From contig JAFRHL010000020.1 of NCBI GenBank assembly GCA_017433295.1, forward strand, positions 1-46,222: 46,222 bases of DNA, read 5' to 3'. The stretch comes from Eubacterium sp. (GTDB taxonomy: Bacteria > Bacillota > Clostridia > Lachnospirales > Lachnospiraceae). How positions within the stretch are numbered: the stretch's first letter is position 1; every line of letters starts with the position of its first letter. The position numbers and the translations under genes are program-made. Below, piece by piece: positions 1 to 46,222 of the stretch. The notes below the pieces were generated by a model. The model saw only the letters and a list, made by a program, of their open reading frames with translations. It was not told the origin of the DNA and made no database searches.

Positions 1-3
1 AAG

Positions 4-54
4 GTCATTTATCCGGTGGCTGCCGCATCTGCCGGCAGCCCCCGGATAAATGAC
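4..54 (-). terminator. Hairpin downstream of porB
   Basis: A long, nearly perfect hairpin: the arm GTCATTTATCCGG at the left pairs with CCGGATAAATGAC at the right, with an inner GGCTGCCG/CGGCAGCC stem. It lies about 70 bases past the porB stop, where a terminator of the por operon is expected. The bases that would form its U-tract on the minus strand lie at or beyond the window edge, so terminator function is inferred from the stem and position only. Confidence 0.5.
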
Positions 55-123
55 AGTTATAGATCAAGATAATAAATCTTACATTGCAGGGTGTCCGTTT
101 CCCTGCTTCTCTTGGGTGCCCCT

Positions 124-1053
124 TTATTTGGCTCTCTTGAGCAGGTCGTCCCACCGTCTGTCCACCTCGGCCTGGATATCCGCGATGAGCTGTTCTTTGC
201 CGGGCTTAAAGAGGTGTTTAAAACGGCCCTGGGGACGAAGGAAGTCTTCGATGGGAAGCTTCTTCTTCGGGGTATAGTTGACGATCCATTCCCCCTCGAT
301 CACCTCAAAGAGAGGCCAGAAACAGGTATCCACCGCCAGCTGGCAGATGTTAAGAATATCTGACATATCATAGCGCCATCCTCTGGGACAGGGAGCCAGC
401 ACGTTCATGAAGGCAGCGCCCGGTGTGTAGATGGCTTTTTCAGATTTAACATGAATGTCCTTGAAATTCTTTACAAAGGTGGTCTGGGCCACATAAGGGA
501 TGTTATGGGCTGCAATTACCTGAGCCAGGTCCTTGCGGTTCTGGATCTTTCCGTCGGAGTCCGAGCCGACGGGGGTGGTGGTGGTGTCTGCGTACATGGG
601 GGTGGCGGAAGACCGCTGGATGCCTGTATTCATATATCCTTCATTGTCGTAGCAGACGTAGACCATATCATGGTTACGTTCCATTGCCCCTGAAAGAGAC
701 TGGAAACCGATATCGTAGGTACCGCCGTCACCGCCGAAGGCGATAAATTTGCGGGTGCCTTTTACTTTTCCTTTTTTCTTTAGTGCCCGGTATGCTGCCT
801 CAACCCCGGAGCAGGTGGCGCCGGCGTTCTCAAAGGCGTCATGGATGAAGGAATCCTTCCATGCGGTATAGGGGTACATAAAGGAGGAAACCTCCAGACA
901 GCTGGTGGCACAGGTGATGACTGCCTCGTCTCCTTCATGAAGTCCCCGCAGGACATTGCGGATTCCGATGGTTCCGCCGCAACCGGCACACATTCTGTGG
1001 CCGGGAGCCAGACGTTCTTCTTTATTTAAAGTCTGTTTTAAATTATATGCCAT
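124..1053 (-). CDS. porB: 2-oxoacid (pyruvate-type):ferredoxin oxidoreductase, beta subunit
   Basis: This is the thiamine-diphosphate-binding subunit of a four-subunit 2-oxoacid:ferredoxin oxidoreductase, which interconverts a 2-oxoacid plus CoA with acyl-CoA, CO2 and reduced ferredoxin in the cytoplasm. Visible marks are the N-terminal GHRMCAGCGG segment, with cysteines expected to bind a 4Fe-4S cluster, the ThDP motif GGDGGTYDIGFQ followed by CYDNEGYMNTG, and a later CPRGW. The 309-residue length fits stand-alone beta subunits. It is the last gene of the order gamma-delta-alpha-beta, starting about 30 bases after porA behind an AGGAG-type site. Substrate cannot be read from sequence: pyruvate is the default family name, but the T-box upstream of the operon points towards branched-chain or isoleucine-related metabolism. 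Confidence 0.93.
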   Translation of the reverse strand: MAYNLKQTLNKEERLAPGHRMCAGCGGTIGIRNVLRGLHEGDEAVITCATSCLEVSSFMYPYTAWKDSFIHDAFENAGATCSGVEAAYRALKKKGKVKGTRKFIAFGGDGGTYDIGFQSLSGAMERNHDMVYVCYDNEGYMNTGIQRSSATPMYADTTTTPVGSDSDGKIQNRKDLAQVIAAHNIPYVAQTTFVKNFKDIHVKSEKAIYTPGAAFMNVLAPCPRGWRYDMSDILNICQLAVDTCFWPLFEVIEGEWIVNYTPKKKLPIEDFLRPQGRFKHLFKPGKEQLIADIQAEVDRRWDDLLKRAK

Positions 1054-1082
1054 TTTTATCTCCTCTCATCTGATAACCCATG

Positions 1083-2264
1083 TTATTCCCTTACAGACAG
1101 ATACCGGTAGGTCTCTCCTGTCTCTCCTGTCCTGTCGATATCCATCAGGTCACTGAATACAGAGCTGAGACTATTCACGGTCACGTCACGTCCTCCCAGG
1201 CCGTAACAGTAATTCAGGACGTAAGGATGGAGGCCTTTATTATACAGGGCGGCTTTCACCTCGGCTCCCAGAGGACCGCAGTTGGTGTTAAAATCTTCGG
1301 TCCGGTCCATGACGGCAAGGTATTTTACATTTTTCAGAGCTTCGGCGATCTCTTCTGCCGGGAAAGGCCGAAAGAGTCGGATCTTCAATATTCCGGCTTT
1401 GATCCCCTGCTTTCTTAAGAGGTCAACAGTGTCTTTTGCTGTTCCGGCGGCGGAGCCGATGATCACCATGGCATAGTCGGCGTCCTCCATCTTATATTCT
1501 TCAAAGAAGCCGTACTGTCTTCCCGAGATGCGGGCAAATTCATCTGCCACATCAAGGACAACCTGTTTCGCGTTTCTAAGCCCCTGCATCTGGGCCCGGC
1601 GGGCCTCCATGACATAATTTGTCACTGCATAGGGACCGTAGGCTATGGATTCGCCGTCTTTGAGCAGATAATGCTCCGGATTATATTCCCCGACAAAATC
1701 CTTTACGATTTCATCTTCAAGCAATGTGATGTTCTCTACTGCGTGGCTGGTGATAAAACCGTCCTGGCAGATCATGATGGGGAGCATGACATCGGGATGC
1801 TCGGCGATCCGGTAAGCCTGAACCATGTTGTCATAGGCCTCCTGGTTATTTTCCGAAAATACCTGGATCCAGCCGGTATTTCTGGCACCCATGGCATCGG
1901 AGTGGTCGCAGTTGATGTTAATGGGACCGGAAAGGGCTCTGTTGACCAGGGCCAGACAGATGGGAAGCCGGTCGGAGGCTGCTACATTTAACACCTCCCA
2001 CATGAGGGCAAGGCCGCAGGAAGAGGTGGCGGTGATGGTCCTGGCGCCGGCTGCCTCTGAGCCGATACAGGCGCTCATGGCACTGTGTTCACTCTCTACG
2101 GGGATGAACTCTGTATCCACCTGGCCGTTTGCCACAAAAGCTGTGAAGTACTGGGGAATCTCCGTGGATGGTGTGATGGGATATGCGGGCATCACATCCG
2201 GGTTGATCTGGCGCATGGCATAAGCCACTGCTTCGTTGCCGGAAAGTCTGTCTTTTACAGCCAT
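1083..2264 (-). CDS. porA: 2-oxoacid:ferredoxin oxidoreductase, alpha subunit
   Basis: Alpha subunit of the same complex, carrying the pyrimidine-binding half of the ThDP site and the transketolase C-terminal-like domain. The N-terminus shows GNEAVAYAMRQINPDVMPAYPITPSTEIP, the signature of PorA/VorA proteins, followed by the EHSAMSACIGSEAAGARTITATSS segment around residues 60-80 and the GSAAGTAKD region near residue 270. Its 393 residues match the stand-alone alpha family. The start is one base downstream of the porD stop, so the two are probably translationally coupled. A separate alpha chain distinguishes this enzyme from the large single-chain PFOR usual in Clostridia, so this may be a second enzyme with another substrate. 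Confidence 0.93.
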   Translation of the reverse strand: MAVKDRLSGNEAVAYAMRQINPDVMPAYPITPSTEIPQYFTAFVANGQVDTEFIPVESEHSAMSACIGSEAAGARTITATSSCGLALMWEVLNVAASDRLPICLALVNRALSGPININCDHSDAMGARNTGWIQVFSENNQEAYDNMVQAYRIAEHPDVMLPIMICQDGFITSHAVENITLLEDEIVKDFVGEYNPEHYLLKDGESIAYGPYAVTNYVMEARRAQMQGLRNAKQVVLDVADEFARISGRQYGFFEEYKMEDADYAMVIIGSAAGTAKDTVDLLRKQGIKAGILKIRLFRPFPAEEIAEALKNVKYLAVMDRTEDFNTNCGPLGAEVKAALYNKGLHPYVLNYCYGLGGRDVTVNSLSSVFSDLMDIDRTGETGETYRYLSVRE

Positions 2265-2265
2265 A

Positions 2266-2571
2266 TTATTTTACCCCCTTCATCATGATGATCGCGTCAA
2301 AGGGGCAGGCCTTCTCACAGATGCCGCATCCCTTACAGTGGTCAAGGTCGAAATCCAGACGTTTGCCGTTTTCCATAGGTATGGCGCTGTCCGGACAGGC
2401 AGGTACGCAGAGCATACACTGCTTACACTTTTCTTCGATAAATTTTGGTGTATCAACTCTCCATTCGCCGGTGTTGAAGGCAGCTGAGGTACAGCTGCCG
2501 ACGATGGTGCAGCCCAGGGTCAGATCCTGCCACTTTACATCAACACCTAATTTGCTGATATCTGAATTCAT
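2266..2571 (-). CDS. porD: 2-oxoacid:ferredoxin oxidoreductase, delta (2x[4Fe-4S] ferredoxin) subunit
   Basis: Small iron-sulfur subunit that passes electrons from the ThDP site to external ferredoxin. Two classic cluster motifs are visible in the 101-residue chain: CKQCMLCVPACP near residues 46-57 and CKGCGICEKACP near residues 78-89. The N-terminal 30 residues (DVKWQDLTLGCTIV, then TGEWRVDTPKF) match the PorD lead-in that wraps onto the alpha/beta core. A GGAGG site precedes the ATG. It sits between porC and porA, with a 113-base gap to porC in which I see no gene. Confidence 0.93.
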   Translation of the reverse strand: MNSDISKLGVDVKWQDLTLGCTIVGSCTSAAFNTGEWRVDTPKFIEEKCKQCMLCVPACPDSAIPMENGKRLDFDLDHCKGCGICEKACPFDAIIMMKGVK

Positions 2572-2684
2572 TTTATTTCCTCCTGCATTTTGCTCTTATC
2601 TATAAAAGCGGTTTTATAACGATGTTATATATGACTTTCAAACCTGCCTCTTACCAGCCGGTCAGTCGAAGTCACTCCGGCCGG

Positions 2685-3266
2685 TTATTTCGCCGGGCGT
2701 ATCTCCTGCAGTGCCAGGGAGAGCGCCTTCATATTGCCCTCGATGACCTCCGGTTTGGAAGCAAACTTGTGGGCATAGGACTTTCTCATTTCCTCTAAAA
2801 ATCTATCTTCATCCATGATGCCGCTGACTTTGACGATGGCAGCCAGCATGGGAGAATTGGGGAAATATTTTCCCAGAGCCTCCAGTGAGATCTTCCTGGC
2901 GTCAATGGTATAAACGCTGCCCTGGTAACCCTGAAGCTTCGGGATCAGTTCTGCTGCGGGACGTGAGGTGTTTATGATTATTGCTCCGCTTTCCTTTAAG
3001 CCCTCCGTAACATGGACAGAATCCAGAAGGGTCTCATCCACCACCACCACATAGTCGGGATCATAGATGTTGGAATGGTTGCGGATGGCAAAGGTGCTGA
3101 TCCGGTTATAGGCCGTGATGGGAGCCCCCATCCTTTCCGGACCGTACTCCGGAAAGCCCTGTACATACATTCCTGTGGAGAAAGCGACATCTGCCAGAAG
3201 CAGTGCGGCGGTCTTGGCCCCCTGTCCGCCTCTTCCATGCCATCTGATTTCAACTAAATTACTCAT
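2685..3266 (-). CDS. porC: 2-oxoacid:ferredoxin oxidoreductase, gamma subunit
   Basis: Gamma subunit of the complex, first gene of the operon. The mature N-terminus MSNLVEIRWHGRGGQGAKTAA is the family hallmark, followed by PEYGPERMGAPITAYNRIS and VVVVDETLL. I place the start at 3266 rather than the longer upstream reading at 3371. The ATG at 3266 has a GGAGG site nine bases before it and begins the family consensus, whereas the longer reading would translate through the T-box and its terminator. The encoded protein is 193 residues, normal for PorC. Expression should depend on the T-box leader at 3302-3552. Confidence 0.93.
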   Translation of the reverse strand: MSNLVEIRWHGRGGQGAKTAALLLADVAFSTGMYVQGFPEYGPERMGAPITAYNRISTFAIRNHSNIYDPDYVVVVDETLLDSVHVTEGLKESGAIIINTSRPAAELIPKLQGYQGSVYTIDARKISLEALGKYFPNSPMLAAIVKVSGIMDEDRFLEEMRKSYAHKFASKPEVIEGNMKALSLALQEIRPAK

Positions 3267-3301
3267 AAATATCCTCCATATTTTCTGCGGCTGCCGGGCA
3301 T

Positions 3302-3337
3302 AAAAAAAACTCCTAACGCAAACTGATGCATTAAGAG
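3302..3337 (-). terminator. T-box intrinsic terminator upstream of porC
   Basis: On the minus strand, CTCTTAATGCA and TGCGTTAGGAG form a stem with a six-base loop and a few G-U pairs, followed directly by eight T residues. It lies between the T-box core and the porC ribosome site, the position of the regulated terminator. Readthrough would need the antiterminator formed with the T-box sequence. Confidence 0.85.
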
Positions 3338-3552
3338 ACGAATTTATATCCGCGGTACCACTCTCATTCACTGACGTGCCCTCAAGATATCAAACAATAT
3401 CAGACTCTGTAACGGGAGTTCCCGTTCCGGACTACTGTTATTTCATCCGGACTGCTCACAGGCGATACCGGTAATACGATCCCTGCCGTCATCCCACCAT
3501 AAGACAGCTCTCTGAAAAAGAATACTTTTGACCACCGAAGTCCTGATCTGCG
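3302..3552 (-). promoter_or_regulatory. T-box leader (tRNA-sensing), probably isoleucine, controlling porCDAB
   Basis: The minus strand carries the T-box core GAGTGGTACCGCGG (3350-3364), the terminator at 3302-3337, a stem III-like AACGGG/CCCGTT hairpin, a stem II-like TCCGGA/TCCGGA hairpin, and a stem I closed by GGACT/AGTCC. Stem I contains AGTA, a GAGA bulge and the distal stem GCTGTC/GACGGC. In known T-boxes the specifier is followed by a purine, CC and then a UGAG-like stretch. Here the triplet ATC (minus strand, 3466-3464) is followed by G, CC and TGTGAG, which reads as Ile. The alternative ATT at 3475-3473 before ACC is also Ile. The UGGU of the T-box core pairs with a tRNA ending ACCA, as expected for tRNA-Ile. 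The T-box call is firm; the specifier is inferred. Confidence 0.88.
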
Positions 3553-3631
3553 CATTTCCCTGTAGATTATCATTTGCAATTATCATCCTGCCGGGAGAAA
3601 ACTATATCAGCAGAAATGCAAGTTAAAAACC

Positions 3632-3659
3632 ATTATACATGGAAATTATATTTTTGCAA
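3632..3659 (-). promoter_or_regulatory. Predicted promoter for the por T-box leader
   Basis: On the minus strand, TTGCAA and TATAAT are separated by 16 bases, about 80 bases upstream of the start of stem I. It is the best sigma-A-like promoter in the spacer. The rest of 3267-3887 holds the T-box and an AT-rich lead-in to the plus-strand kinase gene, with a TATAAT at 3782-3787 but no convincing -35. Confidence 0.6.
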
Positions 3660-3887
3660 GTTTTTTTGTGATTAAATTCAAAAAAAATTATGCTTTTACG
3701 ATAGATGACTGCGGAAGCGCACCAATAAAAAATTAACAGCCCATAACAAAGATTTCTCTTTTCTGCAGTAATAAAACACGATATAATAAAAAAAATATAT
3801 AGGATTGCAGTGTCGGTCTTAATGAGACTGTACGGATGCCTTACTTAGTTCATGTTTTAGGACGGGCAGATATAAAAGAGAAAAGAA

Positions 3888-5126
3888 ATGTTTACACTTT
3901 CCAAGGATAACATAATTGAATATCTGAAGGACCATATGCCCGGGTTTGATGAAACGGTGCCGGCCAAGGTCTCCATGGTTGGAGAAGGCAGTGAGGAAGA
4001 AGATGGTGACGGGTATGTGAATCATATTTTCCGTGTGCAGATGCCGGGGAAAGCTTATGTGGTAAAGCAGGGGCTTCCCATCGCCAGAGTTTCGCAGATG
4101 CCTATGGATATAAACCGGAACAGACTGGAATATGACAGTATGCGTATCCGTTATTCCATTGTTCCCGAGTATACTCCCGCACTGATGTTCCAGGACCAGG
4201 AGAATAATGTCTTTGTCATGGAGGATGTATCCTGCCTGCAGATCGTGAGGTTTCAGCTCAACAATAACGTAAAGTTTGAAAATTTAGGACGTATGTGCGG
4301 AGAGTGCCTTGCGAAGACTGATTTTTATACCTCCGAGTATTATCTGGACCGGGAAGAGTACCGGAAGCTGATGTACCGTTTTGATAATACATCCATGCGT
4401 AAGATCATGGAGGACGGTATGTTTCTTGATATGTTCCGGGAACCGCTGGAGGACAGGCTGGGTTCGGAGTTTGCTCATTTTGCAGGACAGTTCAGCCGTG
4501 ACAGCCGCTATGTGACAGAGCTTTACAAGCTGCGCAGGTCTTATATGAGCCATGCCGATGCCCTGATCCACGCAGATTTCCATACATCCAATATTCTGGC
4601 ATCCGATGATGAGATGAAAGTGATCGATATGGAGTTTTCCTTTATGGGACCCTTTGGTTATGATCTGGGATATCTCACCGGGAATCTGATCTCCCAGTAT
4701 GCCGCAGCCTGTTTTAAACCTTTTTCCACTGAGGAAGACAGGTATTCCTTTAAGGCATATCTTCTGGCAACCATCAAGAGGATGTATTATACTTATTTCC
4801 TCACATTTACCAGCTGCTGGAATGAAGACTGTAAACTGAGATATCAGGATCAGAACGGGTTGCGCCGCAGTATTTTTGATGAGATTATGGTAGATTCTGT
4901 GGGTTATGCTTCCATGGTTAACTGGTTCAGGAGTGCCAGTGTGATCCCTTATCCGGACTTTGACGTGATAGAGGACATCAATGCAAGGCGTCATGCAGTT
5001 ACCTTATCCCTGCTTATCGACTGGCAGATCATGTTTGCAAGATACGGTTACCGGTCAGTGGATGATCTGATCGATACGATTTTGTTTGTGGAGAAGAATT
5101 ATTACAGCTTATCAGGGCGGGAATAG
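3888..5126 (+). CDS. mtnK: S-methyl-5-thioribose kinase-like phosphotransferase
   Basis: This appears to phosphorylate 5-methylthioribose with ATP in methionine salvage. The 412-residue chain is close to MtnK length. It has an N-terminal lobe with YVVKQGLP supplying the ATP-site lysine, the VMEDVS hinge-like segment, the catalytic motif HADFHTSNILA (about residues 228-238), and the metal-binding stretch KVIDMEFSFMGPFGYDLGYLTGNLI, close to the MtnK signature. No other methionine-salvage gene is visible nearby, so its physiological substrate is not confirmed by context. Another aminoglycoside phosphotransferase-fold small-molecule kinase is the main alternative. It stands alone between the por T-box and a strong terminator. 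Confidence 0.78.
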   Translation: MFTLSKDNIIEYLKDHMPGFDETVPAKVSMVGEGSEEEDGDGYVNHIFRVQMPGKAYVVKQGLPIARVSQMPMDINRNRLEYDSMRIRYSIVPEYTPALMFQDQENNVFVMEDVSCLQIVRFQLNNNVKFENLGRMCGECLAKTDFYTSEYYLDREEYRKLMYRFDNTSMRKIMEDGMFLDMFREPLEDRLGSEFAHFAGQFSRDSRYVTELYKLRRSYMSHADALIHADFHTSNILASDDEMKVIDMEFSFMGPFGYDLGYLTGNLISQYAAACFKPFSTEEDRYSFKAYLLATIKRMYYTYFLTFTSCWNEDCKLRYQDQNGLRRSIFDEIMVDSVGYASMVNWFRSASVIPYPDFDVIEDINARRHAVTLSLLIDWQIMFARYGYRSVDDLIDTILFVEKNYYSLSGRE

Positions 5127-5171
5127 TGGATAAAAACCGGCGGAGCCGGAATGAATATATTAAAAAATGAC

Positions 5172-5217
5172 AAAGATATGCTGACATCGGCCTTTGCCGG
5201 TCAGCATATCTTTTTTT
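5172..5217 (+). terminator. Strong intrinsic terminator after mtnK
   Basis: AAGATATGCTGAC pairs with GTCAGCATATCT, enclosing an inner CGGC..GCCG stem, and is followed by a run of seven T residues. It ends the mtnK transcript before the convergent bioY gene. Confidence 0.9.
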
Positions 5218-5285
5218 ACCTGTATGTTATCTGCACTTGGGAAAAAACCGTGACGTTGAGTGGCTGATTACAGGATGCCGCCATA

Positions 5286-5858
5286 TTAATTTCCGAATAA
5301 TCCGGCGGCTGTCAGTCTTTTTTTAATGAGAGGCCCTGTAATTACCGCAATAATTATTTTTATCAGATCTCCGGGAATATATGGTATTACTCCTGCCCAT
5401 AATCCCTGTATAAAGGTCAGATGTGCCACATAGCATAGCCAGACAGTTCCAAATATATAGTTTACGGCAGAACCCAGGATCAGGCCCAGACCTTGCCCGA
5501 CAGGACCGGAAAACTTCTCAAAGGACAGGCCGCAGATAATTGCCATAAAAAAGAAACCTATAAGGTACCCGCCGGTCGGTCCTAACAGCTTTCCGAAACC
5601 ACAGGAGAAACCGGAGAAGACAGGTAGTCCGGACAGCCCGATCATCAGGTAGATCAGGTAGCTTAATGCCCCGAGTTTCCACCCAAGGAGGCAAACGGTA
5701 ATATAAACAGCCAGATTGGTAAAAGAAATTGGTACAGGGCTGACCGGTATCGGGATTGACAGAGGACCCAGTACACAGATAAAGGCAGCCATAACGGCGG
5801 TCAGGGTTATTTGTCTGGAAGTCATCCCTTCTTCAGACGTTGTGGAATTGCTTTTCAT
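5286..5858 (-). CDS. bioY: BioY biotin transporter (ECF S-component)
   Basis: Membrane substrate-binding subunit for biotin uptake, working alone or with a shared energy-coupling factor module. The 190-residue protein has about six hydrophobic segments. It carries BioY family marks: LTAVMAAFICVLGPLSIPIP, PISFTNLAVYITVCLLGWKLG, then YLMIGLSGLPVFSGF and GPTGGYLIGF. The start at 5858 has an AGGTG site on the minus strand. No ecfA or ecfT genes are present here, so it probably shares ECF subunits encoded elsewhere. The promoter is overlapped by a palindrome that fits a BirA operator, so biotin repression is predicted. Confidence 0.95.
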   Translation of the reverse strand: MKSNSTTSEEGMTSRQITLTAVMAAFICVLGPLSIPIPVSPVPISFTNLAVYITVCLLGWKLGALSYLIYLMIGLSGLPVFSGFSCGFGKLLGPTGGYLIGFFFMAIICGLSFEKFSGPVGQGLGLILGSAVNYIFGTVWLCYVAHLTFIQGLWAGVIPYIPGDLIKIIIAVITGPLIKKRLTAAGLFGN

Positions 5859-5903
5859 GTTTCACCTCGACATACCTCTCGACAAAACAACAGGTTCTGG
5901 TGT

Positions 5904-5932
5904 ATTATATATACAAGAGGATAATGTGTCAA
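5904..5932 (-). promoter_or_regulatory. bioY promoter
   Basis: On the minus strand a consensus -35 TTGACA (5932-5927) and -10 TATAAT (5909-5904) are separated by exactly 17 bases. The -35 lies inside the left half of the palindrome at 5927-5955, so an occupied operator would block polymerase. Confidence 0.85.
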
Positions 5933-5955
5933 CTATATTATATAATTAGTTGACA
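5927..5955. promoter_or_regulatory. Probable BirA (biotin repressor) operator
   Basis: A perfect inverted repeat, TGTCAACTA - 11 bases - TAGTTGACA, sits between bioY and the divergent CpXC gene. Its core TGTCAAC-N15-GTTGACA resembles BirA sites in Firmicutes in both sequence and spacing. Because it overlaps the bioY -35 hexamer, repression by biotinyl-AMP-bound BirA is the natural reading. Its right half is 26 bases from the start codon at 5982, so it might also touch that gene. Confidence 0.75.
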
Positions 5956-5981
5956 TAAATTTTTTATTGAGGTAGATTTTT

Positions 5982-6629
5982 ATGAATGAGAAAAAATTAA
6001 CCAGATGGACAATAGAAGAGATGGCCTGCCCTAAATGCGGGCAGAGAAAAAAGATAAAAAAGTATCAGGTGATCAATGTTTCCGAAAAGCCCCGAATGAA
6101 GGAAGATATCCTTAAAAATAATGTTTTCTTCTTCCGGTGTGACAATTGTAATCTTGCAGCCCCTCTAACCTATCCATGTGTTTATATTGACCGTAAGAAG
6201 AAGCTGGCCATCCTCATGACCCCGGAAATTGAGGACGAGAGTAAAAAGCTGCTGCACAGTCTGGGTGATTTGTCCGGCTACAAAAAACGATTAACTGATA
6301 ATATTAATGACTTGAAAGAGAAGATTATGATTTATGATAATCATATGGATGACAGAGCTATTGAGCTCATGAAGATTGAATATATCCGTCAGCTGAAAAA
6401 AGAGATGGAAGATGACGAACTGATGAATATTTTGTTTGATTACAGTGGACATGATATGTATTTTATGTTATTTTTTGAAAAGAAAGGCATCGGCAGAGTA
6501 CCTATAAATCAGGAGTTTTATCGACAGTCTGAGATACGGTTTATAAATTTCCTGAAACCCGGTTTCAATGAAGATTTTGAGAAAATTGATCTGGAATGGG
6601 CGGGAAATATAGTATTCAAAAGGAACTGA
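5982..6629 (+). CDS. CpXC-domain zinc-ribbon protein of unknown function
   Basis: A 215-residue cytoplasmic protein. Its N-terminal half shows a CpXC-type zinc ribbon: CPKCGQ near residues 16-21, then a second pair in FFRCDNCNL near residue 50, followed by YPCVYIDRKKKLAIL. The C-terminal half is helical and charged, with a likely coiled region around LHSLGDLSGYKKRLTDNINDLKEKI. CpXC proteins have no established biochemical role. The gene is divergent from bioY across the BirA-like operator and precedes the surface-polymer cluster by about 50 bases, so it may be co-transcribed with it. I cannot tell which of these neighbours it belongs with. Confidence 0.75.
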   Translation: MNEKKLTRWTIEEMACPKCGQRKKIKKYQVINVSEKPRMKEDILKNNVFFFRCDNCNLAAPLTYPCVYIDRKKKLAILMTPEIEDESKKLLHSLGDLSGYKKRLTDNINDLKEKIMIYDNHMDDRAIELMKIEYIRQLKKEMEDDELMNILFDYSGHDMYFMLFFEKKGIGRVPINQEFYRQSEIRFINFLKPGFNEDFEKIDLEWAGNIVFKRN

Positions 6630-6680
6630 TAATATAAAGTTGTACCATGTTGTAAGCAGACTTTAATTAGGGTAAATGAA

Positions 6681-9515
6681 ATGAATGTAAGTGTGATAGT
6701 TCCGGCATATAATGCAGAATTGTATTTGGAGGAATCTATTGACAGTGTATTATCACAGACATATAAAAATTTTGAGATTATAATAGTAAACGATGGGTCT
6801 ACGGACAGAACAGGGGATATTATAAAAAAATACCAGGCCAAGTATAATAATATAAAGATGATTGATCAGAAGAATCAGGGAGTCGCGCAGGCCAGAAAAC
6901 GCGGTTTGGAAGCTGCCGGAGGCGAATATATTTATTTCCTTGATTCCGATGATGTTCTGGTCCGGGATGCTCTGGAAAAAATGTGCGAGAGATCAGAGTC
7001 GGTGAAAGCCGACCTGGTTATAGCTAATTTTGATTATATTGCCAATAATATTCCTACAGAGCAACATATTCTTGATGAAGTACTGGATCAGGACAGAATT
7101 GATAAGTATAATTATCATCTGTTATGGAGTTATGCTCTGAGTAACAAGTTATTTAAAAAAGAACTTATCCAGCGGTATGATCTGAAATTTCCGAATATCA
7201 CTTATTCTGAAGACGGCGTTTTTCTTTTGTCCTACGTTTACCATTGCAGCATCATTGCAGGACTAGATAAAATAGTATATCATTACCGAAAGTCTTTTGA
7301 AAAAGGACATGATGCAGCTACAGGTATTCCCTCAGTGACTAAGCTTCAGGACATGATGAAAGCACATGAACTGATAAGAGCATCTGCACATGCCAGTTTT
7401 ATGAAAGACAGGGAAAATACCACAGCTGAGGCGGCTGAGAAACTCCGGAACCTTGAAAAGCAGTATATGGAGGATATTGACCGACGGGAAGTTCATTTTC
7501 TGATTGAGCAGTTTTATTCAAAGCTATGGGTATCCGATCCGGAAGTGATTCGTATTGCCTCTGAGGCTTTAAGTAAAAGGCTGGCAATGATGAACTCAAG
7601 CAATGTGTGCGGTTTAATGTCAAAATATCCTGAATATAATCTATTCTGTCTCAGAGATAATTATGAAGAAGTCTTTGAAAATGCCATTTTTATTATAGCT
7701 CTTTACGGAGACCTCTTTAAACAAGATATGTTTCTTAAGGTTCTGGATAGTTTGATTTCCCAGAATTTTGTTTCATTCAGAATTCTTGCGCCTCTTCATA
7801 TGAGAGAAATTGTGGAGAAGGAAGAATTAAGTACCGGCAATATCATCTATATTGATGAGGAGAATGAAAGTGTTTTTTTCTATAAAGTACTGGAGTATGC
7901 CTGTACTTCAAAAGCAGAATATATAGTGTTTAATAATTCAGGGGCATATTATATGAAATATGCCCTGAAGAAAGTCTATCGGAGCTTTTGCCAGAGGGAA
8001 TGTGATTTTATTATTGAGCAGCTGTATCATGATTATTACAGGTGTACGATACCAGATTATGCAGTATCAAAAGCTTTCAGATCACAGGAATACTTTATCA
8101 GATATCATTCAGATATTCAATTTCCCGATACAATGGGCTGCCTTTTTTTCCGGATAAGCTTTCTTCGCAACTTTGATTTTGAGAAGACTGTTCCTCTGGA
8201 TCATTATATGAAATCCTTCTGCCGGAAGGGCATATACAGATTGTATGACCGGCAGATGGTTAGAAAGATTGATATGGCAGATGACTGCTGCGGATATCAT
8301 GGAGGAAATCACTGTCCAGGCAGTAATATAAAGGGCGCCATTGAATATGCAGACCTTAATATGCCGGAGCTGCTGCGTAATCCGGCAGAATGCAGACTAA
8401 AAATGCTTCCCTGGCCTGAGCGTGATCGTAATGACAGGATTATCAGGTATTTTATTCAAAAGTTTAATAAGGCTCCGGTTAAAAACAAAGTGTTATTTTT
8501 GAGTACAAGGGCTACCGGAAAACTTGATCTGAATGCAGAAATGCTTTACAGGGAGGTAAAAGGGAAAAAAACGATCTGCGCCAAAACCGGTAAACATGAG
8601 CTCAAAACCCAGTTGCATATGATATGGGAGATCATGACCAGTAAAGTAATCATTACGGATGACTATAATCGTTACCTGAGATACATTCCTTTAAAGAAAA
8701 AACAGAAAGTTATCCAGATATGGCATGCCTGTGGTGCTTTCAAAATGTTTGGAAGAAGAGGAACTCCTTTGTCGCCAAAGGTAGAGGCCGCCACACATGT
8801 GCAATATAATCTTGTTTGTGTCAGTGGACCGGAAGTGAAAGAGATATACGCGGATGCGTTTGATATAGATATTGAGAAGATAAAGTCAGTCGGTGTACCA
8901 AGAACGGATATTTATTTTGATGATTCATATATAGAAGGGATCCGGAAAAGAATTTTAAAAAAATATCCTGATTTGAAAGAAAAGTATATTATGATATATG
9001 CTCCCACTTTCAGGGATTATAATGGTAGCAGAGAAATATTTAAGCCGGATATTGATTTTGACAGACTCTCGTCAATTCTTCCGGAAAATGTGGTGTTTAT
9101 CATTTGTCCGCATCCGGCGATGACAGCAGCTGTAATTGAACATTCATATCATAATATCATGGAAATCAGGGATATCTCTACAAATGAGATGATGCTGGTT
9201 TCAGATATGCTTATTACAGACTATTCTTCTGTAATTTTTGAGTATGCTCTGCTGAGGAAGCCGATTGTGTTTTATTGTTCAGATATTGATATGTATGACA
9301 GAGGGTTTTATCTTCGATATCCCGAAGACCTCCCGGGAGAAGTATTCACTTTGCAGGACAGATTCCTGGAATTTCTTGCAGATCAAAACAGATACAGAAC
9401 TTCCTGTAAAAGTGAACAGTTTATCAGAAAGTATATGTCTGCCTGCGACGGGAATTCTTCTCGTAGAATTGCGGATATAATAGAAGATTACATGAAGAAG
9501 GGTGATAATGGTTGA
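6681..9515 (+). CDS. GT2 glycosyltransferase - degenerate GT2 - CDP-glycerol glycerophosphotransferase-like protein
   Basis: A 944-residue multidomain enzyme for surface-polymer assembly. Residues 1-220 form a family 2 glycosyltransferase (VSVIVPAYNAELYLEESIDSVLSQTYKNFEIIIVNDGSTD, with DSDD at 88-91). About residues 330-560 look like a second, degenerate GT-A fold: EYIVFNNSGAYYMKYALKKVY aligns with EYIYFLDSDDVLVRDALEKMC, so the metal-binding DSDD has become NNSG. Residues about 590-940 are a TagB/TagF-like polyol-phosphate transferase, with IWHACGAFKMFG (from W681), GVPRTD, YAPTFRDY, CPHP and ITDYSSVIFEY (D847). It probably adds a sugar and then a CDP-polyol-derived phosphate unit to a lipid-linked acceptor at the inner membrane face. 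The stop overlaps the next gene by four bases. Confidence 0.85.
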   Translation: MNVSVIVPAYNAELYLEESIDSVLSQTYKNFEIIIVNDGSTDRTGDIIKKYQAKYNNIKMIDQKNQGVAQARKRGLEAAGGEYIYFLDSDDVLVRDALEKMCERSESVKADLVIANFDYIANNIPTEQHILDEVLDQDRIDKYNYHLLWSYALSNKLFKKELIQRYDLKFPNITYSEDGVFLLSYVYHCSIIAGLDKIVYHYRKSFEKGHDAATGIPSVTKLQDMMKAHELIRASAHASFMKDRENTTAEAAEKLRNLEKQYMEDIDRREVHFLIEQFYSKLWVSDPEVIRIASEALSKRLAMMNSSNVCGLMSKYPEYNLFCLRDNYEEVFENAIFIIALYGDLFKQDMFLKVLDSLISQNFVSFRILAPLHMREIVEKEELSTGNIIYIDEENESVFFYKVLEYACTSKAEYIVFNNSGAYYMKYALKKVYRSFCQRECDFIIEQLYHDYYRCTIPDYAVSKAFRSQEYFIRYHSDIQFPDTMGCLFFRISFLRNFDFEKTVPLDHYMKSFCRKGIYRLYDRQMVRKIDMADDCCGYHGGNHCPGSNIKGAIEYADLNMPELLRNPAECRLKMLPWPERDRNDRIIRYFIQKFNKAPVKNKVLFLSTRATGKLDLNAEMLYREVKGKKTICAKTGKHELKTQLHMIWEIMTSKVIITDDYNRYLRYIPLKKKQKVIQIWHACGAFKMFGRRGTPLSPKVEAATHVQYNLVCVSGPEVKEIYADAFDIDIEKIKSVGVPRTDIYFDDSYIEGIRKRILKKYPDLKEKYIMIYAPTFRDYNGSREIFKPDIDFDRLSSILPENVVFIICPHPAMTAAVIEHSYHNIMEIRDISTNEMMLVSDMLITDYSSVIFEYALLRKPIVFYCSDIDMYDRGFYLRYPEDLPGEVFTLQDRFLEFLADQNRYRTSCKSEQFIRKYMSACDGNSSRRIADIIEDYMKKGDNG

Positions 9516-10516
9516 AAGTTGCTTTTTTGAGTTCCAGAGGCAGAGGGATCACTCCTGATTTGATGCTGCTGCAGAGATACTTTAGTGATGGTATCAAAGA
9601 CATTGAATTTCAGTATTTTACCAGAAAAGAGCTGGTTGAAGATAAAAAGAAAAGGAAGTTTATTGTCACTGCCAAGAATAAAGCATATAAGGAAATGGAA
9701 AATATAATATCCGCTGACATGTCATTAGATGGAAGTTTTCCTGCTTCTTCTAAAGGGGGAAAATCCATCCTGATAGGTGCGGCTTACGATTATTTTTTTA
9801 AAAAGAATCTTTTGTTTAATGAGGGGAAAATAAAGAATAAAAGTAAAGATTTTATATATTATCAGTATCTTTTTGCCGGGTCTCCTTTTGTTAGAAGAAC
9901 TCTTGAGCAGTGTTATACGCTTCAGGACAATGCGGCTATTTTTGAAAGATGTACCCCTTTTGCAGCGGATTTATGTAAAAAAGATAAGAGAGAGAAGATT
10001 AACAAAAAAACCAGGGAAAAATATCCCATTCTTAATGGAAGAAAAATACTGGCAATAATCACCGTAGGAGAATCTGAAAAGAAGAAACAGGATATGGGAC
10101 AATTGCTTGAGAAATATGGGAGAGACTGGTGTCTGGTAACTAATGATTTTACGATAGTGGAGTCTTTATCCGGGAAATACTCCGAGATGAGAATGCCGGT
10201 TGTTTACTCCGGAAAATATGTGCAAACCAGATTATTACTGTATTTGGCTGATATCCTTGTCACTAATTTCGGATATTTTGCCGCGTCATTTTCCGCAACA
10301 GGTAAACCATTTTTTGCTATAGATCATAACGGGAGTGGTTTTGAACAATATATGGAAAAGATGTATCCCGATTTATATTTGAAGAATATTGAAGATGTCT
10401 TTTCGGCCTTTAATAATCCGAATATGAGAAAACTTCACCATGAGCTTTGTGAAGACTTATCATATCCTTATATTACCCAACCGGAATACGAGGTTATGCA
10501 GCTGATTTATAAATAG
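9512..10516 (+). CDS. Short TagF/TagB-like protein, probably a divergent polyol-phosphate transferase
   Basis: A 334-residue protein with a TTG start that overlaps the preceding stop by four bases, a sign of translational coupling. The N-terminus (MKVAFLSSRGRGITPDLMLLQRYF) and the C-terminal half (GRKILAIITVG, then LLYLADILVTNFGYFAASFSATGKPFFAIDHNGSGFEQYM) resemble the GT-B layout of CDP-glycerol glycerophosphotransferases. The usual TDYSS segment reads TNFGY and the usual KPI.FY reads KPFFAI. I therefore regard it as a divergent or partial member of the TagB/TagF group. The first 150 residues match nothing I recognise with confidence. Its context between a TagF-like and a LicD-like gene supports a polymer role. 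Confidence 0.55.
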   Translation: MKVAFLSSRGRGITPDLMLLQRYFSDGIKDIEFQYFTRKELVEDKKKRKFIVTAKNKAYKEMENIISADMSLDGSFPASSKGGKSILIGAAYDYFFKKNLLFNEGKIKNKSKDFIYYQYLFAGSPFVRRTLEQCYTLQDNAAIFERCTPFAADLCKKDKREKINKKTREKYPILNGRKILAIITVGESEKKKQDMGQLLEKYGRDWCLVTNDFTIVESLSGKYSEMRMPVVYSGKYVQTRLLLYLADILVTNFGYFAASFSATGKPFFAIDHNGSGFEQYMEKMYPDLYLKNIEDVFSAFNNPNMRKLHHELCEDLSYPYITQPEYEVMQLIYK

Positions 10517-10537
10517 AAATGACAGGAGACAGAACAG

Positions 10538-13500
10538 ATGAATGCAGATCAAAAGAAATTATTATCCCTGGCTAAGGAAATCAATGAGATATGTATTGCA
10601 AATGATATTATTTATTATCTGGCAGGTGGTTCTTTGATCGGTGCTTTAAGGCATGATGGATTTATCCCCTGGGATGATGATCTGGATATTTTGATGACAA
10701 AGAAAAACTGGGATAAATTTGTCGAGGTGGCCAAAAATGGGGGGTTTCCCGAAGGAAGATCACTTCAGTGTCAGATGCTTGACAGAAATTATCCTAACGT
10801 AGTCGGGCGATATACGGATATAACGACCACTACAATTCATGCCAATGAAATGCTTGGTTATGGAGAACCCGGATATGTTATTGACGTTCTGATTCTGGAT
10901 CCTATGCCGGGTCGTGGAGCTGAGTACAGAAAATATACTGAAGATCTGCTTCTTTACTCCGATCTTGTTAATCCCCTGACTATTTACAGTTATCGTTACG
11001 GGTATAACAGGAAAAGATACAAAAAGTACGTTGACAGAATTAAAAGAGAAGGAAAAGAAAAAGTAATCAGTGAACTGGAGCATGAGCTTGGTCAGTATAA
11101 AGAAGAAGAGTGCGATTATTATGCTCTGCGGTGGGGCGGAGTTCCTTTGCTGTCTGAAAAAAAGATATACGGAACCGGTGCGCCCCGATGGGTTGATTTC
11201 GAAGATGGAAAGTTTATGGCTCCTGTCCGGGCTGCTGATTATCTTACCTGGCATTACGGTGATGAATGGATGAAAGTTCCGCCCCATGTTGAACAGGTAA
11301 AACATGATGCAGTATTCAGCCTTTCTATTGATTATAAAACTATTCTGGATGACTATCTTCCCGAAATAGATGTAGAAAAGGAATATAAATATTTTCAAAA
11401 GAAAAAAGAAGAGATCATGGTAATTGCTGATAAGCGTCAGGAGAAAAAATACCTGGATGTCAAAGTCAGCGGTGAAGTCGTGCGCCTGGATACCATAGAA
11501 AGGATAAAAAGATTTGAACAGGAGGAGACGGATCTATTTTCTGCCGTTAAGAATTTTGAGTATGAAAAGTTGAACAGACTGTTTGAAAACTATAAATATC
11601 ACCAGTTTTCAAGACGGTTCAGCGGAAGAGAGGATTATGGCGGAATAACAAGGTTTTTAAACCCCATATTTATTGATATCGGTATGTATAACTTTGAAAT
11701 ACTGGCAGATGTTCTAATTCATACAAATCAGGTATCGCTGGCCTGCCGGCTTTTCGAGTTAATTGAAAAGTGTTCTTCTGAAGATATGACCGATTTTATT
11801 TCAGAAAAACGACAATTGATTTCGGAAATCAGAGAGATATATTCCTCTTATGATCTCGAAAATCATGAAAAGACACTTACAAAATGCAGGGAGCTATACA
11901 CAAAAGATCCTTTTATTGACAGTGTTTCCATGCTGTATATCAGATTGTTGCTTGAAAAGAAGGATTATGAAACAGCAAGGGATATTATAACAAAGATGAA
12001 GGAGGTCTTTCCCGGCAATAAGATATATGATAAATATAGGGCCGACCTGGTCTACGATCAGGGAGATCACTGGGCGGCTTATAAATTATATGCGGCGGAG
12101 ATTGAAAAAATAAATGATGGACTTGTATTGCTGGATATTCGTCATAAGCTTGCGAAGGACAAAAAAGAGATACAGGCTGTTCTCCAAAGCGAAGACAGTA
12201 AAGAAGCAATCCGGGTATTTTATAAACTTAACCCCGATGATATTGAGCTGATCACAAAATTTTATCTGCTTAAAATCGAGGAAACAGGTGAGATATCGAT
12301 GGAGGAAAGGCAGGCTTTACGTAATGAACTATGGGAACTAATGAAAACATATAATAATGACAGGCGGTTAATTCCTGCATTTATTGCATATTATATGAAA
12401 TTTGATAAGGACACATTTCTTGCTGCAGAGCTGGAGGCAAAAATGCAGTTCGCAGAGAATTACCAGGAAATGGAAACCGAATTGCAGAGAGTGATGAATC
12501 TGCCCGCAGATGTTGATCCGGTAGAAAAACTCCTTTTACAGGGAGAAGTAAACAGAAGAATGGGAATGACTGGTGAGGCAAGAAGTTTATTTCTTGACGC
12601 AGTCAAATTTGATATGGAAAGGAAACTGGCTTCTGCAAACGAAGATTTGGACAGCCTTTACACTACAAAGCAGTATTCCAGGATTCTGGAAATCAGTTCC
12701 CTGTTTCTGAAAAAGCAGTTTTCTGAGTTCTATCTAGGTGCCGGATATTTAATGGAGATGGCTGATAAGGATATTCAATATATTGAAAGTTCACTGATCC
12801 GGTCAGGATATTTGTTCTATGGAGAACAGCTTTTAAACATCATTCAGACAAAAAGACCGATGATATATCAAAGTCTGTCCGGTGACAGGAAACTGCTGTC
12901 ACTCCAGTTGAAAGCCGCTGAGGATAAAAAAACAGATACTTTGTTATCGGGTATGGATAAACATAAGAGAGGAGTGCTTATTAAAGAATACCCGGATTCT
13001 AATATTATCCTCGAGAATTATATAAATTTACTGATCAGAAATAAAAAGTTTCAGAAAGCAGAAGCCAATGTAAAAAAAGCAGAGAAAATTTATCCCTGCA
13101 ATCTGATATACAGAAAATTAAAAGGAGATATCCTGTGGGAAAAGCAGCAAAGAGAAAATGCTTATGATGTTTACGCTAGTATTATATCCGATGGAGCAGA
13201 ACTGTGTGCAGTAGATAAGATATTAATTGAAGAACCGATTTATGAAATTAAAAAGAGGCTCGCGCTGGAAGGAATTGGTAAGAAAATCGATTCTTTGGAA
13301 ACTCTTGGGAAAGTCCTTAACCTGTCTTTCAGCAGAGATAGTCTTGAAAAGCACATCAGGATAATAAAAACAGAAGGGGACAGGCTTCTTAAAAAATCTG
13401 AAAAGGCAGCAGATATCTTGGGAAAACTGTATTCTATGGCGGGAGAACCTGATTGGAAAGCCGTTTACCACGGTAGGATCGAAACCGCCGTAACGCATAA

Positions 13501-14815
13501 AGAATATGTCCGGGCAAAAAGGGAAATGTTGTCAGACCAAAGAACCTCCGGGAAAAATATTGCCTTTATGAATTACCCGCAGAAAGAAGAGTTTCCAAAG
13601 GTGGACTGGGTCAAAGAAGTCCAGGATAGGGCATTAACACTGTTAAATGAAGTAGATGAAATCTGTGTAAAACATAATATTGAGCATTTTATAGGACCTA
13701 AGGCCCTTGCACAGGCAAATAGATTTATGGGTTATACAGATCAGCCATATATGCTGGACATGATGATTCCTGCCGGAAGACTGGGAGATTTTGTAAAAGC
13801 GTTCTCTAAAGAAAAGAAGGATGACAGGGCATTGGAATATATGGGGAACAATCCTGAATACCCGTATTATCAACTGTCCTATGTTGACAAATGCAGTATT
13901 TCATTTATTCCTGAAATTGAAAAATCATTTAAGAATCATGGTATTCGTGTGGCAGTGATTCCGATACGTAACAGACCCGCAGGATTGCTGTCCCTGACAT
14001 CACGTATGCTGGAAACCGGCTGGGAAAACAATCATTATAAGATTGAATACAAACCCAACAAAAATAAGGCCTATGCGGAAAATGTAATAAGAAAGATTCA
14101 GAATGTTCAACCAGAAAAAATGTCCGGATACATCTTTAAAGTCCTGGAGAGAATTTATCGATATACTGAGACAGATGAGCATCTTATAAAATATCCTCAG
14201 AAGAATTGGGTTAACTTTTTTGATTTCAGTTTCAAAAAGATCAGTATTGTATATTTTGATGGATATCCTTTCCCGGCTCCGGGCAATGTTGATGAGTTCC
14301 TGTATATGGTTACGGGGAAAAACGGGATTCCCAGTGCGGAGAAAGCCAAAGCCCATCGGGATATCTGGATGTATTCAGTTTTAGTCACAGAACCTGAATG
14401 GATTGAAACGTGCAGTAAAAATGATGATTGTCTGAATAAACTCTGGACTCTTCAGCAAAATGAATATGATATTCGAAAATTGCTTAAAGGAAGAGAACTC
14501 CATAAAGAGAATGTTTTCCTGCATGCCAAAAGAAGCAGGGATCGTATGGAATTATATGAGGAGTTGTCGGCCAAAGATAAGATCATCGATAATCTGTACA
14601 GAGAGAAGGATTTTGAGAGTTTGAGGCAGATATTCCGCCGCAGTCGTTTAAGGACCATTTATTATTTGAACCGGGGACTTGGATTATGTGTCTGCAAAAA
14701 ATATTTTGACATTCAATGTGAACTACTTGAATTGGAGGGTAAAGAAGAAAAAGTGAAAGAACTTCGAAAGCTTATACCTGTAAGGCATATGGAGGCACTT
14801 AAAGCGGCTAAATAA
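10538..14815 (+). CDS. Giant LicD - TPR-like - degenerate LicD protein
   Basis: A 1425-residue protein. Residues 1-250 form a LicD-type nucleotidyltransferase-fold phosphotransferase: YYLAGGSLIGALRHDGFIPWDDDLDILM, with DDDLD at 46-50 as expected metal ligands. Such domains transfer phosphocholine or polyol phosphates from CDP-linked donors onto surface glycans. About residues 380-1000 are helical and read as TPR-like repeats (YDLENHEKTLTKCRELYTKDPFIDSVSMLYIRLLLEKKDYETA). About residues 1030-1290 resemble a second LicD domain (LTLLNEVDEICVKHNIEHFIGPKALAQANRFMGYTDQPYMLDMMI). There the DDDLD centre is reduced to YMLD, so this copy is probably not catalytic. It follows the previous gene by 21 bases behind AGGAGAC. 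The long linker may organise the assembly complex. Confidence 0.8.
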   Translation: MNADQKKLLSLAKEINEICIANDIIYYLAGGSLIGALRHDGFIPWDDDLDILMTKKNWDKFVEVAKNGGFPEGRSLQCQMLDRNYPNVVGRYTDITTTTIHANEMLGYGEPGYVIDVLILDPMPGRGAEYRKYTEDLLLYSDLVNPLTIYSYRYGYNRKRYKKYVDRIKREGKEKVISELEHELGQYKEEECDYYALRWGGVPLLSEKKIYGTGAPRWVDFEDGKFMAPVRAADYLTWHYGDEWMKVPPHVEQVKHDAVFSLSIDYKTILDDYLPEIDVEKEYKYFQKKKEEIMVIADKRQEKKYLDVKVSGEVVRLDTIERIKRFEQEETDLFSAVKNFEYEKLNRLFENYKYHQFSRRFSGREDYGGITRFLNPIFIDIGMYNFEILADVLIHTNQVSLACRLFELIEKCSSEDMTDFISEKRQLISEIREIYSSYDLENHEKTLTKCRELYTKDPFIDSVSMLYIRLLLEKKDYETARDIITKMKEVFPGNKIYDKYRADLVYDQGDHWAAYKLYAAEIEKINDGLVLLDIRHKLAKDKKEIQAVLQSEDSKEAIRVFYKLNPDDIELITKFYLLKIEETGEISMEERQALRNELWELMKTYNNDRRLIPAFIAYYMKFDKDTFLAAELEAKMQFAENYQEMETELQRVMNLPADVDPVEKLLLQGEVNRRMGMTGEARSLFLDAVKFDMERKLASANEDLDSLYTTKQYSRILEISSLFLKKQFSEFYLGAGYLMEMADKDIQYIESSLIRSGYLFYGEQLLNIIQTKRPMIYQSLSGDRKLLSLQLKAAEDKKTDTLLSGMDKHKRGVLIKEYPDSNIILENYINLLIRNKKFQKAEANVKKAEKIYPCNLIYRKLKGDILWEKQQRENAYDVYASIISDGAELCAVDKILIEEPIYEIKKRLALEGIGKKIDSLETLGKVLNLSFSRDSLEKHIRIIKTEGDRLLKKSEKAADILGKLYSMAGEPDWKAVYHGRIETAVTHKEYVRAKREMLSDQRTSGKNIAFMNYPQKEEFPKVDWVKEVQDRALTLLNEVDEICVKHNIEHFIGPKALAQANRFMGYTDQPYMLDMMIPAGRLGDFVKAFSKEKKDDRALEYMGNNPEYPYYQLSYVDKCSISFIPEIEKSFKNHGIRVAVIPIRNRPAGLLSLTSRMLETGWENNHYKIEYKPNKNKAYAENVIRKIQNVQPEKMSGYIFKVLERIYRYTETDEHLIKYPQKNWVNFFDFSFKKISIVYFDGYPFPAPGNVDEFLYMVTGKNGIPSAEKAKAHRDIWMYSVLVTEPEWIETCSKNDDCLNKLWTLQQNEYDIRKLLKGRELHKENVFLHAKRSRDRMELYEELSAKDKIIDNLYREKDFESLRQIFRRSRLRTIYYLNRGLGLCVCKKYFDIQCELLELEGKEEKVKELRKLIPVRHMEALKAAK

Positions 14816-14836
14816 GAGGCTCCGGAAGGAGGAAAT

Positions 14837-16594
14837 ATGAGAGCGAGTGATTATATTGCAGATTTTCTGGCAGAACATGGGATCCGGCACTGCTATGGAT
14901 ATCAGGGAACCATGATCGCCTTCTTTGTAGATGCTGTCTGCCGAGATCCGAGATTGTTTAATCATGTTTGTTATAATGAGCAGGGAGCTGCCTTTGCAGC
15001 CGTTGGGGAAGCTAAAATAACCGGTCGTCCCACACTGGCTTACGCCACAAGCGGCCCGGGTGCAGCAAATCTGATTTCGGGAATTGCGGATGCGTATTAT
15101 GACAGTGCCCCGGTAATTTTTATTACAGGGCAGTTGAATACCTATGAGTATCAAAATATCCCGGGTCTCAAACAACATGGATTTCAGGAAATGAATATTG
15201 TTGATATGGTCTCGCCTGTGGTTAAATATGCCAGACAGGTAAAAACTACAGAAGAACTTCCGGATATTCTTGAAAAGGCATATCACGCTGCTGTATCAGG
15301 GAGACCCGGACCGGTACTGATAGATCTGCCCATGAATATCCAGCGGGAGGAGATCAATACTGATAAAATATCGGTATCTGCAGGTGAGTCATCCGAGGTT
15401 CCTTACGACGACCTCTGTGAGATTGCAGATCTTATCATTCATTCTATTTCCGAAGCTGAAAGACCTGTATTACTGTTGGGTAATGGTGTGGTGAACCAGG
15501 ACAGAGGAGCTTTACGTGATATGATCAGTAAGCTGGGCCTGCCGGTAGTAACAAGTTTGCCGGGAAGAGATATTCTGCCTGAAGATCATCCTTTAAATTT
15601 TGGATATCTGGGATATGCTTACGGCCACCGCTATGCAAATATAATAATTAACAAAAAGACAGATCTGATTATATCTCTGGGATGTAATCTGAATCACAGA
15701 CAGACTGGAATGAAAACCGAGATTTTTGCTGAAAAAGCCAGGATCATTCGTGTTGACATTGATTTAGCAGAGTTACAGAGAAAAGTTCATAAAGATGATA
15801 TATGCTGCTATGCCGACTGTAAAGATATTATCCGTGTTGTTTCTGAGAAACTGGATGCTGCTCCATTATCAGGAAAAGAGAAAAAGTATCGGAAATTAAA
15901 AACATGGTTGGAAATCTGTTCCGGGATCAAGTCTCTTCTTATGGTTTATGATCAGTCAGATCCACTGAGACAGCCGAATTCACTGGTCAGTATGATCAGT
16001 GACAAAACAGAAAATGCAGGGGCGATTATATGTGATGTCGGCCAGCATCAGATGTGGGGGGCTCAATCTTATAAACTTAGAGGTCATCAACGGATGATCT
16101 TTTCAGGAGGGCATGGAGCCATGGGCTTTTCACTGCCTGCTGCCATAGGTGCCCACTATGCATGCGGGAAACCGGTAATAACGATTACAGGAGATGGATC
16201 CCTTCAGATGAATATCCAGGAATTACAGTGGATCCATCGGGAAAAAATCCCTGTCACTGTTTTTGTGATGAATAATCGGGCTCTTGGTCTGATTCATCAA
16301 CAACAGGATGCTCTTTTCCAAAGCAGATATTTTTCATCTGTGAAAGAAGGGGGGTATCTTGTTCCTGATTTCTGCCGTGTTGCAGATGCATATGGCATTA
16401 ATTCTTATAAAGCACCGGACGGAGAAATGCTGGAGAATATTCTTGAACACATTGATTTAAATGTTCCAAATCTTGTGGAAATAATTCTGCCGGAGGATTC
16501 CTGCGCCGCACCGAAGACTTCTTTTGGCGAGGCGATGCATAATCAAAGCCCGCTTATACCGGAGAATATTATGAATCATATTCTGGCATTATAA
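14837..16594 (+). CDS. Thiamine-diphosphate enzyme of the acetolactate synthase large-subunit family
   Basis: A 585-residue ThDP enzyme with three domains in order: pyrimidine-binding (catalytic Glu in CYNEQGAAFAAVGEA, E48), a central domain, and pyrophosphate-binding GDGSLQMNIQELQWIHREKIPVTVFVMNNR. The usual PGG near residue 22 reads YQG, so it is divergent from true acetolactate synthases. No small subunit or other branched-chain pathway gene is nearby. Family members in surface-glycan clusters, such as YerE, use ThDP to transfer an acetyl unit from pyruvate onto a keto-sugar. With an SDR and a cytidylyltransferase fusion next door, C-C bond formation on a sugar or polyol precursor is my inference. 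A GGAGGA site precedes the start. Confidence 0.8.
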   Translation: MRASDYIADFLAEHGIRHCYGYQGTMIAFFVDAVCRDPRLFNHVCYNEQGAAFAAVGEAKITGRPTLAYATSGPGAANLISGIADAYYDSAPVIFITGQLNTYEYQNIPGLKQHGFQEMNIVDMVSPVVKYARQVKTTEELPDILEKAYHAAVSGRPGPVLIDLPMNIQREEINTDKISVSAGESSEVPYDDLCEIADLIIHSISEAERPVLLLGNGVVNQDRGALRDMISKLGLPVVTSLPGRDILPEDHPLNFGYLGYAYGHRYANIIINKKTDLIISLGCNLNHRQTGMKTEIFAEKARIIRVDIDLAELQRKVHKDDICCYADCKDIIRVVSEKLDAAPLSGKEKKYRKLKTWLEICSGIKSLLMVYDQSDPLRQPNSLVSMISDKTENAGAIICDVGQHQMWGAQSYKLRGHQRMIFSGGHGAMGFSLPAAIGAHYACGKPVITITGDGSLQMNIQELQWIHREKIPVTVFVMNNRALGLIHQQQDALFQSRYFSSVKEGGYLVPDFCRVADAYGINSYKAPDGEMLENILEHIDLNVPNLVEIILPEDSCAAPKTSFGEAMHNQSPLIPENIMNHILAL

Positions 16595-16612
16595 AATAAG
16601 GGGGATTGAGAT

Positions 16613-17350
16613 ATGGGAAATGTTACAGTAATCACAGGCGGAACTTCGGGAATAGGCAGAGCAATCGTAGAAAAAATTGCAGAGCACTCATCAGAGGGTG
16701 ATAAAATAATTGTAAATTATGGTCATAACGATCAGAATGCCCGGCAGCTATTAATCAGTTTTGAAGAAGAATTGAGATCCAGGATCATTTTGATTCGGGA
16801 AGATCTTTCAAAGTACGAAAACATAGATCCGTTCTGTAAAAAAATAAAGGAAAAAACAGACCATATCGACTGGCTGGTGCTTAATACAGGTGTCGGCACA
16901 TATCTTCCATTTGAAGAGTATACGTTTGATTTATGGGATAATATTATGCGGACAAATCTGTCAGTGCCGGCTTTCCTGATCAGGGAATTGTCCGAATTAA
17001 TGGCAGTAAACGGAAATGTTATACTGATGGCTTCCCATGCAGGACAGGTACCCTATTCTTCATCGGTTGTATACGGAGTGACGAAGGCGGGCCTGATTTT
17101 CCTGGCCAGGACGCTGGTGAAGGTCCTGGAAAAAAGGAGAGTCTCAATTAATGCCATAGCTCCGGGTTTTATAGAGACCAGATGGCAGGATGGGCGAAGT
17201 GAGGAGAGTTATGAACGTATTAATAAAAAGATAGCCCTCCATCGCTTTGGTGAGCCCTCTGAGGTGGCGGATCTTTGCTGGTCGGTACTTAATAATGACT
17301 ATCTTAATGGAAGTGTGTTCGAGGTGCATGGAGGATATAATTATTTTTAA
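16613..17350 (+). CDS. Short-chain dehydrogenase/reductase (SDR)
   Basis: A 245-residue classical SDR. It shows the cofactor motif TGGTSGIGRA near the N-terminus, NTGVG in the NNAG position, the catalytic Ser in MASHAG, the YGVTK catalytic Tyr/Lys pair, and the C-terminal INAIAPGFIET and HGGYNYF. It would reduce a keto group, or oxidise an alcohol, using NAD(P)H. In sequence it looks like FabG-type reductases, but its position 18 bases after the ThDP enzyme and before a cytidylyltransferase fusion suggests it acts on a sugar or polyol intermediate rather than in fatty-acid synthesis. A GGGGGA site precedes the ATG. Confidence 0.85.
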   Translation: MGNVTVITGGTSGIGRAIVEKIAEHSSEGDKIIVNYGHNDQNARQLLISFEEELRSRIILIREDLSKYENIDPFCKKIKEKTDHIDWLVLNTGVGTYLPFEEYTFDLWDNIMRTNLSVPAFLIRELSELMAVNGNVILMASHAGQVPYSSSVVYGVTKAGLIFLARTLVKVLEKRRVSINAIAPGFIETRWQDGRSEESYERINKKIALHRFGEPSEVADLCWSVLNNDYLNGSVFEVHGGYNYF

Positions 17351-17377
17351 GATTTTTACACAGAGGGGATTATAATT

Positions 17378-18721
17378 ATGAAGAAAGTTATAACATACGG
17401 AACATATGATTTGCTTCATTTCGGACACATTCGTTTACTTGAACGGGCGAAGGAACTGGGAGATTATCTGATCGTCGGAGTAACCAGTGATGATTTTGAT
17501 AAAGTCCGTGGAAAGATAAATGTACAGCAGCCTTTAAATGAGCGGGTTCAGGCAGTTCAAAATACAGGTATTGCGGATGAAGTAATCATTGAAGAGTACG
17601 AGGGCCAGAAAATTGATGACATTATTAAGTATGGTATAGACATTTTTACAGTTGGTTCTGACTGGGTAGGATATTTTGATTATCTGAAAGAATACTGCGA
17701 AGTTGTTTATCTTGACAGAACACAGGGTATATCAAGTTCGCAGATAAGAGATGAAAAACGTGCAATTAACCTGGGAATGGTAGGCGTTCCCCCTGTCCTT
17801 TTGAAATATTCAAGAGAATGTTCTTATGTGAACGGGGTAAACATAAAAGCAATGTGTACAGATGATCAGGAGAACTATCCCAAAAACCTGAAATGTGATC
17901 TTGTAACCTCTGATTATGAAGTAATGCTTGCCCATGTGGATGCGGTATACATCCATTCTGATCCTGTATCCCATTATGAACAGGTGAAATATGCTCTGGA
18001 GCAGGGAAAGCATGTTTTGTGTGAGTCACCGATAGCTCTGACTAAGGATCAAACAAAAGAATTATTTGAATTGGCTGAGAAAAAACAGGTTGTCCTAATG
18101 GAAGCTCTGAAAACAGCACACTCACTGGCCTATCAGAGAATGGTGGTTTTGATAAAAAGCGGTAGAATCGGAAGAATAGTATCTGTAGATGCCACATGTA
18201 CAAGTTTGCGCGATATAGCAGGGGATGATACCACCCGTTTTGCGCCGAAATGGAACAGTTTATGCAGCTGGGGCCCCACAGCCATGCTTCCGGTATTCCA
18301 GATTCTGGGAACAAAATACAAAGAAAAAAGTATTATCAGTCAGTTTGCCAAAGAAAGGGAGAATTATGATCTATTTACAAAAATAGATTTTATCTACGAT
18401 AGTGCAGTCGCTTCCATTAAAGTCGGCAAAGGTGTTAAATCAGAAGGTGAGTTGGTGATTTCCGGGACAAAAGGATATTTGTATGTACCTGCGCCATGGT
18501 GGAAGACAGATTACTACGAAATACGTTTCGAAAATCCAGCCAATAATAAAAGGTATTTTTATCAACTGGATGGTGAAGGTATTCGCTATGAGTTTGTGGC
18601 ATTCGCCAGGGCAATCCATAAAGGGAATACTATAAACAGGATATCGAGAGAGACGTCGGAGACAATTTCTTCAGTCATAGAAGATTTTTATTGCCATAAA
18701 GACATGAAAATAATCATTTAG
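17378..18721 (+). CDS. TagD-like cytidylyltransferase fused to a Gfo/Idh/MocA-like domain
   Basis: A 447-residue fusion. Residues 1-128 are a glycerol-3-phosphate cytidylyltransferase-type domain: GTYDLLHFGHIRLLERAKELGDYL with HFGH at 14-17, SDDFDKVRGK, GSDW, and the closing RTQGISSSQIRDE at 114-126. Residues 130-447 resemble Gfo/Idh/MocA oxidoreductases: a Rossmann-like GMVGVPP (133-139), VDAVYIHSDPVSHYEQVKYALEQGKHVLCE, then the C-terminal sheet domain. The signature EKP reads ESP (216-218), losing the lysine often needed for catalysis, and the later conserved His region is not evident. The natural reading is formation and activation of a CDP-linked polyol phosphate by one polypeptide. The second half may instead be a non-catalytic or differently reacting Rossmann domain. 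Confidence 0.85.
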   Translation: MKKVITYGTYDLLHFGHIRLLERAKELGDYLIVGVTSDDFDKVRGKINVQQPLNERVQAVQNTGIADEVIIEEYEGQKIDDIIKYGIDIFTVGSDWVGYFDYLKEYCEVVYLDRTQGISSSQIRDEKRAINLGMVGVPPVLLKYSRECSYVNGVNIKAMCTDDQENYPKNLKCDLVTSDYEVMLAHVDAVYIHSDPVSHYEQVKYALEQGKHVLCESPIALTKDQTKELFELAEKKQVVLMEALKTAHSLAYQRMVVLIKSGRIGRIVSVDATCTSLRDIAGDDTTRFAPKWNSLCSWGPTAMLPVFQILGTKYKEKSIISQFAKERENYDLFTKIDFIYDSAVASIKVGKGVKSEGELVISGTKGYLYVPAPWWKTDYYEIRFENPANNKRYFYQLDGEGIRYEFVAFARAIHKGNTINRISRETSETISSVIEDFYCHKDMKIII

Positions 18722-18776
18722 AGAGTTTCCTTCGATTTTTAACATGTAAAAACGTTTAAAAGACCATAACTTTTCC

Positions 18777-18805
18777 TTGCACTTAAGATACAGCTGTGTT
18801 ATAAT
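18777..18805 (+). promoter_or_regulatory. Promoter upstream of rpmE
   Basis: TTGCAC and TATAAT are separated by 17 bases, about 75 bases before the L31 start. It separates rpmE transcription from the polymer cluster ending at 18721. Confidence 0.75.
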
Positions 18806-18881
18806 GTGAAAGCTGTTTTAATGAATATAGTTGGTTTAAGGCCAATCATAGATGAATCTAATATTGGAAGAGGTGAAGAAG

Positions 18882-19088
18882 ATGCGCGAAGGAATCCATC
18901 CTAAGTATTATCAGGCTAAGGTTGTATGCAACTGTGGTAACGAGTTTGTAACAGGTTCTACAAAAGAAGATATCCATGTTGAAATCTGTTCAAAATGTCA
19001 TTCTTTCTATACTGGACAGCAGAAAGCCGCTAAGGCTCGCGGACGTATTGATAAGTTCAACCGCAGATATGGCATTACCCAGGACTAA
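18882..19088 (+). CDS. rpmE: 50S ribosomal protein L31 (zinc-binding form)
   Basis: A 68-residue ribosomal protein of the large subunit. [22 protein letters not shown] begins the family consensus, and CNCG plus CSKC give the four zinc ligands of the C+ type. [23 protein letters not shown] is the usual C-terminus. I chose the ATG at 18882 over an in-frame upstream one at 18852 because GAGGTGAAGAAG lies directly before it and it matches the family start. It has its own promoter and is followed by a GC-rich hairpin. Confidence 0.97.
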
Positions 19089-19106
19089 TAACCATTATGG
19101 TTTTTA

Positions 19107-19161
19107 CAGGCGGCGGCGCCCTCGTCATGATATTTTTATTATGATGATGCGTCGCCGCCTG
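19107..19161 (+). terminator. GC-rich hairpin after rpmE
   Basis: CAGGCGGCGGCG pairs with CGTCGCCGCCTG, with an additional inner stem TCATGATA/TTATGATGA. It is followed by ATTTTCTAT, a weak U-tract, so it may attenuate rather than fully stop transcription into the DUF1385 gene. Confidence 0.6.
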
Positions 19162-19201
19162 ATTTTCTATATATAATACAATATTGCAGAGGTGTGTTAA
19201 G

Positions 19202-20143
19202 ATGGAAAAAACAACCATAGGAGGCCAGGCCGTGATGGAAGGGGTCATGATGAGAAACCGTGATCTGTATGCCGTAGCTGTCAGGAAACCGGATCATGAG
19301 ATCGAGGTAAAAAAAGGCAGATGTGAAAGCCTTGCGGACAGATATGCCATATGCCGGCTTCCTGTTATCCGAGGAGTTGTGAGCTTTGTGGAATCCATGT
19401 CCGTGGGTATGAAAACTCTCACCTGGTCTTCCACTTTTTTTGAAGAAGAGGAAACGGAGCCCGGAAAGTTTGAAAAATTTCTCACTAAAGTCTTTGGTGA
19501 CAAACTGGAAAGTATCTTAATGGCCGGTGTTCTGGCCGTATCAGTCCTTCTGGCTGTGGGTATATTTATGCTGCTGCCCTTCTGGCTGTCAGTCCTTTTA
19601 AAGCCATTCATCAGATCCTACACAATAAGGACCCTGCTGGAAGGTCTGATCCGTGTGGCAATCTTTTTATTATATGTGGTCCTTATCTCCCGGATGGAGG
19701 ACATCCGAAGAGTATTTATGTATCATGGAGCAGAGCATAAGACCATAAACTGCCTTGAACATGGAGAAGACCTGACGCCGGAGAATATTAAAAAGTATTC
19801 CAGACTTCATAAGAGGTGCGGAACCAGTTTCCTCCTTATTGTTATGATCGTCAGTATTTTCATCTTCATGTTTATCCGGGTCGACCAGGTGTATTTGAAG
19901 GTGGTTCTCCGCATTCTTCTTATTCCGGTGGTGGCGGGAATATCCTACGAGTTTATCCGCCTGGCAGGAAGGAGTGACTCAAAGCTGGTTAATATTTTAA
20001 GCAGACCCGGTCTATGTCTCCAGTACCTGACCACAAAGGAACCGGACGAGGAAATGCTGGAGGTGGCCATTGCCTCGGTTGAGGGAGTGATGGACTGGCG
20101 TGCCTATCTGGAAGCCATGCGTAATGGTCAGCTGGAGGATTGA
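19202..20143 (+). CDS. DUF1385 membrane protein (YqhQ-like)
   Basis: A 313-residue integral membrane protein of the DUF1385 family, whose biochemical role is unknown. The diagnostic N-terminus TIGGQAVMEGVMMRNRD is followed by about four hydrophobic segments (ESILMAGVLAVSVLLAVGIFMLLPFWL, LIRVAIFLLYVVLI, FLLIVMIVSIFIFMFI, VVLRILLIPVVAGISYEF) and the conserved MYHGAEHKTINCLEHGE and HKRCGTSF segments. The ATG at 19202 has a GAGGTG site; a TTG 18 bases earlier is less likely. In Lachnospiraceae-like genomes it commonly precedes prmC and prfA, as here. The stop abuts the prmC ribosome site. Confidence 0.92.
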   Translation: MEKTTIGGQAVMEGVMMRNRDLYAVAVRKPDHEIEVKKGRCESLADRYAICRLPVIRGVVSFVESMSVGMKTLTWSSTFFEEEETEPGKFEKFLTKVFGDKLESILMAGVLAVSVLLAVGIFMLLPFWLSVLLKPFIRSYTIRTLLEGLIRVAIFLLYVVLISRMEDIRRVFMYHGAEHKTINCLEHGEDLTPENIKKYSRLHKRCGTSFLLIVMIVSIFIFMFIRVDQVYLKVVLRILLIPVVAGISYEFIRLAGRSDSKLVNILSRPGLCLQYLTTKEPDEEMLEVAIASVEGVMDWRAYLEAMRNGQLED

Positions 20144-20145
20144 AG

Positions 20146-21057
20146 GTGGAGATGCCTACAGATAATTTCCGCGCAGATAAAAAAATAGCCGGGCCCCCGA
20201 TGACGGCTGCAGGATTTCTCTCTATGGTAAGGGAGAGATTATCGGCCGCCGGAATCGAGGAGGCTGCGGCAGAAAGCTGGATCCTGCTGGAGTGGATCTT
20301 TGGATTAGACCGGGCTTCCTATTACATGGATCCTCAGTTCGTTCTGCCGGAAGAGAAAATGAAGGAAGCGGAGGAAGTACTTTTAAAAAGAGAGAGAAGA
20401 GTACCTCTTCAGTATCTCATGGGGATCTGCGAGTTTATGGGGCTTACTTTTCATGTCGATGAGAGAGTGCTGATTCCCAGGCAGGATACGGAATGCCTGG
20501 TGGAACTGGCCCTCTCCATAATGGAACATGAGAAAAAAGAAAGAGAGCCGGGCCGGAAGCCGCAGGTTCTGGACCTGTGTACCGGAAGCGGCTGCATAGG
20601 CATCAGTATAGGCAAACTCTTTAAAGGGTCGGAGATCACACTTTCTGATATCTCCGGGGATGCCCTGTCTGTGGCAGGGATGAATGCCGAGAACCTTGGC
20701 GTTGCCGTGGATCAGGTTCGAAGCGACCTGTTTGACGAGTTAGGCGGGTCCTTTGATTATATTCTATCTAATCCCCCCTATATCCCTTCTGCTGTCATAG
20801 ATACCCTGATGCCTGAGGTAAGGGACCATGAACCCAGGCCGGCTCTGGACGGGAAAGAGGACGGACTTGCCTTTTACAGGCGCATTGTCCATGAAGCAAA
20901 AGAACATCTTTATCCCGGCGGATGGCTGCTCCTGGAAATCGGTATGGATCAGGGAATGAGCCTGCTGGATCTGCTGGAAAAAGAAGGATATATACAGACA
21001 GGGATAAAAAAGGATCTGGCGGGGCTTGACCGCATTGCTGTCGGAAGGAAGAAATAA
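20146..21057 (+). CDS. prmC: Release factor glutamine methyltransferase PrmC
   Basis: Transfers a methyl group from S-adenosylmethionine to the glutamine of the GGQ motif in release factors; its substrate gene prfA follows directly. The SAM site reads VLDLCTGSGCIGISIGKLF and the catalytic motif is SNPPYIPS. The N-terminal helical domain contains PLQYLMGICEFMG, also typical. The start is uncertain: GGAGGA at 20134-20139 leaves no spacing for TTG at 20140, six bases for GTG at 20146, and twelve for ATG at 20152. I use GTG. The gene overlaps or abuts the DUF1385 stop, so coupling is likely. Confidence 0.93.
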   Translation: MEMPTDNFRADKKIAGPPMTAAGFLSMVRERLSAAGIEEAAAESWILLEWIFGLDRASYYMDPQFVLPEEKMKEAEEVLLKRERRVPLQYLMGICEFMGLTFHVDERVLIPRQDTECLVELALSIMEHEKKEREPGRKPQVLDLCTGSGCIGISIGKLFKGSEITLSDISGDALSVAGMNAENLGVAVDQVRSDLFDELGGSFDYILSNPPYIPSAVIDTLMPEVRDHEPRPALDGKEDGLAFYRRIVHEAKEHLYPGGWLLLEIGMDQGMSLLDLLEKEGYIQTGIKKDLAGLDRIAVGRKK

Positions 21058-21087
21058 GGACCGTTTTTGCTTTTAGGAGGCATAATA

Positions 21088-22167
21088 ATGTTTGATAAAC
21101 TGGAAGACCTTCAGAAACGGCTGGAGGAAATAATGAATGAGCTGTCAGAGCCTGATGTGGTCAATGACCAGACAAGGTTCAGGCAGCTGATGAAGGAGCA
21201 GAATGACCTGACTCCCATTGTGGAAAAGTATAAAGAATACAAGGCTGCCAGACAGACCATTGAGGACAGTCTTGAGATGCTGGAATCAGAGAGCGATGAA
21301 GAGATGCGGGAGATGCTTAAGGAGGAGCTTTCTGACGCTAAGACAGAAGTGTCCCGGTGTGAGAATGACCTTAAGATCCTTCTTTTGCCCAGGGACCCCA
21401 ACGATGATAAGAATGTAATTGTGGAGATCCGGGCAGGGGCAGGCGGAGATGAAGCGGCTTTATTTGCGGCAGAGATCTACCGTATGTATAAAAGCTATGC
21501 GGAATCCAGAAGATGGAAAACCGAATTTATTGATGTAAACGAGAACGGGATCGGAGGATTCAAAGAGGCATCCTTCATGATAAACGGCCAGGGAGCCTAT
21601 TCCAGGCTGAAATACGAAAGCGGTGTCCACCGGGTCCAGAGGATCCCTGCCACCGAGTCCGGAGGGCGTATCCACACTTCGACGGTTACTGTGGCCATTA
21701 TGCCGGAGGCAGAAGAGGTGGATGTCCAGATCGATATGAATGACTGCCGGTTTGATGTGTTCAGGGCCTCGGGTAACGGCGGCCAGTGCGTTAACACCAC
21801 AGATTCGGCTGTCCGGCTGACTCATATCCCCACCGGAATCGTCATTTCCTGTCAGGATGAGAAATCCCAGCTGAAAAATAAAGATAAAGCTTTAAAAGTT
21901 CTTCGGGCCCGCCTCTATGAACTGGAGCAGTCCAAAGCTCACGATGCGGAAGCGGAGCTTAGAAAGAGCCAGATCGGGACCGGAGACCGGGCTGAAAAGA
22001 TCCGTACCTATAATTTCCCCCAGGGCCGGGTCACAGATCATCGCATCAAGCTGACCCTGCACCGTCTGGAGAATATTCTGGGCGGAGAACTCGATGAGAT
22101 CATAGACAGCCTGATTGCGGCTGACCAGGCGGCTAAGCTGAGCAGGCTGGAGGAAATGGAGAGCTGA
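21088..22167 (+). CDS. prfA: Peptide chain release factor 1
   Basis: Recognises UAA and UAG stop codons and triggers peptidyl-tRNA hydrolysis. The 359-residue chain shows the RF1 anticodon region [20 protein letters not shown] and the catalytic GGQ in [20 protein letters not shown], the target of PrmC. It continues with the C-terminal [17 protein letters not shown] that fits RF1. The start at 21088 has AGGAGG before it and gives the family N-terminus [11 protein letters not shown]; a longer reading from 21067 would include the ribosome site. It is paired with prmC 30 bases upstream. Confidence 0.97.
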
Positions 22168-22240
22168 AAAGCTTTCGTGCAGCCTGCATGAAACCACCAG
22201 GACTATTTCGATTGAACATTATTTCAGAGGGACAATATTC

Positions 22241-23293
22241 ATGAAAAAATGGAAAAATAATATACGGCAGGTGGTTCCCTACGTGCCGGGAGAGCAGCCG
22301 GAAGACAGAAATGTCATTAAGCTGAATACCAATGAAAACCCATATCCGCCGGCCCCGGGTGTCATGGCGGCCAGAGAGCAGATCGGGGACCTGCGTCTGT
22401 ATCCGGATCCGGCCGCCGGGCAGCTTGTAAAAGCCATTGCGGATTATAAAGGCCTTTCTGAAGATCAGGTCTTTGTGGGAGTGGGATCAGACGATGTCCT
22501 TGCCATGTCTTTTATGACATTTTTTAACAGTGATAAACCGATTTTCTTTCCGGACATCACATATTCCTTTTACGATGTCTGGGCAGACCTGTTCAGGATC
22601 TCCTATGAGAGGAAAGCCCTGGATGACGACTTTTGCATCCGGCCCGGAGATTATTACCCGGAAAACGGCGGCGTGATCTTTCCCAATCCGAATGCACCCA
22701 CCGGTATCCTGATGGACCTGTCGGATATCCGGGATATTCTGGAACATAATCAGGACGTCATTGTGATAGTGGATGAAGCATATATTGATTTTGGGGGAGA
22801 AAGCGCTCAGGAGCTTCTGACGGATTTTGACAATCTGCTGATCGTCCAGACCTTTTCCAAGTCCCGTTCCATGGCAGGCGTCCGGATCGGATATGCCATG
22901 GGGGCTCCCGAGATTATCAGGGCTTTAAATGATGTGAAATATTCTTTTAATTCTTATACTCTAAATCAGCCATCTATTGTACTGGGAACAGTCTCCCTCA
23001 GGGAAGAGGGCTATTTTAAAGAGACACTTAAGAAGATTACAGATACAAGGGAATGGTTTAAAAAGGAACTGGCCCGGCTTAATTTCAGCTGTCCGGATTC
23101 CCGGGCGAATTTTGTTTTTGTGACCCATGACAGACTGCCCGCCAGGGACATTTTCGAGGCAGCCAGGGCAAAAAACATTTATGTCAGGTATTTTAACAAA
23201 CCCCGGATTGACAATTATCTGAGAATAAGCATCGGAACCATGGATGAAATGAAAGCCTTTGTTGCTTTTCTTGAAGAATATGTGAATCATTAA
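22241..23293 (+). CDS. hisC: Histidinol-phosphate aminotransferase
   Basis: A fold-type I PLP aminotransferase that converts imidazole-acetol phosphate and glutamate to histidinol phosphate. The 350-residue protein shows KLNTNENPYPP at the N-terminus, FPNPNAPTG, VDEAYIDFGG, and the PLP lysine in TFSKSRSMAGVRIGYA (K207). IYVRYFNKPRIDNYLRISIGT near the C-terminus is the HisC substrate-phosphate region. No other his genes are adjacent, so it could be a broad-specificity aromatic or phenylalanine aminotransferase of the same family. It follows prfA by 73 bases behind an AGAGGGA site. Confidence 0.9.
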   Translation: MKKWKNNIRQVVPYVPGEQPEDRNVIKLNTNENPYPPAPGVMAAREQIGDLRLYPDPAAGQLVKAIADYKGLSEDQVFVGVGSDDVLAMSFMTFFNSDKPIFFPDITYSFYDVWADLFRISYERKALDDDFCIRPGDYYPENGGVIFPNPNAPTGILMDLSDIRDILEHNQDVIVIVDEAYIDFGGESAQELLTDFDNLLIVQTFSKSRSMAGVRIGYAMGAPEIIRALNDVKYSFNSYTLNQPSIVLGTVSLREEGYFKETLKKITDTREWFKKELARLNFSCPDSRANFVFVTHDRLPARDIFEAARAKNIYVRYFNKPRIDNYLRISIGTMDEMKAFVAFLEEYVNH

Positions 23294-23405
23294 AAATATA
23301 TATAGTTTTTCTGGTGAAAATATAGTACAATATACATAAAGAGTTATCAGCAGTAACAGGACCCTTGTTCATATAGTATTACAAAGTATCTCAAGGAGGA
23401 TTACC

Positions 23406-24857
23406 ATGAAAAAGATTTTATTTGCTGCTTCGGAATGCGTTCCCTTTATGAAGACCGGAGGCCTGGCGGATGTTGTCGGTGCTTTGCCGAAGGAATTTGA
23501 TAAGAATGAATGGGACGTCAGGGTTGTAATGCCCAACTACAGGGGTATTGCCGATAAGTTCCGTAATAGCTTTGAGTATATAACACATTTTTATATGGGG
23601 ACCGGTCCCTACGTACCCAATGCCCATGTGGGTATCATGAAGTATGAGTATTCAGGTATTACATATTATTTCATTGATAACCTGGATTATTTCGGGGCAG
23701 AGAAGCCTTATGCCGATACCAGGACAGACGTGGAGAAGTACATCTTCTTCTGTAAAGCGGTTTTGTCCATTCTTCCGGTGATTGACTTCAAGCCGGACCT
23801 GATCCACTGTCATGACTGGCAGACCGGCTTTATTCCGGTTTATCTTAAGACAGAATTTGCGGCTAATCCTTTCTTCTGGGGCATCAAGACCATTATGACC
23901 ATCCATAACCTCCGCTTCCAGGGAGTCTGGGATATCAAGACCATTCAGGGCCTGTCCGGACTGCCCAGCGATCTGTTTACCCCGGATAAGCTGGAGTTCA
24001 AGAAGGATGCCAACATGTTAAAGGGCGGACTGGTTTATTCTGATTTTATCACCACAGTAAGTGAAACCTATGCGAAAGAGATCCAGACAGAGTTTTACGG
24101 AGAAGGACTGGATGGTCTGCTCCGGGCCAGGGACCAGAGTACCTTCGGTATTGTTAACGGTATTGATTATTCACTTTACGATCCTGAAACTGACAAAACC
24201 CTGTTTAAGAATTATGGTGTAAAAGATCACAAGGAAGGGAAGGCTGCCAACAAGGCTGCCCTTCAGGAGATGCTGGGCCTTGAGGTGAATCCGGACAGAT
24301 ATATGATAGGTCTGATCTCAAGGCTTACAGACCAGAAGGGCCTTGATCTGGTACAGTATGCCATGGAGCGTCTGGTGGATGAATTTACCCAGATCGTTGT
24401 TATCGGAACAGGAGATCCCAAATATGAAGATATGTTCCGTCATTACGCATGGAAGTATCCGGGCAATGTATCGGCCAATATCCTCTATTCCGATGATCTG
24501 GCTCATAAGCTGTATGCTTCGGCGGATGCTTTCCTGATGCCGTCGCTGTTTGAACCCTGCGGGCTGACCCAGATCATAGCATTCCATTACGGAACGGTGC
24601 CCATTGTCCGTGAAACCGGCGGCCTGAAAGACACGGTTCAGCCTCTTAATGAGTATGAGAATATGGGAGACGGCTTCTCCTTTGCCAATTATAACGGAGA
24701 TGAGATGATCGACACTGTAAACTACAGTAAGAAAATCTTCTTTGAGCAGCCGGAGCTCTGGGATGATATGGTAACAAGAGGAATGGAAAAAGACCTTTCC
24801 TGGGGCGTTTCAAAAGAGAAATATGAGCAGTTGTATAACACCTTGATTGGAAGATAG
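23406..24857 (+). CDS. glgA: Glycogen synthase (ADP-glucose, GT5)
   Basis: Extends alpha-1,4-glucan chains from ADP-glucose. The N-terminal KKILFAASECVPFMKTGGLADVVGALP contains the KTGGL nucleotide-sugar motif (K16-L20). The C-terminal half has ISRLTDQKGLDLV and PSLFEPCGLTQIIAFHYGTVPIVRETGGLKDTV with the EPCG catalytic stretch. The length of 483 residues is normal. It stands alone behind a clear AAGGAGG site, with no glgB, glgC or glgD next to it. The GH13 enzyme at 31571 could act on related glucans. Confidence 0.96.
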   Translation: MKKILFAASECVPFMKTGGLADVVGALPKEFDKNEWDVRVVMPNYRGIADKFRNSFEYITHFYMGTGPYVPNAHVGIMKYEYSGITYYFIDNLDYFGAEKPYADTRTDVEKYIFFCKAVLSILPVIDFKPDLIHCHDWQTGFIPVYLKTEFAANPFFWGIKTIMTIHNLRFQGVWDIKTIQGLSGLPSDLFTPDKLEFKKDANMLKGGLVYSDFITTVSETYAKEIQTEFYGEGLDGLLRARDQSTFGIVNGIDYSLYDPETDKTLFKNYGVKDHKEGKAANKAALQEMLGLEVNPDRYMIGLISRLTDQKGLDLVQYAMERLVDEFTQIVVIGTGDPKYEDMFRHYAWKYPGNVSANILYSDDLAHKLYASADAFLMPSLFEPCGLTQIIAFHYGTVPIVRETGGLKDTVQPLNEYENMGDGFSFANYNGDEMIDTVNYSKKIFFEQPELWDDMVTRGMEKDLSWGVSKEKYEQLYNTLIGR

Positions 24858-24865
24858 CAGTTTTT

Positions 24866-24899
24866 CAGGGCAGCCCGGCACAACGACCGGGCTGCCCTG
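24866..24899 (+). terminator. Hairpin between convergent glgA and dacF-like gene
   Basis: A 13-base perfect stem, CAGGGCAGCCCGG/CCGGGCTGCCCTG, lies between two convergent genes. The U-tract is poor on both strands (TCAGATT on plus), so efficiency is uncertain, but the position suggests a bidirectional terminator. Confidence 0.6.
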
Positions 24900-24921
24900 T
24901 CAGATTGAGTAAGATGGGTAT

Positions 24922-26061
24922 TTAAAGACTTTGCAACAGTATACCCAGATAAAAGAAGAAATCGGTTCTGGCAATACCTCTGGCTGCAACAACAGGGTAT
25001 TGCCTGTATTTTGTATTATTGATCATAACTGTGACTGTACCGATCCTGTCGTTTTTATATACCGGAGCGGTTATGGTATCCGGAATATCTGTTTTGATGC
25101 TGACATGATCCTCTGGTGAAAGAAGCATCTGTATTGATTCATGGCCTTTTACAGGGCAGTTATTTTTTTGCCCGCAGTTTACAGCTATGGTACCGGGTAT
25201 CTCTTTGTTTAATACGATTTTCTGAAGAGAGTAATTCTTTGTTCCGTAATTCATGAGCTGTTTCGTATCCTCCCATTTCCAGGACCGGTTGGGCGGCCAT
25301 CCGGAGCCCAGTACAACGGATATAAGATAATGCTCTTTTTTTTCCACGGCTCCTACAAAACAGTAGCCTGCTTTGGAGGTAAACCCGGTTTTAACACCGA
25401 TAGAATCAGGATAAAGATCAAGAAAGCGATCTTTATTATTGAGGGAATAGCAGCGCTTATGTTTCAGATCTTTTATAGTATATTCACGTTCTTTTATTAT
25501 GGAACGGAATTTCCTGTTTTCCAGAGCGCGGCATGTTATTAAAGCAAGGTCATAACATGTGGTGTAATGATCATCGCTGTCCAGACCGTTTGGGGTTTGG
25601 AAGGATGTCCGGAAGCATCCGTAATCCCTTGCTTCATTGGTCATGTCAATACAAAACTGTTCGACGGATCCGCTGACATGTTCGGCTATTGCGATAGCCG
25701 CATCATTATCTGATTCCAGCATCAGGGCGTAAAGCAGGTCCGACAGGAGGAACCGGCTGCCGGCAGGCGCTCCCAGGCGAACTTTGGGAGCTGATGCCGC
25801 CTTATCTGAAATTGTTACAATATCAGTCAGCCTTCCATGTTCCAGAGTGTATAGGCAGGTCATGATTTTTGTAGTGCTGGCCATGGGAAGTCTTTCTGTT
25901 TCGTTTTTTCCATATAGTATCCGCTGGGTCGAGCCGTCCATTAAAACGGCTGCTCTGGCATGAATGGGAATATCTTTTGTCTGTGCCCTGCTTACAGGGG
26001 CACAGGACAGCATAAATATGGACATCAGAAAGGATAACAAAATTAAAGTATGTTTTTTCAT
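24922..26061 (-). CDS. D-alanyl-D-alanine carboxypeptidase (PBP5/DacF family)
   Basis: A secreted, membrane-attached enzyme that trims the terminal D-Ala from peptidoglycan stem peptides. It has an N-terminal signal peptide (KKHTLILLSFLMSIFMLSCA, with a likely cleavage after SRA) and the three serine-peptidase motifs: SxxK in ASTTKIM (S62, K65), SDN (117-119) and KTG (224-226). The C-terminal beta domain ends in a hydrophobic segment, DFFFYLGILLQSL, that may act as the membrane anchor. At 379 residues it fits the family. No strong ribosome site precedes the ATG, which is unusual here. It is convergent with glgA and divergent from the GtrB-like gene. Confidence 0.93.
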   Translation of the reverse strand: MKKHTLILLSFLMSIFMLSCAPVSRAQTKDIPIHARAAVLMDGSTQRILYGKNETERLPMASTTKIMTCLYTLEHGRLTDIVTISDKAASAPKVRLGAPAGSRFLLSDLLYALMLESDNDAAIAIAEHVSGSVEQFCIDMTNEARDYGCFRTSFQTPNGLDSDDHYTTCYDLALITCRALENRKFRSIIKEREYTIKDLKHKRCYSLNNKDRFLDLYPDSIGVKTGFTSKAGYCFVGAVEKKEHYLISVVLGSGWPPNRSWKWEDTKQLMNYGTKNYSLQKIVLNKEIPGTIAVNCGQKNNCPVKGHESIQMLLSPEDHVSIKTDIPDTITAPVYKNDRIGTVTVMINNTKYRQYPVVAARGIARTDFFFYLGILLQSL

Positions 26062-26144
26062 AATAATATATTTTTTTCTATATAATTATGTTAAGAATCC
26101 GGAGGATATGATTGATAAGTAAGAAGAGTTAAGGAGGTTCCCCA

Positions 26145-27065
26145 GTGTCATTATTATCGGTTGTTTTGCCAACTTATAATGAAGAATCAATTCTCTTAAA
26201 AACAATACTGATGTTAAAAAATCATCTGGAAAATGAAAATATTAATTATCAGCTTATCTTTGTGGATGACGGCTCTTTGGATGGAAGCTGGAATCTGATC
26301 CTTCATGCTTCCGGCGAAGACCCTCATATTTCCGGCATACATTTTTCAAGAAATTTCGGTAAGGAGGCAGCGGTATTTGCCGGACTTGCCCACGCAAAAG
26401 GAGACTGCTGTGCTGTTATGGACTGTGACCTGCAGCATCCTCCCGCGACCCTGATACAGATGTTCCGCTTATGGGAACAGGGCTATGAAGTCGTCGAGGG
26501 AGTGAAACGGAACCGGGGAAAAGAAAGTGTCATACACCGTGCCAGCGCAGTTTTATTTTATAAAATAATGTCCAAAGCCACAAAAATGGATATGTCGGCA
26601 GCATCTGATTTTAAGCTGCTGGATAAGAAAGCGGTGGGCCAGCTGCTTAATATGCCGGAACATAATACTTTTTTCAGAGCTATGTCTTCCTGGATCGGCT
26701 TTAAGACAATAAGGGTGGAATATGATGTCAGAGAAAGGGAAAGCGGCAGATCAAAATGGTCAACCAGGTCTCTGATACATTATGCGGTAACAAATATTGC
26801 TGCTTATTCTTCTCTTCCCATGCAGTTTGTAACGGGAGCAGGTGTTTTTTCATTTCTTCTGTCATTGGTTCTGGGGGCTCAGACACTGATCAGGTACTGT
26901 CGAGGTCATGCAGTAGAGGGATTTACGACCGTCATTCTTCTGATTCTTCTTTTGGGCAGTATTATTATGATCAGTCTGGGAATCATCGGCTACTATATTG
27001 CTCAGATCTATGAAGAAATCAAGGCGAGACCCAGATATATTATTTCAAAAACAACAGGACTTTGA
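26145..27065 (+). CDS. Polyprenyl-phosphate glycosyltransferase (GtrB/DPM1-like GT2)
   Basis: A family 2 glycosyltransferase that loads a sugar onto undecaprenyl phosphate at the inner membrane face. The N-terminal catalytic domain has SVVLPTYNEES, FVDDGSLDGSW, ISGIHFSRNFGKEAAVFAGLAHAKGD and MDCDLQHPP. Two C-terminal membrane segments (FVTGAGVFSFLLSLVLGAQTLIRY and FTTVILLILLLGSIIMISLGIIGYYIAQIYEE) complete the GtrB layout over 306 residues. It starts with GTG behind AAGGAGG. The GtrA-like gene follows 27 bases later, and the pair probably supplies a lipid-linked sugar for modification of an extracytoplasmic polymer, perhaps the one made by the 6681-18721 cluster. Confidence 0.92.
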   Translation: MSLLSVVLPTYNEESILLKTILMLKNHLENENINYQLIFVDDGSLDGSWNLILHASGEDPHISGIHFSRNFGKEAAVFAGLAHAKGDCCAVMDCDLQHPPATLIQMFRLWEQGYEVVEGVKRNRGKESVIHRASAVLFYKIMSKATKMDMSAASDFKLLDKKAVGQLLNMPEHNTFFRAMSSWIGFKTIRVEYDVRERESGRSKWSTRSLIHYAVTNIAAYSSLPMQFVTGAGVFSFLLSLVLGAQTLIRYCRGHAVEGFTTVILLILLLGSIIMISLGIIGYYIAQIYEEIKARPRYIISKTTGL

Positions 27066-27092
27066 GTCAGAAGAAGGAGACAAGCCACAGCT

Positions 27093-27497
27093 ATGAAGAT
27101 TATAAAAAAGATAATTGATAATGCCGTATTCCGCTATCTTTTTTTCGGAGGACTTGCCACTCTGGTTAATCTGGGAGTCTATTATTTGTTCCGGTTGCTG
27201 TTTTATCTGGATATAGTAACAAGCAATATTATCTCAGTATCAGCAGCCATCGTGTTTGCCTATTTTACGAATGCCTTTTTTGTTTTCGAAACAAAGGCAC
27301 AGGGTTATAAAGAGTATTCAAAAGAATTTGTAAAATTTGTGGGGGTCCGGCTGTCGACCATGGTAATTGAGGTTGGAGGAGTATGGTTTATGGCTGAGGT
27401 CGTACATATTGATGATAAGATAGGTAAGATTCTGATACAATTTATTGTCATTGTATTGAATTATATATTTAGTAAATTTCTTGTATTTACTAAATGA
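27093..27497 (+). CDS. GtrA-like membrane protein (putative lipid-linked sugar flippase)
   Basis: A 134-residue, four-helix membrane protein of the GtrA family, thought to help move undecaprenyl-phosphate sugars across the membrane. FRYLFFGGLATLVNLGVYYLF is the family opening, and the last helix ends in VLNYIFSKFLVF, the typical GtrA C-terminus. It is directly downstream of the GtrB-like transferase with an AGAAGGAGA ribosome site, and the two form a two-gene unit. Confidence 0.92.
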   Translation: MKIIKKIIDNAVFRYLFFGGLATLVNLGVYYLFRLLFYLDIVTSNIISVSAAIVFAYFTNAFFVFETKAQGYKEYSKEFVKFVGVRLSTMVIEVGGVWFMAEVVHIDDKIGKILIQFIVIVLNYIFSKFLVFTK

Positions 27498-27629
27498 GAG
27501 ACAGGACTTTACGATTTTTCTGGAAATGTTAAATAGTTGTTACAAATGGTAATATTTCCGTCACATTCTCCATGTATTATTGATATATAACTTTAAAGAA
27601 TTGTAATATTAATATATGGAGGTTTTCAC

Positions 27630-28310
27630 ATGAAGATTCATTGCAGGAAGAGCAGACTTATCATGACACTGTTGATCTTATCATTGAGCCTGTTTACCCG
27701 GTTGCCTTCATGCGCAGAGGAGACGCAGGATCAGAATCCGAAAACAGGGCAGACATCAGAAGCGGCGGATACTGTGGTGAAGGCTTCGGTAAAAATAAAA
27801 CAGAGAAGGATATCCCTGAAAAAGGGCCGGTCAAAAATCCTCAGGGTGACAAAACGGAATGCCGGTTCCAAAAGGATCGTCTGGAAATCCAGTAATAAGA
27901 AGGTCGCAAGGGTTTCCCAGACCGGAATGGTTACAGGAAAAGATGGCGGAGATGCTGTTGTCACAGCCAGAGTTCAGGGAACGGATGTGGAGTCCGCCTG
28001 TAAGGTAGAGGTGGTAAATTACAGGATCATGAGGATGCGGACTACCGGATATTGCAATTGCCGCAGATGTGCAGGCAGATGGGCCGGTCATCCTACTGCC
28101 AGCGGGCGTATGCCAAGGGCCAATCATACGATTGCCGTTGACCCGCATCTTATTAAACTGGGGACAAAGGTTCAGATAGGAAATGTCATATATACAGCAG
28201 AAGATACGGGAGGAGCCATTAAGGGTCACCGGATCGATGTGTATTACCGTTCCCACAGAAGGGCCAGCAGACATGGTGTAAAGTATCAGCTGGTAAAGGT
28301 ATTCTACTGA
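27630..28310 (+). CDS. Secreted Ig-like (Big_2) plus 3D-domain protein
   Basis: A 226-residue exported protein. A signal peptide (LIMTLLILSLSLFTRLPSCA) precedes a Big_2-type bacterial immunoglobulin-like domain at about residues 55-130 (ISLKKGRSKILRVT, IVWKSSNKKVARVSQTGMVTGK). This leads into a 3D domain at about residues 140-226 (TGYCNCRRCAGRW, HTIAVDPHLIKLGTKVQIG, AEDTGGAIKGHRIDVYY). 3D domains are named for three conserved Asp residues and occur in lytic transglycosylases and resuscitation factors that cut peptidoglycan. The Asp in VDP, EDTGG and IDVYY are all present. A strong GGAGG precedes the ATG. Confidence 0.88.
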   Translation: MKIHCRKSRLIMTLLILSLSLFTRLPSCAEETQDQNPKTGQTSEAADTVVKASVKIKQRRISLKKGRSKILRVTKRNAGSKRIVWKSSNKKVARVSQTGMVTGKDGGDAVVTARVQGTDVESACKVEVVNYRIMRMRTTGYCNCRRCAGRWAGHPTASGRMPRANHTIAVDPHLIKLGTKVQIGNVIYTAEDTGGAIKGHRIDVYYRSHRRASRHGVKYQLVKVFY

Positions 28311-28344
28311 CCGGTATCTGGTGAGCATCTGGAGAGGATAGTAT

Positions 28345-28944
28345 ATGGATCAGGAGAAAAGACAATATATCATTCTCTGGATTTCGAGTGTGACAGGCAA
28401 TACGAAAAGTATTGCCTGTGTTCTTATTGAAAGACTTCTTGCCATGGGTTATACTCCCGTGATACGGACTTCCGGAGCAGCTTTGAGCCAGGAGCTCATC
28501 GGAAAATACCAGCTGTCTGAGTTGTCCGGGACGGAGATGGAAAAGTATCCCGGACTGCCGGTGATTCTGTGTTTCTGGTGCCGGAGAGCGGGAATGGATG
28601 ACCGGAGTCTGGAGTTCCTTGCTAAGCTGCATGGCAGAGATATACTGGTATTTGGTACCATGGGAAGTTTGCCGGAAAGCGATTATGGAAAGAGTGTATA
28701 CCGGTTTGTTGAGGAAAAGGTCGGCGAACATAACAATCTGATAGGAGTATTTCTATGCAGAGGCCGGATTGACATAAAAAGGACAGAAAGAAGAAGGAGG
28801 ATGCCGAAGACCCATCGTCATTATCTGGACGACAAGGCTTATCAGAGACATTTATCTTCCAGAAGCCATCCGGATGAAGAAGACAGAAAGAAGGCTGTCG
28901 CTTTCCTGGAAGAACATATAGACCGGTTTGGTCCGTCCATATAA
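28345..28944 (+). CDS. Flavodoxin-like protein
   Basis: A 199-residue cytoplasmic flavodoxin-fold protein expected to bind FMN. The phosphate-binding loop reads WISSVTGNTKSIA near the N-terminus, with GTMGSLPESDYGKSV further on, in the pattern of the flavodoxin-like family found as stand-alone genes in anaerobic Firmicutes. The C-terminal 50 residues are highly basic (IDIKRTERRRRMPKTHRHYLDDKAYQRH), as in many of these proteins. It begins 34 bases after the 3D-domain gene behind GGAGAGGA, so the two may be co-transcribed. The electron donor and acceptor cannot be told. Confidence 0.82.
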   Translation: MDQEKRQYIILWISSVTGNTKSIACVLIERLLAMGYTPVIRTSGAALSQELIGKYQLSELSGTEMEKYPGLPVILCFWCRRAGMDDRSLEFLAKLHGRDILVFGTMGSLPESDYGKSVYRFVEEKVGEHNNLIGVFLCRGRIDIKRTERRRRMPKTHRHYLDDKAYQRHLSSRSHPDEEDRKKAVAFLEEHIDRFGPSI

Positions 28945-28949
28945 AAATG

Positions 28950-28976
28950 GGGGAAACACCTCAGGTGTTTCCCCAT
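28950..28976 (-). terminator. Shared terminator between flavodoxin-like gene and feoB
   Basis: A near-perfect hairpin, GGGGAAACACC/GGTGTTTCCCC. Read on the minus strand it is followed by CATTTTTATA, a usable U-tract for the feoAB transcript. On the plus strand the tail is ATCATGAAG, so the stronger assignment is to feoAB. Confidence 0.75.
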
Positions 28977-29081
28977 CATGAAGAGAGAAAAGTATGAAAA
29001 AATCTTAAACTCAAAACAAATTGTCTTTGCTTTGATGAGGTTAGTATACTCTGAATTTGTGTCCATTCTGTCAACACTTTC

Positions 29082-31442
29082 TCACAAAATTCTGAAGAAT
29101 TTCATAAGAAAATTAAGAAAAACACAAAAAATTATTCCGCAGGAGGTTGGGATCAGGGCTGCCAGAGCAGTCCATTTGAGACTTCCTGTTTCTTTTTTTA
29201 TTGTCAGCAGGGTCGTGGAGCATGGCCAGTGCATCAGCATAAAAATCAGCATACAAAGAGCTGTGCCGGCAGTCCAGCCATTTGCCAGGAAGATGGTGTG
29301 CATTTCTTCCAGACTGACTGAAGCTGACAGGGCGGTCCGGGACAAATAGATCATGACCATAACAGGCAGGATGGTTTCGTTTGCGGGAAAGCCCAGGAGG
29401 AATGCGGCAAGGATGATTCCATCGAGGCCCATCATACGCCCCAGGGGATCTAAAAACCCGGAAATAAGCCTTAGCAGCGATTCTCCATCTATTGAAATAT
29501 TAGCCAGCAGCCATAGTATCATGCCGGTAGGAGCGGCAACGCACACTGCTCTTCCCAGGACAAACAATGTTCGGTCAAAAACAGAGCGTATGATCACCTT
29601 GCGTATCTGAGGCCGCCTGTAAGGCGGAAGCTCAAGGGTGAAAGAGGAGGGTATCCCCTTCAAAAGGGTGCAGGACAAGAGCTTTGTTATGAAAAAAGTC
29701 ATGAATATTCCCGACAGGATCACTCCCGTCATCATCAGCGAGGTGACAGCCGAAGATTTCCATCCGGAAAAGCAGCCTGCGAAAAACATGGTTATGATAG
29801 AAATCAGAGCGGGAAAACGACCGTTACAGGGCATAAAGCTATTGGTTAACACCGCCAGGAGCCGCTCTCTCGGTGAATCTATGATCCTGCACCCGGTAAC
29901 ACCCACCGCATTGCAGCCGATCCCCATGGCCATGGAAAGGCACTGCTTTCCGCAGGCGTTGCATTTTTGAAATGGTTTGTCAAGATTATATGCGATCCTG
30001 GGGAGAAAACCCGCATCCTCCAGTATTGTAAAAAGAGGGAAGAAAATGGCCATGGGGGGAAGCATAACAGAAATAACCCAGGCAAGTTCCTGGTATAATC
30101 CCTGTATAAGGAGGCTGTTAAGCCATGGGGGCGTATGAAGGCTGTACAGAGCGGATGCCAGCAGCTTTTGGATAGAATACAGGCCTTTCGCCAGCAGCCT
30201 GGAAGGATAATTGGCTCCGGCGACTGTTAGCCAGAACAAGCCGCTCATCATAAGGATCATCAGGGGGATGGCGGTATATCTGCCGGTGATGATTCTGTCC
30301 AGCTTCAGATCCGGGTCATGATATCCTTTTTTTTCAAAGGAAAGGACGCCTTTACATATTTTTTCGGATTGACTGACTAAAGAGGCGGAAATACTGTCAT
30401 CCCATATGTCCGGAGGGATGCTTTCCCTGGTCAGATAGTGGTCTGCCATGGATAGTCCTTCTATAATTTCGGGATCACCCAGCGGATGCCAGCCGGTTTT
30501 TGCATCCAGATGTCCGGAGAGAGACGGATTTCTTTCCAGAAGTTTGAGACACAGCCATCTCTCGTTAAGAATCTTTACTTTTGAATCTGATAAAGCTGAC
30601 GCAGCCTGTTGTTTTTCTGCCAGCAAAGGCTCAAGCATGGAAACTGCCTGCTCAATTTTAGGAGCATAGTGAACTTTCACGGGACGAGCTGTATGTTTCC
30701 CTGATAATACCTGGTCCAGTGCATTCAGCAAAGGGGTGAGAGATTCTTTTTTTCTCGCATTTGTTCCCACTACCGGTACTCCCAGCCTGCGGGAAAGGAC
30801 GGCCAGATCTATATGGATCTTTTTTCTCCTTGCTTCATCCATAAGATTTATGCAGACAATGACCGAGGGGGTGATTTCCAGGATCTGCAGGACCAGGTTC
30901 ATATTTCTTTCGAGACAGGTCGCATCACATACCACGATTACCGCATCAGGCTGTCCAAAGCAGATAAAATCTCTGGCAACTTCTTCTTCAGCAGAATGTG
31001 TCATCAGGGAATAGGTTCCCGGAATATCCACCAGGGTGCAGGAATGACCGGGAGTCCGGCAGAGGCCTCTGCTTAAGGCAACAGTTTTTCCGGGCCAGTT
31101 GCCGGTATGCTGCTTCATGCCGGTCAGTGCATTGAAAATAGTACTCTTACCGACATTGGGATTGCCTGCCAGGGCAACAGTTTTTCTTACAGGCATTTCC
31201 GGTTTATCTGTATTCTCTATGATAACTTGCTGACAGTCTTTTTTTCTTAAGGCTATCACTGCCCCTCTTATGAGAAACGCGCCGGGATCCCCGAAAGGGC
31301 TTCTGCCTACACACTCGACTTTTGTTCCCGGGGTCAGTCCCAGATCCATAAGACGCCTTCGCATATCCCTTTGAGAAAGCAATGCTTTCACAGTTGCATG
31401 CTGTCCGGGCTTTATATCATAAAGACACTGCGCAGATTCCAT
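29082..31442 (-). CDS. feoB: Ferrous iron transporter, FeoA-FeoB fusion
   Basis: An inner-membrane Fe2+ uptake protein of 786 residues. Residues 1-80 are a fused FeoA-like SH3 domain (DMRRRLMDLGLTPGTKVECVGRSPFGDPGAFLIRG). Residues 88-250 are the G domain with GNPNVGKST (93-101), DIPGTYSL from D139, and NLMD (199-202). The rest holds FeoB gate regions (PMAIFFPLFTILEDAGFLPRIAY, GIGCNAVGVTGCRI, GFPANETILP) and about eight to ten membrane segments. The fusion removes the need for a separate feoA. It is a single-gene unit with its own downstream terminator, divergent from the GH13 gene. Confidence 0.96.
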   Translation of the reverse strand: MESAQCLYDIKPGQHATVKALLSQRDMRRRLMDLGLTPGTKVECVGRSPFGDPGAFLIRGAVIALRKKDCQQVIIENTDKPEMPVRKTVALAGNPNVGKSTIFNALTGMKQHTGNWPGKTVALSRGLCRTPGHSCTLVDIPGTYSLMTHSAEEEVARDFICFGQPDAVIVVCDATCLERNMNLVLQILEITPSVIVCINLMDEARRKKIHIDLAVLSRRLGVPVVGTNARKKESLTPLLNALDQVLSGKHTARPVKVHYAPKIEQAVSMLEPLLAEKQQAASALSDSKVKILNERWLCLKLLERNPSLSGHLDAKTGWHPLGDPEIIEGLSMADHYLTRESIPPDIWDDSISASLVSQSEKICKGVLSFEKKGYHDPDLKLDRIITGRYTAIPLMILMMSGLFWLTVAGANYPSRLLAKGLYSIQKLLASALYSLHTPPWLNSLLIQGLYQELAWVISVMLPPMAIFFPLFTILEDAGFLPRIAYNLDKPFQKCNACGKQCLSMAMGIGCNAVGVTGCRIIDSPRERLLAVLTNSFMPCNGRFPALISIITMFFAGCFSGWKSSAVTSLMMTGVILSGIFMTFFITKLLSCTLLKGIPSSFTLELPPYRRPQIRKVIIRSVFDRTLFVLGRAVCVAAPTGMILWLLANISIDGESLLRLISGFLDPLGRMMGLDGIILAAFLLGFPANETILPVMVMIYLSRTALSASVSLEEMHTIFLANGWTAGTALCMLIFMLMHWPCSTTLLTIKKETGSLKWTALAALIPTSCGIIFCVFLNFLMKFFRIL

Positions 31443-31515
31443 TTTTGATGTCCTCCATTAGAGTTACCTGATATATGATATGCGGAGCCTGAAAAACGGA
31501 CACAGAAAAAATAAG

Positions 31516-31544
31516 TTGTATTCGGGGCCGAATTGATATATCAT
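31516..31544 (+). promoter_or_regulatory. Possible promoter of the GH13 gene
   Basis: TTGTAT and TATCAT are separated by 17 bases, 27 bases before the start codon. The -10 overlaps a perfect ten-base palindrome, TGATATATCA (31534-31543). The hexamers are weak, so this is tentative. Confidence 0.35.
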
Positions 31545-31570
31545 ATTAGCAGAAAAGGAGATAGTAAACA

Positions 31571-33679
31571 ATGAGGGAATTAAAGAATCTTTCCTTGTCT
31601 GAAAAGCTGCAGCTGCATATTTATCATACCAAGCCTGTGTTGAACCGGCAGGCCCTTTTTACGGATGGGAGCCCTAATTTTGTTGATCCCATGGAACCGG
31701 AACCGGGAGATGAGGTGAGGCTCCGTATCCGTACAGCCAGAGATAATGTGGAACATGTCTATGTCTGTCTTAACGGTGAACGCCGGGAAATGTCTGTGAC
31801 CCGTCAAACGGAATTATTCGATTTTTATGAAACGACCTGTGTAGTAGGCAGTGAACCGGTGGATTATTATTACGAAGTAACCACCGGCGGGATGCGCTGT
31901 TATTTTAATAATAAAGGTCCGAACCGTATTCTGGAACCCTTTTTTAATTTTCGGCTGACTCCGGGTTTTTCCACGCCGGACTGGGCCAAGGGTGCTGTAA
32001 TGTACCAGATATTTGTAGATCGTTTTGCCAACGGGGATCCGTCCAATGATGTTCTGGACCATGAGTATGTTTATATTAATGAACATGTTTCCAGGGTGAC
32101 AGACTGGGATAAATATCCTGCTGCAATGGGGGTCCGGGAGTTTTATGGAGGAGATCTCCCCGGAATCCTTGAACATCTGGATTATCTGAAGGATCTCGGA
32201 GTGGACGCCCTGTATCTTAATCCGATCTTTGTCTCACCCTCCAACCATAAGTATGATATCCAGGATTATGACTATATTGATCCCCATTTTACCAGGATAC
32301 CAATGGATGAAGGAGAACTCTTGCCGGAATGGGCTTCGGATAACACCCATGCCGGCAGATATATTACCAGGGTGACTGATTACAGGAACCTTGAAGCCAG
32401 CAATGCCTTTTTTGCCGATTTTGTGGGGGAAGTACACAAAAGAGGGATGAAAGTGATCCTCGATGGTGTTTTTAATCATTGCGGTTCATTTAATAAATGG
32501 ATGGATGCCGAAAGGATCTACGAAAACCAGTATGGTTATGAGAAAGGTGCTTTTGTAGATGCCAACAGCCCTTACCGCGATTATTTTAAGTTTTATAACA
32601 ATGATGCCTGGCCTTATAATGGAGAGTATGATGGCTGGTGGGGACATAAAACTCTTCCCAAGCTCAATTATGAAGGATCCGGCCGGCTTTACGATTACAT
32701 TCTTCAAATCGGGCGCAAATGGGTTTCGCCGCCTTATAATGTTGACGGCTGGAGACTGGATGTGGCCGCGGATCTGGGACAGTCCCCGGAGATGAACCAC
32801 AGATTCTGGAAAGATTTCAGAAAGGCAGTAAAAGAAGCAAATCCTGATGCCATTATTCTGGCTGAGCACTATGGAGATCCCGGGGACTGGCTTGCCGGTG
32901 ACCAGTGGGATACCGTCATGAACTATAATGCTTTTATGGAACCGGTTACCTGGTTTCTGACCGGCATGGAAAAACACAGTGATGAACGAAGAGGCGACCT
33001 GCTGGGTAATATCCAGGCGTTTGAGGACGCCATGGTCTATCATATGTCCAGAATGCAGTACCCTTCCCTGCTGGTTGCCATGAATGAGCTTTCCAATCAT
33101 GATCATTCCAGGTTTCTGACCAGAACAAACCAGATCGTGGGGAGAACTGCCACCCTGGGTCCGGAGGCTGCCGATGAAGGTGTTAACAAAGCGATCATGA
33201 GGGCAGCAGTTATGATCCAGATGACCTGGCCCGGGGCACCGACCATCTATTACGGAGATGAAGCAGGGGTTACCGGCTGGACTGACCCGGATAACCGCAG
33301 AACCTATCCCTGGGGACACGAAGATCATGAGATGATTCGCTTTCACAAGGATATGATCAGGCTCCACAAGAATCACGAGGCTTTGATGGAGGGATCTCTT
33401 AAATATATGCAGGGTGCTTATAAGGTACTTTGCTTCGGACGTTTTACAGAACATGAAAAGATGATCATCCTGATTAATGCCGGATTTGATGCAGCCCGGA
33501 TGTCGGTTTCTGTCTGGGAGGCAGGTGTGACAGATGATGAATATATGGAGAGGATCCTTATCAGCGAAGAGCATGGCTATAATATGGAACCGAAATATTA
33601 TAAGGCCGACGGAGGAGTCCTTGAGATCACGCTTCCCAGGCTGTCCGCCATGTTGCTGAAGGCTGTAAAGAACCGGTAA
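31571..33679 (+). CDS. GH13 alpha-glucan hydrolase (neopullulanase/maltogenic amylase type)
   Basis: A 702-residue cytoplasmic enzyme (no signal peptide) that hydrolyses alpha-glucosidic bonds in malto-oligosaccharides, pullulan or cyclodextrins. An N-terminal beta-sandwich of about 130 residues precedes the barrel, which opens with GAVMYQIFVDRFANGD. Catalytic residues are visible: nucleophile D397 in VDGWRLDVA, acid/base E432 in ILAEHYGD, and D511 in SNHDHSR. DGVFNHCG and YYGDEAGVTGWTDPDNRRTYPW are further family marks. The ribosome site AAGGAG is clear. With glgA in the same window, a role in intracellular glucan turnover is plausible. Confidence 0.92.
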   Translation: MRELKNLSLSEKLQLHIYHTKPVLNRQALFTDGSPNFVDPMEPEPGDEVRLRIRTARDNVEHVYVCLNGERREMSVTRQTELFDFYETTCVVGSEPVDYYYEVTTGGMRCYFNNKGPNRILEPFFNFRLTPGFSTPDWAKGAVMYQIFVDRFANGDPSNDVLDHEYVYINEHVSRVTDWDKYPAAMGVREFYGGDLPGILEHLDYLKDLGVDALYLNPIFVSPSNHKYDIQDYDYIDPHFTRIPMDEGELLPEWASDNTHAGRYITRVTDYRNLEASNAFFADFVGEVHKRGMKVILDGVFNHCGSFNKWMDAERIYENQYGYEKGAFVDANSPYRDYFKFYNNDAWPYNGEYDGWWGHKTLPKLNYEGSGRLYDYILQIGRKWVSPPYNVDGWRLDVAADLGQSPEMNHRFWKDFRKAVKEANPDAIILAEHYGDPGDWLAGDQWDTVMNYNAFMEPVTWFLTGMEKHSDERRGDLLGNIQAFEDAMVYHMSRMQYPSLLVAMNELSNHDHSRFLTRTNQIVGRTATLGPEAADEGVNKAIMRAAVMIQMTWPGAPTIYYGDEAGVTGWTDPDNRRTYPWGHEDHEMIRFHKDMIRLHKNHEALMEGSLKYMQGAYKVLCFGRFTEHEKMIILINAGFDAARMSVSVWEAGVTDDEYMERILISEEHGYNMEPKYYKADGGVLEITLPRLSAMLLKAVKNR

Positions 33680-33704
33680 TATTTACCCTGCGGAGATGGT
33701 GTTT

Positions 33705-35384
33705 ATGGGGAAAAGGCAGGCTAAAAGACTGAATATCAGAATGAAATCCAGAGGCTGGCGGGACCTTCTGCTGGCAGTTCTTGCGGTGCTTTGCTCCGTA
33801 TATATCCTGGCCTGCACCATGCCAAAAGAAGGCAGGATCATTCATGGTGTGTATGTCAACCATGCGGATGTCAGCGGCATGACCAGAGAAGAAGCGGCCC
33901 TTATAATAAGGCAGGATTTTGAGAAAAGCTATGCCTATCAGGCCCTTACCGTGAAAGCCATGGACAGGAAATACCCGGTTCTTATTAATCACAGCCTGCA
34001 GATGGATGCCAAAGCTGCGGCAGAGGAGGCATATGCCTATGGCCATGGCCGGTTTATCAGCAGAGGCTTTTGTGTTTTAACAGCTGCTTTGCCGGGAAAA
34101 CACATTTCCTGGAATGCCCATGTCTCTGATGAAGAGGCATTGAGCAAGGCAGTACAGGAATCCGGCCTTCTGGATATTAATACCACCACCCAGACCAGCT
34201 ACGAGATAATCGGCGATGAAATGATCTTCACGAAAGGCGCAGGAGGGCTGTCAGTGGATCAGCAGGGACTGATGGAGAAGCTTAAGGCAGCAGTGAAGGA
34301 GGAAGACTATGTATCTGTGATCGACAGCCCCATGGTTCCCGGAACCGTTGAAAAAACAGATATGGAGGCCATATACCAGGAGGTTCATACAAAGAAAAGA
34401 AATGCCACTCTCAATCCCAAGAAAAAATACCGCATTCTTCCTTCCAGAGATGGGGTAGACTTTGATGTAAAAAGCGCTCAGGAGTCCTTTGACGCGGCAG
34501 AAGAAGGAGCCAGAGTAGTAATCCCCCTTGTGATAGATAAGGCTGAGGTCAGCACCGCTGATCTTAAGAGACGTCTTTTCAGAGATGTACTTGGAGAATG
34601 CACTCTGGAGCTTGATGGAACCCAGGCAAGGCAGAATAATATAAAACTGGCTGCCGAGATGATCAATGGCAAGATCCTTCTGGCGGGAAAATCCTTCTCA
34701 TTTAACAAGACCGTCGGAGAGCGGACTGAAGAGAAGGGATTCCGGTATGCGTCAGCCTATAATGACGGACAGGAAGACAGTGAGACCGGGGCCGGAGTAA
34801 GCGAGACTGCTTCTGCCCTGTATAAGGCAGCAGTACTCTCAAATCTCAAAATCAAGAAACGCCGGTCCTCCTACTATACATCTAATTATATGGATATGGG
34901 GATGAATGCCTTCGTATCCTGGGAGGATCCCGATCTGGTCTTTACTGATAATACAAAGTATCCTGTCAAGATCGAGGCAGAATGTTCCGATGGGAAACTG
35001 ACGGTCAGGATCATCGGAACAAAGCTTGATAAAAACAGGGTCGAGCTTACTGCCGAAATCGTCAAAATGACAGAGTACGGTACGGTATATCGTGAGGATC
35101 CGGCTCTGTTAAAGGGAGACAGCGCCGTAATAAGAGAGGGGGAGGATGGATATACTATCCAGACCTGGAGAAAAATCTATGATGAAAATGATAAGCTGAT
35201 ATCCTCAAAAAAGGAGGCTTTAAGTGAGTATCACCCCAAAGACAGGGTGATTGCTGAGGGAACCGGGGAACCTGAACCATCAACCCAGGCCGGTTCATCA
35301 GAAACCGGAGAAGGTTCTGGGGAAACAGTTCCGGGCAGCTCCGATAATGCAGATGTAAGCGAAAATAACGGGCAAAATCCGTGA
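33705..35384 (+). CDS. Divergent VanW-family membrane-anchored protein
   Basis: A protein of about 560 residues with an N-terminal membrane anchor (LLLAVLAVLCSVYILACTM). A putative peptidoglycan-binding region follows (VYVNHADVSGMTREEAALIIRQDFE and a second, similar block), then a VanW domain (INGKILLAGKSFSFNKTVGERTEEKGFRYASAYNDG). The motif normally reading GGGVCQ..TTLY is here GAGVSETASALY (near residue 362), so the conserved Cys and Gln are missing. The tail is Ser/Glu/Gly-rich. I prefer the ATG at 33705, nine bases after GGAG, because the ATG at 33696 touches that site. VanW function is unknown; a cell-envelope role fits its anchor. It follows the GH13 gene by 25 bases. Confidence 0.85.
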   Translation: MGKRQAKRLNIRMKSRGWRDLLLAVLAVLCSVYILACTMPKEGRIIHGVYVNHADVSGMTREEAALIIRQDFEKSYAYQALTVKAMDRKYPVLINHSLQMDAKAAAEEAYAYGHGRFISRGFCVLTAALPGKHISWNAHVSDEEALSKAVQESGLLDINTTTQTSYEIIGDEMIFTKGAGGLSVDQQGLMEKLKAAVKEEDYVSVIDSPMVPGTVEKTDMEAIYQEVHTKKRNATLNPKKKYRILPSRDGVDFDVKSAQESFDAAEEGARVVIPLVIDKAEVSTADLKRRLFRDVLGECTLELDGTQARQNNIKLAAEMINGKILLAGKSFSFNKTVGERTEEKGFRYASAYNDGQEDSETGAGVSETASALYKAAVLSNLKIKKRRSSYYTSNYMDMGMNAFVSWEDPDLVFTDNTKYPVKIEAECSDGKLTVRIIGTKLDKNRVELTAEIVKMTEYGTVYREDPALLKGDSAVIREGEDGYTIQTWRKIYDENDKLISSKKEALSEYHPKDRVIAEGTGEPEPSTQAGSSETGEGSGETVPGSSDNADVSENNGQNP

Positions 35385-35495
35385 TTCACTGACTCTGTGT
35401 ATAAAAAAGACCTCACAGGATGTCGGGAAGATGACTGCTTATCAGGTGTCATAATTAAGGTCCAAACTGCCATAAATAAAAAATACAAAAATTTT

Positions 35496-35524
35496 TTGCC
35501 ATGTTATAATTTACTCAATATAAT
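35496..35524 (+). promoter_or_regulatory. Promoter of the LytTR regulator gene
   Basis: TTGCCA and TATAAT are separated by 17 bases, about 80 bases before the start codon. A second TATAAT at 35505-35510 lies inside the spacer but lacks a matching -35. Confidence 0.65.
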
Positions 35525-35607
35525 CTGTCCTTACCAGGGTATCGTTCTATACCAGAGTTAAAATGAAAGGTTATCCCTAGATAAAAAGATTAGGAAGGGG
35601 ATGCGTT

Positions 35608-36309
35608 ATGAATATTGGTATTTTAGAATATGACAAAGAAATAGCGTATCAGTTATCGACTATCATCAAGGATAATTGTCCCAACGTACAGCTGACATTA
35701 TGGGACCGGATAAGTGACATGAAGGAAGATGTCAGCAGAAACAGCCATTACAAGATCCTGTTTTTATCTCTCCAGGAGGATTCCATGGATGTAATAGAGT
35801 ATTCCGGGAGATTACAGGAGCTGAATGCTGAAGTCAGAATCGTTTTTGTGACCGAACTGAATGAGTATGTGTTTGAAGTTTTCCGCGCGGATCCTACCTA
35901 TGTGCTGAAAAAACCACTTGACACAAATCATGTGAAACAGTCCCTGCAGAAGGCTCAGCATAAGCTGAACCTGTCAAAGGAAAAAACTTTTACCGTGATC
36001 AATAAGCAGGGGATTTTTACCATCCCCTACAGGGATATATATTATGTGGAAAGTGATAAGCGCAAGCTTAATATTTATGGTGACCACGGCCTGGTTAAAT
36101 CCATCAACCTGAAGATCTCAGATTTTCTTAAGTATGAGCATGGCATATATTTTCTTCAGTGCCACAAGAGCTATGCAGTAAACCTTATGCACATTTCCCA
36201 GCTGGAAAAATATGAGATTGTCCTGAAAAATGGTATGACGCTGCCCATCAGCCAGTCCAGATATATGGAGACCCGTTCGGAGTATATGAATTATCTTGAG
36301 GAAGAATAA
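35608..36309 (+). CDS. LytTR DNA-binding regulator with a non-canonical receiver domain
   Basis: A 233-residue transcription factor. Residues 1-120 have the receiver fold, and residues about 130-230 are a LytTR DNA-binding domain (FTVINKQGIFTIPYRDIYYVES, FLQCHKSYAVNLMHI, MTLPISQSRY). In the receiver the strand that normally ends in the phospho-acceptor Asp reads KILFLSLQED, with Ser at position 54, and the N-terminal acidic pair is reduced to LEYD. The switch lysine (LKKPLD, 101-102) remains. It is therefore probably not controlled by standard phosphorylation. No histidine kinase is adjacent. It has its own promoter and terminator, so it is monocistronic. Confidence 0.88.
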   Translation: MNIGILEYDKEIAYQLSTIIKDNCPNVQLTLWDRISDMKEDVSRNSHYKILFLSLQEDSMDVIEYSGRLQELNAEVRIVFVTELNEYVFEVFRADPTYVLKKPLDTNHVKQSLQKAQHKLNLSKEKTFTVINKQGIFTIPYRDIYYVESDKRKLNIYGDHGLVKSINLKISDFLKYEHGIYFLQCHKSYAVNLMHISQLEKYEIVLKNGMTLPISQSRYMETRSEYMNYLEEE

Positions 36310-36343
36310 TCTAATCGGAAAAGAATTGATATATAGAATCAGG

Positions 36344-36376
36344 AAACCGGAGTGTATACAGACACCCCGGTTTTTT
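36344..36376 (+). terminator. Intrinsic terminator after the LytTR gene
   Basis: AACCGGAGTGT pairs with ACACCCCGGTT with one mismatch and is followed by six T residues in total. It ends the LytTR transcript before the convergent LpdD-like gene. Confidence 0.85.
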
Positions 36377-36426
36377 ATCTCTTAAGAAATTGCAATTTCT
36401 ATTGATTCGAATCCCAAAGGAATGGT

Positions 36427-36819
36427 TCAGTCATCAGTAAAAAAAACAGCCCAGTCCCGGATCATTTCGTCAAGATTCTCATATAATTTGCTGATATCTC
36501 TCTCTGTGGGGTCATCAGTAAAAATACCGCCGGTACAAAGGACATTCTGTCCGGTTTCTTTTGCAAGTTTTTCAGCCACATATTTACAAAAGAGAGAATT
36601 GGTATCATCCACGTGATCAATGGTCATTAATTCACATTCTCCTGTTTCAGAAGTATCATCAGAAGTACTGTCAGATTGACTTGGAGGAAGCACTTTTGCG
36701 TAAACAGTACTGCCTATATGGGGAATATTATCACTGGATAAGAGTACATGCAGGTCTGATCCCACAGGTGTAATGTCCATCTGTATGGAAGTGAATAATA
36801 GAACTCTGTGCAGTTTCAT
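36427..36819 (-). CDS. LpdD-like small protein (prenylated-flavin chaperone-like fold)
   Basis: A 130-residue cytoplasmic protein. Its layout fits the LpdD-like family, small partners of UbiD-type decarboxylases: an N-terminal strand pair MDITPVGSDLHVLLSSDNIPHIGSTVYAKV, a variable Ser/Asp-rich loop, then CKYVAEKLAKETGQNVLCTGGIFTDDPTERDISKLYENLDEMI. The GGIFTDDPT stretch corresponds to the family's GIH.D..T pattern. No ubiD or ubiX homologue is nearby, so any decarboxylase partner must be elsewhere, or the protein has another role. The ribosome site GAGGAGA is strong. It is convergent with the LytTR gene. Confidence 0.6.
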   Translation of the reverse strand: MKLHRVLLFTSIQMDITPVGSDLHVLLSSDNIPHIGSTVYAKVLPPSQSDSTSDDTSETGECELMTIDHVDDTNSLFCKYVAEKLAKETGQNVLCTGGIFTDDPTERDISKLYENLDEMIRDWAVFFTDD

Positions 36820-37046
36820 GGTATGGTCTCCTCATTTTGGCCGAACCGGCCTGCATTAATATAATAACCGATGTCAGATTTCCTGATTATCAATCAAAAT
36901 CGTCTCAGACTGATTATATTCCTGTTGGAAAGACGGGGCAAGGGTTAAAATTATTACAATTATATTAAAAATGTTATACTTTTTCGTAAAAATGTGTTAG
37001 TATATATTGAGAGAAACCATCAGGAACACACGGAAAGGAGCAGATA

Positions 37047-38039
37047 ATGAAAGCTTTGACTGTAATAAAATCAACTTTTCTGATTTGCGCTTTAGTGCTT
37101 ACCGTGACTGTTGTGCAAAAAAGCGGCAGGAATGTATACGCAAGCACTTTTGAGGAATCAGTGGATAAAGATATTGTGAATGATACTACACCGGTTGAAC
37201 CGGCCGGCAGTGATGTTAAGGTAGTGCAGTCTGTGACAAAGCTGGCTTCAAAGAGATGGATACAGTCCTTTGCCCAGGATAATAAGTATTATTATTTTAT
37301 CCAGATGACCAATCCATATAAAGGACATCTGAGGATCACGAGAGTGAAGTATACAGGTCTGGGCCGTTATTTGAAAGATTATATGGATCTTAAGTATTTT
37401 GGTCATGCGACCAATCTGGACTGCTCACTATACAAGGGAAAAACCTATCTCTGGACAGGGTCTAATGCCGTATCGGGATCCGATGTTTCAAGAGCGATCA
37501 CCGGTTTTCAGTATAAGAAGAATAAAACCCTTTATCATCATGGCACGTACACTTATAAGATACCAAAAGGCAGATGGGGTAAATATGTAACGAATGTGTA
37601 TCCTGCGATTAATGAGAAAAGTACAAAGCTGGCGGTACGGTATACATACAGGGGGAACCAGTATTATCAGACTTATTCATTAACAAAGGGTACCAGGATC
37701 AATATCAGGAAACCTCTTAAGCAGGTATCGCTTCCATCCACCGCGGGAGATTTCCAGGGCTTTGATCTCTATGGAAGCAATACCATTTATACCATCGAGG
37801 GAAGTCCTACGAAGGTTTTTCTTTCGGCCTATGATAAGCGGAGGGTATTTCAGCCAACCATCATAAGAACCTGGAATTTATCCAGCCATCTGGGAAGCAA
37901 CAGGGTTATTAACGGAGCCCAGGGGCTGCCCTTCCGGGAACCGGAAGGGATCAAAGCTCTGAAGGGCCGTGTGCTTCATATCATGTTTGTATCATTCCGT
38001 CTGACAGACCAGTCCTGTAATATTTACAAGGTGAAATAA
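37047..38039 (+). CDS. Secreted protein with a TagC/helveticin-like beta-propeller
   Basis: A 330-residue exported protein with a signal peptide (TVIKSTFLICALVLTVTVVQKSGRNVYA) and a mature part rich in short beta-strand repeats. WIQSFAQDNKYYYFIQM, RITRVKYTG, MDLKYFGHATNLDCSLYKGKTYLWTGSNA and AINEKSTKLAVRYTYRGNQYYQTYSL recall the propeller region shared by TagC, phage receptor-binding proteins and helveticin-like proteins. I infer cell-surface or glycan binding; I see no catalytic signature, and bacteriocin activity cannot be claimed. The ribosome site GGAAAGGAG is strong. It stands alone between two minus-strand genes. Confidence 0.6.
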   Translation: MKALTVIKSTFLICALVLTVTVVQKSGRNVYASTFEESVDKDIVNDTTPVEPAGSDVKVVQSVTKLASKRWIQSFAQDNKYYYFIQMTNPYKGHLRITRVKYTGLGRYLKDYMDLKYFGHATNLDCSLYKGKTYLWTGSNAVSGSDVSRAITGFQYKKNKTLYHHGTYTYKIPKGRWGKYVTNVYPAINEKSTKLAVRYTYRGNQYYQTYSLTKGTRINIRKPLKQVSLPSTAGDFQGFDLYGSNTIYTIEGSPTKVFLSAYDKRRVFQPTIIRTWNLSSHLGSNRVINGAQGLPFREPEGIKALKGRVLHIMFVSFRLTDQSCNIYKVK

Positions 38040-38086
38040 GACAATCCTGTCATGTTGTTTTGAAATGACACCTTAAGATATAGGAT

Positions 38087-38521
38087 TTACAGATAGCATC
38101 GCAGATCTTTTGACAACTTCTCCTCCAGGGATATGACCTGACGGGTCATATCCCTGGCTTTTTCATCCGCGTCATTGTAACGGTTAAGATACTTGCCCAG
38201 GGAACGAACCCCCATATCACATCCGGCGCACATCAGGTCCGCGATGGTATCATCTCCCGGATTCATTGTCATCTTCATATTCGTTTTCATCCAGGACATG
38301 CTCTTGGCGATCATGGAGGGGTCTTCATCCTTCTGGTGATAGCTGGTCAAAAGGGCATGGGTCTCATTTCCAAGCTTTTCGTGTTCGGCTCTGCTGTGGG
38401 AAAGGATGTCCCGCATCTGATCATTTTTTATATTATCCATGACCTCATCAATGGAATCCACTGCCATTTTTATACCGCTGTTACATTCCTTTAACAATTC
38501 TATCGTATCATTTTCTTTCAT
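38087..38521 (-). CDS. Ferritin-like four-helix protein (DUF2383-type)
   Basis: A 144-residue, almost entirely helical protein. The pattern (IELLKECNSGIKMAVDSIDEVMDNIKNDQMRDIL.HSRAEHEKLGNETHALL, a Met-rich linker MSWMKTNMKMTMNPGDD, then ADLMCAGCDMGVRSLGKYLNRYNDADEKARDMTRQVISLEEKLSKDL) fits small ferritin-like bundle proteins of the DUF2383 kind common in anaerobic Firmicutes. Metal-binding Glu and His residues are present (SRAEHEKL), but no complete di-iron motif can be confirmed by eye. A GGAGAC site precedes the ATG. Role unknown; stress or metal handling is possible. Confidence 0.65.
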   Translation of the reverse strand: MKENDTIELLKECNSGIKMAVDSIDEVMDNIKNDQMRDILSHSRAEHEKLGNETHALLTSYHQKDEDPSMIAKSMSWMKTNMKMTMNPGDDTIADLMCAGCDMGVRSLGKYLNRYNDADEKARDMTRQVISLEEKLSKDLRCYL

Positions 38522-38657
38522 AGTAATAGTCTCCTTTCATTAAAATCAAGAATAGTATTCCCGGTTCAGTACAAAATATTACATTTTCATTGGAATAAAA
38601 GCACCTGTTATTATGAATCCCGTGTAGAAAGATACTGTAAATAAGTGATAAAATGAT

Positions 38658-38686
38658 TTGGTAAATGGAATGAAATCATGTATAAT
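38658..38686 (+). promoter_or_regulatory. Promoter of the TerY-P-like module
   Basis: TTGGTA and TATAAT are separated by 17 bases, about 50 bases before the first VWA gene. No further terminator or strong promoter is evident between it and 44189, so the six genes are probably one transcript. Confidence 0.75.
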
Positions 38687-38736
38687 GATAGGCAGTGATG
38701 ATTCGTATATAATAAATAAACCGGGAGGGATGAAAA

Positions 38737-39696
38737 ATGCCAAAATGGATCGATTTAAATCAGGTGGATGATGAGGATATTATTGTCAGTAAAAACCGTC
38801 TGAGTTATAATGCGGATTCGGATCAGGTTTCAGTTGTTTCCGCCGCCGCACCTTTTCAGGCGGGAGAAAATGATTTTCTTGATGTCATGGAGCCTGCCAA
38901 GAAGAGCATGACCATATTTTTCCTGATCGATGTTTCAGGAAGTATGAAGGGAACAAAAATCGGGTCTTTAAACAGCACCATGGAGGAACTTCTGCCCTCT
39001 CTCATTGGTGTGGGGGAAGCCTCTACGGATGTGAAGATCGCCGTGATGAAGTTTTCTACCCAGGTGGAATGGATCACTCCCGAACCGGTCCGGATCGAAG
39101 AATACCAGTACTGGAACCGCCTGGAGGCGGAGGGGCTGACTTTTATGGGAGATGCCTTCATGGAGCTGTCCAGAAAGCTGTCCAGGAGTTCTTTCCTGAG
39201 TTCTCCCTCGCTTTCCTTTGCACCGGTAATTTTTCTGCTTTCTGATGGATCCCCCAATGATGACTGGAAGAAGGGGCTGAAGACCCTTAAGGAGAACAGA
39301 TGGTTCCAGCATGGTTTAAAGATTGCCCTCGGTATCGGATCCCAGGTCAATATGGAGGTGCTTCGTGAGTTTACAGGCAACGACGAGCTGGCAGTACAGG
39401 CAAGGAATGCCGACCAGCTCCGGGAACTGATCAAGCTTATGGCCATCACTTCCTCCCAGATTGGCAGCAGAAGCCTTGCCCTGGTGGATAACAGGAGTCC
39501 GGAGCCGACAGCTTCGGGACAGGGATTTGTAAGGATGAATACCTCTGCGGTCAATTCAGGAGGGACGGCTCCCACGGAAGAGCTGGTGGCCAACGCAAAA
39601 CAACAGGTGCTGGTGGAAGAGATCCGCATGGGGACCAGGGATATTCTGGGTGAAGCCGTAGATCTTGATGCAGTGGATTATGATGAAGGATGGTAA
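38737..39696 (+). CDS. VWA-domain protein 1 (TerY-like)
   Basis: A 319-residue cytoplasmic protein with a von Willebrand A domain. The metal-ion-dependent adhesion site is complete: DVSGS (D65, S67, S69), T135 in GLTFMGD, and D170 in FLLSDGSP. Such TerY-type VWA proteins act as metal-dependent protein-binding scaffolds. It has a 50-residue acidic N-terminal extension, and after the VWA domain a Ser/Gly/Thr-rich linker and an acidic tail ending in DYDEGW. The second VWA protein of the cluster ends in the same DEGW. The kinase gene begins nine bases after the stop, so co-translation is likely. A GGGAGGGA ribosome site precedes the ATG. Confidence 0.93.
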   Translation: MPKWIDLNQVDDEDIIVSKNRLSYNADSDQVSVVSAAAPFQAGENDFLDVMEPAKKSMTIFFLIDVSGSMKGTKIGSLNSTMEELLPSLIGVGEASTDVKIAVMKFSTQVEWITPEPVRIEEYQYWNRLEAEGLTFMGDAFMELSRKLSRSSFLSSPSLSFAPVIFLLSDGSPNDDWKKGLKTLKENRWFQHGLKIALGIGSQVNMEVLREFTGNDELAVQARNADQLRELIKLMAITSSQIGSRSLALVDNRSPEPTASGQGFVRMNTSAVNSGGTAPTEELVANAKQQVLVEEIRMGTRDILGEAVDLDAVDYDEGW

Positions 39697-39705
39697 AGTA
39701 TTATA

Positions 39706-41061
39706 ATGAGAGAGTTGAAGATCAGAGAACGCATACAGATTGAAGCCGGCGGCGAAGCTGTTGTGGAACGGGAGCTGGGCCGGGGAGGACAGGGTATTGT
39801 TTACCAGGTCCGGTACCGGGGAAGGGAGTATGCCCTGAAGTGGTATTTCATCAGCCGGATCCGGAATCCGGAGGCATTCCGGGCCAATCTCAGAAAAAAT
39901 ATAGAAGACGGAGCTCCGGAAGACGGCAAACAATTCATCTGGCCGCTGTTTTTGACAAAACAGAAAAAGAAGGGAGCCTTTGGTTACCTGATGGAGCTTG
40001 CGCCGGCAGGATATGACTCCTTTACAGATATTTATAACGGATATAAGTGGGAAAAGCCCCGGGTGAAGGGACAGCCCGCCGTCAAAAGGAAGGTCAGGTT
40101 TGCTTCCCTTGATATCATGTTGACTGCAGCCATTAATATTGTCAGGGCTTTCCGGGCCCTTCATCTTTCAGGAAAAAGCTATCAGGATCTTAATGATGGC
40201 GGATTCTTTATCAATACAAGGACCGGTGATGTGCTGGTATGCGACTGCGATAATGTGGCTGCCGACGGAGACAATTTCGGTATCGGCGGTATGCCGGGCT
40301 TTATGGCTCCGGAGGTAGTAAGAGGCGCTGCCAAACCCAATGTCCTGACGGACAGGTATTCTCTGGCGGTGGTTCTTTTTAAACTGTTCTTCCGGGGAGA
40401 CCCTCTGGAGGGAAGCAAGGTCCTCAAATGTGTGGTTATGACCGAGGAAAATGACCTGATCCATTACGGAAAAGATCCGGTTTTCATCTATGACCCGGCC
40501 AATGCCTCTAACCGTCCTGTCAACGGGGTCCATGATAATGTGATCCGGCTCTGGCAGATCTATCCTGATTTTATCCGGCAGGCCTTTACCATGTCCTTTA
40601 CCTACGGGATCCGGGAGCCCAATGCCAGGATCATAGAAAAGAACTGGATCAGGATGCTGATCCAGCTGAAACTGGATATTGTCCACTGCGGCTGCGGGAA
40701 GACGGCCTTCTCCTCTGCCTTTGAAGAACAGGGGGACCATATCCTGATATGTCGTAATTGCGGCAGTACCATATATACTCTGGGTATTAATGATTATGAA
40801 CTTCCTTTGAATCCCGGGGCAAGGCTATACAGGTGCCTGACTGAAAAAAATAACGATGATTTTCAGACAGTTACAGGAACAGTGATCGAGAACCGGCTGA
40901 AGAAAGGCCTGTTTGGTATAAAGAATCAATCAGGGAAAACCTGGAAAGCCCTGTTTCCGGACCGGTCCGTCAGAGATGTGGCCCCCGGAAAAGCAGCGCC
41001 TGTATGGAAGGGACTGCAAATTGATTTTGGGGAAGATCTAAAAGGTGAGATTCTTCTTTAG
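39706..41061 (+). CDS. Ser/Thr-type protein kinase with zinc ribbon and C-terminal beta domain (TerY-P kinase)
   Basis: A 451-residue predicted protein kinase. Gly loop GRGGQG (25-30), lysine in YALKWY (K45), catalytic-loop Asp in YQDLNDGGFF (D161), metal-site region VCDCDN (D180 and D182) and APE (201-203) are visible. The loop Asn expected five residues after the catalytic Asp is Gly166, so metal binding may be altered. After the kinase come a CxC..CxxC zinc ribbon (C328, C330, C349, C352) and a C-terminal beta-rich domain (LKKGLFGIKNQSGKTWKALFPDRSVRDV). In TerY-P systems the kinase and PP2C presumably set the phosphorylation state of the VWA partner. The next gene starts nine bases later. 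Confidence 0.88.
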   Translation: MRELKIRERIQIEAGGEAVVERELGRGGQGIVYQVRYRGREYALKWYFISRIRNPEAFRANLRKNIEDGAPEDGKQFIWPLFLTKQKKKGAFGYLMELAPAGYDSFTDIYNGYKWEKPRVKGQPAVKRKVRFASLDIMLTAAINIVRAFRALHLSGKSYQDLNDGGFFINTRTGDVLVCDCDNVAADGDNFGIGGMPGFMAPEVVRGAAKPNVLTDRYSLAVVLFKLFFRGDPLEGSKVLKCVVMTEENDLIHYGKDPVFIYDPANASNRPVNGVHDNVIRLWQIYPDFIRQAFTMSFTYGIREPNARIIEKNWIRMLIQLKLDIVHCGCGKTAFSSAFEEQGDHILICRNCGSTIYTLGINDYELPLNPGARLYRCLTEKNNDDFQTVTGTVIENRLKKGLFGIKNQSGKTWKALFPDRSVRDVAPGKAAPVWKGLQIDFGEDLKGEILL

Positions 41062-41070
41062 GTGGTGTAT

Positions 41071-42222
41071 ATGAGCGTTAATAAAGAGTTCAGCCCTGTT
41101 ACTTTAAGAGAAATCAGAGAAGAGAAAACAGCCACCAGGGCGGAGGATACGGGAAAGACTGTGGAAAAAAGCATTCACTTTTCTTCTATGGATTCTTTGA
41201 TTCAGGGAGCCCTTTCCCTGGTATGCTTTTTTGAACATATCCATAAAGAAGGTTATGTTTATGGCGCTAATGCGGCAGACCCTTTTCGTTTTTCCCTTCA
41301 GACCGGTGAGCTTACAGAGGACGCGAAAAAATATCTGGTTAAAGCCTATACCATGGTAGCCGAAAGGCCGGAGGGGATCACTTTGAATGAATTTCTGGCG
41401 CCCGAGCTGGTGGAAGCCGCTGCATCGGGGCAGGGGTTCCAGTTTACCCCGGAGACCGACTGGTATTATCTGTCGGTATTCCTGTTTGAATACTTCTTTC
41501 ATACAGGCTCACCTTTCGAGGGGAAGATGATGGTAAACCGGTGTTTTCTTTCACCTCTGGAGAAGGAAATGTACCGCGTGGAAAATGGCCGGTTCTGCAT
41601 GGATTCGGATGAGGAACAAAATGCGCCGGTAAAGGGAATCCAGGATAAACTGATCCGGTATTGGGGAGAATATCCGGAAATGCTCCGGAGAATGTTCCGG
41701 AGAGCCTTTATTGAGGGCGGTACTCTTTCCAATCTTCGTCCTTCTGAAGTGGACTGGAAACAGCTGCTGGTGAGGATGGCCATGGACTATCAGACATGCG
41801 GATGCGGTTTTAAAGGGTTCTCTCATTTCCTCAAAGAGAAGGGTAACGGAACTCTGGTCTGTCCCGGATGCGGAAAGCTCTTTTACCCCTTAAGCAACGG
41901 TATGGACCGGATCCTTTTGAAGGAAGGCGGAAAACTCTATGCCTGTCAGACCGGAAGGAATCCCTTTGATAAAGATACCGTGACAGGGTTGATCGTTGAA
42001 AACAGACAGAGAAAAGGATTATTTGGTATAAAAAATGTCAGCGGTGGAATCTGGAGGGGAATGTATCCGGATAATACCGTAAAGGAAATCGGCAGGAACC
42101 AGGGGATCCCCATCTGGGACGGCATGAGGATCCGTTTTGAGTTGGGAGAGGATTGGAGCCTTAAGCTGACCCGGCCGGTAAAGTTATATGAAGAAAGTGA
42201 GGTTGATGGGAATGAGCAGTAG
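41071..42222 (+). CDS. Pseudokinase paralogue with zinc ribbon and the same C-terminal domain
   Basis: A 383-residue paralogue of the preceding kinase that lacks the N-lobe, with no Gly loop or ATP-site lysine. The catalytic-loop region reads GYVYGANAADPFRF where the kinase has KSYQDLNDGGFFI, so the Asp is gone. It retains the APE segment (110-112), the helical C-lobe (TPETDWYYLSVFLFEYFFHTGSPFEGK), the zinc ribbon (C243, C245, C264, C267) and the C-terminal beta domain (RQRKGLFGIKNVSGGIWRGMYPDNTVKEI). It should be catalytically dead and probably binds partners or regulates the kinase. I start at the ATG at 41071, six bases after AGGTGG; GTGs upstream are in frame. The last 11 bases overlap the second VWA gene. 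Confidence 0.85.
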   Translation: MSVNKEFSPVTLREIREEKTATRAEDTGKTVEKSIHFSSMDSLIQGALSLVCFFEHIHKEGYVYGANAADPFRFSLQTGELTEDAKKYLVKAYTMVAERPEGITLNEFLAPELVEAAASGQGFQFTPETDWYYLSVFLFEYFFHTGSPFEGKMMVNRCFLSPLEKEMYRVENGRFCMDSDEEQNAPVKGIQDKLIRYWGEYPEMLRRMFRRAFIEGGTLSNLRPSEVDWKQLLVRMAMDYQTCGCGFKGFSHFLKEKGNGTLVCPGCGKLFYPLSNGMDRILLKEGGKLYACQTGRNPFDKDTVTGLIVENRQRKGLFGIKNVSGGIWRGMYPDNTVKEIGRNQGIPIWDGMRIRFELGEDWSLKLTRPVKLYEESEVDGNEQ

Positions 42223-43018
42223 ATATATTCAGACGGATGTCATGGATATTGATCCGCTGGAGACAATGCCCCCGGCAAAAAAGAGTATGGTCATATTCTT
42301 TCTGGTGGATACCTCCAGCAGTATGGAAGGCTCTAAGCTGGAATCATTGAATAAAGTAATGGGAGATATTTTGCCGGAACTCATCGGAGTCGGCGAGGCA
42401 GGAACGGACGTAAAGATTGCTGTCATGTCCTTCTCATCCGGGTGGGAGTGGATCACTCCGGAGCCGGTTCTCATTGAAGAATACCAGAAATGGCAGGACC
42501 TCAGCGCAGACGGGGTGACAGATCTGGGTGATGCCTGTCTGGAGCTCTCCTCAAAGCTCTCAAGAAATGGTTTCCTCCATTCCCCGTCACTTTCATATGC
42601 CCCTGTGATTTTCCTCATTACAGACGGTTATCCCACGGATAATTATAAGAAGGGATTTGAGATGCTTCGGAAAAACCGCTGGTTTAAGTACGGCTTAAAG
42701 GTTGCCCTGGCCATCGGCTCCAATGTGGACCTTGACGTCCTCCATGAATTTACCGATGACGAGGAGCTGGTTCTTCAGGCCTTCGGGGCTGAGATGCTGA
42801 AAAAGCTGGTCCGGGAAATTGCGGTCACTTCCTCAAAGATCGGGAGTACCAGTATGACTCTGACTGAGTCCGCAGGGGAAAGGGCCCTTTCCGATGTGGC
42901 AGGAGCAAAAAAAGAGCAGATGATCGAGGCAGTTCAGGAGATCAAACAGGATATTCTCGGGGTAGAAGACCTGGAAGACTTAAGCGATCTGGATATAGAA
43001 TTCGATGAGGGATGGTAG
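42212..43018 (+). CDS. VWA-domain protein 2 (TerY-like)
   Basis: A 268-residue VWA protein, clearly a paralogue of the first in the module: both share the opening PAKKSM.IFFL.D.S.SM, GVGEA.TDVKIAVM.FS, EWITPEPV and SPSLS.APVIFL. Its MIDAS is complete (D33, S35, S37, T103, D138). It lacks the long N-terminal extension of its partner and ends in EFDEGW. I start at the ATG at 42212, nine bases after GTGAGG, rather than the in-frame ATGs at 42188 or 42206. It overlaps the pseudokinase gene by 11 bases and abuts the phosphatase gene. Two VWA proteins suggest distinct targets or a heterodimer. Confidence 0.92.
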   Translation: MSSRYIQTDVMDIDPLETMPPAKKSMVIFFLVDTSSSMEGSKLESLNKVMGDILPELIGVGEAGTDVKIAVMSFSSGWEWITPEPVLIEEYQKWQDLSADGVTDLGDACLELSSKLSRNGFLHSPSLSYAPVIFLITDGYPTDNYKKGFEMLRKNRWFKYGLKVALAIGSNVDLDVLHEFTDDEELVLQAFGAEMLKKLVREIAVTSSKIGSTSMTLTESAGERALSDVAGAKKEQMIEAVQEIKQDILGVEDLEDLSDLDIEFDEGW

Positions 43019-43019
43019 G

Positions 43020-43823
43020 ATGCTTCGCGGATTACATGCTACAGTGACGGGAGACAGTCACATAAAAAAGGGAATCGTCTGTCAGGACAGCTCAGGGCAT
43101 TACGTTACAGACTCCTTCGGTATTGCCGTGGTTGCCGACGGACATGGCAGCCCAAAGCATTTCCGCAGTGATGTGGGGTCAAAGATAGCTGTAAAGATCA
43201 CAACAGGCCTTCTGACTAAATATATGGACAGGCCGGATTTTAAAGAACAATTCCATATGCATCCGGACTTTATTCTCGGGCAGATGGAAAAACAGATCCT
43301 CATGAAATGGCGGGAGGCTGTGGAGGTATATCATGAAGAAAACCCCCTTTCAGAAGAAGAAGGGGAGAAAGTAAAAGTCTTGACCGATTCCGGAAAGCTC
43401 CTCCCCACGGCTGTGATCTACGGAAGCACCGTGCTGGCTGGGGTGCTGGCGCAGGATTTTGCCTTTGGTCTGGTGCTGGGGGACGGAGGATTAGTAGTTC
43501 TTGACGGCAGCGGCAGCCCGTCGATGCCGGTGGAGGATAAAAACTCCCATGCAAATTATACCTCTTCCCTTTGTAATACAGGGGCTGTCAGTTATTTTGA
43601 ACACTGGTACAGCTGGTCTGCTCCGGCAGCCCTGTTCGTCTCGACAGACGGCCTGTATAAGTCATTTGCCAGCCGGGAAGACTTCCTCAGATACCACGGA
43701 CTGCTGGCCCATATGCTGTCAGACCGGGAAAATACCATGAAGAGCCTGAAGAGGAATTTTGAAAAAAGAACAAGAGAGGGCAGCGGAGATGATATTTCCA
43801 TTGCCGCAGTATATAATATATAA
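43020..43823 (+). CDS. PP2C-family protein phosphatase
   Basis: A 267-residue metal-dependent Ser/Thr phosphatase. Metal-binding residues of the PP2C fold are visible: D23 in CQDSSGHY, D40-G41 in VVADGHGS, D210 in VSTDGLYKSF, and D257-D258 in GSGDDISIAAVY. It should reverse phosphorylation made by the kinase of this module. I start at the ATG at 43020, nine bases after GAGG, because an earlier in-frame ATG at 43005 overlaps the VWA gene and has no ribosome site. It begins one base after the VWA stop and ends 12 bases before the TerY-C gene. Confidence 0.92.
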   Translation: MLRGLHATVTGDSHIKKGIVCQDSSGHYVTDSFGIAVVADGHGSPKHFRSDVGSKIAVKITTGLLTKYMDRPDFKEQFHMHPDFILGQMEKQILMKWREAVEVYHEENPLSEEEGEKVKVLTDSGKLLPTAVIYGSTVLAGVLAQDFAFGLVLGDGGLVVLDGSGSPSMPVEDKNSHANYTSSLCNTGAVSYFEHWYSWSAPAALFVSTDGLYKSFASREDFLRYHGLLAHMLSDRENTMKSLKRNFEKRTREGSGDDISIAAVYNI

Positions 43824-43835
43824 GGAGGTCCTGAC

Positions 43836-44189
43836 ATGAAAAAGGAGGCCAGCGTGATCCTTTCCAAATGTAATCAGGAAAATAAGCTTTATGGGATCCG
43901 CATAGAAAAAAGAGAGAATGACTGGGTAAGAACCTGGGCTTTTCCCATAAAAGAGGAAACAGCAGAAAAAGAAGGCTTTGACAAGGTAAAATTCACTGGC
44001 AGCTTCTATACAGACGAAGAATACCCCGGATGCCCTTACTGCGGCAGCAAAAAATGTTTTGTCTGCGGCAGCTGCGGGAAAATCACCTGCTATGACGGCT
44101 CGGAAAAAGTAGTATGCAGCTGGTGCGGTGCCGGAGGAACCGCTTCCCGTGACGATGAGAAGATGGATGTGTCCGGCGGAGGATTTTGA
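43836..44189 (+). CDS. TerY-C type zinc-binding protein
   Basis: A 117-residue protein with a C-terminal cluster of eight cysteines (C66, C69, C74, C77, C80, C85, C94, C97) in the pattern YPGCPYCGSKKCFVCGSCGK, then CSWCGAGG, matching the TerY-C metal-binding domain. The N-terminal 60 residues form a small beta region with a Trp-rich stretch (NDWVRTWAFPIKEE). In many genomes TerY-C is fused to the VWA protein; here it is a separate gene, so it probably docks on one or both VWA partners. A strong AAGGAGG ribosome site precedes it. The protein ends in SGGGF. Confidence 0.85.
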   Translation: MKKEASVILSKCNQENKLYGIRIEKRENDWVRTWAFPIKEETAEKEGFDKVKFTGSFYTDEEYPGCPYCGSKKCFVCGSCGKITCYDGSEKVVCSWCGAGGTASRDDEKMDVSGGGF

Positions 44190-44230
44190 TCTGATTTTTT
44201 GAAATTCTTTTTTGCAAAATTTAATTTTTC

Positions 44231-44259
44231 TTGTTTTTTTATTCAGTATTTGATATAAT
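44231..44259 (+). promoter_or_regulatory. Promoter of cysE
   Basis: TTGTTT and TATAAT are separated by 17 bases, 22 bases before the chosen cysE start. It suggests cysE is transcribed separately from the TerY-P-like module. Confidence 0.65.
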
Positions 44260-44281
44260 CGTCTCTAAAAGTGAGGTAAAT

Positions 44282-45232
44282 ATGGAAAAATCTATGAGGG
44301 ATATTATTTTACAGGCAGCCGGAGAGATGTCTAAAAGCTGTCAGTCAATGGATTTTATCGTATCCAAGGGGGAACGGCGTCTACCCGATAAAGGGTCAGT
44401 GATACGTATTGTCAAGGGTTTAAGAAGGACGATCTTTCCAGGTTTTTTCGGAGATGAGAATATAACCATATTATCTCCCGATTTTTTTATCGGGGATTAT
44501 CTTACCCATGTATATGGGGAACTCAAGGCCCAGATATCATCTGCATTATATTACAGGGATTATGATGACAAGACCATGGACCAGATCCGCCGGGAGGCAG
44601 ACTATATCTGTGCTGTGTTTTTTCAGAAGCTTCCCTGGATCCAGCAGATGCTCATGAAGGATGTCCAGGCGGGTTTCGACGGAGACCCGGCAGCCAAGGG
44701 AAGAGAGGATGTCATCGTATCTTATCCCGGACTCTTTGCCATCTATGTATACAGGATCGCCCATGTATTTTATGAACTGGACGTACCCTTCATTCCCCGT
44801 ATCATGACGGAGTACGCTCACAGCCGTACCGGCATCGATATCAATCCGGGAGCAGTGATCGGAGAATATTTCTTTATTGACCATGGTACCGGCGTGGTAA
44901 TAGGCGAGACAACAGAGATAGGGGATTATGTGAAGCTGTATCAGGGCGTAACCCTGGGGGCCCTCTCCACAAGAAAAGGACAGGACCTGTCCGGGAAAAA
45001 ACGACATCCTACCATTGGACATCATGTGACCATTTATTCCAATGCCACAGTATTAGGAGGAGAAACTGTGATCGGAGAAGGGTCTATTGTAGCCGGTGGT
45101 GCTTTTGTTACCAAGTCTGTTCCGCCATACTCAAGAGTCAGCGTGAAGAATCCGGAACTGCGGATCAAGGATTCTGACACCAGGATCGAACTGCAGACGA
45201 CGGAGAATAAGGAAGGCCTGTGGGAGATATAG
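44282..45232 (+). CDS. cysE: Serine O-acetyltransferase
   Basis: Makes O-acetylserine from serine and acetyl-CoA, the carbon precursor for cysteine. The 316-residue protein has an N-terminal helical extension and a C-terminal left-handed beta helix with hexapeptide repeats: RTGIDINPGAVIGEYFFIDHGTGVVIGETTEIGDYVKLYQGVTLGALS, then HPTIGHHVTIYSNATVLGGETVIGEGSIVAGGAFVTKSV. The catalytic Asp-His pair in IDHGTG is present. The start at 44282 has GAGG seven bases before it; an earlier in-frame ATG at 44231 overlaps the promoter. Length fits the longer EpsC-type proteins. No cysK is visible here. Confidence 0.93.
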   Translation: MEKSMRDIILQAAGEMSKSCQSMDFIVSKGERRLPDKGSVIRIVKGLRRTIFPGFFGDENITILSPDFFIGDYLTHVYGELKAQISSALYYRDYDDKTMDQIRREADYICAVFFQKLPWIQQMLMKDVQAGFDGDPAAKGREDVIVSYPGLFAIYVYRIAHVFYELDVPFIPRIMTEYAHSRTGIDINPGAVIGEYFFIDHGTGVVIGETTEIGDYVKLYQGVTLGALSTRKGQDLSGKKRHPTIGHHVTIYSNATVLGGETVIGEGSIVAGGAFVTKSVPPYSRVSVKNPELRIKDSDTRIELQTTENKEGLWEI

Positions 45233-45278
45233 CGGGATAGGATTACCATGATTCTTTACGAAAAGGGAGTATATGATC

Positions 45279-45551
45279 ATGAACAGAAAGTACATAGTAC
45301 AGGCCAGGATCTTTAAGGCCATGTCAGATGAAAACAGGTTGAAGATACTTGATTTGCTGCAGGAACGATCCTACAATGCCAGCGAGCTCCTGAAGGAAAT
45401 GGATTTTGGCCAGTCAACCTTATCCCACCACATGAAGATCCTGATGAACGCAGAGGTGATAAAGGCCAGGAAAAGCGGCAAGTGGATTATCTATTCGCTG
45501 CATAGGGAAGCCTTTGAGCAGATGACGGAATGGATGAATAAGTATTTATAA
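45279..45551 (+). CDS. ArsR-family winged-helix regulator
   Basis: A 90-residue transcriptional regulator. The winged-helix pattern is clear: ARIFKAMSDENRLKILDLLQE, ASELLKEMDFGQSTLSHHMKIL as the recognition helix, and VIKARKSGKWIIYSLHREAF as the wing. No cysteine pair or other obvious metal site is visible, so the signal may be non-metal. I start at the ATG at 45279, nine bases after AGGGAG, over the one at 45273. It follows cysE by 46 bases on the same strand and could share its transcript, which might hint at sulfur or redox control, but this is weak. Confidence 0.88.
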   Translation: MNRKYIVQARIFKAMSDENRLKILDLLQERSYNASELLKEMDFGQSTLSHHMKILMNAEVIKARKSGKWIIYSLHREAFEQMTEWMNKYL

Positions 45552-45607
45552 TCTTGACTTTTTTATCCATCTGGTGTAGAATTACCCTGTTGCAGCGATG
45601 CATCATT

Positions 45608-45678
45608 GCGGGTGTGGTTCAATGGCAGAACATCAGCTTCCCAAGCTGAGGACGCGGGTTCGATTCCCGTCATCCGCT
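45608..45678 (+). tRNA. tRNA-Gly, anticodon CCC
   Basis: A full cloverleaf can be drawn. Acceptor GCGGGTG pairs with CATCCGC with one G-U; the D arm is GTTC..GAAC; anticodon stem TCAGC/GCTGA holds loop TTCCCAA with anticodon CCC at 45640-45642; T arm CGGGT TCGATTC carries the usual TTCGA. The discriminator is T at 45678 and CCA is not encoded. It reads GGG codons. Confidence 0.95.
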
Positions 45679-46021
45679 TATTCCTATTCTAGCAGCAGCG
45701 GCTACAGGAAGACTGATCGAATCACCTTCAAGAAGGTTCCGAAATTGCAGAAGCTGACTGCAAAGAAGAAAAAGGTCACTGTTACCTGGAAGAAGATCAC
45801 AAATAAAACGCTTCTCAAAAAAGCGAAGAAGATCAAGATCCAGATTGCTACAAACTGGAAGTTCACGCGTATTGTGAGGGACAAGAAGGTCGGCAAAAAG
45901 AAGACAAGCTTTACCTTTAAAGGACTAAAAGAGGAAGAGGTTATACTATGTTCGTGCGAGATATGTCGGTGCTGGCGGCGTATCGAAGTGGAGCAAGGTA
46001 AAGAAGGTTAAGACGAAGTAA
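45679..46021 (+). pseudogene. Truncated, frameshifted C-terminal remnant of a fibronectin-like surface protein
   Basis: Directly after the tRNA is an open stretch with no start codon of its own. It reads SYSSSSGYRKTDRITFKKVPKL, then KKKKVTVTWKKITNKTLLKKAKKIKIQIATNWKFTRIVRDKKVGKKKTSFTFKGLK, the Lys-rich fibronectin type III-like repeat found at the C-terminus of large secreted Firmicute proteins. Near 45930-45941 the frame shifts by one base, after which the expected ending resumes as YYVRARYVGAGGVSKWSKVKKVKTK and stops at 46019-46021. With the 5' part missing and the frame broken, this is a decayed gene end. An unbroken reading through the tRNA to 46011 is not a real gene. Confidence 0.75.
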
Positions 46022-46028
46022 ACCACAC

Positions 46029-46056
46029 GCAGGAGGGGCTTAACGGCTCCTCCTGC
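46029..46056 (+). terminator. Hairpin after the surface-protein remnant
   Basis: GCAGGAGG pairs with CCTCCTGC eight bases past the remnant's stop codon, followed by TTCAATTTCTCC, a moderate U-tract. It is probably the original terminator of the lost gene and may now also end the tRNA transcript. Confidence 0.65.
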
Positions 46057-46109
46057 TTCAATTTCTCCCCAAGCAGATAAAGGTTACAGTTCAGAGGCAA
46101 CCTTGCATG

Positions 46110-46159
46110 AATAAAACCGATGGTATAAACTGTACTAAGTTAAAGCCATCGGTTTTATT
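46110..46159. terminator. Bidirectional terminator
   Basis: AATAAAACCGATGG pairs perfectly with CCATCGGTTTTATT across a 22-base loop. The stem ends in A-rich and T-rich arms, so it can work in both directions. It is best assigned to the minus-strand gene that enters from the right edge and stops at 46168. Confidence 0.75.
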
Positions 46160-46167
46160 TCATTTCC

Positions 46168-46222
46168 TTATCCAAATATCTGGGATACTCTGTCAAAAAT
46201 GTTCGCATTCTCTTTTCTGCGC
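46168..46222 (-). CDS. C-terminal end of a gene running off the right edge
   Basis: The minus strand has an open frame ending RRKENANIFDRVSQIFG and a TAA at 46168-46170, nine bases before the bidirectional terminator. Only 17 codons are in the window, so no function can be given. The terminator placement is the main support for it being real. Confidence 0.35.
   Translation of the reverse strand, partial: RRKENANIFDRVSQIFG

Follow-up and report, generated by a model that had tools for sequence, protein, structure and literature searches.

Six tightly packed genes from a Eubacterium sp. of the family Lachnospiraceae, located on an analysed stretch of 46,222 nucleotides (the window), appear to encode a stand-alone phospho-switch of the TerY-P type, in which a kinase-derived protein without a catalytic half (PSK) would be the non-catalytic partner of a full-length kinase (KIN), a reading to which we assign a probability of roughly 0.55. 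As judged by sequence comparison, the kinase and VWA genes were each duplicated within one genus, the relatives outside carrying one kinase with a VWA protein and a PP2C phosphatase, and one of the two kinases (PSK) no longer has an N-lobe or catalytic residues but has remained under selection. Bacterial pseudokinases are described as largely unexplored experimentally, and a word search of the text of that source, which names bacterial pseudokinase families, returned no mention of VWA, zinc or truncation (PMC12599244). The module would offer a clean natural example of kinase duplication in bacteria, one product being complete and the other a fixed non-catalytic half, with the reversing phosphatase encoded in the same small operon, and because it comprises six genes and one resetting enzyme, and has relatives without the duplication, the role of PSK is directly testable.

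All six open reading frames lie on the plus strand between positions 38737 and 44189, in the order VWA1-KIN-PSK-VWA2-PP2C-TerY-C that the preliminary description had given. VWA1 (38737..39696; 319 aa), a TerY-like VWA protein, is followed by KIN (39706..41061; 451 aa), a Hanks-type kinase with a zinc ribbon, PSK (41071..42222), a KIN paralogue starting at the kinase hinge, VWA2 (42212..43018), a paralogue of VWA1, the PP2C phosphatase (43020..43823) and the TerY-C zinc protein (43836..44189; 117 aa, with the C-terminal end SGGGF). Start codons were picked by eye from ribosome-binding-site-like stretches, i.e. ATG 41071 for PSK, with an SD-like AGGTGG ahead of it at 41060-41065, ATG 42212 for VWA2 (longest frame from 42188), ATG 43020 for PP2C (longest frame from 43005) and ATG 43836 for TerY-C, preceded by GGAGG. 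With these starts, the spacing along the operon is 9 bases, 9 bases, an 11-base overlap, 1 base and 12 bases, in agreement with the gaps reported earlier (1-12 bases or an 11-base overlap). The proposed TerY-P-type composition (VWA, zinc-ribbon kinase and PP2C) was supported by Pfam families: VWA1 and VWA2 match VWA (PF00092; 6.2e-9 and 9e-8), KIN matches Pkinase (PF00069; 2e-9), the phosphatase matches PP2C_2 (PF13672; 3.4e-36) and TerY-C matches TerY_C (PF15616; 6.5e-12). PSK gave no Pfam match above the cut-off and was called from its reading frame and from comparison.

Upstream of VWA1, two overlapping sigma-70-like sites span 38658..38713 on the plus strand (TTGGTA-17-TATAAT and ATGATA-17-TATAAT, at 38658-38686 and 38685-38713), both being consensus matches only, at 10 of 12 positions. 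The single promoter that had been proposed for all six genes is not established, because such sites are common in the region (17, versus 8.2 in shuffles) and the best of them (11/12) falls inside VWA1.

KIN keeps the Gly loop, K45, D161 at the HRD place and D180 at the DFG place, and matches PDB kinases by profile (3.9e-16). These four features are retained in 23 of 23 KIN sequences of the genus, and dN/dS values of 0.00-0.04 in seven pairs indicate strong purifying selection. The zinc ribbon, with the pattern CxC...CxxC, has invariant CxC and CxxC motifs and is followed by a conserved C-terminal region. A new observation of this analysis is that the metal-binding Asn of the catalytic loop is replaced by Gly (G166 in KIN) in all 23 genus sequences, versus Asn in 47 of 48 kinases from outside the genus (28/28 in a first set and 19/20 in a second), the single exception being the kinase of locus L184, which has Gly in an ordinary single-kinase triad with no PSK. 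The earlier designation of KIN as the active kinase needs qualifying: the Lys and both Asp residues are kept, but its activity is not assured, because the catalytic-loop Asn has been lost throughout.

The gene at 41071 had been called a pseudokinase, and the comparison upholds this: PSK is without the N-lobe, the catalytic Lys, the HRD Asp and a recognisable DFG, the stretch where DFG would fall aligning poorly. Its alignment to KIN starts only at residue 108 (322 columns, E 3.2e-57), and because the N-lobe sequence is missing, PSK cannot form the complete kinase fold that would speak against the designation. A hidden N-lobe upstream of PSK was also considered and rejected, since KIN and PSK are no more than about 230 bases apart in the loci of the genus, less room than the roughly 300 bases of an N-lobe. 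A variable linker takes the place of the activation segment, and the APE motif, the alphaF block, the zinc ribbon and the C-terminal region are retained. Between species, identity in PSK is 0.75 for the part from APE to alphaF and 0.71 for the C-terminal region, versus 0.17 for the linker; the alphaF block is near-invariant. The PSK frame is open in all loci of the genus that span it completely, and dN/dS is 0.04-0.11 in eight pairs, indicating purifying selection. In the seven pairs for which both proteins were measured, the dN of PSK exceeded that of KIN two- to sixfold in six and 21-fold in the remaining one, in which KIN is cut. PSK has lost the whole ATP-binding half and is nevertheless present in almost all genomes of the genus that were searched; a non-enzymatic role as a partner or regulator is therefore probable.

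Phylogenetic analyses place KIN and PSK as sisters. Thirteen of 333 columns are common to KIN and PSK against the outgroup, versus one common to PSK and the outgroup against KIN, and a clade of KIN and PSK was recovered with a support of 92.7/97 in a tree with 26 outside kinases; monophyly of KIN has little support in the C-terminal tree (18.9/48). VWA1 and VWA2 each form one clade, and together are separate from seven outgroup VWAs at 100/99, in a tree that warns of long branches. The duplications described earlier are thereby borne out, whereas the mirrored order seen in them (VWA-kinase, pseudokinase-VWA) is more aptly described as a standard kinase-VWA-PP2C block preceded by an added VWA1-KIN pair, with PSK in the slot that the kinase normally has.

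Across the genus, KIN and PSK matches were found in 23 of 24 genomes, with the full six-gene order on one contig in 17 and the six others cut by contig ends. VWA2 follows PSK in every genus locus where the contig extends far enough, in line with the co-occurrence that the preliminary description had proposed to check. The chromosomal neighbours of the operon are the same across the genus, and because both gene order and chromosomal place are kept, the arrangement exceeds chance; on these comparisons, the module is taken to be part of the core genome of one Lachnospiraceae genus. The six-gene co-occurrence was found in this genus and not outside it. The intact kinases read outside the genus are all single and full-length, and a second PSK was not found in the outside relatives that were read. 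In a survey of the phylum, the kinase profile gave matches in 156 of 398, mostly weak and to long kinases, which we take to be ordinary PASTA-type kinases; the window and two others scored above 400 bits and five more scored 86-112 bits, and of these seven stronger matches besides the window, the loci read were the two above 400 bits. A class survey gave matches in 8 of 391, the window counted, of which three at E 5.7e-4 to 8.3e-4 are not counted as relatives.

Both VWA proteins have an intact MIDAS (D65/S67/S69/T135/D170 in VWA1), as do 22 of 22 VWA1 and 21 of 21 VWA2 sequences of the genus, and both carry a C-terminal DEGW tail, ending in YDEGW in VWA1 and EFDEGW in VWA2. A terminal Trp is also found in 32 of 41 outside VWAs (20/22 in the first set). 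If anything, the intact MIDAS and the common tail would point to a shared partner of the two VWAs and not to the different targets suggested for them earlier. The phosphatase has the motifs ADGHG, STDG and GDD, which are present in 20 of 20 PP2C proteins of the genus. In the mechanism that we infer, phosphotransfer within the module could come from KIN alone, PP2C would reset the switch, and the VWAs would link it to a client through metal-dependent MIDAS binding and the acidic, Trp-terminated C-terminal tail that both share. PSK would act on KIN, on the VWAs or on the substrate by holding or gating them, conjecturally through its retained C-lobe face, zinc ribbon and C-terminal region, and a hetero-oligomer may have replaced an ancestral homo-oligomer.

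Other roles for PSK were weighed against this partnership. PSK may instead be a decoy or brake that competes with KIN for the VWAs, PP2C or the substrate by way of its copied zinc ribbon and C-terminal region and so lowers signalling, which we regard as possible but doubtful; just the non-catalytic parts are retained in PSK, and both VWAs retain the same tail, but the sequence does not separate a brake from an activator, and co-occurrence in one operon fits both. An obligate split kinase, in which KIN without its Asn would be active only once the headless PSK docks via the conserved alphaF block, with the duplicated VWA pair setting the timing, is unlikely; if true, a bacterial Ser/Thr kinase would have a C-lobe-only pseudokinase as its activating subunit. 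A module that has ceased to work as a kinase switch is rather improbable; in this reading, which starts from the Asn lost in KIN and the N-lobe lost in PSK, KIN would be a nucleotide-sensing scaffold and PP2C would act on the marks of another kinase. The genus-wide Gly favours it, but the other catalytic features are kept under strong purifying selection, and the Gly of the L184 kinase, with no PSK beside it, lowers both this and the split-kinase reading. That PSK is a decaying pseudogene, as the loss of its catalytic half and its faster evolution relative to KIN could suggest, is barely credible, and was rejected on its purifying selection, open frame and near-invariant alphaF block.

An anti-phage or toxin-antitoxin unit resembling KKP, with two kinase-family proteins checked by one PP2C, seems quite improbable. 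KKP is described in PMC11341870 as a pair of jointly required kinases combined with a PF13672 phosphatase, TerY-P-like modules are reported in PMC11090510 as stand-alone defence, and KIN has weak PADLOC matches to MADS and PD-T4-6 kinases. However, both KKP kinases have HRD and DFG, neither of which is recognisable in PSK, and FHA and cold-shock domains are named for the prophage-borne KKP instead of zinc ribbons (PMC11341870). PADLOC called no defence system for the module, and five of its six proteins were without a match. The same neighbours across the genus, presence in 23 of 24 genomes and gene trees without any sign of exchange argue for a core locus; a mobile defence island was rejected on the conserved neighbours.

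Anantharaman et al. 2012 is reportedly the work cited for the TerY-P triad. As described in PMC11090510, the triad comprises a TerY-like VWA, a PP2C and a Ser/Thr kinase fused to a zinc ribbon, and stand-alone modules are reported, association with Ter genes not being required. The genus module has all three components, with the zinc ribbon behind the kinase and a tight gene run, but differs in its two VWAs, its second, N-lobe-less kinase-derived protein, the changed catalytic loop of its kinase and the lack of TerD: in keeping with the ter-free window described earlier, TerD was found neither in the window's own assembly nor in any of the 24 genus genomes, whereas it adjoins the triads of a few outside relatives. 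A free TerY-C, considered unusual earlier, is also a separate gene near other triads (L065, L067, L069, L178, L183, L184 and L186), and VWA duplication likewise occurs at L178 and L180. The extended operons of Type III-A CoCoNuT, as described in the same source, resemble the module in having a duplicated TerY-like VWA in a TerY-P operon, but in them the internal VWA has no MIDAS Thr and the VWAs are separated by ATPases, whereas in the genus module both MIDAS are intact and the kinase is duplicated; the Pfam search of four flanking genes showed no McrBC-type neighbours. In E. coli K-12, no second kinase or TerY-C is annotated in the yegI-pphC-yegL region, where yegJ, on the other strand, separates yegI from pphC-yegL and YegI is larger (648 aa). 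These three genes are distant homologues of KIN, PP2C and VWA, with profile scores of 44.9, 41.2 and 38.9 bits for YegI, PphC and YegL in a search against these three proteins alone.

The six tightly packed genes announced in the preliminary description are borne out on the + strand at 38737-44189, and Pfam assigned them, in order, to VWA (VWA1), protein kinase (KIN, with a zinc ribbon), no family above cut-off (PSK, a kinase remnant with a zinc ribbon), VWA (VWA2), PP2C_2 (PP2C) and TerY_C (TerY-C). The same six-gene order was sought in related genomes and recurs there. Matches to KIN and PSK were present in 23 of 24 genomes of the window's Lachnospiraceae genus, the window included, the sole miss (G319) being a genome that is 75% complete, and all six genes stood in order on one contig in 17 of these 23 (16 fetched loci plus the window), the remaining six loci being interrupted by contig ends with a consistent gene order. 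The eight named loci come from metagenome genomes whose titles read Lachnospiraceae, Eubacterium or Eubacteriales; one is from roe deer jejunum. One genome (G320; L060, L061) also carries a second VWA1-KIN on a separate contig, placed near the copy of genome G321 in trees; the 7% contamination of the G320 assembly makes a mixed bin likely.

The third gene encodes half of a kinase. PSK aligns with KIN only from the hinge onwards (KIN residues 108 to 432), and in the 22 of 24 aligned rows that cover the kinase-derived part (L062 and L063 are cut), the Gly loop, Lys and HRD Asp are present in none, no DFG is recognisable in the alignment, and a linker of variable length lies where the activation segment would be. 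PSK does keep APE, an alphaF stretch that is near-invariant, the CxC...CxxC cysteines and the C-terminal region. Mean pairwise identity across 18 species is 0.75 over APE-alphaF and 0.71 over the C-terminal region, against 0.17 in the linker. The helix names used here for KIN and PSK, and the numbering of PKA type, follow general kinase convention as transferred through the sequence alignment. The remnant is under constraint: in close pairs compared by NG86, dN/dS was 0.04-0.11 for PSK (8 pairs), 0.00-0.04 for KIN (7 pairs), 0.02-0.08 for VWA1, 0.02-0.05 for VWA2, 0.02-0.10 for PP2C and 0.00-0.19 for TerY-C (6 pairs each), ratios that are rough because dS often approaches or exceeds 1. The dN of PSK was two to six times higher than that of KIN in 6 of 7 shared pairs.

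KIN itself is a Hanks-type kinase (PF00069 in Pfam; PDB kinases by profile, E 3.9e-16), with Lys45, Asp161 and Asp180 retained in all 23 genus kinases. At position 166, equivalent to PKA N171, all 23 carry Gly, and the matching position is Asn in 47 of 48 kinases outside the genus, namely all 28 distinct kinases of a first reading (35 rows, seven being repeats) and 19 of a further 20. The single outside Gly was found at L184 (genome G900, 3988-5310, - strand), a locus from another family of the class with one full-length kinase, VWA, PP2C and TerY-C, where PSK is absent. Gly166 does not demonstrate that KIN is inactive. Genus kinases also carry about 16 extra residues between the lobes (KIN ~106-130), absent from the aligned outside kinases.

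Beyond the genus, matching genomes (window included) numbered 10/299 in the family sample, 39/392 in the order and 8/391 in the class. Of the other matching genomes, every one in the family (nine), the order (38) and the class (seven, three of which match weakly) contributed stretches, as did two in the phylum; some genomes belong to two samples. This gave 57 outside loci in sets of 29 and 28. Intact kinases at these loci are full-length, one per triad of VWA, PP2C and kinase. No first-set protein got a higher score from the PSK profile than from that of KIN; three second-set proteins did, one a YegI-like membrane protein cut by the contig end with catalytic motifs present (L171; 45 vs 33 bits), and two being frames of 75 and 83 aa at 21-22 bits, too short for judgement (L190, L191). 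At L179 (6891-7421, - strand), a free protein of 177 aa consists of the kinase's zinc ribbon and C-terminal region without the kinase part, on a contig with no kinase in a genome 76% complete, suggesting that this region can form a separate gene. No VWA or PP2C lay on the stretch, several stretches being short, at five of 27 clear kinase loci in the first set (L108, L117, L118, L120, L122) and at some in the second, e.g. L167, L168, L177 and L181.

Gene order and phylogeny both bear on how the module arose. Since all seven family outgroup loci (L064-L070) read kinase-VWA-PP2C, with TerY-C behind in three, PSK-VWA2-PP2C-TerY-C fills the usual slots and VWA1-KIN is the addition at the front; other orders occur elsewhere, with TerY-C first at L184 and L186 and VWA-PP2C-kinase at L188, and L178 and L180 have VWA copies and no kinase copy. 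In the VWA tree, VWA1 (22 rows) and VWA2 (21 rows) each form one clade and group together against seven outgroup rows with 100/99 support, under a long-branch warning. A tree of the C-terminal part with 26 outside kinases united KIN and PSK at 92.7/97, clade support for KIN alone being weak (18.9/48), and of 333 compared kinase columns, KIN and PSK alone agree in 13, KIN and the outgroup in 29, and PSK and the outgroup in 1. These trees and shared columns place the duplication before the radiation of the genus and after its split from the sampled genera. A possible route free of inversion is a doubling of kinase-VWA, loss of the first kinase and doubling of the remaining one; no intermediate was found among the loci read.

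We propose that KIN would phosphorylate and PP2C reverse the modification, with PSK acting as a partner via the parts it has in common with KIN, and the VWAs connecting to a client through MIDAS and tail. KKP offers a precedent, in that two kinase-family proteins there work together against a single PF13672 phosphatase, with the motifs retained in both kinases, unlike in PSK (PMC11341870). Published work already describes TerY-P triads, versions of them that stand alone, and duplication of the VWA (PMC11090510). Among the matches listed in the literature, a set that does not extend to the founding TerY-P paper and limits the statement accordingly, no TerY-P pseudokinase or C-lobe-only kinase appeared in such an operon.

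Both VWA copies in the genus retain the tail: DEGW ends 21/21 fetched VWA1, 20/20 complete fetched VWA2 and both window proteins (38737-39696 and 42212-43018). Outside, an acidic stretch with a final Trp closed 20 of 22 first-set VWAs (DDDF in the other two), and Trp ended 12 of 19 uncut second-set VWAs (Phe in two more), or 32/41 in all; among 422 outside frames of at least 150 aa in the first 29 loci, Trp is the last residue in 22, and these VWAs account for 20. By its sequence the acidic-Trp end looks like a docking tail, and it may resemble the SSB tip. All 20 fetched genus TerY-C proteins (window gene 43836-44189) finish with GGGF or GGGY, which may be another docking tail.

TerD-like frames adjoin three outside triads in the first 29 loci (L065, L068, L106), and none was found in the second 28 stretches or in the 24 genus genomes. 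Near TerY-P loci of other Clostridia we found proteins with a common N-terminal domain of ~60-80 aa, at 20/29 first-set loci (including L109, L111-L114, L116, L119, L121, L065, L067, L069, L105 and L106) and 12/28 second-set loci; the profile was built from 12 of the 20, and the rest are new finds. Proteins put to Pfam have this domain fused to LRR, RCC1 or Sel1 repeats, and neither Pfam nor NCBIfam matched the common part in those tested. The switch may have its sensors or clients among these proteins. The domain occurs in 0/25 genus stretches, and a genus-wide profile search at E 0.1 matched 3/24 genomes, the window's own not among them.

Upstream of the operon lie a gene of a family resembling proteasome-assembly-chaperone (36427-36819), one with a hydrophobic N-terminus and a phage receptor-binding propeller domain (37047-38039; PF21311, 2.9e-8), whose homologue stands beside the operon in 15/25 genus stretches, several of which end early, and an opposite-strand gene slightly under the DUF2383 cut-off (38087-38521); the downstream neighbor (44231-45232) carries hexapeptide repeats (all Pfam).
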